Shown: positions 1 through 38,683 of the stretch, one piece after another
How the letters are laid out: each line of letters begins with the position of its first letter
How positions within the stretch are numbered: position 1 is the stretch's first letter
Source of the DNA: Nocardiopsis trehalosi NBRC 14201
GTDB taxonomy: Bacteria > Actinomycetota > Actinomycetes > Streptosporangiales > Streptosporangiaceae
DNA: 38,683 nucleotides
NCBI RefSeq assembly: GCF_001552555.1
Contig: NZ_BCRK01000038.1
Span: forward strand, 1-38,683
Direction of reading: 5' to 3'
Translations under genes and position numbers: made by a program
Notes under the pieces: model-generated
Told to the model about the DNA's origin: nothing
Database searches by the model: none
The model's input: the letters and a program-made list of their open reading frames with translations, nothing else

Positions 1-106
1 GGGAATCGGCGGGTGGGCGCGGCTGTTGCCACTTGACGCCCGCCCGCGCCCCGGGGCCTCCCCGCGCGGCGGGCCCGAGCCGATCCCAGGACCGAGGAAG
101 TGACGA

Positions 107-1039
107 GTGGCCGAGACGCGTGCCGCGGACCGGATGTGGGCGGTGGCGGCCGCCGCCGGACTGTGGGGGACCTCCGCCCTGATGCGCGAACCCCTGTCGG
201 CGGTGCTGCCCGCACCGACCATCGTGTTCTACGAGCACGCCGTCATCACCCTGCTGCTGCTCCCCTGGGCCGTCCCCGCCTTCCGCTCGCTGGCGGACGC
301 CGGGCCCCGGGTGATCGCGGCGATGGCCGTCGTCGGCGGCGGCTCCTCCGCGCTGGCCACCACGCTGTTCACGCTGGCGTTCACCACGGGCGACCCGGTC
401 ACCCCGCAGGTGCTGCAGAAGCTGCAGCCGCTGTTCGCGATCGTGCTGGCCGTCGCCGTGCTCGGCGAACGGCTCACCCCCCGGTTCGCCCTGTACGCCG
501 TCCCGGCGCTGGCCGGGGCGTGGCTCCTCGCCTTCCCCGACCCGCTGGCCGTCGACCTGGCGAGCGCCCGCGCCGCGCTGCTCGCGGTGGGCGCGGCCGC
601 GCTGTGGGCGGCGGGGACCGTCCTCGGCCGCCTCGCCGGGACGCGGATGTCGTTCATGCACGTCACCACGGTCCGGTTCACCATCGCGCTGCCCGTCGCG
701 CTCGGCATCACCCTGGCGACCGGGTCGACGCTGGCGATCGGGGCGGCGCAGATCCCGCTGCTCGTCACGCTGGCCCTGGTGCCGGGCCTGCTCGCGCTGT
801 CGCTGTACTACTGGGGGCTCAGCCGGACCGCCGCCAGCCGGGCCACCCTGGCCGAACTCGCGTTCCCGCTGGTGTCGGCGCTGGTGGGCGTCGCCGTGCT
901 CGGCGCCGAGCCGACCTGGTCGCAGTGGACCGGCGCGGCCGTTGTGCTGGTGTCGGTCACCGCGATGGCGCTGAGCCGATCGCGGACCCGGCCGGCCGGC
1001 GTGGTCGTCCCCGAACCGGCCGCGCCGGCCGTCCCGTGA
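107..1039 (+). CDS. EamA/DMT-family transporter
   Basis: A 310-residue polytopic membrane protein with about ten hydrophobic helices in two EamA-like halves (roughly residues 10-140 and 150-290). This is the layout of drug/metabolite-family exporters, which move small metabolites across the cytoplasmic membrane. The second half ends in the usual helix before a Pro/Ala-rich cytoplasmic tail. The GTG start is chosen because GAGGAAG lies 6 nt upstream. The stop overlaps the start of the next gene (GTGA), so the two are probably co-translated. The substrate cannot be read from sequence; the coupling to a flavin monooxygenase suggests export of an oxidised or toxic compound, which is inference. 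Confidence 0.85.
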   Translation: MAETRAADRMWAVAAAAGLWGTSALMREPLSAVLPAPTIVFYEHAVITLLLLPWAVPAFRSLADAGPRVIAAMAVVGGGSSALATTLFTLAFTTGDPVTPQVLQKLQPLFAIVLAVAVLGERLTPRFALYAVPALAGAWLLAFPDPLAVDLASARAALLAVGAAALWAAGTVLGRLAGTRMSFMHVTTVRFTIALPVALGITLATGSTLAIGAAQIPLLVTLALVPGLLALSLYYWGLSRTAASRATLAELAFPLVSALVGVAVLGAEPTWSQWTGAAVVLVSVTAMALSRSRTRPAGVVVPEPAAPAVP

Positions 1040-2127
1040 GCGGGGACGCCGCCGGCGCGGTGCGCGACGTCGGCGTGGCGGTGGTCGGCGGCGGCCAGGC
1101 CGGGTTGGCGACGGCGTACTTCCTGCGGCGGCGCGGCCTGGAGCCGGACTCCGGTTTCGTCGTGCTCGACCGGGGCGCCGCCCCCGGCGGGGCGTGGCGG
1201 CACGTGTGGCGGTCGGTGCGGCTGATCTCCCCGCCCGCCTACACCCGCCTGCCCGGCCTGCCGTGGCCGCGCGATCCGGCCGAGCCGCCGGACGGCCCGG
1301 AGGTCGCCGCCTACCTCGCCGAGTACGAGCGCCGGATGGACCTGCGGGTGCGGCGCCCGGTGCTCGTCCGCCGGGTCCGCGACGACGGCCCCGGCGGCTG
1401 CCGCGACACCCCGCTGCTGGTGGAGACCGACTCCGGCACGTGGCGGGCGCGCGCCCTCGTCAACGCCACCGGCACCTGGGACCGGCCGTTCGTCCCCGCC
1501 GTGCCGGGGCGCGCCGACTTCGCCGGCCGCCAGCTGCACGCCGCCGACTACCACGCCCCCGAGGAGTTCGCCGGGCGGCGGGTGGTGGTCGTGGGCGGCG
1601 GCCACTCGGCCGTGCAGATCCTGGCCGAGCTGTCCCGGGTCGCCGAGACCGTGTGGGTGACCCGGCGGCCGCCAGAGTTCCGCCGGGGGCGGCCGACCGA
1701 GGCCGACCTGGTCGCCGTGACCGACGCGGTCGCCGAGCGGGTCGCCCAGGGGCTGCCGCTGCGCAGCGTCGTCAGCTACACCGGGCTGTCCGTCACCCCC
1801 GATGTGCGGGCGGCCGAGGAGCGGGGCGTCCTGCGCGCCCGTCCGATGTTCGCCCGCGTCACGCCGACCGGTGTGGCGTGGGACGACGGCACGTCCGCCG
1901 ACGCCGACGTGCTGCTGTGGGCGACGGGGTTCCGCCCGGTGCTGGGCCACCTGGGGCCGCTGCGGCTGCGCGACCCGCTCGGCGGCGTGCGCATGGTCGG
2001 CACCCGGACGGCCGTCGACCCGCGGGTGCACCTGGTGGGGTACGGCCCGTCGGCGTCGATGATCAGCGTGCACCGGGCGGCGGCAGCGGCGGCGCGCGAG
2101 CTGTCGGCCCGCCTCGCGGCGGCCTGA
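1036..2127 (+). CDS. flavin-containing monooxygenase (ArsO-like FAD/NAD(P)H oxidoreductase)
   Basis: A 363-residue two-dinucleotide-fold flavoprotein. The N-terminal FAD motif reads VVGGGQAGLA. GGAWRHVW with a following RLISPP resembles the GGAWRH-W-S-RL-SP block of ArsO-type monooxygenases. A second Rossmann motif VVVVGGGHSAVQI binds NADPH, and ATGFRP is the late flavoprotein ATG motif. The expected activity is NAD(P)H-dependent oxygenation of a small substrate in the cytosol. The GTG start overlaps the transporter stop by 4 nt; open frame continues upstream, but that part reads in the transporter's shadow frame. No ars genes are nearby, so an arsenic role is not supported. A perfect hairpin terminator follows. 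Confidence 0.85.
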   Translation: MSGDAAGAVRDVGVAVVGGGQAGLATAYFLRRRGLEPDSGFVVLDRGAAPGGAWRHVWRSVRLISPPAYTRLPGLPWPRDPAEPPDGPEVAAYLAEYERRMDLRVRRPVLVRRVRDDGPGGCRDTPLLVETDSGTWRARALVNATGTWDRPFVPAVPGRADFAGRQLHAADYHAPEEFAGRRVVVVGGGHSAVQILAELSRVAETVWVTRRPPEFRRGRPTEADLVAVTDAVAERVAQGLPLRSVVSYTGLSVTPDVRAAEERGVLRARPMFARVTPTGVAWDDGTSADADVLLWATGFRPVLGHLGPLRLRDPLGGVRMVGTRTAVDPRVHLVGYGPSASMISVHRAAAAAARELSARLAAA

Positions 2128-2186
2128 CGCGGGACCGCCGCGCGGCCCGCGCCGCCTCGGGACCCTCGCCTCCCGGCGGCCGGACG

Positions 2187-2227
2187 CACCGCCGCCCCGG
2201 ACGGCCGGACCGTCCGGGGCGGCGGTG
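2187..2227. terminator. bidirectional terminator hairpin, 18-bp perfect stem
   Basis: Positions 2187-2204 and 2210-2227 are exact reverse complements around a 5-nt loop (CCGGA). It sits between the convergent monooxygenase and ohr genes. No T-tract follows on either side, as is common in actinomycetes. Confidence 0.8.
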
Positions 2228-2242
2228 GGTACGCGCTCCGGG

Positions 2243-2665
2243 TCAGGAGGTGGAGGTGCTCAGCGCGACCTCGATGTTGCCGCGCGTGGCGCGGGAGTAC
2301 GGGCAGAACGAGTGCGCGGCCTCGACCAGCTTGCCGGCCTCCTCCTCGGAGACACCGGGGATGTTGACGTGCAGCTCGACGGCGAGGGACATGCCGTCGT
2401 CGACCTTGCCGAGGCTGACCTTGGCGTCGACCGTGGAACCGTCGATGTTCACCTTGGCCTCGCGGGCGCTCTTCTTCAGCGCGCCGTGGAAGCAGGAGGC
2501 GTAGCCGACGGCGAAGAGCTGCTCGGGGTTGGTGCCCGGGCCGTCGTCGCCGCCGACGCCCTTGGGGACGGACAGCTCGACGTCGAGGCGGCCGTCGGAG
2601 GTGGCGCCGCGGCCCTTGCGGCCCTCGCCGGTGACGGTGGCCTCGGCGGTGTACAGGACGTTCAC
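2243..2665 (-). CDS. ohr: organic hydroperoxide resistance protein Ohr
   Basis: A 140-residue OsmC/Ohr thiol peroxidase, the standard family length. It reduces organic hydroperoxides in the cytosol using two redox cysteines, seen here as C58 in GYASCFHGAL and C121 in HSFCPYS. The N-terminal GRKGR block supplies the conserved arginine region, and the C-terminus RGNIEV is typical. The GTG start is preceded by GAGGGAGA and overlaps the stop of the regulator gene upstream (GTGA), so ohrR and ohr form one coupled operon. Regulation by OhrR at the site 3208-3221 is expected: oxidised OhrR leaves the operator. Confidence 0.95.
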   Translation of the reverse strand: MNVLYTAEATVTGEGRKGRGATSDGRLDVELSVPKGVGGDDGPGTNPEQLFAVGYASCFHGALKKSAREAKVNIDGSTVDAKVSLGKVDDGMSLAVELHVNIPGVSEEEAGKLVEAAHSFCPYSRATRGNIEVALSTSTS

Positions 2666-3168
2666 GATGTCTCCCTCTCGGGTCGGGTGGCCGCCGACCG
2701 GTCCGCCGCCATGCTGCTGGCGGCGGCGCCGACCGACGCGGTGATGCGGTCGAGGAGGTCGCGCAGCCCGCCGGCCTCGTCCTCGGGGATGCCCGTCGCG
2801 CACAGCACCCGGAAGGGGATCCCGGTGGCGCGGTCGCGCAGCGCGGCGCCCTCGTCGGTGAGGGCGATGCGGACCACGCGCTCGTCGTCGGTGGCGCGCT
2901 CGCGCCGCACCAGGCCGCCGGCCTCCAGCCGGCGCAGGAGCGGGGAGAGCGTGCCCGAGTCGAGCCGCAGCGCGGCGCCCAGGTCCTTGACGGGAAGGGT
3001 GCCGCGCTCCCACAGCACGAGCATGGCGAGGTACTGCGGGTAGGTGAGGCCGAGGTCGGCGAGAAGCTCGCGGTAGAGCCCGGTCATGGCGCGGGACGCG
3101 GCGTACAGCGAGAAGCAGAGCTGCTCGTCCAGGGAGAGCGGGTCGCCTCCCCGCCGTTCGGTCGCCAT
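2662..3168 (-). CDS. ohrR: OhrR, MarR-family organic peroxide sensor
   Basis: 168 residues. The N-terminus LDEQLCFSLYAASRAMT is the diagnostic OhrR sensor helix, with the peroxidatic cysteine at C18. A winged helix-turn-helix follows (about 45-110: LPVKDLGAALRLDSGTLSPL, then the wing RRERATDDERVVRIAL). The C-terminal tail beyond residue 145 is Ala/Ser-rich and longer than usual. It represses its own operon until its cysteine is oxidised by organic hydroperoxide (family knowledge). The ATG has GAGGAGG upstream. The last codons overlap ohr. A perfect 14-bp operator-like inverted repeat lies about 40 bp upstream. Confidence 0.93.
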   Translation of the reverse strand: MATERRGGDPLSLDEQLCFSLYAASRAMTGLYRELLADLGLTYPQYLAMLVLWERGTLPVKDLGAALRLDSGTLSPLLRRLEAGGLVRRERATDDERVVRIALTDEGAALRDRATGIPFRVLCATGIPEDEAGGLRDLLDRITASVGAAASSMAADRSAATRPERETS

Positions 3169-3619
3169 GCGCCACCTCCTCGATGCGATGTCAATTTAGC
3201 ACAATCGAGTTGCGCACAACTGAACTCGGGTGGGCGGACGGGGGGCGGGCGGGGGTCGCACGCCCGGCCGGACGCCGAAGCCCGCCACGACGCCCCTTCC
3301 CCGCCGGCCCCTCCGCCACACCCCGGGCGGGGGGGCGCGGCCGCCTGCCGCCGGGCACGGAGGGCAGGCCGCACCCACCGATGAGCGCGGCCGGCCGACC
3401 CGCCGGACGATGAGCCGGACCGGACGGCGGACCACCCCCGGGGCCATCGGCGCCCGTAAGCCGCCGGGCCGGAACCCGAGACAGCCGGCGGCCGGAACCC
3501 GCAGCGGCGGCTCCCGCAGCGGGCGGGGGCGGGTAATGGCGGCGGCGGAGCCCGTTGCCGACGGGGCTCGGGAGCCGCATAGGCCTCGGCGGGCGGGACC
3601 CGCGACGGGCGGAGGCCGT
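3169..3619. other. gene-free stretch, ohrR upstream region
   Basis: About 450 bp with no convincing gene. The right-hand end of ohrR's control region (3190-3225) is locally AT-richer and holds the operator. The remainder is very GC-rich. A hairpin with 8-bp arms (3460-3467 and 3485-3492) could end the minus-strand transcript of the MarR gene at 3620-4093. Confidence 0.6.
3208..3221. promoter_or_regulatory. probable OhrR operator
   Basis: AGTTG-CGCA-CAACT is a perfect 5-4-5 inverted repeat in the AT-richer patch before ohrR. Read on the minus strand it overlaps a possible TTGTGC -35, with TAAATT about 15 nt further on as a -10. A regulator bound here would block ohrR-ohr transcription. The match to OhrR is by position and symmetry, not by a tested consensus. 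Confidence 0.6.
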
Positions 3620-4093
3620 TCAGCCGGCGGCCGGGGCCTCCGGGGCGGACGCGGCCACGGCGGCCTGGGCCGCCGACAGCTTCGTGGTGATCGCGCGGAG
3701 CGCACGCAGTTCGTCGGGGGTGAGCACCGCGCCCACGCGGCGCTGGATGGCGGCGGCGTGCTCGCGGCCCACCCGCCAGAACACCTCGCGGCCGCGGTCG
3801 GTCAGCCGAACGACGGTGCTGCGCCGGTCACCGGGGACACCGGCCCGTTCGATGAGCCCGTCGTCGGCCATGCGGTCGACCAGCCGGCTGATGCCGGGCT
3901 GGGTGAGCAGCACGTGGTCGGCCAGCTCCCCCATGCGCGTGCCCCGAGGGCACCGGGAGAGGGTGAAGAGGACGTCGTATTCACGCATGGAGACCTCCGT
4001 GTGCCGGAAGTCCTCCCGGAACAGGCGCATCAGGGTCATCTGCGCACGGGCCAGCCCCTCCCACGCCTCCTCGGCCAACGTGTCCCTGGGCAT
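3620..4093 (-). CDS. MarR-family transcriptional regulator
   Basis: 157 residues with the chosen ATG, a normal MarR length. The winged-helix core runs from about residue 30 to 110: REYDVLFTLSRCPRG, then MGELADHVLLTQPGISRLVD as the helix-turn-helix, and GDRRSTVVRLTDRGRE as the wing. The start is chosen for GGAAGG 7-8 nt upstream; an in-frame ATG at 4144 would add 17 low-complexity residues and has a poorer ribosome site. The C-terminus is Ala/Pro-rich. No ligand or target can be inferred: the neighbours are another regulator and a gene-free stretch. It is transcribed toward ohrR but separated from it by 450 bp. Confidence 0.85.
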   Translation of the reverse strand: MPRDTLAEEAWEGLARAQMTLMRLFREDFRHTEVSMREYDVLFTLSRCPRGTRMGELADHVLLTQPGISRLVDRMADDGLIERAGVPGDRRSTVVRLTDRGREVFWRVGREHAAAIQRRVGAVLTPDELRALRAITTKLSAAQAAVAASAPEAPAAG

Positions 4094-4287
4094 CCCTCCG
4101 CCTTCCCGGCCACCACCCCCGGCGGGTAACGGCACATTCGCCATGATGTCACCCGCCCCCCGCCTCCCCACCCGCCAACGCCCCCGGCACCGCCCGCTCC
4201 GTCGCACGCGGCCGTCGACCCGGAGGCGGTGAAGGGGTCGAGGGCCGGGCACGACGGCCGGACTCCCGGTGCCGGCCGTACGGGAGC

Positions 4288-4324
4288 CAGGCGCGGGGGT
4301 CAGGCGCGGGGGTCAGGCGCGGGT
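4288..4324. repeat. 13-bp tandem repeat across the HxlR gene's stop codon
   Basis: CAGGCGCGGGGGT occurs twice in full (4288-4300, 4301-4313), then a third time in part. The stop codon (TCA on the plus strand, 4313-4315) lies at a unit junction. As 13 is not a multiple of 3, a copy-number change would move the stop context, but an identical stop would recur in the next unit. Confidence 0.7.
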
Positions 4325-4711
4325 GGCGTCGTGGCGTTCCTGGGCGGCGGTGATGTCGGGGGAACGGGCCACGATCCAGGCGACGATGCCGCGCAGGTGC
4401 TCGGCCAGCTCGGTGCCGATGGGGGTCAGCGCGTAGGTGACCTGCGGGGGCGAGGTCGGCGCGACCTCCCGGTCCACCAGGCCGTCGCGGACGAGCAGCC
4501 GCAGGTTCTGCGACAGCATCTTCTCGCTGATGCCGCCGATGCGGTCGCGCAGCACGTGGAACCGCTGGGGGCCGTCGGCGAGCGCGCACAGCACGAGCAC
4601 CCCCCACCGGCTCGCCACGTGGGTGAGGATGGAGCGGGCCGGGCAGTCGGTGTCGAATACGTCACTCCGGCGGTGCCGAGCACCGGCCGCGGCCTGGAGG
4701 CTTTCATCCAT
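4313..4711 (-). CDS. HxlR-family winged-helix regulator
   Basis: 132 residues, typical HxlR size. The family signature is clear: DCPARSILTHVASRWGVLVL near the N-terminus, GPQRFHVLRDRIGGISEKML as the recognition region and LVDREVAPTSPPQVTYALT as the wing. C23 in the DCP motif is the position used by redox- or electrophile-sensing HxlR proteins (family knowledge). It is divergent from a DsbA-like oxidoreductase, with a symmetric operator in the 62-bp gap, so it probably represses both. A thiol-stress input is a reasonable inference from partner and cysteine. The gene ends in a 13-bp tandem repeat. Confidence 0.9.
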   Translation of the reverse strand: MDESLQAAAGARHRRSDVFDTDCPARSILTHVASRWGVLVLCALADGPQRFHVLRDRIGGISEKMLSQNLRLLVRDGLVDREVAPTSPPQVTYALTPIGTELAEHLRGIVAWIVARSPDITAAQERHDATRA

Positions 4712-4740
4712 GGGCAGAGCCTACCTTGAGGTACGTACTT

Positions 4741-4767
4741 ACTATCAGTTAGCTCACAACTTATAGT
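4741..4767. promoter_or_regulatory. operator for the HxlR/DsbA divergent pair
   Basis: ACTATCAGTT-AGCTCAC-AACTTATAGT: the 10-nt arms match at 9 of 10 positions as an inverted repeat, 27 bp overall. It overlaps the presumed -10 (TATAGT) of the DsbA gene. It is the only AT-rich patch in the gap between the two genes, as expected for the binding site of the HxlR protein. Confidence 0.7.
4762..4767 (+). promoter_or_regulatory. -10 element TATAGT, probable leaderless promoter
   Basis: TATAGT lies exactly 6 nt before the ATG at 4774 and no Shine-Dalgarno is present, so transcription should start at or beside the A of the start codon. A weak TTACTA lies 17 nt upstream as a possible -35. The element is inside the operator. 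Confidence 0.6.
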
Positions 4768-4773
4768 GAGCGC

Positions 4774-5493
4774 ATGGAACCCATCACCGTGGACATCTGG
4801 TCCGACGTGGTCTGCCCCTGGTGCTACATCGGCAAGCGACGCTTCGACCTCGCCCTCGCGGACTTCCCGCACCGCGACGCCGTCCGGGTGCGCTGGCGCA
4901 GCTTCGAACTGCAGCCCGACGCACCCCGCGAACCCGACATCCCACTCACCCAGCGCATCCAGCGGGACCAGGAGGTCAGCCGTGACCGGGCCGAGCGGAT
5001 CGGGGCCGACGTCACCGCGCTCGCCGCCGATATCGGCCTGACCTATCGGTTGGACCTGGCCCGCCCGGCCAACTCCTTCGACGCGCACCGCCTGCTCCAC
5101 CGTGCCGACGAACTCGGTGTCGGTGAACAGGTGCGCGAGCGGGTCATGGCCGCCTACATGGGAGAGGGGGCGGTGGTCTCCGACCACGCGACGCTGACCG
5201 CGCTCGCCGCCGAGGCGGGCATGGACCCCGCCGACGCCCGCGCACTGCTCTACGGCGACGGTCACGCCGACACGGTCCGCTCCGACGAGCGGCGCGCCCG
5301 CTCGCTCGGGGTCACGGGGGTCCCCACGTTCGTGTTCAACGGCGTCCGCGGTGTCGCGGGGGCGCAGCCGCCCGACACCATCACCCGCCTGCTGCACGAC
5401 GCGTGGACCGGTGCCGACGCCGGCGTCGGCTTCGCCGATGGCGGCGGCGGTGGCTGTGACGGCGACGTCTGCCGCACGCCCGGGTCCGCATGA
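4774..5493 (+). CDS. DsbA-family (FrnE-like) thiol-disulfide oxidoreductase
   Basis: 239 residues. The thioredoxin-fold redox centre CPWC is at residues 14-17 (DVVCPWCYIGKRRF). A long helical insertion follows, then GVTGVPTFVFNG with the cis-proline, as in the FrnE/2-hydroxychromene isomerase branch. There is no signal peptide, so it acts in the cytosol. FrnE proteins handle disulfides during oxidative stress in other bacteria (family knowledge); the partner here is unknown. The C-terminus has a Gly-rich stretch and one extra Cys. It is divergent from an HxlR gene and shares its operator; the start appears leaderless. Confidence 0.9.
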   Translation: MEPITVDIWSDVVCPWCYIGKRRFDLALADFPHRDAVRVRWRSFELQPDAPREPDIPLTQRIQRDQEVSRDRAERIGADVTALAADIGLTYRLDLARPANSFDAHRLLHRADELGVGEQVRERVMAAYMGEGAVVSDHATLTALAAEAGMDPADARALLYGDGHADTVRSDERRARSLGVTGVPTFVFNGVRGVAGAQPPDTITRLLHDAWTGADAGVGFADGGGGGCDGDVCRTPGSA

Positions 5494-5626
5494 CGGCCGA
5501 CCCACCGGACCCGCGCGACCGGGAACCCGGCCGGAGTGAGCGGCCGACCGCCCGGCCGTGGGCCCACGCGCAACGTGGCGACCGCCCGCCCCGGGTCCGC
5601 GCCTGCGGCGGGGTCGGCGGCGGGTC

Positions 5627-5971
5627 CTAGTGGTGGCTCTCGTACTCCGCGACGATGGCGGCCGGGATGCGCCCCCGGTCGCTGACGCCCCTGCCGACCG
5701 ACCTCGCCCACGCCCGGATGCGCGCCGCCTTCTCGCGGTCGATGGCCGACCGGCCCTGCCCGGGGGACGGCGGACGCCGGTCGGCGCCCTCGGCGGCCGT
5801 GGCCCGGCGGGCGCCGTCGACGAAGGGCGCCAGGAACTCGCGGAGCCGCTTGGCGTTGTCGGCGCTGAGGTCGATCTCGTACGCGGTGCCGTCGAGCGCG
5901 AACGCGACGCTCTCGTCGGCCCGGCCGCCGTCGAGATCGTCGACGAGGAGGATCTGCACCTTCTGCGCCAT
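5627..5971 (-). CDS. lsr2: Lsr2 nucleoid-associated protein
   Basis: 114 residues. The N-terminal dimerisation domain begins [16 protein letters not shown] (1-55). A Pro/Gln-rich linker follows, then a C-terminal DNA-binding domain (about 75-112) with the minor-groove motif RGR at 99-101 in [14 protein letters not shown]. Lsr2 is the actinobacterial H-NS equivalent: it bridges AT-rich DNA and silences acquired genes (established for the family). It ends convergently with the DsbA gene. Upstream is a TAnnnT -10 (TACAGT, 6012-6017 on the minus strand) with a perfect 12-bp palindrome overlapping it. Actinomycetes often carry two Lsr2 copies; which one this is cannot be told here. Confidence 0.95.
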
Positions 5972-6001
5972 GGGGCCACCCGTTCACGGTCGCTGTCCTC
6001 G

Positions 6002-6017
6002 GTGGATATCCACTGTA
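6002..6017 (-). promoter_or_regulatory. lsr2 promoter -10 with overlapping palindrome
   Basis: On the minus strand TACAGT (6012-6017) fits the TAnnnT -10 pattern. GTGGATATCCAC (6002-6013) is a perfect 12-bp palindrome starting inside it, about 30 nt upstream of the ATG. It could be an autoregulatory or other operator; its AT core (GATATC) stands out in this GC-rich stretch. Confidence 0.4.
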
Positions 6018-6523
6018 GGGAGTCGCGCGCCGTCCGGCAGCGGAACCGCGCATTTCCCGGCCGAGTCCGCCGGGCGCGGTTCGGGGAACCGGGAGGGCGG
6101 CCCCGGATGGGGGCCGCCGCGCCGATACGGGCGGACCGCTGGGCGAGCCTCACCCCCCACGGGCGCCGTTCCCGAAGAGCAGCGCCCGCTGGTGGTCCGG
6201 TGCGCGCCGAGGGCGCCGAGGCCGGCGAACCGCCGGTCGAGGTGGAAGGGCCACGCCCGCGCCGGCACGGGACGTCCGCCCGTCGATCCGGCATACCCGG
6301 CGCCCCGGCGCCGCCCGCGCACCGAAGGGGCGACGCCTGAACGGCGCGGGCGCGTCTCGGCTGCCGCAACGCGACCGGGGCCACGCCTTTCGGCGGCCGC
6401 CGGGTACCGAACACCGCCACCGACCCCCGGTCTCCGCCCCGGCGCATCGGCCCGCGAGGGGGTCCGGACGCGGGCGCGGGGCGGCCGTGCGGTCCTTCGC
6501 GCGGAACGGTCGTCGCCAGGGAA

Positions 6524-6538
6524 TGAAAACGGTTATCA
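6524..6538 (+). promoter_or_regulatory. Zur-type box upstream of rpmG-rpmE2
   Basis: TGAAAACGGTTATCA is a 15-bp near-palindrome (mismatches only at the centre and at positions 4/12) and matches the actinobacterial Zur pattern TGAAAAcgaTTTTCA. It lies 58 bp before the L33 start. Zur repression of zinc-free ribosomal protein paralogues is well documented in Streptomyces and mycobacteria; its application here is inference. Confidence 0.75.
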
Positions 6539-6596
6539 TCGCATTGTACGGGGCGGAACGAACGCGTTCCCTCGACCACGACCCCGGAGGCGCCGC

Positions 6597-6761
6597 ATGG
6601 CACGCAACGACCTGCGACCCGTGGTCCGGCTCCGCTCCACCGCGGACACCGGATACACCTACGTCACCCGGAAGAACCGGCGCAGCACCCCCGACCGGCT
6701 GGTGCTGCGCAAGTACGACCCCGTCGTCGGCCGCCACGTGGACTTCCGCGAGGAGCGCTGA
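6597..6761 (+). CDS. rpmG: 50S ribosomal protein L33, zinc-independent paralogue
   Basis: 54 residues. The sequence [20 protein letters not shown] then [17 protein letters not shown] is full-length L33. It has none of the cysteines that form the zinc ribbon in C+ paralogues, so it is the C- form, which substitutes under zinc limitation. The ATG has GGAGG 6 nt upstream. rpmE2 follows 26 nt later. The Zur-like box upstream fits expression when zinc is scarce. Confidence 0.95.
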
Positions 6762-6787
6762 CACCCCGTCCCGCCCAGGAGGCACCC

Positions 6788-7039
6788 TTGCAGCAGGGCA
6801 TCCACCCCGCCTACCGGCCCGTGGTCTTCCGCGACCGCGCCGGCGGGCTCGCCTTCCTCACCCGCTCCACCGCCACCGCCCCCGACGGCGCCGCCGTCAT
6901 GTGGGAGGACGGCGCCACCTATCCCGTCGTCGACGTCGACGTCTCCACCGCCAGCCACCCGTTCTTCACCGGGCGCGGCCGGGTCGTCGACTCCGCCGGG
7001 CGCGTCGAGCGGTTCCGCCGCCGCTACGGCGCCGCCTGA
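6788..7039 (+). CDS. rpmE2: 50S ribosomal protein L31 type B (zinc-independent)
   Basis: 83 residues. GIHPAYRPVVFRDRAGG and SHPFFTGRGRVVDSAGRVER are diagnostic of L31 type B; the CxxC zinc motif of L31 type A is absent. The start is TTG, chosen because the L31B family begins just before GIHP and AGGAGG lies 5 nt upstream. It pairs with the L33 C- gene in one operon, and both would replace zinc-containing counterparts in the large subunit. A hairpin terminator begins 5 nt after the stop. Confidence 0.93.
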   Translation: MQQGIHPAYRPVVFRDRAGGLAFLTRSTATAPDGAAVMWEDGATYPVVDVDVSTASHPFFTGRGRVVDSAGRVERFRRRYGAA

Positions 7040-7044
7040 CCACG

Positions 7045-7066
7045 GGGCCGCCCCACCGGGCGGCCC
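7045..7066 (+). terminator. terminator hairpin after rpmE2
   Basis: GGGCCGCCC-CACC-GGGCGGCCC: a perfect 9-bp stem and 4-nt loop starting 5 nt after the rpmE2 stop. No T-tract. Confidence 0.75.
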
Positions 7067-7222
7067 GCAGACCACCACGGCGGCCCCGCGCGGCGCCGGT
7101 CCGGCCCACGGCCGGCACCACCGGCGTCCGCCGCGCGAGCGGTCCGCCCTCCCCGCCCGGCCACCACCGCCGGGCCGTCCCGTCCGGGTCGCCCCCTCTC
7201 ACCGCGGTCCGGACGGGACCGA

Positions 7223-7268
7223 GCGCGCCGACGGCCGCCCTGATGGAGCGGGGCGGCCGTCGGCGCGC
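7223..7268. terminator. 18-bp perfect-stem hairpin
   Basis: Arms 7223-7240 and 7251-7268 are exact reverse complements; the loop is 10 nt (TGATGGAGCG). It is placed midway between convergent operons, so it probably insulates both strands. It could instead be the 3' end of an unannotated short transcript. Confidence 0.65.
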
Positions 7269-7396
7269 GGTAACGGGGCCGACGATCGGCGGAGGGTGCC
7301 TCCGGCAACGGGCGGCGGCGGGCCGCCCACGCGGTGCGGAACCGACGTGGCCGGCGGTCGGCGGCGGCTCCGGGGGCGGTTCCGCCGGGCACCGCC

Positions 7397-7939
7397 TCAC
7401 ACCGGGCGGAGCGGGGTGTGAAGCCCCTCGGGCCGTTCGATCCGGACGAGGTCGCCGGCGCGCACCACGCCGCCCGCCCGGACCACCCCCATGACACCCG
7501 CCTTGCGCACCACGGCGCCGTCGGCGTCGCGGTCGAGCACGGCGGCGAGCAGGCCGCGCGCGAACCCGTCGATCTGCAGGCAGGGGTTGCGCAGCCCCGT
7601 CACCTCCACGACCGCGGTGCCACCCAGGCGCAGCAGGGCGCCGGTCGGCAGGCCGAGCAGGTCGACCCCGCGGGTCGTGACGTTCTCCCCCAGGTCGCCC
7701 GGCCCGACCGTGAAGCCGGCGGCGGCCAGTTCATCGTGCAGTTCGGCGTGGATGAGGTGCACCTGCCGCAGGTTGGGCTGGTCGGGGTCGCGCGCCACGC
7801 GGGAGCGGTGCCGCACCGTCACCCCCAGGTGGGCGTCGCCGTCGACGCCGAGCCCGGTCAGCAGCCGTATCCCGGGTTCGACCGCCTTGCCGAAGTCGTG
7901 GGTGCCGCTCCTGGCCACCGCGGTGACGACCGCCGCCAT
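7397..7939 (-). CDS. MOSC-domain protein
   Basis: 180 residues, a stand-alone MOSC domain (molybdenum cofactor sulfurase C-terminal type). Visible family marks are the GVDGDAHLG strand near residue 31, GDLGENVTTRG around 82-91, and the conserved cysteine C120 in GLRNPCLQID. MOSC proteins bind or transfer sulfur-bearing Moco ligands or act as small-molecule sulfur carriers in the cytosol; the partner enzyme is not in the window. GGAAGG precedes the ATG. The large membrane-protein gene lies 67 bp upstream on the same strand, so co-transcription is possible but no functional tie is evident. Confidence 0.9.
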   Translation of the reverse strand: MAAVVTAVARSGTHDFGKAVEPGIRLLTGLGVDGDAHLGVTVRHRSRVARDPDQPNLRQVHLIHAELHDELAAAGFTVGPGDLGENVTTRGVDLLGLPTGALLRLGGTAVVEVTGLRNPCLQIDGFARGLLAAVLDRDADGAVVRKAGVMGVVRAGGVVRAGDLVRIERPEGLHTPLRPV

Positions 7940-8006
7940 GGACCCCGCCCTTCCTCGTACCGCCCTGCCCGTGCCCGGCCATCGTAGGCGGCGGCCCGGC
8001 GCCCGC

Positions 8007-10394
8007 TCAGATCGCCTTCCACCGCTGCAGCAGGTGGAAGGCGCCCCACCCGGGCAGCACCGGCAGCCAGAACGTGAACAGGCGGTAGAGCAGGACCGCG
8101 GGCAGGCCCACGGCGGCGGGGACGCCCGCCACGGCGGTCAGCCCGCCGAGGAGCGCCGCCTCCACCGCGCCGATCCCGCCGGGGGTGGGCGCGGCCGAGC
8201 CGATCGCGTTGCCGGCCAGGAAGACCACCGCCACCGCCGCCAGGCCCGCGCTGCCGCCGAACGCCTCGATGCAGAAGTACAGGCACATCACGAACCCGGC
8301 CGTCAGCAGCAGGGTGCCGCCGACGCCCATGGCGAGGCGGCGGGGGTGCTGGAGCAGGTCGAGCATCTGCGGGACCGTGCCCTGGAAGTAGGGCCGCACC
8401 CGGTCGGTCACCGCGTGCCGCAGCCGGGGGTGGAGCACGACGACCGCGATCGCCACCGAAAGCAGCGCGGTCACGGCGACGAAGGTGTTCGACGGCGAGA
8501 AGTCCGCCAGGTAGGCGGTCCCGGTCAGGTAGGCGCAGACCAGCAGCAGCGGCAGGTGCGTGATCAGGCCGACCACCTGCGACAGGCCCACCGCGGAGAT
8601 CGCCACACCGGGGCTGGCGCCCATGCGCGTGACGAAGCGGGTGTTGATCGCCAGCGACCCGAGCCCGGCGGGGGCGGCGATGCGGATGTAGGAGCCGGCG
8701 TACTGCACGAGGATCGTCTTCCCCAGGTCGAGCCGGATCGGTACGAACCCCATCAGCGCCAGGGCCGCGGCCAGCATGCACACCAGCGACGCGGCGAACG
8801 CGGCCGAGGCCCAGCCCAGGTCGGCCTCCGCGATGGTGCTGAAGTCGACCCCGGTGAGCTGGTACGCCAGCGCGACCCCGACGGCGGTGGCCGCCACGAC
8901 GCTGACCACCGTCCGGGGCCGCATGCGCTCCAGCCGGGCGGGGCGGGCCGGCGCCTCGGGGGCGATCTCGGTGATGCGGGAGCGCAGGCCGCCGAGGACG
9001 TCGCCGTCGTGGGCCCGCAGCCGCCGGCGCAGGCCGAACGGCATGCCGGCCTTCTGCAGGAAGGGCAGGACCCCGGCGACCGTCTCCACCCCCAGGACCC
9101 GCACAGCGGAGTCGACCGCGCGCCGCTCCCCGACGCGCAGCGCGAGGACCGCCAGGAGCGACGCCTGGTCCAGCGACGCCTTGAGCGCGACCGCGGCCAC
9201 CCCGCCGCCGGACAGGCCGGCGAACGCCACCCGCCCGCACAGCCGCCAGCCGACGGTGTCGCCGTTGAGGTTGCCGTGCACGATGCGGTGGCGGTGCAGC
9301 AGGGCCAGCTCCGCCCAGACGCCGTCGAGGGCGGCGTCGGTGAGGTCGTCGTCGGCGGTGTCGTCGAGCAGGGTGAGGCGCACGTGCTCCAGGACGAGGG
9401 CGACCGTGCCGAGGCCGAGTTCGCCGATCGCCACCACGCGCGGGGCGGCCGCCCCGGCGGAGCGGGCGGCGAACGCCATCAGCGCCGCGTGCTCCAGGCG
9501 GCGGTGCAGGCCGAGCAGGATGGGCGGGGCGACCGGGTCGCGCAGCAGGAGTACGCCCAGGAGCCGCTTCCACAGGCCGCGGGTGTCGTCGGCCCGCATC
9601 AGGACGACGTCGAGGCGGCGGTCCACGGTGAGGACGGCGAAGCGCTGGTTGCCCTCGGAGTCGGTGCCGTCGGGGGTGAGGGAGAGCGGGTCGAGGCCGA
9701 ACCGGCGCAGCTCGCGCACGAGCCGGTCGGTTGCGGGGACCGGGCGGGCCAACCCCACGGCGTACCCGGCGAGGGAGGCGCACGTCCAGCCGACGACCAC
9801 GGTCAGCAGCAGCGACAGCGGGGTGGTCACCCCGGCGAGGACCGCCGCCGCCGACGTCAGGGCCACCCCGGCCCACATCGCGGCGCGCACGCGCGCGAGG
9901 TGGCCCAGCGGCCCGCCGAGGTAGGCGACGGCGGCGGCGAGGTAGGCGTGCAGCGGGTTGGTGAAGACGCTGTGCGCCTCGGAGGCGGCGAGCACCGCCG
10001 GGGGGCCGCCGGGGCCCGATACCGCGACCACGGCGGCGTTGACGGCCCCGGTCAGCGCGTAGGCGGCCGCCCCCGCCACCAAGGCGCGGGTGATCTGCCG
10101 GAACTCGCCGCGCAGCAGCCGTTCGACCGCCGTGACGCCGATGAGCACCATCACGGTGATGTTGGCGACGCCGGCCACGAGCACCAGCAGCGACTCGGGC
10201 AGCAGCGCGCGCAGCTCCTCCGGGGCGCCGGGCTCGGTCTCGCCGGAGGCGACCCGCACGATCAGCAGCACTCCGACGACGGCGAGCACCCCGACGACGC
10301 CGAGCAGCAGGTCGAGCGGTCGGCGCGCCGTCGGACGGATCTCCTCCAGCACGCGGTGCCCGGCGGGGGACGAACCGGATTCTCCAGATTTCAC
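8007..10394 (-). CDS. flippase-like (LPG synthase TM/YbhN-type) membrane protein with kinase-like region
   Basis: 795 residues from the chosen GTG. In order: an N-terminal membrane block of about six helices (to about residue 210); a soluble region (about 220-460) with HRHRIVHGNLNGDTV, reminiscent of the catalytic loop of aminoglycoside/lipid kinases but with Asn where the catalytic Asp is expected; and a C-terminal lysylphosphatidylglycerol-synthase TM (UPF0104) domain of about eight helices, ending SAAPTPGGIGAVEAALLGG, a hallmark of that family. No aminoacyltransferase domain follows, so it is not a full MprF. It may flip a lipid or polyprenyl intermediate. The start is uncertain: the frame stays open to 10562, but residues before the GTG look non-coding. 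Confidence 0.8.
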   Translation of the reverse strand: MKSGESGSSPAGHRVLEEIRPTARRPLDLLLGVVGVLAVVGVLLIVRVASGETEPGAPEELRALLPESLLVLVAGVANITVMVLIGVTAVERLLRGEFRQITRALVAGAAAYALTGAVNAAVVAVSGPGGPPAVLAASEAHSVFTNPLHAYLAAAVAYLGGPLGHLARVRAAMWAGVALTSAAAVLAGVTTPLSLLLTVVVGWTCASLAGYAVGLARPVPATDRLVRELRRFGLDPLSLTPDGTDSEGNQRFAVLTVDRRLDVVLMRADDTRGLWKRLLGVLLLRDPVAPPILLGLHRRLEHAALMAFAARSAGAAAPRVVAIGELGLGTVALVLEHVRLTLLDDTADDDLTDAALDGVWAELALLHRHRIVHGNLNGDTVGWRLCGRVAFAGLSGGGVAAVALKASLDQASLLAVLALRVGERRAVDSAVRVLGVETVAGVLPFLQKAGMPFGLRRRLRAHDGDVLGGLRSRITEIAPEAPARPARLERMRPRTVVSVVAATAVGVALAYQLTGVDFSTIAEADLGWASAAFAASLVCMLAAALALMGFVPIRLDLGKTILVQYAGSYIRIAAPAGLGSLAINTRFVTRMGASPGVAISAVGLSQVVGLITHLPLLLVCAYLTGTAYLADFSPSNTFVAVTALLSVAIAVVVLHPRLRHAVTDRVRPYFQGTVPQMLDLLQHPRRLAMGVGGTLLLTAGFVMCLYFCIEAFGGSAGLAAVAVVFLAGNAIGSAAPTPGGIGAVEAALLGGLTAVAGVPAAVGLPAVLLYRLFTFWLPVLPGWGAFHLLQRWKAI

Positions 10395-11028
10395 GCTCCA
10401 AGACTGCCCGAGGTCCCGCCCCGCAGACACCAGCCCCCCGAACGGCGTGTCCCCCACCCCGCCCACCTCCCCGGTGACCGCCCCGGCGACCGCGCGCTCG
10501 GCCCGGCGGTCGCCCGCACGCCGCGTCCACACCTTCGCCCGGTGGCGCCTCCTCGGGCGCAATCGGTGGCCCCCTCCGGGTCCGCCCCGGGATGAGGGAA
10601 CGCACGTGGCGTCCGGGGGTCCGGAGGCGCTGAGGGGCGGTGGGTCTTCGAGGGAGACGAGGAGGCGGCGTTCTCGGTGGAGAGCGTCCCGCCGGGGGCG
10701 TCATGGCGCAGCGGCCGCAGCGGCATCACGCCACGGGCCGGTTCCGGCCACCCCACTGGAGTAGCGCTCTGCCCGGATGCCGGCGGGCGGATGCGGAGGG
10801 GATGGGATCGGGGCCGGGGCTCCCGGGATCGGAGGCCGCCGCAGGCCCGGTGTCGGGCGCGCGGGGCCCGCCGACACCTGGGCGGCGGCCACGCGAAGGC
10901 CGGCGGCGTGCGGCGACCGAGCAAGGCGGACACGGAGGGTGACCGGGATCACGGGAGCGATCGCGGTCCGTTACCGGGACGTCATAGGGCGGTGACGGGG
11001 GGCAACCTTCGGCGGGCACCGTGAGGGC
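10395..11028. other. 634-bp divergent intergenic region with a long hairpin
   Basis: No convincing gene on either strand; open frames here are Arg/Gly/Pro-rich and lack ribosome sites. The one notable structure is the hairpin at 10834-10890, odd because the flanking genes are divergent and neither needs a terminator here. Confidence 0.55.
10834..10890. other. long imperfect hairpin in divergent region
   Basis: Arms pair as 7 bp (10834-10840 with 10884-10890), 4 bp (10845-10848 with 10880-10883) and 8 bp (GGTGTCGG with CCGACACC), with a 4-nt internal loop, one bulged T and a 14-nt loop: 19 pairs in all. It could be the end of an unannotated small RNA or a structured leader of the gene at 11029. 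Confidence 0.45.
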
Positions 11029-11544
11029 ATGGACGGACACACGGAGGGCTACGTGTCGGACGGTCACGAGGAGCGAGGCGGATTCTTCGGACGGGAGGTC
11101 CTGGAGATCGGGACGCTGCTGCTGGCGGCGGGGGCCGCACACCTGCTGGTGGTGGCCGTCGGCCACAACGAGGCCGGCGGTCCCGCTCTCGTGGTGGCGG
11201 GGGCGATGCTGGTCGTCGCGTCCTCGGCGCACCGGTGGTGGCGCCACCACCGCGCCGGCCGGCCGAGGCCGACGACACCGGCACCGGCCGGCGCGGCGGT
11301 CGGCACGCCGGCCGACGCGTCGGCCCACGGAACGGCCGAGCAGTCGCCCACGCCAACGGACGGGGGGCCGCCGACGCCACCGAACGGGGTGATGCCGGAG
11401 GCGGCGACCAACGGGGCCACGCCGATGCCGAGGCCGATGACCGACGGGACCACTCAGCCGCCGAGGACGACGGCCGGAGCCGAGGCTGCGGCCGCAGCGC
11501 CCAGCCCCGCCGGGAGAACCCGGGCACCGAGCCCGCAGAGGTGA
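11029..11544 (+). CDS. hypothetical membrane protein with Pro/Thr-rich tail
   Basis: 171 residues, not recognised. After a polar start there are two hydrophobic helices (about residues 28-43 and 50-66) and then HRWWRHHR, which should place the rest in the cytoplasm by the positive-inside rule. From about residue 78 the protein is low-complexity Pro/Thr/Ala/Gly. The ATG has a GTGAGG about 4 nt upstream. A bidirectional hairpin terminator 60 nt downstream supports a real transcript. No function is proposed. Confidence 0.55.
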   Translation: MDGHTEGYVSDGHEERGGFFGREVLEIGTLLLAAGAAHLLVVAVGHNEAGGPALVVAGAMLVVASSAHRWWRHHRAGRPRPTTPAPAGAAVGTPADASAHGTAEQSPTPTDGGPPTPPNGVMPEAATNGATPMPRPMTDGTTQPPRTTAGAEAAAAAPSPAGRTRAPSPQR

Positions 11545-11606
11545 CCGGGAACGCGGGAGCGCCCCCTACGGCGCCGAGTCCCACCGGGCACCGGCGCACC
11601 GGCGGT

Positions 11607-11642
11607 GGCCGGGCCGTCCGGGGACGCCGAGACGGCCCGGCC
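11607..11642. terminator. bidirectional terminator hairpin, 12-bp stem
   Basis: GGCCGGGCCGTC (11607-11618) pairs exactly with GACGGCCCGGCC (11631-11642) around a 12-nt loop, between convergent genes ending at 11544 and 11667. Confidence 0.7.
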
Positions 11643-11666
11643 GGCCGGAGCGGGCGCCGGGCGGGA

Positions 11667-11879
11667 TCAGCTCTTGGACGGTCGGGCGGGTGGGGGTGCC
11701 GTCGCGGCGGACGTGCCCTCGCCGGACGCGCCTTCGGCCTCGGCGAGGCGGGCGCGGAGCCGGTCGCGGATCTCCTCCGGGGTGTAGGCGCGCCGCCGCC
11801 GTTCGGCGCGGGCGACCACCACCCCCGTCGCGACGACCCCCGCGAACCCGGCCAGACCGATTACCTTCCACCAACGCAT
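11667..11879 (-). CDS. small single-helix membrane protein
   Basis: 70 residues. The N-terminus MRWWKVIGLAGFAGVVATGV is one transmembrane helix followed by ARAERRRRAYTPEEIRDRLR, a basic amphipathic segment, then a Ser/Ala/Pro tail. Proteins of this shape, starting MRWWK and carrying RRRRAYTP, are common conserved hypotheticals in actinomycetes (recollection, function unknown). It is divergent from the papain-like gene across only 17 bp, and its -10 (TAGCCT) is 6 nt before the ATG. Confidence 0.8.
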   Translation of the reverse strand: MRWWKVIGLAGFAGVVATGVVVARAERRRRAYTPEEIRDRLRARLAEAEGASGEGTSAATAPPPARPSKS

Positions 11880-11884
11880 GTGCC

Positions 11885-11891
11885 TAGGCTA
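11885..11891. promoter_or_regulatory. overlapping divergent -10 elements
   Basis: Plus strand TAGGCT (11885-11890) is 6 nt before the GTG at 11897. Minus strand TAGCCT (11886-11891) is 6 nt before the ATG at 11879. The two hexamers overlap by five bases inside CCTAGGCTA, so both mRNAs look leaderless and the promoters should exclude each other. Confidence 0.55.
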
Positions 11892-11896
11892 CTGGG

Positions 11897-12544
11897 GTGA
11901 CCGAAAAGCGCATCAGCCTCGACGAGGCGCTCGACCTCACCCGGACGGGCGACATCTGGGTCTTCCGCGGCCGCTCGGTGCCGGACCGCGCCATCCAAGT
12001 GACGACGAACAGCCCGGTCAACCACGTCGGCATGTCCGTCGTCATCGAGGACCTGCCGCCCTTGATGTGGCACGCCGAACTGGGCCGCTCCCTGCGCGAC
12101 ATGTGGTCGGGCAACCACCACCGCGGCGTGCAGCTCCACGACCTCCGCGACGCCGTCACCGTGTGGGCGGAGCGCTACGGGCAGCGGGGGTGGCTCCGCC
12201 AGCTCGACACGGAGGTCACGCGCGAGGCCGAGGACGCGGTGCTGCGGACGATCGCGCGGCTCGACGGCACCCCGTTCCCGTCGACCGCCCAGCTCGCTGG
12301 CCGCTGGCTGCGCGGGCGGTCCCCGCTCCCCCGGCGCCGCCGCACCGGCGGCGGGCTGGAGTCGGCGTACTGCGCCGAGGTCGTAGCCCTGACCTACGAG
12401 GCGATGGGGCTGCTGCCCACCGGCCGCCGCCCCAACTGGTACGACCCGGGCCGCTTCTGGAGCGGCGACGACCTCGACCTGCTCGGCGGCGCCCGCCTCG
12501 GCGGCGAGATCGCCGTCGACGTCCCGCGCCGCCCCGCCGGGTAA
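11897..12544 (+). CDS. permuted papain-like (NlpC/P60-superfamily) protein
   Basis: 215 residues. TGDIWVFRG near the N-terminus and NSPVNHVGMSV (His43) are the permuted order of the YiiX/NlpC-P60 fold. The candidate nucleophile is Cys159 in ESAYCAEVVALTYEAMG. In permuted members the His block precedes the Cys block, as here. Such proteins are thiol hydrolases or acyltransferases acting on amides or lipids (superfamily knowledge). There is no signal peptide, so it is probably cytosolic. The GTG start is chosen for the 6-nt spacing to TAGGCT; the gene is divergent from the small membrane protein. The substrate is unknown. Confidence 0.75.
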   Translation: MTEKRISLDEALDLTRTGDIWVFRGRSVPDRAIQVTTNSPVNHVGMSVVIEDLPPLMWHAELGRSLRDMWSGNHHRGVQLHDLRDAVTVWAERYGQRGWLRQLDTEVTREAEDAVLRTIARLDGTPFPSTAQLAGRWLRGRSPLPRRRRTGGGLESAYCAEVVALTYEAMGLLPTGRRPNWYDPGRFWSGDDLDLLGGARLGGEIAVDVPRRPAG

Positions 12545-12888
12545 GGGTCCTCAGCCGCTTCCGGATCAGCGGGCGGCCTCGCCCCTGCCGCCCCTACCGC
12601 GCCTGCTCGGCGGGCCGGCGCAGCGGGGGCCCTCAGCCGCGTTCGCCGGCCGACCCGCGAGTTCCCCCCTGGCCCGACCGGTCGGGCCGATCGGCGCCGT
12701 GAGCGTCGTTCGGGCCCCCGCTGCGCGAAGCCGCGGAGTCCGCACAGCAGGGGCGTGGCCGCGAACCCGGATCGATCTCGGAACACGACCTGGCCCCGGG
12801 GCCCGGACGCCGCCGGCGCGCCGACCGCCCACGCCGCGCGGTCGGTCGGCGTATCGCGCCCGGGCCGCGAGCCTCCGCGTCCTCGCCC
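12545..12888. repeat. convergent intergenic region with structured repeat, copy A
   Basis: 344 bp without a gene. It shares blocks with 38163-38319 in the same order: 18 bp with one mismatch (12563-12580), about 22 bp (12711-12733) and 24 bp with one mismatch (12747-12770). Within it, GCGCAGCGGGGGCCC (12618-12632) pairs exactly with 12712-12726, enclosing the perfect palindrome at 12671-12688. It may be a diverged intergenic element or a terminator module. Confidence 0.6.
12671..12688. terminator. perfect 18-bp palindrome, terminator-like
   Basis: GGCCCGACC joined to GGTCGGGCC. It lies between the convergent genes ending at 12544 and 12889, inside the larger 15-bp-arm inverted repeat. Confidence 0.55.
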
Positions 12889-13140
12889 TCAGACCCGTGC
12901 TCCGCGCCGGTTCGCCCGGCTCCGGGCGGCCGCCCAGGCCAGGAGCACCGCTCCGGCCGCGCCGACGACGAGGTCGGTCCAGATCGGCAGCCCCGCCGCG
13001 CGCAGCAGCCCGGCCACGCCGAAGCTCGTGTCCGCCAGCGCCTCCGTGGCGTACGACCCGAAGCCCTGGACGGCCAGCACCGCCCCGAGCACCCACCGCG
13101 CCCCCTGCCAGCCGTCGCCGCCCCCGCTGTTCCGCGTCAC
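12889..13140 (-). CDS. small two-helix membrane protein, target of the adjacent TetR
   Basis: 83 residues. Two hydrophobic segments, around residues 15-33 and 55-72, flank ATEALADTSFGVAGLLR; the C-terminus ARSRANRRGARV is strongly basic and should be cytoplasmic. The GTG start is chosen for GGAGG about 8 nt upstream; the reading frame continues upstream only through the operator region. It faces a TetR gene across 96 bp holding two operators, so it is the likely regulated target. The small size and basic tail resemble a DoxX- or SMR-sized accessory protein, but I do not recognise the family. Confidence 0.7.
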   Translation of the reverse strand: MTRNSGGGDGWQGARWVLGAVLAVQGFGSYATEALADTSFGVAGLLRAAGLPIWTDLVVGAAGAVLLAWAAARSRANRRGARV

Positions 13141-13174
13141 CGGTCCACCTCCGTGTCCACTGCACCGACCGTTT

Positions 13175-13190
13175 CGATGCGCTTGCATCG
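13175..13190. promoter_or_regulatory. TetR operator, site 1
   Basis: CGATGC-GCTT-GCATCG: perfect 6-bp arms. Its centre lies 32 bp (three helical turns) from that of site 2, whose sequence is its exact reverse complement. Confidence 0.75.
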
Positions 13191-13206
13191 GATCGTAGCA
13201 ACGTTT

Positions 13207-13222
13207 CGATGCAAGCGCATCG
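13207..13222. promoter_or_regulatory. TetR operator, site 2
   Basis: CGATGC-AAGC-GCATCG, immediately before the -10 TAAGCT (13225-13230) of the TetR gene. Binding here would block that promoter; site 1 should act on the divergent gene. Confidence 0.75.
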
Positions 13223-13224
13223 GA

Positions 13225-13230
13225 TAAGCT
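13225..13230 (+). promoter_or_regulatory. -10 element TAAGCT, probable leaderless promoter
   Basis: Six nucleotides (CTGGGC) separate it from the ATG at 13237 and no Shine-Dalgarno is seen. Confidence 0.55.
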
Positions 13231-13236
13231 CTGGGC

Positions 13237-13836
13237 ATGCCTCGACAGGTGGACCACGAAGGCCGGCGGCTCCGGATCGCGCGCGCGGTCTTCGACCTCG
13301 TCGCCGAGCGCGGTCTGGAGGGTGCGACCCTGCGCGACGCGGCGGCCCGCGCGGGTGTCTCCATGGGCGCCGTCCAGCGGTGCTTCTCCACCAAGGAGGA
13401 GATGATGGCCTTCGTCCTGGAGCACATGAACCAGCGCGTCACCGACCGGATCGAGGAGGGGATCGCCGCCTCCGCCGACCCCGGTTCGGCCATGACGATG
13501 CTGGAGCACACCCTCGCGGGCATCGTCCCGCTCGACGGCCCCAGCACGGCCGAGGCGCGGGTCTGGCTCGCGTTCGCCGCCCAGGCCGCCGTCGACCCGA
13601 GGTCGGCCGGGCTCCAGCGCCGCCAGTACGACCGGTTGGCCGAACTCGTCGCCCTGCTCGTGCGCACGGCCCGCGACTCCGGCGACGTGCGGAGCGACGT
13701 CGACCCCGAGCGCGAGGCGGACGCGCTGATCGCCCTCACGGACGGGTTGAACGTGCAGCTGCTCTTCGGCCGGTTCACCCCCGAGGCGGCGCGCGAGGCG
13801 CTCCGCCACCGGCTCCACGCGCTCCGCGCCGACTGA
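13237..13836 (+). CDS. TetR-family regulator
   Basis: 199 residues. The N-terminal HTH domain runs to about residue 55: RIARAVFDLVAERGLEGATL, AARAGVSMGAVQRCF and the start of helix 4 at STKEEMMAFVLEHM. The C-terminal ligand-binding helices are of the PfmR/BetI-like type, with AEARVWLAFAAQA in the dimer region. It probably represses itself and the divergent small membrane protein through two matching operators (13175-13222). The ligand is unknown. The start is supported by the -10 six nucleotides upstream. Confidence 0.92.
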   Translation: MPRQVDHEGRRLRIARAVFDLVAERGLEGATLRDAAARAGVSMGAVQRCFSTKEEMMAFVLEHMNQRVTDRIEEGIAASADPGSAMTMLEHTLAGIVPLDGPSTAEARVWLAFAAQAAVDPRSAGLQRRQYDRLAELVALLVRTARDSGDVRSDVDPEREADALIALTDGLNVQLLFGRFTPEAAREALRHRLHALRAD

Positions 13837-13846
13837 GCCGCCCCGG

Positions 13847-13863
13847 CGCGGCGGCCCGCCGCG
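13847..13863 (+). terminator. terminator-like hairpin after TetR
   Basis: CGCGGC (13847-13852) pairs with GCCGCG (13858-13863) around a 5-nt loop, 10 nt after the TetR stop. Confidence 0.45.
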
Positions 13864-14056
13864 CGCCGTGGTCCACGGCGATCGCACCGGTCAGGCTCGT
13901 CCCGGGCCGGGCGGTGCGGAGTCCGGCCGTCCGCCCCGTGCCTCCGCCAGCGAGGCCGCCCCACCGGTGGTGCCGTCATGGGGCGTCCGAGCGGTGGTGA
14001 GGGCGTCGATCGGTGGGGGCGCGTCCCTTCCGGCGGTGGCGGTGGCGGGACCGGTC

Positions 14057-14095
14057 GGCCCGGACGGCCGCCGAGGCCTCGAAGCCGTCCGGGCC
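14057..14095. terminator. hairpin with 12-bp perfect stem
   Basis: GGCCCGGACGGC (14057-14068) pairs exactly with GCCGTCCGGGCC (14084-14095). The 15-nt loop itself contains CGAGGCCTCG, another palindrome. It would insulate the kinase gene from upstream transcription. Confidence 0.55.
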
Positions 14096-14204
14096 TCTCC
14101 GAGAGCGGCGGCTGCTGGGGACATCGGGCCGGTCGCCGCCGACGCGCGCTCGGCCTCAGGGCGATGGTGGTGTGTACCGCAGTGTGTCCGCTCTCCGCTG
14201 CGCG

Positions 14205-14210
14205 TAACCT
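14205..14210 (+). promoter_or_regulatory. candidate -10 TAACCT for the sensor kinase
   Basis: It fits TAnnnT, 48 nt before the ATG, in a locally AT-richer patch. No clear -35. Confidence 0.35.
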
Positions 14211-14258
14211 CACGGGGTCGGCACGGGGCCGGACGGACGCGGGACGGGAGCGGGGCGC

Positions 14259-15458
14259 ATGCGAGCGGGGACGTCGGGGCGGAGCGGAGCGATCGGGCCC
14301 GTCGCGCGGGTCGCGCGGGCGGTGGTCGGCGCGGTGCTGGGCGCGGTGACGGCGCTGCCCGCGGCGGCCCTGGTCGCGGCGTGCGCGGCCGCGCTGGTGG
14401 CGGCCCCGCTGCTGGTGCTGCGCCCGGTGCGGCGGGCGGCGGGGCGCGCCGCCGGGGGCGCGGCGCTGCGTCTCGCGGCCGTGGAGCGCGCCCGCATGGC
14501 GGCCTGCTACGGGGTGGAGACCGCGACCCGGTCGACGCCGCTGCGCGCGTTCGGCTACGTCGCCGCCCGCGCGCCGGTGGGCCTGCTGGGCGCGATGGTG
14601 CTGGCGGTGCCGCTGGTCGGCGGGTACCTGGCCGTGTCGCCGCTGGAGGCGCTGGACGGCAACGACGTGGCGATCGTCCCCGTCGGCCTGATGCTCGTCT
14701 ACGTCGGGGTGCAGGGCACGGTCGGGCTGGTGGGCGTGGAGCGGGCGCTGGCCCGCTGGGTGCTGGGACCGAGCCGGCAGGACCTGCTGGAGCAGCGGGT
14801 CGCCGAACTGACCGAGAGCCGCGCCGGCGTGGTCGAGGCGGTCGACGAGGAGCGGCGCCGCATCGAACGCGATCTGCACGACGGGGTCCAGCAGCGCCTG
14901 GTGGCGCTGGCCATGCTGCTGGGCCGGGCGCGGCGCGGCTCCGACCCCGAGCGCAGCGCCCGGCTGCTGCGCGACGCCCACGACGAGTCGCGGCTGGCGC
15001 TGGACGAGCTGCGCGAGGTGGCGTGGCGCGTCTACCCCGCGACCCTGGACGAGTTGGGCCTGCGGGCCGCCCTGGCCGGGCTCGCCGAACGGTGCCCGGT
15101 ACCGGTGGCGGTCGAATACGGGTTGTCGCGGCGGCCCGGCCGCAGCACGGAGACGGCGGTCTACTTCGCCGTGCGCGAGGCCGTGACCAACGCGGTGAAG
15201 CACTCCGGCGCCGAGCGCATCACGGTCGACCTGGCGGAGTCCCCGGACGGGCTCACCGTCCAGGTGACCGACGACGGCGCGGGCGGCGCCGATCCGGCCG
15301 GGACCGGCCTGTCGGGCATCGCGCGCCGCGTCGCCGCCCTCGACGGCGTCCTCTCCGTCACGAGCCCTCCGGGCGGCCCGACCGCGATCACGGTCACCCT
15401 GCCCGCCACCCGGCCCCGGGCGGCGGAGAGCGACACGCGGCGGCCGCTCCCCCACTGA
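14259..15458 (+). CDS. NarL-type sensor histidine kinase, orphan
   Basis: 399 residues. Hydrophobic segments at about 13-55 and 100-165 form the membrane part; the loop between 120 and 140 (AVSPLEALDGNDVAIV) is short. A coiled region leads to HisKA_3, with phospho-acceptor H207 in ERRRIERDLHDGVQQRLVAL. The HATPase has the N-box EAVTNAVKHSGA, then DDGAGG and GTGLSGIARRVAALDG as the G-boxes. It should phosphorylate a LuxR-type response regulator, but none lies next to it: the following gene is a convergent regulator. The ATG is preceded by GGAG at a workable distance. Confidence 0.9.
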   Translation: MRAGTSGRSGAIGPVARVARAVVGAVLGAVTALPAAALVAACAAALVAAPLLVLRPVRRAAGRAAGGAALRLAAVERARMAACYGVETATRSTPLRAFGYVAARAPVGLLGAMVLAVPLVGGYLAVSPLEALDGNDVAIVPVGLMLVYVGVQGTVGLVGVERALARWVLGPSRQDLLEQRVAELTESRAGVVEAVDEERRRIERDLHDGVQQRLVALAMLLGRARRGSDPERSARLLRDAHDESRLALDELREVAWRVYPATLDELGLRAALAGLAERCPVPVAVEYGLSRRPGRSTETAVYFAVREAVTNAVKHSGAERITVDLAESPDGLTVQVTDDGAGGADPAGTGLSGIARRVAALDGVLSVTSPPGGPTAITVTLPATRPRAAESDTRRPLPH

Positions 15459-15545
15459 GGGAGGCGCCGACGGAAGACCCCCGGTGAGGGGAGGCGACCA
15501 GCATCCCGCCCTCCGGCCGTCCCCGGGGGCCACGGTTCTTGGTGG

Positions 15546-16007
15546 TCACCGCCCCTGGGACTCGTGCCACCTCTCCATGAGGCGCGGGAGTTCGGCGCGG
15601 AGGAAGGCGAAGAAGCGGCGGGTCTCGTCGAAACGCGCGCCGGCCTCGGTGTCCGGGCCGAGGAGCCGGGCGCCCTCCTCCGACGCCTCCTGCCAGCGGG
15701 CGAGGTTGGCGTCGTTGCCGGTGACGGCCCGGAACCAGACGTCCTCGCGCACCCGGTAGTGGTCGCGCCGCTCGCCGGGCTCGCGCTCGCGGACCACCAG
15801 GCCGGACTGGAGGAGCGCCTTGACCCCGCCGGAGATCGCCGGCGCGCCGACGTGGAGCAGTTCGGACAGCTCCGCCGCGGTGCGGCGGCCGTCCTCCGAC
15901 GCCATGAGGCAGGAGAACACGCGCGACATCATGCGCGGCCACCCCGACTGGGTGAGCGCCTCGGCGTACCGCTCGATGAAGGCGGCGATCTCCTCGTCCG
16001 TCGACAT
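15546..16007 (-). CDS. GbsR/MarR-type winged-helix regulator
   Basis: 153 residues. The order EIAAFIERYAEALTQSGWPR, MMSRVFSCLMASEDGRRTAA, ELSELLHVGAPAISGGVKAL and REREPGERRDHYRV fits the GbsR-like subgroup of MarR proteins, which often sit beside ABC exporters in actinomycetes. The ATG is preferred over a TTG three codons upstream; neither has a strong ribosome site. It is divergent from the ABC exporter genes with 47 bp between the starts, and a repeat of TTCAYGAA lies there. Repression of the exporter until a ligand binds is the likely role. Confidence 0.85.
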   Translation of the reverse strand: MSTDEEIAAFIERYAEALTQSGWPRMMSRVFSCLMASEDGRRTAAELSELLHVGAPAISGGVKALLQSGLVVREREPGERRDHYRVREDVWFRAVTGNDANLARWQEASEEGARLLGPDTEAGARFDETRRFFAFLRAELPRLMERWHESQGR

Positions 16008-16018
16008 GATTTCCAACT

Positions 16019-16035
16019 TTCACGAAATTCATGAA
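16019..16035. promoter_or_regulatory. candidate operator between GbsR-type regulator and exporter
   Basis: TTCACGAA (16019-16026) and TTCATGAA (16028-16035) are two near-palindromic 8-mers 9 bp apart, in the only AT-rich patch of the gap, where the -35 of the exporter promoter would be. Confidence 0.55.
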
Positions 16036-16042
16036 CTAGGTG

Positions 16043-16048
16043 TACGTT
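16043..16048 (+). promoter_or_regulatory. -10 element TACGTT, probable leaderless promoter
   Basis: It lies 6 nt before the GTG at 16055. This spacing, seen at several other genes here, helps choose that GTG over the earlier in-frame GTG at 16040. Confidence 0.5.
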
Positions 16049-16054
16049 GTGCCG

Positions 16055-17014
16055 GTGAGCAACGTTATCTCGATATCGGGACTCCGGAAGTCCTTCGGGC
16101 GCACGCAGGCCCTCGACGGGCTGGACCTGCGGGTCCGCCGCGGCGAGGTGCACGGCTTCCTCGGGCCCAATGGGGCGGGCAAGTCGACCACGATCCGGGT
16201 CCTCCTCGGACTGCTGAAGGCCGACGGCGGCCGCGCCGACGTCCTCGGGTACGACCCCTGGCACCGCGCCGCCGAGCTGCACCGGCACCTGGCCTACGTG
16301 CCCGGCGACGTCGCGCTGTGGCCGAACCTGACCGGCGGCGAGATCATCGACGTCCTCGGCCGCTTCCGGGGCGGGTTCGACCCCCGCCGCCGCGACGCGC
16401 TGATCGAGCGGTTCGAACTGGACCCGCGCAAGAAGGCCCGCACCTACTCCAAGGGCAACCGGCAGAAGGTCGGCCTGATCGCCGCCCTGGCGGCCGACGC
16501 CGAACTCCTCATCCTGGACGAGCCGACGTCGGGCCTGGACCCGCTGATGGAGGCCGTGTTCAAGGAGTCGGTCGCCGAGGCCCGCCGGGAGGGGCGGTCG
16601 GTGCTGCTGTCCAGCCACGTGCTGTCCGAGGTCGAGGAGCTGTGCGACCGGGTCAGCATCATCCGCTCCGGGCGGATCGTCGAGTCCGGCACCCTCGCCG
16701 AACTGCGGCACCTGACGGCGACCTCCGTCACGGCGACCCTCGCGACGGTCCCCCCGGACCTCGCCGGCCTCCCGGGCGTCTCCTCGGTCGAGGTCGACGG
16801 GCACCGGGTCCGCCTCCGGGTCGACGCGTTCGACGCCGTCCTCGGCGCGCTCGAACGCGCCGGCGTCCGATCGCTGACCGTCGCGCCGCCCACCCTGGAG
16901 GAGCTGTTCCTGCGCTTCTACGGCGCGCACCCCGAGGACGCCGGCGCCCCCGCGCCGGCCCCCGAGGGCCCGGACGCCCCCGGGACCCCCGCTCCGACCC
17001 GGAACGGACGCTGA
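16055..17014 (+). CDS. ABC transporter ATP-binding protein
   Basis: 319 residues. Walker [10 protein letters not shown] is at 37-45, the signature at 131-137 is YSKGNRQ in place of LSGGQ (usual in this exporter group), Walker [11 protein letters not shown] begins at 151, and the H-loop His is at 188 ([15 protein letters not shown]). An accessory domain follows (about 215-300), then a Pro/Ala-rich tail. It powers the permease encoded 2 nt downstream. ATPases of this group pair with large two-halved permeases once named exporters of polyketide antibiotics; the cargo here is unknown. The divergent GbsR-type gene probably controls it. Confidence 0.93.
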
Positions 17015-17016
17015 CC

Positions 17017-18591
17017 ATGGACGCCCTCACCGGCCTCGGGCCGTTCCTGCGCCTCGTCCTGCGCCGCGACCGCGTCCGCCTCACCCTCTGGTTCGGGCTG
17101 GCCGCGCTCCTCATCATCGGCATCGCCGCGTCGATCGGCGCGGTCGTCCCCACGGACGAGGCGCGGGCCGCGTACGCCGAGGAGACCAACCGCTCCCCGG
17201 CCGAGGTCTTCATGATCGGACGCATCAACAGCGCCACCGTGGCGGGGATCGCGGTGTGGCGGGTGCAGGGGCTGGCCGCGCTGCTGCTCGGGCTCGCGGG
17301 CGCCTTCACCGTGATCCGGCACACCAGGACCGCCGTGGAGGACGGCTACCGCGAACTCCTGGGGGCCGCGGCCCTGGGCCGCCTCACCCCCCTCGCCGCG
17401 TCCGTGGCCACCGCGCTCGGCGCCACCCTCGCCACGACGGCCGCCGTCACCGCCGGGTACGCGGCGCTGGGCTTCCCGGCCACGGGGTCGGTGCTCGCCG
17501 GAGCGCAGTTCTTCGCCGCCGGCGCCTTCATGACCGGCGTGGGCGCCGTCGCCGCGATGGCCGCGGCGACCTCGCGCGGCGCGGTGGGCCTGGCCGTCGG
17601 CGTCCTGGCGGTCCTGTACGCCGTGCGCGGGACGGCGGACGCGGCGGGCCTGCCGGCGCTGCACCGCGCCTCCCCCTACGGCTGGCTGCGGTCCGTCCAG
17701 CCCTTCGCCGCCGACGACGGCCGGCCGGTGCTCCTCGTCCTCGCGCTCACCGCCGCCCTCCTGGGCGCCGCCGCGCTGCTGGGGACGCGCGACGTGGGCG
17801 GCGGCCTGCTCCCCGAGCGCGACGGCCGGCCCGGCGCGGGCCGGTGGCCGCGCGGACCGGTCGGCCTGGCGTTCCGGTTGAACGCGGGCACGCTGGCCGC
17901 CTGGGTGGCCGCGATGGGGGTCTTCGGGGCGCTGGTCGCGGCGGTCGCCGGCAGCGCCGCCCGGCAGCTCGCCGGCGGCGGCGCGCTCAGCGGGCTGGTG
18001 TCCGGACCCGACCCGGAGCCGGCGTTCATCGCCTTCGTCGCCTACGTCTTCGCGCAGGTCACCACGGTCTACGGCATCCACACGGTCGTCGGGCTGCGGG
18101 GCGACGAGACCGGGGGCCGGGCCGAGAACGTGCTCGCCGCGCCGGTCTCCCGGCTCCGCTGGGCCGGCGGCGCGCTGGTGGTGGCCCTCACCGGCACCGC
18201 GCTCATCCAACTCGCCTTCGGGGCCGGGCTCGGCGTGGTCCGCGCCGCGGCGACGGGTGAGGCCGGGCAGCTCGCGGCCATGGCGGCCGCCGCCCTCGTC
18301 CGGCTGCCGGCGGTCTGGCTGCTCGTCGCGGTCGCCGCCCTGCTCTACGGCGCGGTCCCGCGGATCGCCGGCGCGGCCGCCTTCACCGTCCTCGGCTTCC
18401 TGTTCCTGCTCGAACTCCTGGTGGAACTGGGGTTCGTCGGCAGCGGGGTGCTCGCGCTCTCGCCCTACGCCCGGGTGCCCCAGCTCCCGGTCGGCCCGGC
18501 CGACCCGGTCCCCGGACTCGTGCTCACCGGGATCGCCGCGGCGCTGATCGCGGCGGGGGCGCTGCTGCTCCGCCGCCGCGACCTGCGCTGA
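17017..18591 (+). CDS. ABC-2 exporter permease (polyketide-antibiotic-exporter type)
   Basis: 524 residues with about twelve membrane helices in two ABC-2-like halves (roughly 1-270 and 285-524). Each half begins with a helix pair and a cytoplasmic segment. In the first, VIRHTRTAVEDGYRELLGAA fits the coupling region; in the second, LRGDETGGRAENVLAAPVSR is the matching segment. This internal duplication is typical of actinobacterial exporters of this group. The ATG is 2 nt after the ATPase stop, so the two are co-translated. A perfect 16-bp-stem terminator begins 4 nt after the stop. Confidence 0.92.
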   Translation: MDALTGLGPFLRLVLRRDRVRLTLWFGLAALLIIGIAASIGAVVPTDEARAAYAEETNRSPAEVFMIGRINSATVAGIAVWRVQGLAALLLGLAGAFTVIRHTRTAVEDGYRELLGAAALGRLTPLAASVATALGATLATTAAVTAGYAALGFPATGSVLAGAQFFAAGAFMTGVGAVAAMAAATSRGAVGLAVGVLAVLYAVRGTADAAGLPALHRASPYGWLRSVQPFAADDGRPVLLVLALTAALLGAAALLGTRDVGGGLLPERDGRPGAGRWPRGPVGLAFRLNAGTLAAWVAAMGVFGALVAAVAGSAARQLAGGGALSGLVSGPDPEPAFIAFVAYVFAQVTTVYGIHTVVGLRGDETGGRAENVLAAPVSRLRWAGGALVVALTGTALIQLAFGAGLGVVRAAATGEAGQLAAMAAAALVRLPAVWLLVAVAALLYGAVPRIAGAAAFTVLGFLFLLELLVELGFVGSGVLALSPYARVPQLPVGPADPVPGLVLTGIAAALIAAGALLLRRRDLR

Positions 18592-18594
18592 GCC

Positions 18595-18629
18595 GCGCCG
18601 CCGCCCGGACGGCGTCCGGGCGGCGGCGC
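18595..18629. terminator. bidirectional terminator, 16-bp perfect stem
   Basis: Arms 18595-18610 and 18614-18629 are exact reverse complements with a 3-nt loop (GGC). It fills the 43-bp gap between the exporter permease and gvpK, which converge, and so ends the gas vesicle operon on the minus strand. Confidence 0.85.
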
Positions 18630-18634
18630 GCCGG

Positions 18635-19219
18635 TCAGTCGCCGGAGGCGGGCAGGAGGGAGCCGAGGGGGCCGAGGTCGAGGTTGAGGTCGGCGGCCGA
18701 CAGGCCGTAGCGCTCGCGCAGCTCGGTCATGCGCTCCTCCAGCAGCATCAGCGTCATGCCGATGCGCTCCTCCTGGTCCTCGCTGAGGTCGCCCTGGTCG
18801 ACGCGGCGCAGGGCCTGGCGCTCCATGAGCTGGCGGACCAGCTCGACCACGGTGAGGATGAGCTTGATCAGGTCCCGCTCGACCGTGTCGGGCTCGGTGG
18901 CGATGCGTCGCCGCAGCGACGCGGCGCCGCCCTCCTCCTCGGACGGCGCGGGGGCGGCGCCCTCCGCCGTACGGTCGAGGGCGCTCTGGAGTTCGCCGAG
19001 GATGTCGCGTTCGACCCGCCCCTCGACCCGGTACGGTCCGTCGCCGGGGTCGTGGACGGTGACGCGGGCCCCGCCCCGGCCCGCCTCCGCACGGGCCGCC
19101 GCCTCCTCCTCACGGCGCGCCGCCTCCTGTGGGCCGTGGACGGTGCCGGTGACAACGGGCGCCGGCCCGCCGGTGCCGCCGCGGTCGTCGGCGGCCCCCC
19201 TCGTCGGCTCGTCGGGCAT
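18635..19219 (-). CDS. gvpK: gas vesicle protein GvpK
   Basis: 194 residues. The GvpK domain is at about 107-184: EPDTVERDLIKLILTVVELV, RQLMERQALRRVDQGDL and EERIGMTLMLLEERMTELRE. GvpK is a conserved accessory or minor protein needed for vesicle assembly. About 100 residues precede the domain and are charged and low-complexity (an Arg/Glu/Ala run near 33-48, then a GRVERDILGELQ segment), so the protein is longer than the usual 90-160. The ATG is chosen for GGAAGGAG about 7 nt upstream; 35 bp separate it from gvpS. It is the last gene of the operon. Confidence 0.92.
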   Translation of the reverse strand: MPDEPTRGAADDRGGTGGPAPVVTGTVHGPQEAARREEEAAARAEAGRGGARVTVHDPGDGPYRVEGRVERDILGELQSALDRTAEGAAPAPSEEEGGAASLRRRIATEPDTVERDLIKLILTVVELVRQLMERQALRRVDQGDLSEDQEERIGMTLMLLEERMTELRERYGLSAADLNLDLGPLGSLLPASGD

Positions 19220-19254
19220 CGCGTCGCTCCTTCCGTGCTGCGGGGCCGGCCGGC

Positions 19255-19614
19255 TCAGGTGCGGATCCAGCCGGCCAGCGGGTGCCCGTGCTCCCACGGG
19301 GAGGGCACCTTCTCGTTGACCGACGACACCAGGGCGCGCAGCGACACGCGCACCAGGTCGACGTCGGCGATGGAGATGGTCAGGTCGCCGCTGACCACGA
19401 CGCCCTTGGCGAGGACCCGGTCGAGCAGGTCCACCAGGGAGATGTCGCGGTTGGCCAGCGGGTGGTCCTCGTCCAGCATCCGGGCCAGCGAGTGGCTGCC
19501 CTCGGGGAACCCGGTGAAGCCCCCCTCGGGCTCGGGGAACCCCGACCCCTCACCGCCGCGCACCGGCGCGCGGGCCGGTGCCGGGCCCCGGCCGTCCGGG
19601 TCCTGCGGGCTCAC
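19255..19614 (-). CDS. gvpS: GvpA-fold minor gas vesicle protein (GvpS)
   Basis: 119 residues. A Pro/Gly-rich N-terminal segment of about 50 residues precedes the GvpA-like fold (about 55-103): ISLVDLLDRVLAKGVVVSGD then LTISIADVDLVRVSLRALVS. The C-terminus PWEHGHPLAGWIRT matches the end of the GvpJ/S group. By position (between gvpL and gvpK) it corresponds to GvpS of the streptomycete cluster. It is probably a minor shell or nucleation component. The GTG overlaps the gvpL stop (GTGA). Confidence 0.88.
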   Translation of the reverse strand: MSPQDPDGRGPAPARAPVRGGEGSGFPEPEGGFTGFPEGSHSLARMLDEDHPLANRDISLVDLLDRVLAKGVVVSGDLTISIADVDLVRVSLRALVSSVNEKVPSPWEHGHPLAGWIRT

Positions 19615-20414
19615 GCGGGCACCTCCCCGGCGTCGATGGACGCGAACGAGTAGGGCGCCCACGGCCCCGACACCTCGACCCGGGTGCCCTCGGGGGCATC
19701 GGCGCGCAACCGCTCGGCGGCGCGCAGGAAGCTGTCGGCGTGCTCGGCGGGCACCAGGTAGGCGGCGTTGAGCACGTTCTCCCCGGCGGCCCCCGACAGC
19801 GAGGCGTCCTGCGGCCGGTGCTGCTCGCGGGCGTCGGCGAACTCGCACAGGGCCGCGTCGACCCGGTCGCACAGGTCGGCGGCGGTGCGCCAGGTGTCGT
19901 CGCGGCGGTCGCGCTGCTCGCGGCGGCGGCGCAGGTACGCCTTGCCGGGGCTCTCCCCGGGGGCGGCCGGTGCGGCGGGGGCATCGGCGGGCGCCGTGCC
20001 GCGGGTGGAGGGGTCGGCGTAAACCTTGACGCCGAACTCCAGCCGGCCGGTCAGCCGGCGCAGGGCCGCGTCGAAGGTGTCGTGCCCCTCGCGCAGGACC
20101 TCGCGGACGCGGTCGTCGCCGTGGTAGACGGTGGCCAGCCGCAGCGGGGCGACGACGGCGTGCTGGGCGACCGCGTCGATCACCGCGTTGTGCGCGCGGG
20201 CGACGCCCTCCAGCCAGCGCAGGTCCTCCAGGTTGGCCTTCAGGGCCTCCTCGTCGAACTCGTGCAGCGGGACGGTGCTCACCACGGCGGCGAGGTCGGC
20301 CACCACCACCGTGTGCACCGGGTACCCGCCGACCCCCTCCAGCCCGGCCAGGGGCGCGGGGTCGAAGGGGCGCGCCACCGCGTAGACGTAGCCGGCGCGC
20401 GGCTCCTCACTCAT
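19611..20414 (-). CDS. gvpL: gas vesicle protein GvpL (GvpF/L family)
   Basis: 267 residues of the GvpF/L family. The N-terminal domain begins AGYVYAVARPFDPAPLAGLE, with VVADLAAVVSTVPL after it; the C-terminal half has NAAYLVPAEHADSFL and ends SGPWAPYSFASIDAG, the family's usual GPWPPYSF-type end. A Pro/Ala linker of about 20 residues (near 150-170) separates them. GvpF/L proteins bind GvpA and act in early assembly (known from haloarchaea). The ATG overlaps the gvpJ stop (ATGA) and the gene's own stop overlaps gvpS. Confidence 0.92.
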   Translation of the reverse strand: MSEEPRAGYVYAVARPFDPAPLAGLEGVGGYPVHTVVVADLAAVVSTVPLHEFDEEALKANLEDLRWLEGVARAHNAVIDAVAQHAVVAPLRLATVYHGDDRVREVLREGHDTFDAALRRLTGRLEFGVKVYADPSTRGTAPADAPAAPAAPGESPGKAYLRRRREQRDRRDDTWRTAADLCDRVDAALCEFADAREQHRPQDASLSGAAGENVLNAAYLVPAEHADSFLRAAERLRADAPEGTRVEVSGPWAPYSFASIDAGEVPA

Positions 20415-20881
20415 CGGTCCTCCCGTCCGTCGCCGTCGCGGCCGTCGCCGCCGTCCTCGTCGCCGTCCCGGCGGGCCGGGGCGCGCTCGCCGCCGCCCGC
20501 CGCCGCGTCGGCGACCGGGTCGGCGGCGCCGGTGCCCTGCTCCAGCGCGGCGTGCTCCTCCAGGGCGGCGATGCGCTCGCGCAGCTGCCGGTTCTCCTCG
20601 GCCAGCTCCTCGTCGCCGCGGGCCATGGCCGAGGACGACAGGGCGGGGTCGTGCTCCCACCAGTCGATGCCCATCTCCTTGGCCTTGTCGACGGAGGCGA
20701 CGAGCAGCCGCAGCTTGATGGTCAGCAGCTCGATGTCGAGGAGGTTGATCTTGATGTCCCCGGCGATGACGACGCCCTTGTCGAGCACGCGCTCCAGCAC
20801 GTCGGCCAGGTTGGCCGAGGACGATCCGCCCGACGAGCGCACCTGCCGGGGCTCCCCCCGCCATGGTGTCGGTTCGGTCAT
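20411..20881 (-). CDS. gvpJ: GvpA-fold minor gas vesicle protein (GvpJ)
   Basis: 156 residues. The GvpA-like fold is at about 22-70: SANLADVLERVLDKGVVIAG, DIKINLLDIELLTIKLRLLV. KAKEMGIDWWEHDPALS after it is the GvpJ/S hallmark. A Glu/Leu-rich helix (about 88-110) and an acidic Gly/Asp/Arg tail end the protein. Shell incorporation at the tips, or a nucleation role, is assumed from the family. The ATG has GAGGAGGAGG upstream, the strongest ribosome site in the operon, and lies just past the hairpin at 20923-20955, so its translation is probably initiated independently of gvpZ. Confidence 0.9.
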   Translation of the reverse strand: MTEPTPWRGEPRQVRSSGGSSSANLADVLERVLDKGVVIAGDIKINLLDIELLTIKLRLLVASVDKAKEMGIDWWEHDPALSSSAMARGDEELAEENRQLRERIAALEEHAALEQGTGAADPVADAAAGGGERAPARRDGDEDGGDGRDGDGREDR

Positions 20882-20922
20882 GTCCGCCTCCTCCTCATGT
20901 CCGGCGCCGTGCCCGGGGCCGG

Positions 20923-20955
20923 GCGGCCCGCCGCGCGGTGCGCGCGGCGGGCCGC
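20923..20955 (-). other. 15-bp perfect hairpin inside the gvp operon
   Basis: GCGGCCCGCCGCGCG (20923-20937) pairs exactly with 20941-20955; the loop is GTG. It lies 10 nt after the gvpZ stop and about 40 nt before the gvpJ start. It may partly terminate transcription or protect the 3' end of the upstream mRNA, so separating the dose of gvpOAFGYZ from gvpJLSK. Confidence 0.7.
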
Positions 20956-20965
20956 GGCGCGCGGG

Positions 20966-22219
20966 TCAACGGCGCTGCTCCGCGGGTTCGTCCTCGACGG
21001 GCTCGTCGTCGTACTCCTCGTCCTCGACGTCGTCCTCGTCGGGCTCCTCCTCGACGGCCTCGTCGTCGACGGCCTCGTCCTCCGGCTCGTCGTCCACGAA
21101 CTCGTCGGCGTCCTCGACGTCCTCAAGGTCCTCGTCGTCCTCGTCGGCGGGCGGCTCGTCCCGGTCGACGTCCTCCTCCTCGTCCACCGGCCCGCCCTCG
21201 GCGTCCGCGTCCTCGTCGGCCGCGTCGACCTCGTCGGCCTCGTCGGCCTCGCCGGTCTCGTCGGCGTCGGCGAGTCCGGCCAGTTCGGCGCGCTCGTCGT
21301 CGTCCAGTGCGGCGAGTTCGGCGCGCTCGTCCTCGGCCAACTCCTCCAGCTCGGCCCACTGCTCGTCGGTGAGGCCGGCCTCCTCCAGCGCCAGGGCGTC
21401 GTCGTGGCTCAGGACGACGCCGCCCTCGCGGATCTCGCCGCGCCAGCCGTCCAGCTCGGCCGCGTCGGCCCGGGCCATCATCATGACCTGGCGGCGGTAG
21501 TGCTTGAGGTCGAGGCGGAGGCGGCGGCCCTGGGCGCGCCAGATGTTGCCGGTCCGCTCGAACAGCCCCTTGGGGTAGTACTCCACGACCAGCAGCACGC
21601 GGGTCAGGTTCTCACCCAGCGGGTGGAAGGTGACGACGCCCTTCATGGTGCCCTTGGCGGCCTCGGTGGTCCAGGCGATGCGCTCGTCCTGCACCTGCTC
21701 GGTGACGCTCGCCTTCCAGCTCCGCGTCGACCACCACACCTTGGCCCGCCAGTTCGACCCGGTGTCGTCGGTCTTCTCGACGCTCTGCACGCCCTTGGTG
21801 AAGCTGCCGAAGTCGGGGAAGCGGGTCCACTGGTTGTAGGCGACGCGCACGGGGACGCCGACGTCGATGTCCTCCACGATGTTGATGGCCTTGGGCCCGC
21901 TGCCGCCGCTGCCGCCGGACAGCCGGCCGAAGAGGCCCTTCGCCTTGTGCTTGACGCCGGACAGCCCGGCCGAGGCGACCGCCCCGGCGGGGTTCTTGCC
22001 CTGGGCGATCTTCTTGCCGCTCTCCAGCAGCACACCGCCGTGCCCGCCGCCCGCCATGCGCTCGACCGCGCCGCCGAGCCTCCCGGCGGCGCCGGTGACG
22101 AGGCTGCCGGCCTTGGCGGACAGGTAGCCCCCGACGGCGTCGGCGAGCCGGGACGTGCCCTCGTTGCGGTCGGCCGCCTCGCGCAGCCGCGCGAGGGGGC
22201 CGGCGGAGGAGTCAGCCAC
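20966..22219 (-). CDS. gvpZ: GvpZ: SRPBCC-domain gas vesicle protein with acidic tail
   Basis: 417 residues. Residues 1-110 are low-complexity Ala/Gly/Ser with basic patches. An SRPBCC (polyketide cyclase/START-like) domain follows at about 112-250: INIVEDIDVGVPVRVAYNQW, then RFPDFGSFTKGVQSVEK. Residues 255-315 are helical and Glu-rich. The tail 321-414 holds 59 Asp/Glu in 94 residues and ends EQRR. By position it is the GvpZ of the streptomycete order. Its function is unknown; ligand binding by the SRPBCC pocket is only family inference. The GTG overlaps the gvpY stop by 8 nt. The GAC/GAG-rich tail explains the long Ser-rich frame on the other strand. Confidence 0.87.
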   Translation of the reverse strand: MADSSAGPLARLREAADRNEGTSRLADAVGGYLSAKAGSLVTGAAGRLGGAVERMAGGGHGGVLLESGKKIAQGKNPAGAVASAGLSGVKHKAKGLFGRLSGGSGGSGPKAINIVEDIDVGVPVRVAYNQWTRFPDFGSFTKGVQSVEKTDDTGSNWRAKVWWSTRSWKASVTEQVQDERIAWTTEAAKGTMKGVVTFHPLGENLTRVLLVVEYYPKGLFERTGNIWRAQGRRLRLDLKHYRRQVMMMARADAAELDGWRGEIREGGVVLSHDDALALEEAGLTDEQWAELEELAEDERAELAALDDDERAELAGLADADETGEADEADEVDAADEDADAEGGPVDEEEDVDRDEPPADEDDEDLEDVEDADEFVDDEPEDEAVDDEAVEEEPDEDDVEDEEYDDEPVEDEPAEQRR

Positions 22220-22862
22220 GGTCGCCCTCCCCGTCGGTGGAGCGCGTGCGGCGGCGGGCCGGCTTGGCGGCGGACGACGACGCGGCCCGGCCCTTCTTCG
22301 CGGCGCTCTTCGTCGTGCTCTTGGCGGCGCTCGCGGTGCCGCGCCGCGTCCGCTGGTTGGTGCGGGAGGCCTTAGCCCCGTCGGCGCCGTCGTCGGCGCC
22401 GCGCGCCTCGTCGCGCTCCGCGCCGTCGCGGTCGTCGGCGTCGTGGTCGTCGTCCGCGTCCTCGTCGTCGCCGCCGCGCGTGCCGGCGGCGGTGCCGACC
22501 GCGCCGGTGGCGGCGCCGGCGGCCGAGGAGGCCGCCCCGGTGGCTCCACTGCGCAGGCGCTCGGTGCGGTCGTTGAGGGAGTCGGCGAGGTTGCCCGCCC
22601 ACGTGGTGACGAGCTTGCCCGCGGCGTCCTTGCCCGCGCCGAGCAGCTGCTCGCGGGTCTGGTCCTTCAGCTCGCCGACGACGGGAAGGCTCGACAGCTC
22701 CTTGGTCAGGCCCTTCACCAGCATCTGCGGGCTGATGTCCAGTTTCTTTGCGCCAAGGTAGAGGCCGAGCCCGATGGCGAGCTTCAACTTCTTCCGTCTA
22801 CCGAGGATGTAGCCGCCGATGGCGGCCGCCCCGATCTTCACTGCTGTTCCGGTGTTGCCCAT
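22212..22862 (-). CDS. gvpY: GvpY: gas vesicle-cluster protein with basic tail
   Basis: 216 residues. The N-terminus has two short hydrophobic stretches around RRKKLK (residues 7-20 and 28-38). A helical middle (about 45-105) is followed by an Ala/Gly hinge, an acidic run (131-162, GGDDEDADDDHDADD) and a basic run (164-208) with fifteen Lys/Arg and no acid, which resembles a histone H1 tail (STTKSAAKKGRAA). By position it is GvpY of the streptomycete cluster; function unknown. Vesicle-envelope attachment or cargo binding through the charged tail is inference. It overlaps gvpZ by 8 nt. Confidence 0.83.
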   Translation of the reverse strand: MGNTGTAVKIGAAAIGGYILGRRKKLKLAIGLGLYLGAKKLDISPQMLVKGLTKELSSLPVVGELKDQTREQLLGAGKDAAGKLVTTWAGNLADSLNDRTERLRSGATGAASSAAGAATGAVGTAAGTRGGDDEDADDDHDADDRDGAERDEARGADDGADGAKASRTNQRTRRGTASAAKSTTKSAAKKGRAASSSAAKPARRRTRSTDGEGDRG

Positions 22863-22882
22863 CGGGTGGTCCTTTGTTCGTC

Positions 22883-23128
22883 TCAGGTCGCGTCGCGGTA
22901 GCGCTCGGCCTCTTCGAGCCGGTCCAGGAGTTCGTCCTCCATGCGGTCGAACTCCTCCTCGGACAGCTCCCCCGCGTCGACCTGCTCGGCGAGGGCGGCG
23001 AGCTGCTGCCGGATGGCCGCGGGGTCGTAGTACTCGCGCTCCGCGGCGTCGAGCACCTGCCGCGCCGTCCAGTCCACGAACCGGATCGGCGCGGCGGGTG
23101 CGAGGAGGATCTCCTTGAGCAGGCCCAT
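22883..23128 (-). CDS. gvpG: gas vesicle protein GvpG
   Basis: 81 residues, the normal GvpG length. MGLLKEILLAPAAPIRFVDW is the family's N-terminus, and the rest is a Glu-rich helix (AERYRDAT at the end) that probably forms a coiled coil. GvpG is an essential assembly factor that works with GvpF in haloarchaea (established there). It starts 18 nt after gvpF and ends 20 nt before gvpY. Confidence 0.93.
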   Translation of the reverse strand: MGLLKEILLAPAAPIRFVDWTARQVLDAAEREYYDPAAIRQQLAALAEQVDAGELSEEEFDRMEDELLDRLEEAERYRDAT

Positions 23129-23146
23129 GGGGCCTCCCTCCCCGGG

Positions 23147-23884
23147 TCAGCCCGTCTGGGCCGCCTCGGTGACGAAGCTGTACGGGGGCAGCGGGCCGTT
23201 GAGCCGGATGTCCATGAGCTCGCCGAGGGCGGCGCGCAGGCCGTTGACCTCCTGGGCGACGTCGTCGAGCCGGTCGCGGTGGACGAGCAGCGAGACGTTG
23301 GCCAGGCAGCCGTCGACCGGCGGGCCGATGACGACCTGCTCGGCGTGGGCGCGCAGGGGCCGGACGACGGCCTCGGAGCCGCGGGCCCGCAGGTCCTCCA
23401 GCGCCTCGGCGACGCGCTCACCGAACGCCATCCGCTCGGCGGGGGTGCCGCCGCCGGACGCGCGGAGCCGCTCGTTCTCGGCGCGCAGGCCCTCGTCCTC
23501 GGTCAGGACGAGGCGCAGGGCGGCCTCCTCGATGTGGGTGGCCTTGACGTTGACCTCGACCCGGTCCTCCAGCGTCGTGAGCAGCCGGTCGTAGTGGTCG
23601 CGGGAGCGTTCCAGCTCCGCGGCCACTTCCTCCTCGCTGTCGGCGACGCTGCCGAAGCGCATCGGCAGCACGGACCCGTGCCGGGCCAGCTCCACCAGGA
23701 CCTCCTGGTGGGCGGCGAGGTCGCGGCGCTTGGCGCGCAGGCCCTCCGGGGCGGTGCTGACCACGGCGGCGAGGCCGGCGGCGCGCACCGAGCGCACCTC
23801 GGCGGGCGGCTCGCCCACCCCGGTCAGCTTGGCCGCGTCGAGGACCTCGTTGTCCCGGACGATCCCGTAGACGTAGGTGCTCAC
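23147..23884 (-). CDS. gvpF: gas vesicle protein GvpF (GvpF/L family)
   Basis: 245 residues. It opens [12 protein letters not shown], the family's usual start, with [17 protein letters not shown] and [20 protein letters not shown] as conserved blocks. [20 protein letters not shown] is a helical linker and the end is [13 protein letters not shown], matching the GPWPPYSF-type motif. GvpF binds GvpA and controls its aggregation at the start of assembly. The GTG overlaps the gvpA stop (GTGA), so GvpF is translated with its client. The frame stays open upstream inside gvpA, but that part is non-coding. Confidence 0.93.
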
Positions 23885-24294
23885 TCGTCGCCCTCCTTCT
23901 TGGCCGTGCGGCGGCGGCGCACGGGCTGCTTCTCCTTGTCCTGCTCGTCGTCGCGGCCCCGCTGGAAGGACTCCGAGATGGCCTCGGCGGCGCCGCTCAG
24001 CGCGCCCTTGGCCTTGCCGTGGGAGCCGCTCTCCATCGTGCCCCCGACCAGGTCGGGCAGGCCCACGCCGCCGCTGCTGGTGAGGTCGAGGCGGTTGCAC
24101 GCCTCGGCGAACCGCAGGTAGGTGTCGACGCTGGCCACGACGATGCGGACGTCGACGGTGAGGAGTTCGATGCCGACGAGGGAGACTCGCGCGAACACGT
24201 CGATGACCAATCCCTTGTCGAGGATGAGGTCGAGGACTTCGTACAGGTTGCCGGACGACTTACCGCCGCCCGAGGACTGCTGCATGACCGTCAT
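23881..24294 (-). CDS. gvpA: major gas vesicle structural protein GvpA
   Basis: 137 residues. The shell fold lies at about 16-72: [53 protein letters not shown], an almost canonical GvpA. This small amphipathic protein forms the ribbed protein wall that holds gas and repels water. A tail of about 65 residues follows, absent from cyanobacterial and halophile GvpA; it contains an acidic/Lys-rich run and the basic [14 protein letters not shown] precedes the ATG at good spacing. gvpO is 75 bp upstream, with an imperfect hairpin in that gap. Confidence 0.95.
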
Positions 24295-24310
24295 GGTCGT
24301 CTCCTTCCGT

Positions 24311-24334
24311 CCGATCCGGCGTCGCCGGGATCGG
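24311..24334 (-). other. imperfect hairpin between gvpO and gvpA
   Basis: CCGATCC (24311-24317) pairs with GGATCGG (24328-24334); GGC (24318-24320) pairs with GCC (24324-24326), with one bulged G. It lies in the 75-bp gap upstream of the gvpA ribosome site and could modulate read-through or stabilise the gvpA transcript. Confidence 0.5.
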
Positions 24335-24369
24335 ACCTTGGATCGTGGGTGCGCGGCCGGCGCGAGGGG

Positions 24370-24687
24370 TCAGCGTCCGTCGCCGCGCCCGCGGGTGTAG
24401 CGGCGCACCCGGTTGTAGCCGGTGAGGTCGCCGTCGGAGTCGATGTCGACGGTGTAGGTGGCGAGGAGGCTGACGGTGTCGGGCACGCGCTGGAGTTCGA
24501 GGGCCTCCATCGTCACGGACCACCCGTCGCCGGTCTTCTCGACGCCGGACACGTGCTCCACGGCGATGCCGGTGACCTCTTCGAACTGCTCGCGCGCCTG
24601 GCGGATGCGCGCCGTCACCGACGGCTTCTTCCTCCGCCGCGCGCCGCCGCCCTCGGCGTCGTCGCGCTCGGTGCTCTCCTCGCTCAT
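24370..24687 (-). CDS. gvpO: gas vesicle protein GvpO
   Basis: 105 residues. The GvpO domain spans about 20-100: PSVTARIRQAREQFEEVTGI, GVEKTGDGWSVTMEALELQR, VSLLATYTVDIDSDGDLTGY and RVRRYTRG at the end. The N-terminus is charged (an Asp/Glu run then RRRKK). GvpO is an accessory protein needed for vesicle formation; it may also affect gvp expression in haloarchaea. It is the first gene of the operon. The ATG has AGGGG about 5 nt upstream. Confidence 0.92.
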   Translation of the reverse strand: MSEESTERDDAEGGGARRRKKPSVTARIRQAREQFEEVTGIAVEHVSGVEKTGDGWSVTMEALELQRVPDTVSLLATYTVDIDSDGDLTGYNRVRRYTRGRGDGR

Positions 24688-24737
24688 GGAACCCCTGTCC
24701 CTTCCGGCTTTCTCTACTGGCGGCCGCACGCTGCATG

Positions 24738-24764
24738 CCCTACCGCGCAAAGGGGGCCTAAAAC
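24738..24764 (-). promoter_or_regulatory. possible promoter for the gvp operon
   Basis: On the minus strand GTTTTA, a 14-nt spacer and GGTAGG lie about 50-75 nt upstream of gvpO. It resembles, but does not match well, the actinomycete sigma-B pattern GTTT-N14-16-GGGTA. Stress or sporulation sigma control of gvp genes would make sense, but the match is weak. Confidence 0.25.
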
Positions 24765-24978
24765 ATGAGGACGGAGAACACCGGCGAACGGCAAGGAAAT
24801 CGCATAGGGTGGAGGTGTCGTTCCGCGGCGGGGTCAGCGCAGGTCACAGGGGGTACCCCGGGGCGGTGTCGGACCACGCGGAGGGCCGGCCGGGGGAATT
24901 TCCGTGGCGTGCGCCGCAACGGCGGAAAGGCCGGGGACTTTCGTCCTGAAATGGACCTGTGATCGGCTGATGGTGCCT

Positions 24979-25300
24979 TTACGGGTACGTTCCGTCACCA
25001 TTCCCGCCCTCTCCTCCCGCCCCCCGGTGCGCTCGCTCCCCGCCCGCGCCGACCGCCCCCAGGGCCGCCGCTGCGGCGTCCAGGGCCGCGAGCCCGCGCG
25101 CGATCAGCGGCTGGTCCGCGCTCCCCCGCCGCACGCACGCGATGAGCCGGCGCGAGGGCACGGGACTCCCGGTCAGCCGCACCCGCACCACCCGGTGCTC
25201 GGGCGGCACCGGGGCCAGGCGCGGGATGAGGCAGACCCCGAACCCGTGCGCCACCAGCCCCGAGATCGCCAGCCACTCCCCGTTGGACCGCGGCGAGAGC
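24979..25300 (-). pseudogene. C-terminal remnant of a LysR-type regulator
   Basis: Translation on the minus strand reads SNGEWLAISGLVAHGFGVCL, IPRLAPVPPEHRVVRVRLTG and SRRLIACVRRGSADQPLIAR, ending in an Ala-rich helix. This is the last quarter of a LysR substrate-binding domain (the EW-I--LVAHGFGVCLIPRLA block). No HTH or first lobe precedes it: homology stops at about 25300, exactly where the TRIC gene starts on the other strand. It therefore looks like a truncated gene left by a deletion or insertion. It is not the same as the intact LysR gene at 25979-26881. Confidence 0.65.
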
Positions 25301-25306
25301 TGAGGC

Positions 25307-25966
25307 ATGGACACCGCTACGCTCCTGCTCCTGCTCGACCTCGCGGGCGTGTTCGCGTTCGCGGTCGACGGCGCGCTCACCGCGATCCGGTCGGGCCGCG
25401 TGGACATCGTCGGCGTCGTCGTGCTGGGCGTGGTCACCGCCATGGGCGGCGGGGTCATCCGCGACCTGCTCCTGGGGGTGCCGCCCGCGACCTTCCAGGA
25501 CTGGCGCTACCTGGCGGTCGCCATGTCCGCCGCGCCGCTCGCGTTCCTGCTCGACCGGCGGCTGGACCACCTGGCGCGGCCCATCGCCCTGGCCGACGCG
25601 GCCGGGCTGAGCCTGTTCTGCGTCACCGGGGCGGCCAAGGCCGTGGAGGCCGGGATCGGGCCGGTGCAGGCGATCGTGCTGGGCGGGATCACCGGGGTGG
25701 GCGGGGGCACGCTGCGCGACGTGCTGATGGACCGGGTGCCGACCGTGCTCAGCCGCGACAGCCACCTCTACGCCATCCCGGCGCTGACCGGGGCGGCCGT
25801 GGTGGTGGTCGCCGCCGTGGCGGGCGCGGCGGGGGCCTGGCCGGCGTTCGCCGGGGCCGCGGCGTGCTTCGCGCTGCGCGCCGGCTCGCTGCGCTACCGG
25901 TGGCGGGCGCCCGCGCCGCGCGGCGGCTCGCCGCCCCCGCCGGCCGCACCGCCCCCGGCGGACTGA
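25307..25966 (+). CDS. TRIC-type cation channel family protein
   Basis: 219 residues with seven hydrophobic helices. The two family repeats each carry the GGG-hhRD motif: GGGVIRDLLLG (47-57) and GGGTLRDVLM (132-141), the ion-path hallmark of prokaryotic TRIC (YadS/UPF0126) channels. It forms a trimeric cation-permeable channel in the cytoplasmic membrane. A Pro-rich tail of about 20 residues ends it. TGAGG lies near the ATG. Its start abuts the LysR remnant, and it ends 12 bp from a convergent LysR gene; the two stop codons sit in a small inverted repeat (CTGAC and GTCAG). Confidence 0.9.
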   Translation: MDTATLLLLLDLAGVFAFAVDGALTAIRSGRVDIVGVVVLGVVTAMGGGVIRDLLLGVPPATFQDWRYLAVAMSAAPLAFLLDRRLDHLARPIALADAAGLSLFCVTGAAKAVEAGIGPVQAIVLGGITGVGGGTLRDVLMDRVPTVLSRDSHLYAIPALTGAAVVVVAAVAGAAGAWPAFAGAAACFALRAGSLRYRWRAPAPRGGSPPPPAAPPPAD

Positions 25967-25978
25967 CGGCCGGGCCGG

Positions 25979-26881
25979 TCAGCCGTTGACGCGTTCGGCG
26001 GCGGTGCGCAGCACGGCGACCATCGCCGGCACCGGCGGATAGGGCCGGCGGCGGTGCACGGCGTAGATCTCGCGGGCGGGGCGGTCACCGCCCGGCGGCT
26101 GCGCGGTCCACCCGCCGGGGGACGCGGCGCGCAGGATGCTGCGCGGGATGAGCCCCACCCCCACCCCCGCGCGGATGAGCGCCAGGGACACCTCGTAGTC
26201 GCGGGTCTCGTAGGCGACGTCGAGCCGCACGCCCTCGGCGCGGGCGGCGGAGTCCAGGGCGGTGCGGTTGGAGATGCCGGGCGCGCCGCAGATCCACTCC
26301 TCATCGGCCAGGTCGGCCAGCCGGGGGCGGGTGCCCGCCGCGGGGTGGCCCTCGGGCAGGACGAGCAGCAGCGGGTCGACGAGGAGCCGTTCGCGGTGCA
26401 GGCCGGTGGTGGCGGGCAGCGGCACACCGGGGTAGCTGTGGGTGATGAGCAGGTCCAGTTCGCCCGAGGTCACCAGCCCGTAGCCGTCGGGCGGCTCGAC
26501 GTCGGACAGCGCCAGCCGCACGTGCGGGTGGGCGCGGCCGAACTCGGCGAGCGCGCGGGGCACCAGCACCTTGCCGGCGCTGGCGAAGGCCCCCAGCGAC
26601 AGCCGGCGGGGCGCCTCGCCCTGGACGGCGCGGACGGCGGCCTCGGCCGCGCGCAGCTCGCCCAGGACGCGCTCGCCGTGGTCGAGCAGCACCCGCCCCG
26701 CCGGGGTGAGCCGGGCGCCGCCGCGGCCGCGTTCGACCAGGGCGCAGCCGAGTTCGCGTTCGAGCTTGGCGAGCTGCTGGGAGACGGCGGGCGCGGTGAA
26801 GGACAGGCGCTCGGCGGCGCCGGTGATGGACCCGGCGTGCGCGATCTCGACGAGCACGCGGAGCCGGTTGGCGTCGAGCAC
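25979..26881 (-). CDS. LysR-type transcriptional regulator
   Basis: 300 residues, standard size. The HTH is at about 3-62: LRVLVEIAHAGSITGAAERL, SFTAPAVSQQLAKLERELG. The effector domain has two Rossmann-like lobes (about 90-295), including LSLGAFASAGKVLVP and SGELDLLITHSYPG. The GTG start has AAGGCGGG upstream. It is divergent from a PLP-dependent dehydratase gene with a TGAAG-N5-CTTCA site between them, so it probably regulates that gene; an amino acid effector would fit but is not shown. Confidence 0.92.
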   Translation of the reverse strand: MLDANRLRVLVEIAHAGSITGAAERLSFTAPAVSQQLAKLERELGCALVERGRGGARLTPAGRVLLDHGERVLGELRAAEAAVRAVQGEAPRRLSLGAFASAGKVLVPRALAEFGRAHPHVRLALSDVEPPDGYGLVTSGELDLLITHSYPGVPLPATTGLHRERLLVDPLLLVLPEGHPAAGTRPRLADLADEEWICGAPGISNRTALDSAARAEGVRLDVAYETRDYEVSLALIRAGVGVGLIPRSILRAASPGGWTAQPPGGDRPAREIYAVHRRRPYPPVPAMVAVLRTAAERVNG

Positions 26882-26921
26882 GGGGACCCGCCTTACCCGG
26901 TGGCGGCGGCCGCCCCCGCAA

Positions 26922-26936
26922 TGAAGCAGTACTTCA
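26922..26936. promoter_or_regulatory. candidate LysR binding site
   Basis: TGAAG-CAGTA-CTTCA is a perfect 5-5-5 inverted repeat of the LysR-box type, centred about 48 bp from the LysR start and about 63 bp from the dehydratase start. TAACTT (26959-26964) could be the dehydratase -10. Confidence 0.6.
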
Positions 26937-26991
26937 CGATCATTAGCACAATCGAATGTAACTTAACCCCGGCGCCGGGCAGAGTGGGAGG

Positions 26992-27921
26992 ATGAGCACC
27001 CGCACCGCGGCACCGCCCCGGACCCCGACCGCCGCCGACGTCCGGGCGGCGGCCGCACGCATCGCCCCCTACGCCCGCCGCACCCCGCTGCTGCGCGCCA
27101 CCGTCGACGGCCGCCCCCTCACCCTCAAGCTGGAGCACCTCCAGCTCACCGGCGCGTTCAAGCTGCGCGGCGCGCTCAACGCGCTGCTCGCCGGCCCGCC
27201 CACCGACCGGGTCGTCACCGCCTCCGGCGGCAACCACGGCCTGGGCGTCGCGGCGGCGGCCCGGCTGCTGGGCCTGGAGGCCGTCGTCTACGTCCCCGAG
27301 ACCGTGCCCGCCGTCAAGGCGCGCCGCCTGGAGGCGTCGGGCGCCGCGGTCGTGCGGGTCGGCTCCCACTACGCCGAGGCGGCGGCCGCCGCCGTCGACC
27401 GCGCCGAGGCCGAGGGCCTCCGCTACCTGCACGCCTACGACGACCCCGACGTGGTCGCCGGGCAGGGCACCGTGGGGTACGAGATCGCCGCCGACGCGCC
27501 CGAGTGCGACACCGTCGCGGTGGCGGTGGGCGGCGGCGGGCTGGTCGCGGGCGTGCGCCTGGGCGCGGCCGGCCGGCGCGTGGTGGGCGTCGAGCCCGAG
27601 GGGTGCCGCGGCCTGCACGCCGCGCTGGAGGCGGGCCGCCCGGTCACCGGGCCGGTCGACTCCGTGGCGTCCTCCGCGCTGGGCGCCGCGCGGGTGGGCG
27701 ACGTCCCGTTCGCGGTGCTGCGCGCGCACCCGGTCGACACCGCGCTGGTCACCGACGCCGAGATCACCTCGGCCCGCGACCGGCTGTGGGAGGAGTTCCG
27801 CGTCGCCGCCGAACCCGCCGCGGCGGTGCCCTTCGCCGCGTGGCTGGCGGGGCGGGTGCCCGGCGAGCACCCGTGCCTGGTGGTGTGCGGCGCCAACGCC
27901 GACTGGACCGCCGCCGACTGA
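26992..27921 (+). CDS. PLP-dependent threonine/serine dehydratase-like enzyme
   Basis: 309 residues, fold type II. The cofactor Lys57 is in LTGAFKLRGALNAL. ASGGNHGLGVAAAARLLG is the Asn-loop that binds the substrate carboxylate, and VAVGGGGLVAGVRLG is the phosphate-binding Gly loop. CLVVCGANAD near the end supplies the ring-facing Cys/Ser region. It should convert L-threonine or L-serine to a 2-oxo acid and ammonia, or racemise serine. There is no ACT domain, so it is not a biosynthetic allosteric IlvA. GGGAGG precedes the ATG closely. The divergent LysR gene is its probable regulator. Confidence 0.9.
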   Translation: MSTRTAAPPRTPTAADVRAAAARIAPYARRTPLLRATVDGRPLTLKLEHLQLTGAFKLRGALNALLAGPPTDRVVTASGGNHGLGVAAAARLLGLEAVVYVPETVPAVKARRLEASGAAVVRVGSHYAEAAAAAVDRAEAEGLRYLHAYDDPDVVAGQGTVGYEIAADAPECDTVAVAVGGGGLVAGVRLGAAGRRVVGVEPEGCRGLHAALEAGRPVTGPVDSVASSALGAARVGDVPFAVLRAHPVDTALVTDAEITSARDRLWEEFRVAAEPAAAVPFAAWLAGRVPGEHPCLVVCGANADWTAAD

Positions 27922-27972
27922 GCCCGTCCCGCGCCGACCGCCCCGCGCATCCGGCTCCCCTCCCCCCGGAAG

Positions 27973-27988
27973 CCGACCTGGCGGTCGG
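27973..27988 (+). terminator. small hairpin after dehydratase
   Basis: CCGACC-TGGC-GGTCGG: 6-bp stem, 51 nt after the stop. Modest, no T-tract. Confidence 0.35.
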
Positions 27989-28052
27989 AGGGCCGCCCGC
28001 GCCCGGCTACATTTAGCGGCGACGGTGCCAGGGGTGAACGAGCGGGGGACGC

Positions 28053-28721
28053 GTGCTGTACGACACGCTGCGCGAGATCGGGTCGAGGCTGGGCAGAGCG
28101 GTCTACCGGCCGCGGATCGACGGGCTCGCCAACGTCCCCGCCGACGGGCCGGTCATCCTCGCCAGCAACCACCTGTCGTTCTCCGACAGCGTCGTGATCC
28201 CGCTGGCCGTCCCCCGCCGCGTCCGGTTCCTCGCCAAGGCCGAGTACTTCGAGTCGCCCGGGGTGAAGGGCCGGCTGTCCAAGGCGGTGTTCACCGCGCT
28301 GGGCGCCGTCCCGGTGCGGCGCGGCACGGGCCGCGACGCGGTCGAGGCGCTGGAGGTCGGGTTGCGCTGCCTCAAGGACGGCGAGGCGTTCTCCCTCTAC
28401 CCCGAGGGCACCCGCTCCCCCGACGGCCGCCTGTACCGGGGCCGCACCGGCGTGGCCCACCTGGCACTGACCTCGGGCGCCCCGGTGGTGCCGGTGGCGC
28501 TGGCCGGGACCGAGCGCATCCAGCCCATCGGCGCGCGGATGCCGCGGATCAGCCCGGTGCGCATCCGGTTCGGGGCGCCGATGGACTTCTCCCACGGCTA
28601 CGGCCACCTCAAGACCGGCCGCGCCCGCCGGGTGGTGACCGACGAGATCATGGCGGCCATCCGCGAGCTGTCGGGCCAGGAGGACGCCGGCGTCTACAAC
28701 GAGCGCTCCGCCGGGGCGTAG
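28053..28721 (+). CDS. 1-acyl-glycerol-3-phosphate acyltransferase (PlsC family)
   Basis: 222 residues. Acyltransferase motifs are in order: NHLSFSD (His40 and Asp45, catalytic), RFLAKAEYF, GAVPVRRGTGRDAV, YPEGTRSPDGRLYRG (acceptor binding) and VPVVPVALAGTERIQP. It acylates lysophosphatidic acid in membrane lipid synthesis, or a related acceptor. The GTG start is weakly supported; a TACATT lies 40 nt upstream. A convergent aminopeptidase gene follows after 80 bp. Confidence 0.92.
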   Translation: MLYDTLREIGSRLGRAVYRPRIDGLANVPADGPVILASNHLSFSDSVVIPLAVPRRVRFLAKAEYFESPGVKGRLSKAVFTALGAVPVRRGTGRDAVEALEVGLRCLKDGEAFSLYPEGTRSPDGRLYRGRTGVAHLALTSGAPVVPVALAGTERIQPIGARMPRISPVRIRFGAPMDFSHGYGHLKTGRARRVVTDEIMAAIRELSGQEDAGVYNERSAGA

Positions 28722-28758
28722 CCGGCGTCCGCGCCGCCGGGCCCGGCCCCCGGCACCG

Positions 28759-28778
28759 CGCGCCCGCCGCGGGGCGCG
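28759..28778. terminator. terminator-like hairpin between convergent genes
   Basis: CGCGCCC-GCCGCG-GGGCGCG: 7-bp perfect stem in the 80-bp gap between the acyltransferase and the aminopeptidase gene. Confidence 0.45.
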
Positions 28779-28801
28779 GCGCCGGCCGGAGCGGGGCGCG
28801 G

Positions 28802-30322
28802 TCAGACCTCCAGCGGGCGGCCGGCCAGCCAGGCCTCCACGTCGGCGGAGGTGCGCGGCAGGGCCGCGGACAGCACCCGGTTGCCGTCGGCGGTGACCAG
28901 CACGTCGTCCTCGATGCGCACCCCGATACCGCGCAGCTCCTCGGGCGCGGTCAGGTCGTCGGGCTGGAAGTACAGGCCCGGCTCGACGGTGAGGACCATC
29001 CCGGGCAGCAGGTCGCCGTCGCGGTGCACCTCGGTGCGCGACGCGGCGCAGTCGTGCACGTCCAGGCCGAGCATGTGCCCGGTGCCGTGCAGCGTGTAGC
29101 GGCGCTGCAGTCCCAGCTCCAGGACCCGGTCGAGCGGGCCCTCCAGCAGCCCCCAGGCGATGAGCCCTTCGGCGAGGACGCGCTGGGCGGCGCGGTGGAA
29201 GTCGCGGAAGGGGCGGCCCGGGGCGACCGCGGCGATCCCGGCCTCCTGGGCGGCGTACACCAGGTCGTAGACGCGCCGCTGCGCGTCGGTGAACACGCCG
29301 GAGACGGGCAGGGTGCGGGTGACGTCGGCGGTGTAGAGGGTGTCGGTCTCGACGCCCGCGTCGAGCAGCAGCAGGTCGCCGTCGCGCACCGGGCCGTCGT
29401 TGCGCACCCAGTGCAGGGTGGTGGCGTTGGGGCCGGACGCGGCGATGGTGCCGTAGCCGACGTCGTTGCCCTCGACCCGCGCGCGCAGGAAGAACGTGCC
29501 TTCGACGTAGCGCTCGGAGGTGGCCTTGGCCTGCGGCAGCGCCGCGACGACGTCGGCGAACCCGCGGACGGTTGAGTCGACGGCCCGCTGCAGCTGGCCC
29601 ACCTCCCACTCGTCCTTGACCAGGCGCTGGTCGTGCAGCGCGACGGCGAACTCCGCGTCGCGCGCGGCGGCGGCCTCGGCCGGGGTGACGCCGTCCTCGG
29701 GCGCGGGGGCGCCGGGCAGCTCGGCGACGACCGCCTCCAGGGCGGGGTCGTGGCCGCGCACGATGCGGGTGGGGGCGGGCGGTGCGGCCCGCAGCACGCT
29801 CGGCAGCTCGCGCACGTCGTGGGTCGCCAGGCCGAGCAGGACCCCGGCCTCGGCGAGGCCGAACCGGCGGCCCGACCACAGCTCGCCGTGGCCGTCGAGC
29901 CAGAACTCGCCGTTGGAGCGGTCGGAGCGGGGCCGCAGGTAGGCCGTGACGTCGTGGCCGCCGCCGGGGCGCGGCTCGAACACCAGGCAGGCGTCGTCGG
30001 ACTGGTCGCCGCAGAGGTACACGTAGTCGCTGGCGGCGCGGAACGCGTACTCGGTGTCGTTGGAGCGGGTCTTCAGCGTGCCGGCGGGCACCACCAGGCG
30101 CTCGCCGGGGAACCGGGCGCTGACGGCGGCGCGCCGCTTCGCGGCGTAGGGGGCCTGGTCGATCGGGTCGAGGTCGCGCAGTTCGGTGTCGGCCCAGCCG
30201 GTGCGCATCCACTCGGCCAGTTCGGGCGAGACGTGCTGCTCCTGGCCGTTCTTCCGTGGCCGGAACACCGGGGCGTCGCCGCCGGAGGTGCCGTGGTCCG
30301 TCGGGTCCTGGTGCTCGGTCAC
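28802..30322 (-). CDS. pepP: Xaa-Pro aminopeptidase (aminopeptidase P family)
   Basis: 506 residues. The N-terminal creatinase-like domain (about 50-230) includes RFPGERLVVPAGTLKTRSND. The pita-bread catalytic domain carries the five dimetal ligands: Asp in LLLLDAGVE, Asp in YTADVTRT, His in HGTGHMLGLDVHD, Glu in VLTVEPGLY and Glu in GVRIEDDVLVT. It removes N-terminal residues before proline in the cytosol, using Mn. The start is GTG with CAGGAGG 6 nt upstream. There is a polar N-terminal extension of about 40 residues. Confidence 0.94.
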   Translation of the reverse strand: MTEHQDPTDHGTSGGDAPVFRPRKNGQEQHVSPELAEWMRTGWADTELRDLDPIDQAPYAAKRRAAVSARFPGERLVVPAGTLKTRSNDTEYAFRAASDYVYLCGDQSDDACLVFEPRPGGGHDVTAYLRPRSDRSNGEFWLDGHGELWSGRRFGLAEAGVLLGLATHDVRELPSVLRAAPPAPTRIVRGHDPALEAVVAELPGAPAPEDGVTPAEAAAARDAEFAVALHDQRLVKDEWEVGQLQRAVDSTVRGFADVVAALPQAKATSERYVEGTFFLRARVEGNDVGYGTIAASGPNATTLHWVRNDGPVRDGDLLLLDAGVETDTLYTADVTRTLPVSGVFTDAQRRVYDLVYAAQEAGIAAVAPGRPFRDFHRAAQRVLAEGLIAWGLLEGPLDRVLELGLQRRYTLHGTGHMLGLDVHDCAASRTEVHRDGDLLPGMVLTVEPGLYFQPDDLTAPEELRGIGVRIEDDVLVTADGNRVLSAALPRTSADVEAWLAGRPLEV

Positions 30323-30442
30323 GGTGGTCCTCCTGCGCGCGTCGAACGGGTGCGGCCGCTTGTGGCGGCCCTCCCCCCATCGTAGGAGCGGCCCCCACCC
30401 CCGGCCACCCCGCCCGCCGGTGCGGGGGCGCGGCCCGCCCGG

Positions 30443-31111
30443 TCAGGGGGCGGGGTCGGCGACGCGGTAGCCCACGCCGGGCGTGGTCAGGATGACCGCG
30501 GGGCCGCCGAGTTTCCGGCGCAAGCGGCTGATGGTGACGGCGACGGTGTTGGTGAACGGGTCGGCGTGCTCGTCCCAGGCCTTCTCCAGCAGGTCCTCGG
30601 CGCTGAGGAAAGCCGGGGCGGCGTCCAGGAGGGCTTCGAGGACGGCGAACTCCTTCACCGAGAGGTCGAGCCGGCGGCCGTCGCGGGTGGCCGTGCGGCG
30701 CGCCGGGTCGAGCTCGACGCCCGCCGCGCGCAGCGTGCGGGCGCGGACGAAGGGCCGGCGGCGCGCCAGGGCGCGGACGCGGGCCACCAGTTCGGGGAAG
30801 TGGAACGGCTTGGTGAGGTAGTCGTCGGCGCCGAGGGTGAGGCCGCCGACCCGGTCGCCGGGCGCGTCGGCGGCGGTCAGCATCAGCACCATGGCGCGGC
30901 CCCCGCCCTCGGTGATCATCCGGCAGAGGACGTCGCCGTGGATGCCCGGCAGGTCGCGGTCGAGGACCACCACGTCGTAGGCGTTGGCGTCGATCCGGGC
31001 GGCCGCCGCGAGGCCGTCGTGCGCCGCGTCGACCGCCATGCCCTGGTCGCGCAGTCCCTCGACCAGGACGTCGGCGAGGGCGCGCGCGTCCTCCACCACC
31101 AGCACCCTCAC
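30443..31111 (-). CDS. OmpR-family response regulator
   Basis: 222 residues. The receiver domain has acidic pocket E7/D8, phosphorylation site D51 in VVVLDRDLPG, Thr in MLTAADA and Lys in YLTKPFHFPEL. The winged-helix DNA-binding domain (about 125-218) has LDLSVKEFAVLEALL, NTVAVTISRLRRKL and TTPGVGYRV. The GTG overlaps the kinase stop (GTGA), so kinase and regulator are made together. A direct repeat of CGGCATRAC (32317-32338) upstream of the kinase is a candidate binding site. Confidence 0.94.
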   Translation of the reverse strand: MRVLVVEDARALADVLVEGLRDQGMAVDAAHDGLAAAARIDANAYDVVVLDRDLPGIHGDVLCRMITEGGGRAMVLMLTAADAPGDRVGGLTLGADDYLTKPFHFPELVARVRALARRRPFVRARTLRAAGVELDPARRTATRDGRRLDLSVKEFAVLEALLDAAPAFLSAEDLLEKAWDEHADPFTNTVAVTISRLRRKLGGPAVILTTPGVGYRVADPAP

Positions 31112-32274
31112 CGCTGGTCTCCCGGCCGTGTGTCGGCCGCCGGCAGGGTGACGACGGCCCGCAGGCCGCCCTCGGGACGGGCGCTCAGGTCCAGGCCGCC
31201 GCCGTGCGCGGTGGCGATGGCGGCGACGATGGAGAGGCCGAGGCCGGACCCGCCGCCGGTCCGGTCGGCGCCGAGCCGCTGGAACGGCTGCCCCAGCCGG
31301 GCGAGCCGCACCGGGTCGAGCACCGGCCCGTCGGTCTCCACGGTGAGCCGCGCCACCGCGCCGTCGGCCGCGGCGGCGACCCGGATGCGCCCGCCCTCGC
31401 GGTTGTGGACGACGGCGTTGTCGACGAGGTTGTCGACCAGCCGGGTCAGGAGGGTGCGACTGCCCGGGGCGAGCACCCCCGGCCGGACGCCGGAGTCGTC
31501 CACGGACAGGCCCCGCTCGGCGATGTCGGCGGCCCGAGCGGCCGCCGACGCGGCCAGGACGCGGTCGAGGGGGACCGGCGCCCGGTCGGACAGCGCGTCG
31601 TGCTGCATGCGGGCGAGCATCAGGAACCCTTCGAGGAGCCGGTCGACCTGGTCGAGCTCGGCGCGGACGCGGTCGGCCAGCGCGATCGTCTGCGCCGGAA
31701 CGGGGCCGGGCTTGGCCGCGGCGACGTCGAGCGCGGCGCGCATGGTCGCCAGCGGGGTGCGCAGCTCGTGGGCGGCGTTGGCGACGAACCGTCGCTGCGC
31801 GGCGAAGGCGCCCTCCAGGCGCTCCAGCAGACCGTCGATGGTGTCGGCGAGGCCGGTCACCTCGTCGGCCGGCCCCCGCAGGGCCAGCCGCTCGTGCAGG
31901 TTGTCGGCGGAGATCCGCCGGGTGGCGGCGGTGACGGCGCGCAGGGGCCGCAGCACCCGGCCCGCCAGGAACCGGCCCAGCACCACCGAGGCGACGGCCA
32001 TGACCGCGAGGGCGGCCGCCGACCCGGCGAGCAGCTGCTCCGCCTGCTCCGCCCGGATCTGGTCGAGCCGGCCCTGGAGCAGGCCGATCTGCTCCAGGGC
32101 GGCCGCGAGCGTGGCCGGCCGCTCCGCCGGGACCGTGCCGGGGGCGGGTTCGACCATCCGCCCGCCGGCGGCGAGGTTGGTCAGGGCCAGCAAGGCGGCC
32201 CCGGACAGCAGGAACGCGGCGGCGTACAGCAGCGTGAACCGCCCCCGGACCGTCCGCATAGGCCCCCCTGGCAT
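31108..32274 (-). CDS. sensor histidine kinase
   Basis: 388 residues from the chosen ATG. Helix 1 is about residues 14-34 and helix 2 about 82-104, enclosing a 45-residue extracytoplasmic sensor. A HAMP domain follows (about 105-158), then HisKA with H169 in FVANAAHELRTPL, and the HATPase with NLVDNAVVHN and GGGSGLGLSI. D-to-E substitution is notable: the G1 box reads VETDGPVLDP instead of a DNG motif, so nucleotide binding may differ. An alternative ATG is at 32259. It is co-translated with the response regulator and divergent from the ABC-2-like gene, which is its probable target. Confidence 0.9.
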   Translation of the reverse strand: MPGGPMRTVRGRFTLLYAAAFLLSGAALLALTNLAAGGRMVEPAPGTVPAERPATLAAALEQIGLLQGRLDQIRAEQAEQLLAGSAAALAVMAVASVVLGRFLAGRVLRPLRAVTAATRRISADNLHERLALRGPADEVTGLADTIDGLLERLEGAFAAQRRFVANAAHELRTPLATMRAALDVAAAKPGPVPAQTIALADRVRAELDQVDRLLEGFLMLARMQHDALSDRAPVPLDRVLAASAAARAADIAERGLSVDDSGVRPGVLAPGSRTLLTRLVDNLVDNAVVHNREGGRIRVAAAADGAVARLTVETDGPVLDPVRLARLGQPFQRLGADRTGGGSGLGLSIVAAIATAHGGGLDLSARPEGGLRAVVTLPAADTRPGDQR

Positions 32275-32306
32275 CCCGTCCCCTTCCGTCGCCGCCGGCC
32301 CCCAGC

Positions 32307-32338
32307 ATGCCGTGTCCGGCATAACAGCGGCATGACGG
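32307..32338. promoter_or_regulatory. candidate response-regulator binding site
   Basis: CGGCATAACAG (32317-32327) and CGGCATGACGG (32328-32338) are direct repeats with an 11-bp period and 9 of 11 identities, the arrangement OmpR-type regulators bind. ATGCCG (32307-32312) adds an inverted copy. It lies between the kinase and the divergent permease gene. Confidence 0.5.
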
Positions 32339-32383
32339 CCGCCGTTCGGACCCGGTCACGGCCGACCCCGTAGAACCGGCCGC

Positions 32384-33916
32384 ATGACAGAGACCGAAGA
32401 GACATCCCGCCCGCCGTGGAGCGCTCTCGTGCCCCGCGCGTGGGCGCTGTTCCACACCCGGGGCCGGGTGGCCGCCATGGCGTCCGCGGTACTGGTCGTC
32501 GTCCTGCTCGGGGCGGCGTCCGCGTTCGCCGCCACCGCCGGCGGGTCGTCCTGCGCCGAAGGGACGGTCGAGGTGGCCTGCCCCACCGACCCGGTGGGGC
32601 CGCACGGCGGCGCGGTGAGCGACGCGTTCTCCTTCGCGCACCAGCCCCTCGGCGAGGATGGCTCCATCACCGTGCGCCTGGCCTCGATGACCGGCGTCGT
32701 CACCTACCCGCCGCCCGACCACGACGAGATCGTCCCGGGTCTCGCGCCCTGGGCGAAGGCCGGCGTCATGATCAAGGCCGGTACCGCACCGGGGTCGCCG
32801 TACGCGGCGCTCATGGCGACGGGCGAGCACGGCGTCCGGATGCAGTACGACTACACCGAGGACGTCGCGGGTCGCCTCGGCGGCGCCGCCGGGGACGCGC
32901 CGCGCTGGCTGCGCCTGACCCGCTCCGGCGACGACGTGACCGGACACGAGTCCGCCGACGGGAGGCGGTGGACCGAGGTCGGCACCGCGCACCTTCCGGG
33001 ACTGCCGGAGACCGTCCAGGTGGGCATGTTCGCCACCTCCCCGGGCGACCTGACGCTGCGGCCGGTCGGCCTCGGAGCGCACCTGGCCCAGACCCGGTTC
33101 ACCCAGGCGACCGCCGTCTTCGAGGAGGTCCGGGTCGAGGGTGCCGCCGACGGGGAGTGGCGGCACACGCAGGTCGGCGACATGGGCCACACCGACTGGG
33201 AGAAGAACCACCGGGCGCCGGGCGTCACCGAGGCGGACGGCGCGTTCACCGTCACCGGCAGCGGGGACATCGGGCCGGTCGGCACGGTGGGCGGCCCTTC
33301 GGTCGAGGACGCGCTGGTCGGCCTGGCCCCCGGTCTGCTCGTCGTGCTGGTGGTGGCGGCGCGGTTCGCGGCCGCCGGCCCTCCGCCCTCGGGCCGCGGG
33401 CTCGCGGCGCGGGCGGTCGTGGTGGGCGCCGGCGCGTTCGCGGCCGGACTGGCCGCCGCGGGCGCCGCGACCCTGCTGGGCGAGTGGATCCTGCGCTCCG
33501 GCGGCGCGGGGACGGCGCCGGTGCCGATGTCCGCGCACCTGGGTCTCGTCGCCGGCACGGCCGGGCTCTTCGCGGCGTCGGCGGTGTTCGGCCTCGCGGT
33601 CGGCGCGCTGGTGCGGCGCACGTGGGCGGCGGCGGTCCTGGCGCCCGCGGCGCTGCTCCTCCCCTATCTGGCGGCGGTCCTGCCGCTGCTGCCGGACGGG
33701 GCGGCCGACCACCTGCTGCGCCTCACCCCGGCCGCGGGCTTCGCCGTGACGCAGACCCTTCGGGAGTTCCCCCAGGTGGTCGCGCATTACGCCCCGTCGG
33801 CGGGGTACTTCCCGCTGCCCGGCTGGGCGGGGCTCGCCGTCCTCTGCGGCTACGCCGCGGCCCTGTTGGGCCTCGCCGCCCTCCGGTCGCACCGCGCCGC
33901 CGCACCGGCGCGGTAA
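32384..33916 (+). CDS. ABC-2-like permease with extracytoplasmic beta-sandwich (DUF1349-type) domain
   Basis: 510 residues. One helix at about 28-50 is followed by a large extracytoplasmic region (about 55-310) with AKAGVMIKAGTAPGSPYAAL and RWLRLTRSGDDVTGHESADG, typical of DUF1349/concanavalin-like sandwiches. Then come six helices (about 312-505) of ABC-2 type, with RLTPAAGFAVTQTL and HYAPSAGYFPLPGWAGL. Family members normally carry a cytoplasmic loop resembling EYRRGLIRTTLAA after the first of these; here it is replaced by a short Pro/Gly/Arg segment (AAAGPPPSGRGLAARA). No ATPase gene is adjacent. Probably under control of the divergent two-component system. Confidence 0.75.
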   Translation: MTETEETSRPPWSALVPRAWALFHTRGRVAAMASAVLVVVLLGAASAFAATAGGSSCAEGTVEVACPTDPVGPHGGAVSDAFSFAHQPLGEDGSITVRLASMTGVVTYPPPDHDEIVPGLAPWAKAGVMIKAGTAPGSPYAALMATGEHGVRMQYDYTEDVAGRLGGAAGDAPRWLRLTRSGDDVTGHESADGRRWTEVGTAHLPGLPETVQVGMFATSPGDLTLRPVGLGAHLAQTRFTQATAVFEEVRVEGAADGEWRHTQVGDMGHTDWEKNHRAPGVTEADGAFTVTGSGDIGPVGTVGGPSVEDALVGLAPGLLVVLVVAARFAAAGPPPSGRGLAARAVVVGAGAFAAGLAAAGAATLLGEWILRSGGAGTAPVPMSAHLGLVAGTAGLFAASAVFGLAVGALVRRTWAAAVLAPAALLLPYLAAVLPLLPDGAADHLLRLTPAAGFAVTQTLREFPQVVAHYAPSAGYFPLPGWAGLAVLCGYAAALLGLAALRSHRAAAPAR

Positions 33917-33943
33917 GGCCCCGGCGCGCGCACCGCCGGGGCC
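33917..33943 (+). terminator. terminator hairpin directly after the stop
   Basis: GGCCCCGGCG (33917-33926) pairs exactly with CGCCGGGGCC (33934-33943); 7-nt loop. It begins at the first base after the TAA. Confidence 0.7.
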
Positions 33944-33979
33944 TGCTCCGCCCGGGCCGGGCGGCCTGGGCGGAGCAGG
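33942..33979 (+). terminator. second terminator hairpin, 12-bp stem
   Basis: CCTGCTCCGCCC (33942-33953) pairs exactly with GGGCGGAGCAGG (33968-33979); 14-nt loop. It shares two bases with the first hairpin, giving back-to-back terminators. Confidence 0.7.
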
Positions 33980-34114
33980 GCACCGCTGCGGGACCGCGAG
34001 CCCCTGGGGAAAGGGCGGGCCGGACCTCGACGGCGGGGCGCCCCGACAGCCGCTCTCGGGCCGGACGCACGGCGGGCCGCCGGATGCCGCGGTCCGCGCC
34101 GCACGCGGGGCGGT

Positions 34115-34633
34115 CTAAGCGGGCAGGTCCTTGGTGAAGGCGTAGTAGGCGCGGGCGCCCGAGGGGTCGACGCCCTGGGCCGGGTCGAGGGCGTAGCCCA
34201 GCGCCTCGTACAGGGCGACCGCCTCGGGCTGGGCCGGGCCGGTCGTCAGGAGCACCCGCGCGTACCCGGCGCGGGCGGCCGCCGCCTCCAGCTCCGCCAT
34301 GACGCGCCGGCCCAGCCCGCGCCGCCGGTGCGCGCCGGCGGTCCAGACCCGCTTGAACTCGGCGGCGCCGGGGGTGACGGCGCGGCGGAACGCGCCGCCG
34401 GCGACCGGCGCCCCGTCCTCCTCCAGCAGCACCACGCCGCCGTGCGGCGGGGCGAACTCCGCGTCGGGGTGGCCGGCCATCTCGCGGGCGGCGGCCTCGG
34501 CGCCGTAGCGCCGCCGGTACTCGTCGGCCAGCTCCGCCACCATCGGGGCCGTCGCCGGGTCGGCCATGGTGACCAACCGCACCCGCTGCTCCGCCCGCCG
34601 GTCCGGACGCGTCCCGGTCCCGCTCACCGTCAT
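34115..34633 (-). CDS. GNAT-family N-acetyltransferase
   Basis: 172 residues. The acetyl-CoA pyrophosphate loop is HRRRGLGRRVMAELEAAA, after the beta-4 strand AEFKRVWTAGA. The later blocks GYARVLLTTGPAQPEAVALY and EALGYALDP complete the fold. An N-terminal segment of about 45 residues contains the usual helices alpha-1 and alpha-2. The substrate is unknown. The ATG is chosen for GGAGGGAG upstream. The gene faces the aminotransferase gene divergently across 129 bp; its 3' end converges on the ABC-2-like gene, past tandem terminators. Confidence 0.9.
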   Translation of the reverse strand: MTVSGTGTRPDRRAEQRVRLVTMADPATAPMVAELADEYRRRYGAEAAAREMAGHPDAEFAPPHGGVVLLEEDGAPVAGGAFRRAVTPGAAEFKRVWTAGAHRRRGLGRRVMAELEAAAARAGYARVLLTTGPAQPEAVALYEALGYALDPAQGVDPSGARAYYAFTKDLPA

Positions 34634-34749
34634 CCCCACGTGCTCCCTCCGCTGCCGGGGCGCCCCCGGTCGGGGCCGCCGCCAGCGCGCAACGCGCGGA
34701 GGGCGACCGCCATTCCCGGGACGCGGCCGCGCCGGTGGGCGGGCGGCCC

Positions 34750-34755
34750 TAGAGT
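34750..34755 (+). promoter_or_regulatory. -10 element TAGAGT, probable leaderless promoter
   Basis: It lies 7 nt before the ATG at 34763; no Shine-Dalgarno is seen. No good -35. Confidence 0.45.
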
Positions 34756-34762
34756 GATCCGC

Positions 34763-35860
34763 ATGGCTTTGACCGAGCGCATCCTCCTCGGCCCCGGGCC
34801 GAGCAACCCCTACCCCGAGGCCACCGCCGGGCTCGCCGCGCCGCTGCTGGGCCACCTCGACCCCGAGTTCATCGCCCTGCTCGAACGCGCCTGCGACCGG
34901 CTGCGCGGGCTGTGGGGCACCGCCAACCCGCTGACGCTGCCGCTGTCGGGGACCGGGTCGATCGGGATGGAGGCGGCGTTCGCCAACACCGTCCGGCCGG
35001 GCGACGTCGCCGTGGTCGCGGTGAACGGCCTGTTCGGCGAGCGCATGTGCGCGGTGGCGGCCCGCTACGGCGCGCAGGTGGTCCGGGTGGAGCACGCGTG
35101 GGGCTCGCCCGTCGACGTCGACCGCGTGCTGGCCGCCCACCCCTCCCCCGTGATCGTCGCCGCCGTCCACGCCGAGACCTCCACCGGGGCGGTGAGCGAC
35201 ATCGCGGCGCTGGGCACGGCGGTGCGCGCCCGCTCCGCCGACACGCTGCTGGTCGTCGACTGCGTGACCTCGCTCGGCGGGATGGAGCTGGAGCTGGACG
35301 CGTGGGGCGTCGACATCGCCTACGCGGGCACGCAGAAGTGCCTGGGCGTGGCCCCGGGGCTGGCCCCGTTCACCTTCTCCGAGCGGGCGTGGGCGCGCCG
35401 CGTCCCCGACCCGCCCGTGTGGTACCTCGACCTGGGCCTGCTCGGCGCCTACGTGCGCGGCGGCCCCGGCGGGCGCACCTACCACCACACCGCGCCGGTG
35501 GCGCTGGTGGCGTCGCTGGGCGCGGCGCTGGAACGCATCGCCGCCGAGGGGATGCCGACCGTCGCCGAGCGCCACCGCGCGGCCGGTGCCCGGCTCCAGG
35601 AGGGGCTACGCGAGCTGGACCTGGAGCTGTTCGCGGCCGAGGGGCACCGGCTGCCGCAGCTCACCTCGGTGCGGGTGCCCGATGACGTCGACTCCGCCAA
35701 GGTGCGCGAGCGGCTGCTCGCCGAGTACGGCATCGAGATCGGCGCGGGCGTCGGCGCGTACGCCGCGTCGGTGTGGCGCATCGGGCTGATGGGGCACAAC
35801 GCCCGGCTCGACCGCGCCGAGCTGGCCCTGGCCGCCCTGCGCCGGGTCCTGGGCCGCTGA
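34763..35860 (+). CDS. class V aminotransferase (alanine-glyoxylate type)
   Basis: 365 residues, PLP fold type I. LLGPGPSNPYPEA is the family's N-terminal block. SGTGSIGMEAAFAN binds the PLP phosphate, VDCVTSLGGMELELD contains the ring-contacting Asp166, and Lys192 in YAGTQKCLGVAPG forms the Schiff base. The C-terminus has GVGAYAASVWRIGLMGHNA. It transfers the amino group of alanine or serine to glyoxylate or a similar 2-oxo acid. The long open frame upstream of the ATG is non-coding; the start is fixed by the family N-terminus and the TAGAGT -10. Confidence 0.93.
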   Translation: MALTERILLGPGPSNPYPEATAGLAAPLLGHLDPEFIALLERACDRLRGLWGTANPLTLPLSGTGSIGMEAAFANTVRPGDVAVVAVNGLFGERMCAVAARYGAQVVRVEHAWGSPVDVDRVLAAHPSPVIVAAVHAETSTGAVSDIAALGTAVRARSADTLLVVDCVTSLGGMELELDAWGVDIAYAGTQKCLGVAPGLAPFTFSERAWARRVPDPPVWYLDLGLLGAYVRGGPGGRTYHHTAPVALVASLGAALERIAAEGMPTVAERHRAAGARLQEGLRELDLELFAAEGHRLPQLTSVRVPDDVDSAKVRERLLAEYGIEIGAGVGAYAASVWRIGLMGHNARLDRAELALAALRRVLGR

Positions 35861-35866
35861 CCCGGG

Positions 35867-35891
35867 GCGCGGCCGGCGGGCGGCGCCGCGC
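35867..35891 (+). terminator. hairpin after aminotransferase
   Basis: GCGCGGC (35867-35873) pairs with GCCGCGC (35885-35891), 11-nt loop, 6 nt after the stop. Confidence 0.4.
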
Positions 35892-35981
35892 GGGGCCGGT
35901 TGCGCGGGGCCGGGTCGGTTAGCGTACGGAGGCGGCGGGCCGGGGCGGTCCGCCGCCGCGCGCGAAGGGGGTTGATCGGCC

Positions 35982-36584
35982 ATGGGCGAACTGCTGCTGG
36001 TCCGGCACGGCGAGACCGAGTGGAGCAGGAACCACTGGCACACCGGGCGCACCGACGTCCCGCTCACCGAGCGCGGCGCGGAGCAGGCCCGGGCGCTGCG
36101 CCCGCTGCTGGCCCGGCGCCGGATCGCCCGGGTGCTCACCAGCCCGCTGCGGCGGGCCGCGCACACCGCCGAACTCGCCGGGCTCACCGGCGCCGAACCC
36201 GAGCCCCGGCTCATGGAGTGGGACTACGGCGGCTACGAGAAGCTGACCACCCCCGAGATCCAGCGCACCCGGCCGGGGTGGGACCTGTGGGCGGACGGCG
36301 TGGTCCCCGGTGACGCCGAGCACCCCGGGGAGACGCTGCGCGACGTGGCGGCCCGCACCGAGGCGGTGATCGCCGACGTCGACCCGCTGCTGCGCGGCGG
36401 CGACGGCGACGTGGTGCTGGTGGCCCACGGGCACGTCCTGCGCGTGCTCGCCGCCCGCCGCCTGGGGCTCGACCCGGCGGCGGGCGCGGTGCTGCGCCTG
36501 GACACCGCCACCCTCAGCAGCCTGGGCACCGAGCACGACCGCCCGGTCATCACCGGCTGGAACCTGCCCCCGGACGGCGCCTGA
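35982..36584 (+). CDS. histidine phosphatase family protein (phosphoglycerate mutase-like)
   Basis: 200 residues. The catalytic phospho-histidine is H9 in LLLVRHGETEW. The second histidine, H149, is in VVLVAHGHVLRVLAA. TSPLRRAAHTAE carries the phosphate-binding Arg, and the acid is in the E79 region (LMEWDYGGYE). It dephosphorylates a small phosphorylated metabolite in the cytosol; the substrate is unspecified. AAGGGGG lies upstream, at a rather long distance from the ATG. TAGCGT (35920-35925) may be a -10. It converges with a TetR gene across 21 bp. Confidence 0.93.
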   Translation: MGELLLVRHGETEWSRNHWHTGRTDVPLTERGAEQARALRPLLARRRIARVLTSPLRRAAHTAELAGLTGAEPEPRLMEWDYGGYEKLTTPEIQRTRPGWDLWADGVVPGDAEHPGETLRDVAARTEAVIADVDPLLRGGDGDVVLVAHGHVLRVLAARRLGLDPAAGAVLRLDTATLSSLGTEHDRPVITGWNLPPDGA

Positions 36585-36588
36585 CCGC

Positions 36589-36604
36589 GCGGGCGGCGGC
36601 CCGC
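36589..36604. terminator. terminator hairpin between convergent genes
   Basis: GCGGGC-GGCG-GCCCGC: 6-bp stem and 4-nt loop filling the 21-bp gap between the phosphatase and the TetR gene. Confidence 0.55.
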
Positions 36605-36605
36605 C

Positions 36606-37298
36606 TCACCCGGCGTCGCCGGGCGCGTCGCCGTCGGGCCGCAGGGCGCCGAGGATCAGGTCGAGCCCGGCCGTGAACTCGCCCGCGTGGTCGTAGCCCG
36701 GTCGCAGGGCGTGCTCGGTGATGGCCTCCGCGAGGTGCGGGTAATCGCCGGTCGGCAGGTCGCGCAGGATGCCCGTCGCGACCTCGTCCAGTTCGGCCGG
36801 GCCGGTGAACGGCAGGCTCCGCTCCTGGAGGACGAAGCCGTAGAGGTAGCTGTCGATCACCGAGAAGGCGCGCACGGCCGCCGCGACGGAGAAGCCGCCC
36901 GCGCGCAGGGCGCCCAGGACGGCGTCGTGGTGGCGCAGGGTCGCCGGGCCGGGTGTGCTGCGCGAGTCCAGGAGGCCCACGGCCCAGGGGTGGCGGAGCA
37001 GGGCCGCGCGCGTCGACGCGGCGCGGTCGCGCATGGCCCCCCGCCAGTCCGCGGCCGGCTTCGGGGGTTCGATCTCGTCGAACACCGCGTCGACCATCCC
37101 GTCGAGGATGTCGTCGCGGCCCGCCACGTGGTTGTAGAGCGACATCGCCTCGGCGCCCAGCCGGGCGGCGAGCGCCCGCATCGTGACCCCGGGCTCCCCC
37201 TTCTCGTCGGCCAGCGCCACCGCGGCGGCGACAATCCGGGCGCGGCTGAGCGGCGCCCCTTGCCGCCCGGCGCGCCGGCCCTTACCGCGCTCGCTCAT
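36606..37298 (-). CDS. TetR-family regulator with TetR_C-type domain
   Basis: 230 residues. The HTH is at about 18-65: LSRARIVAAAVALADEKGEP, VTMRALAARLGAEAMSLYNH, VAGRDDILDGMVDAVFDEI. The C-terminal ligand domain, with WRGAMRDRAASTRAALLRHP and AGLDLILGALR, is of the class that includes the tetracycline repressor itself (TetR_C). The basic N-terminus (RGKGRRAGRQ) may contact DNA. It is divergent from an NAD(P)-binding oxidoreductase with a strong palindromic operator between them, so it probably represses both genes. GGAGGGAG precedes the ATG. Confidence 0.94.
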   Translation of the reverse strand: MSERGKGRRAGRQGAPLSRARIVAAAVALADEKGEPGVTMRALAARLGAEAMSLYNHVAGRDDILDGMVDAVFDEIEPPKPAADWRGAMRDRAASTRAALLRHPWAVGLLDSRSTPGPATLRHHDAVLGALRAGGFSVAAAVRAFSVIDSYLYGFVLQERSLPFTGPAELDEVATGILRDLPTGDYPHLAEAITEHALRPGYDHAGEFTAGLDLILGALRPDGDAPGDAG

Positions 37299-37330
37299 GG
37301 GCGTCTCCCTCCGACTACTACCGCCCCCGC

Positions 37331-37369
37331 TACTTACGGTGTAAGTTTAGCTTACTTACACCGTAAGTA
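37331..37369. promoter_or_regulatory. TetR operator, 39-bp perfect palindrome
   Basis: 16-bp arms (37331-37346 and 37354-37369) are exact reverse complements around TTAGCTT. Each arm contains its own dyad, CTTAC-GGT-GTAAG and CTTAC-ACC-GTAAG, whose centres are 22 bp apart (two turns). Two TetR dimers could bind side by side on one DNA face. Confidence 0.85.
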
Positions 37370-37392
37370 AGATCAGAGGCGGGAGAACGGGC

Positions 37393-38160
37393 ATGGCAAC
37401 GAACCCGGTCCGGAAGGTCTGCGTCATCGGCGCCTCGGGGAAGCTCGGGCGCTACATGGTCCGGCACGCGCTGGACCGCGGCTACGCGGTCGTCGGCGTG
37501 TGCCGCGAACGCAGCGTCCCCAAGCTCGCCGCGTACGAGGGCGAGATCACGGTCGTCCCCGGCGCCACGAACGACCCCGACGTGATCCGGCGGGCGGTCG
37601 CCGGGTGCGACGGCGTGCTGACCGTCCTGGTCCCGTGGGGGGTGCGGCAGTACTCGTCGGGCACGGCGCAGGCGGTCCTCGACCACGCCGACCCCGGCGC
37701 GCGCCTGGTCTTCTCCTGCGGGTGGCACATCACCCGGGACGGCCTGGACCGCTACTCGCGGCTGTTCCGGGCGACCCTGAAGGTCACCGCCCGGCTGGCC
37801 CGCCTGGTGCGCGCCGTCGAGATCGACGACCAGGTCGAGGCGTGCCGGCGGATCTTCGCCAGCGACCGCAGGTGGACCGTCGTCCGGGGCAGCAGCCTCG
37901 AAGAGGGCGAGAGCCAGGGCCTGCCCGTGTGGAGCCGCCACGTCGGCGACCCCGTCCTGGCGAGCAACCGGACCCGGCGGGTCGACTTCGCCCTGTTCAT
38001 GGTCGAGGCGCTCACCGACGACACGCTCGTCCACGAGGCCCCGGCGATCGTCGGGCGCCTGACGCCCAGCGCGCTGGCCCACGCCGGCCGGACCGACCCG
38101 CCCGCGCAGGGCACGGCCGCCCCTCGGCGGACACGCCCTGAGGAGGGCGCTCCGGGGTGA
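37393..38160 (+). CDS. NAD(P)-binding (NmrA/SDR-like) oxidoreductase
   Basis: 255 residues. The dinucleotide motif GASGKLGRYM lies at 13-22 after the first strand VCVIG. VVGVCRERSVPKLA and VVPGATNDPDVIRRAVAG follow as in atypical SDRs of the NmrA/SDR_a5 type. The classical YxxxK pair is not obvious: the region around residues 116-135 has RYSRLFRATLK instead, so catalysis is uncertain. The C-terminal tail (about 225-255) is Pro/Arg/Gly-rich. The gene is divergent from the TetR gene and shares its operator; GGGAG precedes the ATG. Confidence 0.88.
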   Translation: MATNPVRKVCVIGASGKLGRYMVRHALDRGYAVVGVCRERSVPKLAAYEGEITVVPGATNDPDVIRRAVAGCDGVLTVLVPWGVRQYSSGTAQAVLDHADPGARLVFSCGWHITRDGLDRYSRLFRATLKVTARLARLVRAVEIDDQVEACRRIFASDRRWTVVRGSSLEEGESQGLPVWSRHVGDPVLASNRTRRVDFALFMVEALTDDTLVHEAPAIVGRLTPSALAHAGRTDPPAQGTAAPRRTRPEEGAPG

Positions 38161-38374
38161 CGGGATCGGCGGGCGGCCTCACCGCTGCTGCGCCGGCCGG
38201 CGCGGCGGAGGCCACAGGCGGTACTCGCAGGCCGTCCGCGAGCGGCCGTGCGGGCCCCGCTGGGCGCAGCCGCAGCGCCCGCGGAGCGGCGCCCGGCAGG
38301 GGCGTGGCCGCGAGCCCGGTACGGTCCGCGACCACGGCCCGGCGCCGCACCGGGCCGCGCGGGCAGCGGGCCGG
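38161..38374. repeat. intergenic structured repeat, copy B
   Basis: 214 bp between convergent gene ends. Blocks shared with 12563-12770, in the same order, are 38163-38180 (18 bp, one mismatch), 38251-38272 and 38296-38319 (24 bp, one mismatch). An inner hairpin GGCCG/CGGCC surrounds 38236-38243. No gene is seen. Confidence 0.6.
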
Positions 38375-38596
38375 CTAGCGGTCGGCGTTGGGGCCGTAGC
38401 GGGTGTCGTGGTCGTCCGGGTCGTCGGGGTCGGCGGTGTTGCCGATGGCGGCGGCGACCGGCGGCAGCACCATGGCGACCACGCACATGCCCACCGCCCA
38501 CCCGGCCCCGAGCAGGTGGTAGACCGGCAGCGACCCGGCGAACAGCACCAGGCAGGTGCCCATCAGCCAGGCGTAGCGGCGGACCCGCCGTTTCAT
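38375..38596 (-). CDS. small two-helix membrane protein (DUF3099-like)
   Basis: 73 residues. A basic start KRRVRRYAW precedes helix 1 (LMGTCLVLFAGSLPVYHLLG); helix 2 (about 34-51) contains VGMCVVAMVLPPVAAAIGN. The tail is acidic (DPDDPDDHD). The shape, the PPVAA motif and the basic start resemble DUF3099 proteins of actinomycetes, which have no assigned function. The -10 TACGCT (38603-38608, minus strand) is 6 nt from the ATG, with GGAGGG between, so either a leaderless or a very close Shine-Dalgarno start is possible. Confidence 0.8.
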   Translation of the reverse strand: MKRRVRRYAWLMGTCLVLFAGSLPVYHLLGAGWAVGMCVVAMVLPPVAAAIGNTADPDDPDDHDTRYGPNADR

Positions 38597-38602
38597 CCCT
38601 CC

Positions 38603-38608
38603 AGCGTA
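38603..38608 (-). promoter_or_regulatory. -10 element TACGCT before DUF3099-like gene
   Basis: Fits TAnnnT with 6 nt to the ATG at 38596, the spacing seen repeatedly in this window. Confidence 0.45.
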
Positions 38609-38652
38609 GCCGCCCCGGCGGCGGCCGGCCGGGGCGCCGGGAGCGGTGCGGC

Positions 38653-38682
38653 GGTGCGGCGGCCCGCGCGGGCCGCCGCACC
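38653..38682. terminator. perfect 30-bp palindrome at the window edge
   Basis: GGTGCGGCGGCCCGC (38653-38667) joins directly to its reverse complement (38668-38682). It lies upstream of the DUF3099-like gene, so it probably ends a gene beyond the window. Confidence 0.6.
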
Positions 38683-38683
38683 C

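What the first reader, a model, noticed from the sequence alone, without database searches (positions are those of the whole stretch)
12563..12770. Diverged structured repeat at two convergent junctions
Three blocks (18, about 22 and 24 bp) occur in the same order here and at 38163-38319, 25 kb away. Copy A folds as 15-bp arms (12618-12632 with 12712-12726) around an 18-bp palindrome; copy B keeps a weaker version. Both lie between convergent gene ends. This could be a small non-autonomous element or a dedicated 3'-end module; I do not recognise it.
Basis: seen in the sequence. Interest (0 to 1): 0.55.

Follow-up and report, generated by a model that had tools for sequence, protein, structure and literature searches.

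The report
Stop-codon-docking miniature transposon with hairpins
The two odd repeats are decayed copies of a small gene-less jumping DNA element, shared by Nocardiopsis-type actinobacteria, that often lands in gene stop codons without destroying them.

Summary
The repeat is real. Copy A (about 12542-12792) and copy B (about 38139-38342) align far above shuffles. They belong to a dispersed family: at least 23 places in the window's own genome, 11 of them at contig ends, and 5 of 24 sampled other genera of its family. Intact relatives are 87-263 bp, show no gene, are framed by CTAG, and the 166-bp form folds end to end as one imperfect hairpin. Orthologous empty sites in a related species show insertion at C-TA-R with duplication of TA (CTA is not excluded). 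In one carrier genome the outer 16 bp match the ends of an IS5-family insertion sequence with the same target. So this is a MITE, probably driven by IS5/IS427-type transposases; none was found in the window's genome. Gene-end placement follows the target: CTAG is rare in genes, and 31 of 45 relatives sit exactly in a TAG stop, against 63 of 241 genomic CTAG sites; both edges keep TAG. Two unusual features remain: compensatory changes along the whole hairpin between genera, and hairpin modules gained at different positions. My paper searches found no description of the family.

The parts
12544..12790 (+). copy A of the MITE (decayed; about 249-bp subfamily with two hairpin modules); ends approximate to a base or two
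   Evidence: 81% identity to the family consensus over 12557-12791; ends placed by alignment with CTAG-framed copies
12542..12543 (.). TA of the presumed left target duplication; with 12544 it is the TAA stop of the upstream gene 11897-12544
   Evidence: right-hand counterpart decayed to TG at 12791-12792
12563..12580 (+). 5' inner end block (GGATCAGCGGGCGGCCTC), first block shared with copy B
   Evidence: relatives read GATCAGCGAGCGGC
12590..12631 (+). hairpin module 1 (GCCCCTACCGCGC ... GCGCAGCGGGGGCC)
   Evidence: absent from the 166-bp relatives
12671..12688 (.). 18-bp perfect palindrome GGCCCGACCGGTCGGGCC, near the apex of the predicted long hairpin of this copy
12713..12754 (+). hairpin module 2 (GGCCCCCGCTGCGC ... 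GCACAGCAGGGGC)
12747..12770 (+). 3' inner end block (GCAGGGGCGTGGCCGCGAACCCGG), last block shared with copy B
38139..38342 (+). copy B of the MITE (older, more decayed; ends approximate)
   Evidence: 73-84% identity to copy A in pieces
11897..12544 (+). upstream gene of copy A, weak similarity to YiiX-type papain-like proteins; its stop codon lies at the insertion point
12889..13140 (-). possible small gene facing copy A (weak prediction)
   Evidence: codon score 17.4
37393..38160 (+). gene upstream of copy B (weak epimerase/reductase similarity); its last about 20 bp and stop lie inside the element
38375..38596 (-). gene facing copy B, stop TAG at 38375-38377

Best explanation
The repeat is a gene-less miniature inverted-repeat transposable element, inserted by a DDE transposase of the IS5 family (IS427-like) supplied by another element, present or past. 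Shown: paired inverted ends, insertion at C-TA-R with a TA-containing duplication, sites that are empty in a related species, many near-identical copies per genome in relatives, and placement in TAG stop codons. Shown for one genome only: outer ends and target shared with an IS5-family element. Inferred: that this transposase class moves the MITE everywhere. The element starts with G after the left TA, and C stands before the right TA, so both edges read TAG toward the flanking gene: a gene that ended at the target keeps a stop, and insertion there is close to harmless. CTAG is rare in genes, so target choice plus tolerance accounts for the gene-end and convergent positions. The end-to-end hairpin keeps its pairing by compensatory change between genera, which suggests that the fold matters for movement or for tolerance (for example termination or RNA processing); that step is inferred. 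Copies A and B are old, probably inactive insertions.
For: Own genome: 39 matches at E<=0.01, merging to 23 places after three weak internal matches (C175, C196, C210) are dropped; lower bound, 40 of 155 candidates scored. Relatives: matches in 10 of 41 genomes; besides G000, five same-family genera carry strong multi-copy matches, and the other four genomes (same order or class) only 1-2 weak ones (19 candidates scored per genome in all but one genome). End patterns: 9/13/24/21/5/6 (3' end) and 6/9/23/16/3/1 (5' end) hits in G000/G007/G008/G010/G021/G023, reversed-pattern controls all 0. 45 distinct elements from 60 fetched regions: 41 of 45 begin CTAG, 25 have CTAG on both sides, 7 are CTAG/CTAA. 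Empty sites: two G008 insertions are empty in G041. IS5-family element in G021 (PF13340, PF01609, NF033580) with CTAG target and ends matching the local MITE ends at 14 of 16 and 15 of 16 positions, counted by eye. Stop placement 31 of 45 against 63 of 241 CTAG sites, Fisher p 7e-8; for 28 of 33 docked edges the opposite edge shows that the empty site already had TAG (27) or TAA (1), the other 5 edges are decayed. Convergent 18 of 43 against 184 of 960 adjacent gene pairs, p 7e-4. Covariation: 22 of 62 pairs changed on both sides, 96.2% of cells paired, 0 of 500 shuffles as high.
Against: No IS5-type transposase was found in the window's genome by two searches, and none with matching ends among the IS5-type hits of G007, G008, G010, G023. 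The shared-end evidence rests on one genome, and with up to 3 mismatches the same IS ends also match MITE ends of G000, G010 and G023, so it shows a shared end class rather than a private pair. The empty sites leave TA or CTA open, because C flanks the site; TA is preferred only because it makes the two ends symmetric. For the window copies there is no empty site and the duplication is decayed. The covarying structure was predicted from the same alignment, which favours it. Gene calls come from my own codon-usage script, not from an annotation.
Confidence: 0.88

Rival explanations
1. A functional 3'-end module: a conserved bidirectional terminator or RNA-processing hairpin kept by the host between genes.
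For: End-to-end hairpin with compensatory changes and some G-U pairs; 31 of 45 at stop codons and 18 of 43 between convergent genes.
Against: Occupancy differs between related species; 8 of 43 lie between divergent genes; copy B folds no better than shuffles. Terminator signals were not scanned for.
Confidence: 0.12
2. A REP/RAYT-type palindrome family moved by a Y1 transposase, the hairpin being the mobile unit and the framing ends secondary.
For: The hairpin occurs outside the element in G007: 13 places aligned, one of which (L275) has MITE-like flanks, plus 1 in a 400-kb survey; and it occurs at several positions inside the element.
Against: The 166-bp element is multi-copy without the hairpin, with symmetric ends and a TA-containing duplication, typical of DDE transposition. 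In 400 kb each of G000 and G008 I judged no pattern hit outside elements to be a true hairpin, and total hits (8, 11 and 7 in G000, G007, G008) are close to the Markov control (13, 7 and 7). No Y1 search was made.
Confidence: 0.05
3. Two chance GC-rich intergenic similarities without common origin.
For: The 18-mer alone is not enriched over its reversed control.
Against: Full-length similarity far above shuffles and above 680 comparisons with other windows; multi-genus family with paired ends.
Confidence: 0.01

Closest known systems
IS5 family, IS427-type insertion sequences
   Same: 2-bp direct repeats are listed for most IS427-group elements in the table of PMC3281130 (passages seen); CTAG direct repeats are reported for an IS5-family mycobacterial IS (PMC9241763, passage seen); in G021 the same target and near-identical outer 16 bp.
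   Different: No transposase gene; beyond the outer 16-18 bp the ends of the G021 IS and of the MITE do not look alike, while the MITE's own inner ends and core are shared between genera.
NEMIS/Correia, ERIC/RU-1 and RUP miniature elements
   Same: Under 200 bp, non-coding, inverted ends with TA; RUP is linked to a resident IS by its ends (review PMC2229807, abstract and passages seen). That several of them form hairpins is recalled.
   Different: GC-rich rather than A+T-rich; C-TA-R target with stop-codon bias; exchangeable hairpin modules; other sequence and hosts.
MITEAba12 (Acinetobacter)
   Same: Non-autonomous, ends shared with a co-resident IS, spread over a bacterial family (PMC6382973, parts of the abstract and passages seen).
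   Different: 9-bp duplications without a sequence trend; no stop-codon docking or modules in the passages seen.
ISLxc2/ISLxx4, IS481 family (Leifsonia)
   Same: NCTAGN target and a stop codon within the insertion site (PMC2516522, passages seen).
   Different: There the transposase's own stop is meant; a 6-bp duplication does not fit the CTAA empty site here.

Membership tests
MITE | short, no coding capacity | tested here: met
   45 elements of 87-209 bp, plus a 263-bp copy in Murinocardiopsis; no predicted gene overlaps an element edge by more than 40 bp on both sides in 45; I did not run a separate ORF scan of each element
MITE | terminal inverted repeats | tested here: met
   both ends read GG..GTGTT; outermost helix of 17 pairs
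MITE | target-site duplication with an empty orthologous site | tested here: met
   two insertions of G008 empty in G041; duplication contains TA, exact length 2 or 3 bp not settled
MITE | multiple dispersed copies | tested here: met
IS5/IS427-driven MITE | ends shared with an autonomous IS in the same genome | tested here: inconclusive
   met in G021; not found in G000, G007, G008, G010, G023
IS5/IS427-driven MITE | mobilisation in trans by that transposase | not testable with these tools
   needs an excision or transposition assay
REP/RAYT palindromes | associated Y1 (HUH) transposase | not tested
Rfam RNA families | match above gathering score | tested here: not met
   0 matches in the window

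The most novel reading that the evidence does not exclude
A mobile 3'-end cassette: an element whose target (C-TA-R), edge bases and end-to-end RNA hairpin act together so that it docks in stop codons, leaves TAG on both strands and adds a bidirectional terminator or processing hairpin. Its fold is selected because it makes insertion harmless, and its middle collects mobile hairpin modules.
Probability: 0.25. Interest if true: 0.72.

Novelty: new variant of a known kind. Interest (0 to 1): 0.5.

Why it matters
It gives a concrete, testable case of how a selfish element can live in a compact genome: a target that coincides with stop codons, plus edges that keep the stop. It may account for contig breaks in draft genomes such as this one (11 of 23 places lie at contig ends), and it gives a covariation data set to ask whether MITE hairpins are selected as RNA. 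The nested hairpin modules show one small repeat acquiring others.

Tried and rejected
Rejected: chance similarity; an IS481-type 6-bp NCTAGN duplication and a 4-bp CTAG duplication (the left edge reads CTAG where the empty site reads CTAA; one case, with 7 of 45 elements showing the same CTAG/CTAA edges); an Rfam family; the 18-mer as a family marker (control higher than signal); interrupted genes as the source of the edge stops (in 28 of 33 docked edges the empty site already has a TAR stop).

Led nowhere: the IS5-type transposases of G008, G010, G023, G041 and G043, and one fragment in G007, show no ends like the local MITE in the 1.5-kb flanks held. The region of the G008 C9 element (L137) in G043 was too rearranged to read an empty site. 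A 1.2-Mb survey for hairpins outside the element gave counts near the Markov control; by eye one clear case in G007, and in G000 and G008 only those inside elements; the stretches of G000 and G008 were chosen on contigs known to carry elements, so they are not a random sample. Paper searches listed no report of this family.

Errors of mine: the pattern was malformed and its result is not used; three sequences were given on the wrong strand, replaced; one search used a script name that collides with a Python built-in, redone. (ten sequences) was aligned, but the pair count was run only on the eight-sequence alignment. Dropped rows: of 47 rows I dropped L150 (same element as L122) and one spurious 1799-bp pairing in L164 (recount).

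Full report
What was checked. The window is one whole contig (C38) of a 6.38-Mb draft genome in 368 contigs. Copies A and B were read and aligned: score 99 against a maximum of 55 in 500 shuffles, and against a maximum of 59 in 680 comparisons of A with other windows. The blocks, the 15-bp arms and the 18-bp palindrome are as described. The arms are the inner halves of two separate hairpin modules. Copy A folds slightly better than its shuffles (z -2.07), copy B does not (z 0.22).

Family. A search with copy A gave 53 matches at E<=10, about 20 places below 1e-5; a consensus gave 39 at E<=0.01. Only 40 of the first-look candidates were scored in each of these calls, so the counts are lower bounds. 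Merged by hand, and with three weak internal matches dropped (C175, C196, C210), there are 23 places in the own genome; 11 of 23 lie within 100 bp of a contig end, as expected if young copies are too similar to assemble. In 41 genomes (own plus 40), 10 match: G000, five of the 24 other genera sampled in its family (G007, G008, G010, G021, G023, strong and multi-copy), and four genomes of the same order or class with 1-2 weak matches each (19 candidates scored per genome, all 4 in G032, so a zero there is not proof of absence). An exact pattern scan of named genomes found 37 stretches, in Nocardiopsis suaedae, N. listeri, Candidatus N. merdipullorum, Murinocardiopsis flavida, the MAG DX1.bin85 and Glycomyces fuscus TRM 49117 (the tool may leave out the window's own genome and near ones). 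Contig numbers and lengths identify G008 with N. suaedae, G007 with M. flavida and G010 with DX1.bin85. The last-named species is placed by NCBI in Glycomycetales, so either the element crosses orders or that assembly is misnamed; I did not test this.

Anatomy. Searches give 45 distinct elements with both ends, from 60 regions fetched around end matches; the other regions had one end, lay at contig edges or did not pass the end patterns. Lengths are 87, 113, 128, 135-136, 165-168 and 208-209 bp; the own-genome form is about 249 bp. Forty-one of 45 begin CTAG; 25 of 45 have CTAG at both sides; 7 of 45 have CTAG at the left and CTAA at the right. The outer ends differ between genera, while the two ends of one element resemble each other.

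Insertion. For the element at G008 C7, genome G041 of the same genus has GGACCCTAGTCC where G008 has GGACCCTAG[element]CTAGTCC. For the one at G008 C15, G041 has CCCCTAAGGCC and G008 has CCCCTAGGGCG...CACGCCCTAAGGCC. The second shows that the G after the left TA belongs to the element and does not fit a 4-bp or 6-bp duplication. It leaves open whether TA or CTA is duplicated, because C flanks the site; TA places the two ends symmetrically and is preferred for that reason.

Partner. G021 carries an insertion sequence of about 936 bp with an IS5-family transposase (PF13340 E 3.7e-28, PF01609 1e-10, NF033580 over its cut-off), framed by CTAG (four loci) or CTAG/CTAA (one) in the five loci with readable ends. 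Its outer 16 bp match the G021 MITE ends at 14 and 15 of 16 positions (by eye); with up to 3 mismatches they also match MITE ends of G000, G010 and G023. The assignment to the IS427 group rests on the target, the split reading frame and papers seen in passages, not on a phylogeny. In the own genome no IS5 transposase was found.

Stop codons. With a codon-usage gene caller of my own, trained on 400 kb each of G000, G007 and G008, CTAG sites are rare in genes: 14 of 241, while 82-84% of the sequence is coding; 63 of 241 are stop codons (with a lower score threshold, gives 64). Of the 45 elements, 31 sit exactly at a TAG stop (left 18, right 15, two at both), Fisher p 7e-8; against CTAG sites outside genes only, p 3e-7. 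Of these 33 docked edges, 28 have a readable opposite edge, and it shows that the empty site already had a stop there, TAG in 27 and TAA in 1; five are decayed. So these are true stops and not genes cut in two. In the own genome 10 of 21 other copies have the stop at an edge, although 11 of the 21 are cut by or lie next to a contig end. Neighbouring genes are convergent for 18, tandem for 17 and divergent for 8 of 43 (2 of 45 undetermined), against 184 convergent of 960 adjacent pairs. Caveats: G010 was scored with a model trained on only 5,400 codons, and G021 and G023 with the G007 model; the CTAG background comes from G000, G007 and G008 only, and includes edges of elements lying in those stretches, which should make the comparison conservative. 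The excess over the background may come from target choice or from loss of worse insertions; these data cannot separate the two.

Fold. The 166-bp form folds end to end. On 8 sequences from five genera, 62 pairs were predicted and 22 have changes on both sides with pairing kept; 96.2% of cells pair against 85.7% for shuffles, and 37-43% when the partner is slid. Helices deep inside, far from the outer ends, covary too, fixed internal loops persist, and at 3 of 62 pairs G-U is the commonest type. The structure was derived from the same alignment, and eight related sequences are few. Template-switch correction of imperfect palindromes could also produce two-sided changes, but would be expected to erase the fixed loops; this is an argument, not a test.

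Modules. The 166-bp form lacks the hairpin; it appears near the 5' side in one G008 copy, near the 3' side in the opposite arrangement in three G010 copies, just after the 5' end in G010 loci L280-L283, and on both sides in the own genome and in one M. flavida copy. In N. listeri and Ca. N. merdipullorum a different hairpin occupies the 5' position. In M. flavida the same hairpin occurs with other short flanks (13 places aligned; one, L275, has MITE-like flanks). So hairpins seem to be gained repeatedly; how they move is unknown.

Verdict. Ordinary in kind (a MITE), new as a family as far as the searches show. Notable for stop-codon docking, whole-length covariation and module gain. Copies A and B are old, decayed insertions.

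Noticed in passing
L265-L277 (G007, Murinocardiopsis flavida): REP-like hairpin of about 42 bp with short conserved flanks in most of 13 places (for example GGCTGCCGGAAAGCCTGCGCAC ... CCGCGACGGCCGAA), the same hairpin that sits inside the MITE.
   Followed up: partly
L098, L101 (G021): The second reading frame of the IS5-family transposase ends on the TA of the target duplication, so its stop codon is TAA or TAG depending on the site.
   Followed up: partly
L216, L218, L240, L246 (Nocardiopsis listeri, Ca. N. merdipullorum): The 5' hairpin position of the element is filled with a different hairpin (around CGGCGCTTGCGCCG).
   Followed up: partly
L225, L235 (Glycomyces fuscus TRM 49117): Typical 167-bp elements in a species that NCBI places in another order; horizontal transfer or a misnamed assembly.
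   Followed up: no
L222 about 92-354: A copy whose hairpin loop holds a tandem TGCGGAGCT-type repeat of about six units.
   Followed up: no
window 38140-38160: The last codons and stop of gene 37393-38160 lie inside copy B, so the element appears to supply the C-terminus.
   Followed up: no

Follow-up and report, generated by a model that had tools for sequence, protein, structure and literature searches.

Two neighbouring genes of an actinomycete gas-vesicle cluster, gvpY and gvpZ, encode proteins with long charged tails, and the question raised by this locus is whether these tails pair with each other. The genes lie on the minus strand of contig NZ_BCRK01000038.1 of Nocardiopsis trehalosi NBRC 14201, the analysed stretch of which, 38,683 nucleotides in full, is referred to below as the window. 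According to PMC5839063, gvp genes are induced by salt, and Streptomyces and other soil bacteria have never been observed to contain gas vesicles. Both genes are already named in Streptomyces coelicolor, where SCO6503/6504 and SCO0653/0654 are the same genes as those of the window by name and place; their products are termed conserved hypothetical or hypothetical proteins in the literature. Serratia proteins of the same names are listed as proteins of unknown function (PMC4982088). No report on the tails of GvpY and GvpZ or on their pairing was found in a literature search, most subscription journals lying outside its scope.

Gas-vesicle gene cluster

The minus strand of the window carries a complete actinomycete gas-vesicle cluster in the order gvpO-A-F-G-Y-Z-J-L-S-K, assigned with Pfam and NCBIfam. 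The cluster is represented by gvpO (24370..24687, PF05800); gvpA, encoding the shell protein with a short tail of mixed charge (23881..24294, PF00741 and NF006872); gvpF (23147..23884, PF06386); gvpG (22883..23128, PF05120); gvpY, encoding a protein of 216 amino acids, homologues of which adjoin gvpZ (22212..22862); gvpZ, encoding a protein of 417 amino acids from a GTG start (20966..22219); gvpJ (20411..20881, PF00741); gvpL (19611..20414, PF06386); and, with approximate starts, gvpS (19255..19563, PF00741) and gvpK (18635..19219, PF05121). The order O-A-F-G-Y-Z-J-L is common to the window and to Streptomyces loci, for example L167. The overlap of 8 nt noted in the first-pass annotation is real: the gvpY stop and the gvpZ GTG start share positions 22212..22219.

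GvpZ was recognised by its SRPBCC domain and by its place between gvpY and gvpJ, and GvpY by the place of its gene immediately before gvpZ and, in the alignment, by a conserved N-terminal core that contains GYxLGRxxK. Among the ten Gvp proteins of the cluster, GvpY (+8) is the only net-basic one, and the charge of GvpZ is −62.

Domain structure of GvpZ and GvpY

GvpZ (all features on the minus strand) begins with a Gly/Ala-rich helical region of low-confidence fold (residues 1–111; 21887..22219), followed at residues about 112–264 by the SRPBCC (Polyketide_cyc/START-like) domain (21428..21886; PF03364, E 1.4e-15), for which the AlphaFold2 model gives pLDDT mostly >90. Foldseek matched this domain to 2d4r (E 2e-9), and a sequence match was obtained to 3ggn; these proteins, TTHA0849 and DR_A0006, share with GvpZ the SRPBCC/START-like fold, the match being limited to that domain. 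The domain is closed by a strongly conserved basic helix, NIWRAQGRRxRLDLKHxRR. Further downstream are a helical acidic linker of three LxDxERAEL repeats of about 11 residues (residues 272–323; 21251..21406) and the acidic tail (residues 321–414; 20978..21259), predicted to be disordered beyond the linker. The tail contains 29 Asp, 30 Glu and 1 Arg, with a net charge of −58; the count of 59 Asp/Glu in 94 residues, given in the first-pass annotation, is exact. The tandem repeats of the linker also occur in L005 and L006, which are the closest relatives.

The conserved core of GvpY (residues 1–105; 22548..22862, minus strand), delimited by homologue alignment and a structure model, is represented by two short hydrophobic/basic helices with GYxLGRxxK and a third helix after them, the helical model being of modest confidence; the net charge of the core is +7.9 ± 1.7 in 157 homologues. 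In the structure model, residues 120–206 have pLDDT <50. This part includes an acidic block (net −13 over residues 126–163; mapped as residues 129–162, 22377..22478, minus strand) and most of a Lys/Arg/Ala/Ser/Thr basic end, predicted to be disordered (residues 164–208; 22239..22373, minus strand), which holds 15 Lys/Arg (6 Lys and 9 Arg) and no acid, exactly as first counted. Because the acidic block precedes the basic end, the GvpY tail (residues 106–216) has a net charge of about 0, and the whole protein is +8 owing to its basic core. The description of the pair as opposite-charge tails accordingly holds for the acidic GvpZ tail and the basic end of GvpY, but had overlooked the acidic block of GvpY itself. 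No family of Pfam or NCBIfam matched GvpY, and its low-confidence fold model found no match in the PDB. Homology of GvpY to the N-terminus of GvpZ was considered and rejected, the profile comparison giving a probability of 6.8%.

The resemblance of the GvpY end to histone H1 could mean that it binds DNA or RNA, with the acidic blocks of GvpY and GvpZ regulating this binding or competing with it, so that vesicles would be held at the nucleoid or partitioned into spores. The GvpY ends of Streptomyces consist of AKKAPAKKTA-type repeats (AKK[AT] occurs in 40 of 90 tails), and the gvpZ copy SCO0654 (gvpZ2) of S. coelicolor is reported to need WhiA/WhiH for developmental up-regulation in sporulation (PMC3878966), both of which would suit such a tether. 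However, the GvpY end of other Streptosporangiales is short, Arg-rich and placed after a long acid block, and the Pfam and NCBIfam searches revealed in GvpY no DNA-binding domain, of the kind that carries the Lys/Ala tail in nucleoid proteins of the histone H1/HupS type. The single HU found in the genome of the window is tail-less. A nucleic-acid tether is distinctly unlikely.

Conservation of tail charge

The comparison set consisted of 157 non-redundant adjacent gvpY–gvpZ pairs; each has gvpY immediately before gvpZ, adjacency having been a criterion of selection. The pairs were sorted manually into two groups by the origin of the locus and the type of tail, an assignment that is no formal test of clades: group 1, comprising 90 pairs of Streptomyces, Amycolatopsis, Nocardiopsis/Streptomonospora-like bacteria, including the window, and a few other Streptosporangiales; and group 2, comprising 67 pairs of other Streptosporangiales. 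The named loci, 80 in number, were those with the greatest similarity to the window. All 90 group-1 pairs allow a GvpZ start that overlaps the GvpY stop, and 58 of them allow an overlap of exactly 8 nt.

The GvpZ tails of group 1 are almost purely acidic: among the 82 gvp-linked pairs, the net charge of the GvpZ tail is −54.7 ± 13.9 (s.d.); a strong acidic stretch is present in 81 GvpZ proteins, and a basic stretch of the GvpY size in none. A GvpY tail in which a stretch of 30 residues reaches a net charge of at least +5 was found in all 90 pairs of the group, including all 82 gvp-linked ones. It is composed of an acidic block and then a Lys/Arg/Ala/Thr/Ser end, and the mean net charge of the whole tail in the gvp-linked pairs is −0.8. 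In group 2, the tails of both proteins are as a rule acidic and then Arg-rich. Since both tails are two-signed in these 67 pairs, the clean plus/minus split is clade-specific, and a simple pair of positive and negative tails does not apply family-wide: GvpY carries both signs, and most other Streptosporangiales have acidic-then-basic tails on both proteins. In 302 of the 310 tails of both groups, the acidic part is closer to the core than the basic part.

Comparison of tails across species, proposed in the first-pass annotation and made here on the 157 pairs, showed that charge is kept and sequence drifts; where GvpZ cores are 80–97% identical (mean 88%), the tails are merely 52% (GvpZ) and 46% (GvpY) identical. 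An acidic stretch in GvpZ (net −15 or more in 30 residues) is present in 147 of 157 proteins encoded beside gvpY versus 4 of 34 without gvpY or gvp neighbours, and a GvpZ paralogue in the genome of the window, L002, is without an acidic tail. When the GvpZ relatives as a whole are placed on a tree, joint changes of gvpY adjacency and acidic tail fall on just two deep branches, so their association rests on few independent events. The GvpZ tail is in the right reading frame, because third codon positions vary most. Judged from the sequences, by this frame and by the way the acidic stretch tracks gvpY adjacency, the acidic tail of GvpZ is no chance product.

These data bear on the view that the tails, rich in GAN and AAG codons, lengthen by slippage in a genome of high G+C content and are simply tolerated or serve as a nitrogen store. 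The tails are indeed repetitive and variable in length, with frameshifts inside them (L165, L185), and storage of nitrogen has been suggested as a role of ArgR-controlled Gvp proteins in Streptomyces (PMC5839063). Drift or storage would, however, hardly keep the sign, order and strength of charge across large sequence divergence, and an acidic tail is missing from most GvpZ-like proteins that lack gvpY or gvp neighbours. This view is distinctly unlikely.

Reciprocal charge compensation between the two tails was rejected by independent contrasts on a concatenated-core tree, in which compensatory co-variation of GvpY and GvpZ tail net charges is absent (r = −0.10); the acidic blocks of the two proteins show a weak correlation of the same sign (r = 0.26, independent contrasts). 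At least one genome shows the state named in the first-pass annotation as counting against pairing, one tail kept and the other lost: in Streptomyces sioyaensis (L138), GvpY retains its basic end but no longer has its acidic block, and GvpZ has lost its tail.

Regarding the other tails of the cluster, the GvpA tail, described earlier as basic, is short and mixed (+3 in the last 17 residues), and the GvpJ tail is acidic, as described, but mixed. A PVRRR-type motif shared by all Gvp tails was considered and rejected: [PQ][AV]RRR occurs in 38 of 67 group-2 GvpZ proteins (2 expected) and is not enriched in GvpA, hence there is no common code of Gvp tails. GvpA of other Streptosporangiales ends with acidic residues and RRR in 44 of 52 cases (about 16 expected; for example, L043, L050 and L067), so tails of mixed charge may be exposed on the shell itself.

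Electrostatic model of tail attraction

Attraction between tails was simulated with one bead per residue, excluded volume and Debye–Hückel interactions, with no stickiness, and was read from the mean force acting on two tails kept a set distance apart. Hydrophobic, aromatic and folded elements are absent from the model; the GvpZ linker, although partly helical, enters it as a coil; and a basic tail of any kind would be attracted to any long acidic one. Analytical second-virial theory was dropped because its expansion fails at such charges.

For the GvpZ and GvpY tails of the window, the model gave an attractive well of about 3 kT at 150 mM salt (integrated by hand), and the attraction was gone at 500 mM. 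Scrambling the GvpY tail at constant composition abolished its attraction to GvpZ, the GvpZ tails repelled each other, and GvpY tails did not attract each other over most distances. In a random sample of group 1, the mean force at 6 nm was negative in 44 of 44 pairs, 35 of them beyond 2 standard errors; the other nine short-run pairs, including that of the window, lay within 2 standard errors. With scrambled GvpY, the force was negative in 23 of the 44 pairs, and the native tail was more attractive than the scramble in 42. In the model, the order of charges in GvpY is thus needed for attraction to GvpZ. The GvpA and GvpJ tails of the window, mentioned in the first-pass annotation for their charge, showed no attraction to the GvpY or GvpZ tails in the model and were rejected as charge partners.

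Negative mean force was obtained in 12 of 30 group-2 pairs, with a mean of 0, and one pair of this group, L099, showed weak attraction. The attraction supposed in the first-pass annotation is therefore reproduced, as salt-sensitive and dependent on block order, in the group-1 model, but is small in other Streptosporangiales. The features of a fuzzy complex, namely heterotypic attraction, sensitivity to salt, dependence on order and lack of self-attraction, emerged from the minimal electrostatic model for the pair of the window and for group 1, but not for most other Streptosporangiales. A 1:1 pair of tails would be far from neutral, with 0 for GvpY and −74 for GvpZ.

A part of these results could be explained by an entropic bristle or charge shield, in which the acidic tail of GvpZ, along with the mixed ones of GvpY, GvpA and GvpO, would keep hydrophobic Gvp proteins soluble and shells apart with no specific contact of GvpY with GvpZ. 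Repulsion between GvpZ tails in the model, conservation of charge rather than sequence, the weak same-sign co-variation of the acidic blocks, the acid and RRR ends of GvpA and the weakly attracting tails of other Streptosporangiales, with both charges on both proteins, all agree with a shield. It leaves unexplained, however, the basic end of GvpY in 90/90 group-1 pairs and the acid-then-base order of nearly all tails, and is rather unlikely.

Distribution and gene linkage

Among 249 genomes of the order, GvpZ relatives were found in 196, GvpY in 121 and GvpA-family genes in 162. GvpA-family genes are present in 117 of 121 GvpY-positive versus 45 of 128 GvpY-negative genomes (odds ratio 54, Fisher p 1e-27, uncorrected for relatedness). 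In many genomes, the pair is located away from the gvp cluster, and some gvp clusters have no gvpYZ (L205–L212); gvpYZ is therefore accessory and not a core component. Of 23 genomes checked, which mostly have gvp-unlinked pairs, 21 carry GvpA elsewhere. Pairs with no gvp gene in the surrounding DNA are present in L046, L057, L069, L071, L077, L079, L083, L084, L086 and L088, as well as in L091, L092, L096, L101, L157, L161–L163, L166, L188 and L197; the genomes of these pairs have GvpA elsewhere, with the exception of G207 (locus L084).

In the GvpY-positive genomes without GvpA represented by L203, L204, L020 and L011, the GvpZ tails are weak, short or frameshifted; the tail of L011, from a genome with no GvpA match, reads as Arg-rich, probably through a frameshift. 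A link between loss of the GvpZ tail and loss of gas vesicles is only suggested by these four genomes and was not adopted, since S. tagetis (L173) has no GvpA match and an intact GvpZ tail. Tandem GvpZ-like genes without gvpY, away from gvp genes, were found in one genus (L103–L112, L116 and L117), the first copy stopping just past the SRPBCC core. In L165 (5305–7035) and L185 (4834–7071), gvpY and gvpZ form a single ORF; these joins look like indels of GvpY-tail repeats entering the gvpZ frame and were not used as evidence of interaction.

In a broader variant of the pairing, gvpYZ would be a portable two-protein module forming a heterotypic condensate: a complex coacervate of the tails would organise actinomycete gas vesicles, other Streptosporangiales would have shifted both proteins to two-signed tails, and the module, which many genomes encode off-cluster, would persist in a few that have no GvpA. 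Such a module is unlikely.

Possible role of the GvpY–GvpZ pair

The reading preferred here, tentatively and at a probability somewhat short of even, is a salt-sensitive, heterotypic complex of GvpY and GvpZ that organises or coats gas vesicles, with real binding, vesicle anchoring and an effect on vesicles presumed. GvpY and GvpZ would be paired accessory proteins of actinomycete gas vesicles, each with a folded or helical core (basic, with hydrophobic helices, in GvpY; START-like SRPBCC in GvpZ) and a long disordered charged tail. The two proteins, made from overlapping genes, would meet by the basic end of GvpY and the polyanionic tail of GvpZ in a fuzzy, multivalent, salt-sensitive contact, weak per pair, with GvpZ tails repelling each other. 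The cores may anchor the pair to the shell of the vesicle or to Gvp complexes under assembly, where the two proteins would make up a charged corona by which vesicles are spaced, clustered or nucleated.

Prothymosin-alpha and histone H1, acidic and basic disordered chains, form a fuzzy electrostatic complex, and the tails of GvpY and GvpZ would work in a similar way; the eukaryotic pair is unrelated, and the GvpY tail differs from H1 by its own acidic block and net neutrality. According to PMC11445434, gas vesicles of Priestia are clustered by GvpU and, less so, by GvpT; GvpU of Priestia megaterium is described there as a non-essential accessory Gvp, a phase transition of which clusters vesicles (Li 2024, cited in PMC11445434). 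Clustering of this kind makes a clustering role plausible for GvpY and GvpZ. GvpU is one protein, in contrast to the charge-paired two-protein GvpY–GvpZ; Pfam and NCBIfam, libraries that may hold no GvpU model, gave no match of GvpY or GvpZ to a clustering factor.

Soil actinomycetes are rich in gas-vesicle genes, yet no vesicles or flotation have been reported in Streptomyces, and gvpY and gvpZ are unstudied accessory genes of these clusters. A conserved, salt-tunable charge pair is concrete and cheap to probe at the bench, and may be usable to control the clustering of gas-vesicle ultrasound reporters. If the pairing is true, GvpY and GvpZ would be a two-component counterpart to the single-protein clustering by GvpU in Priestia.
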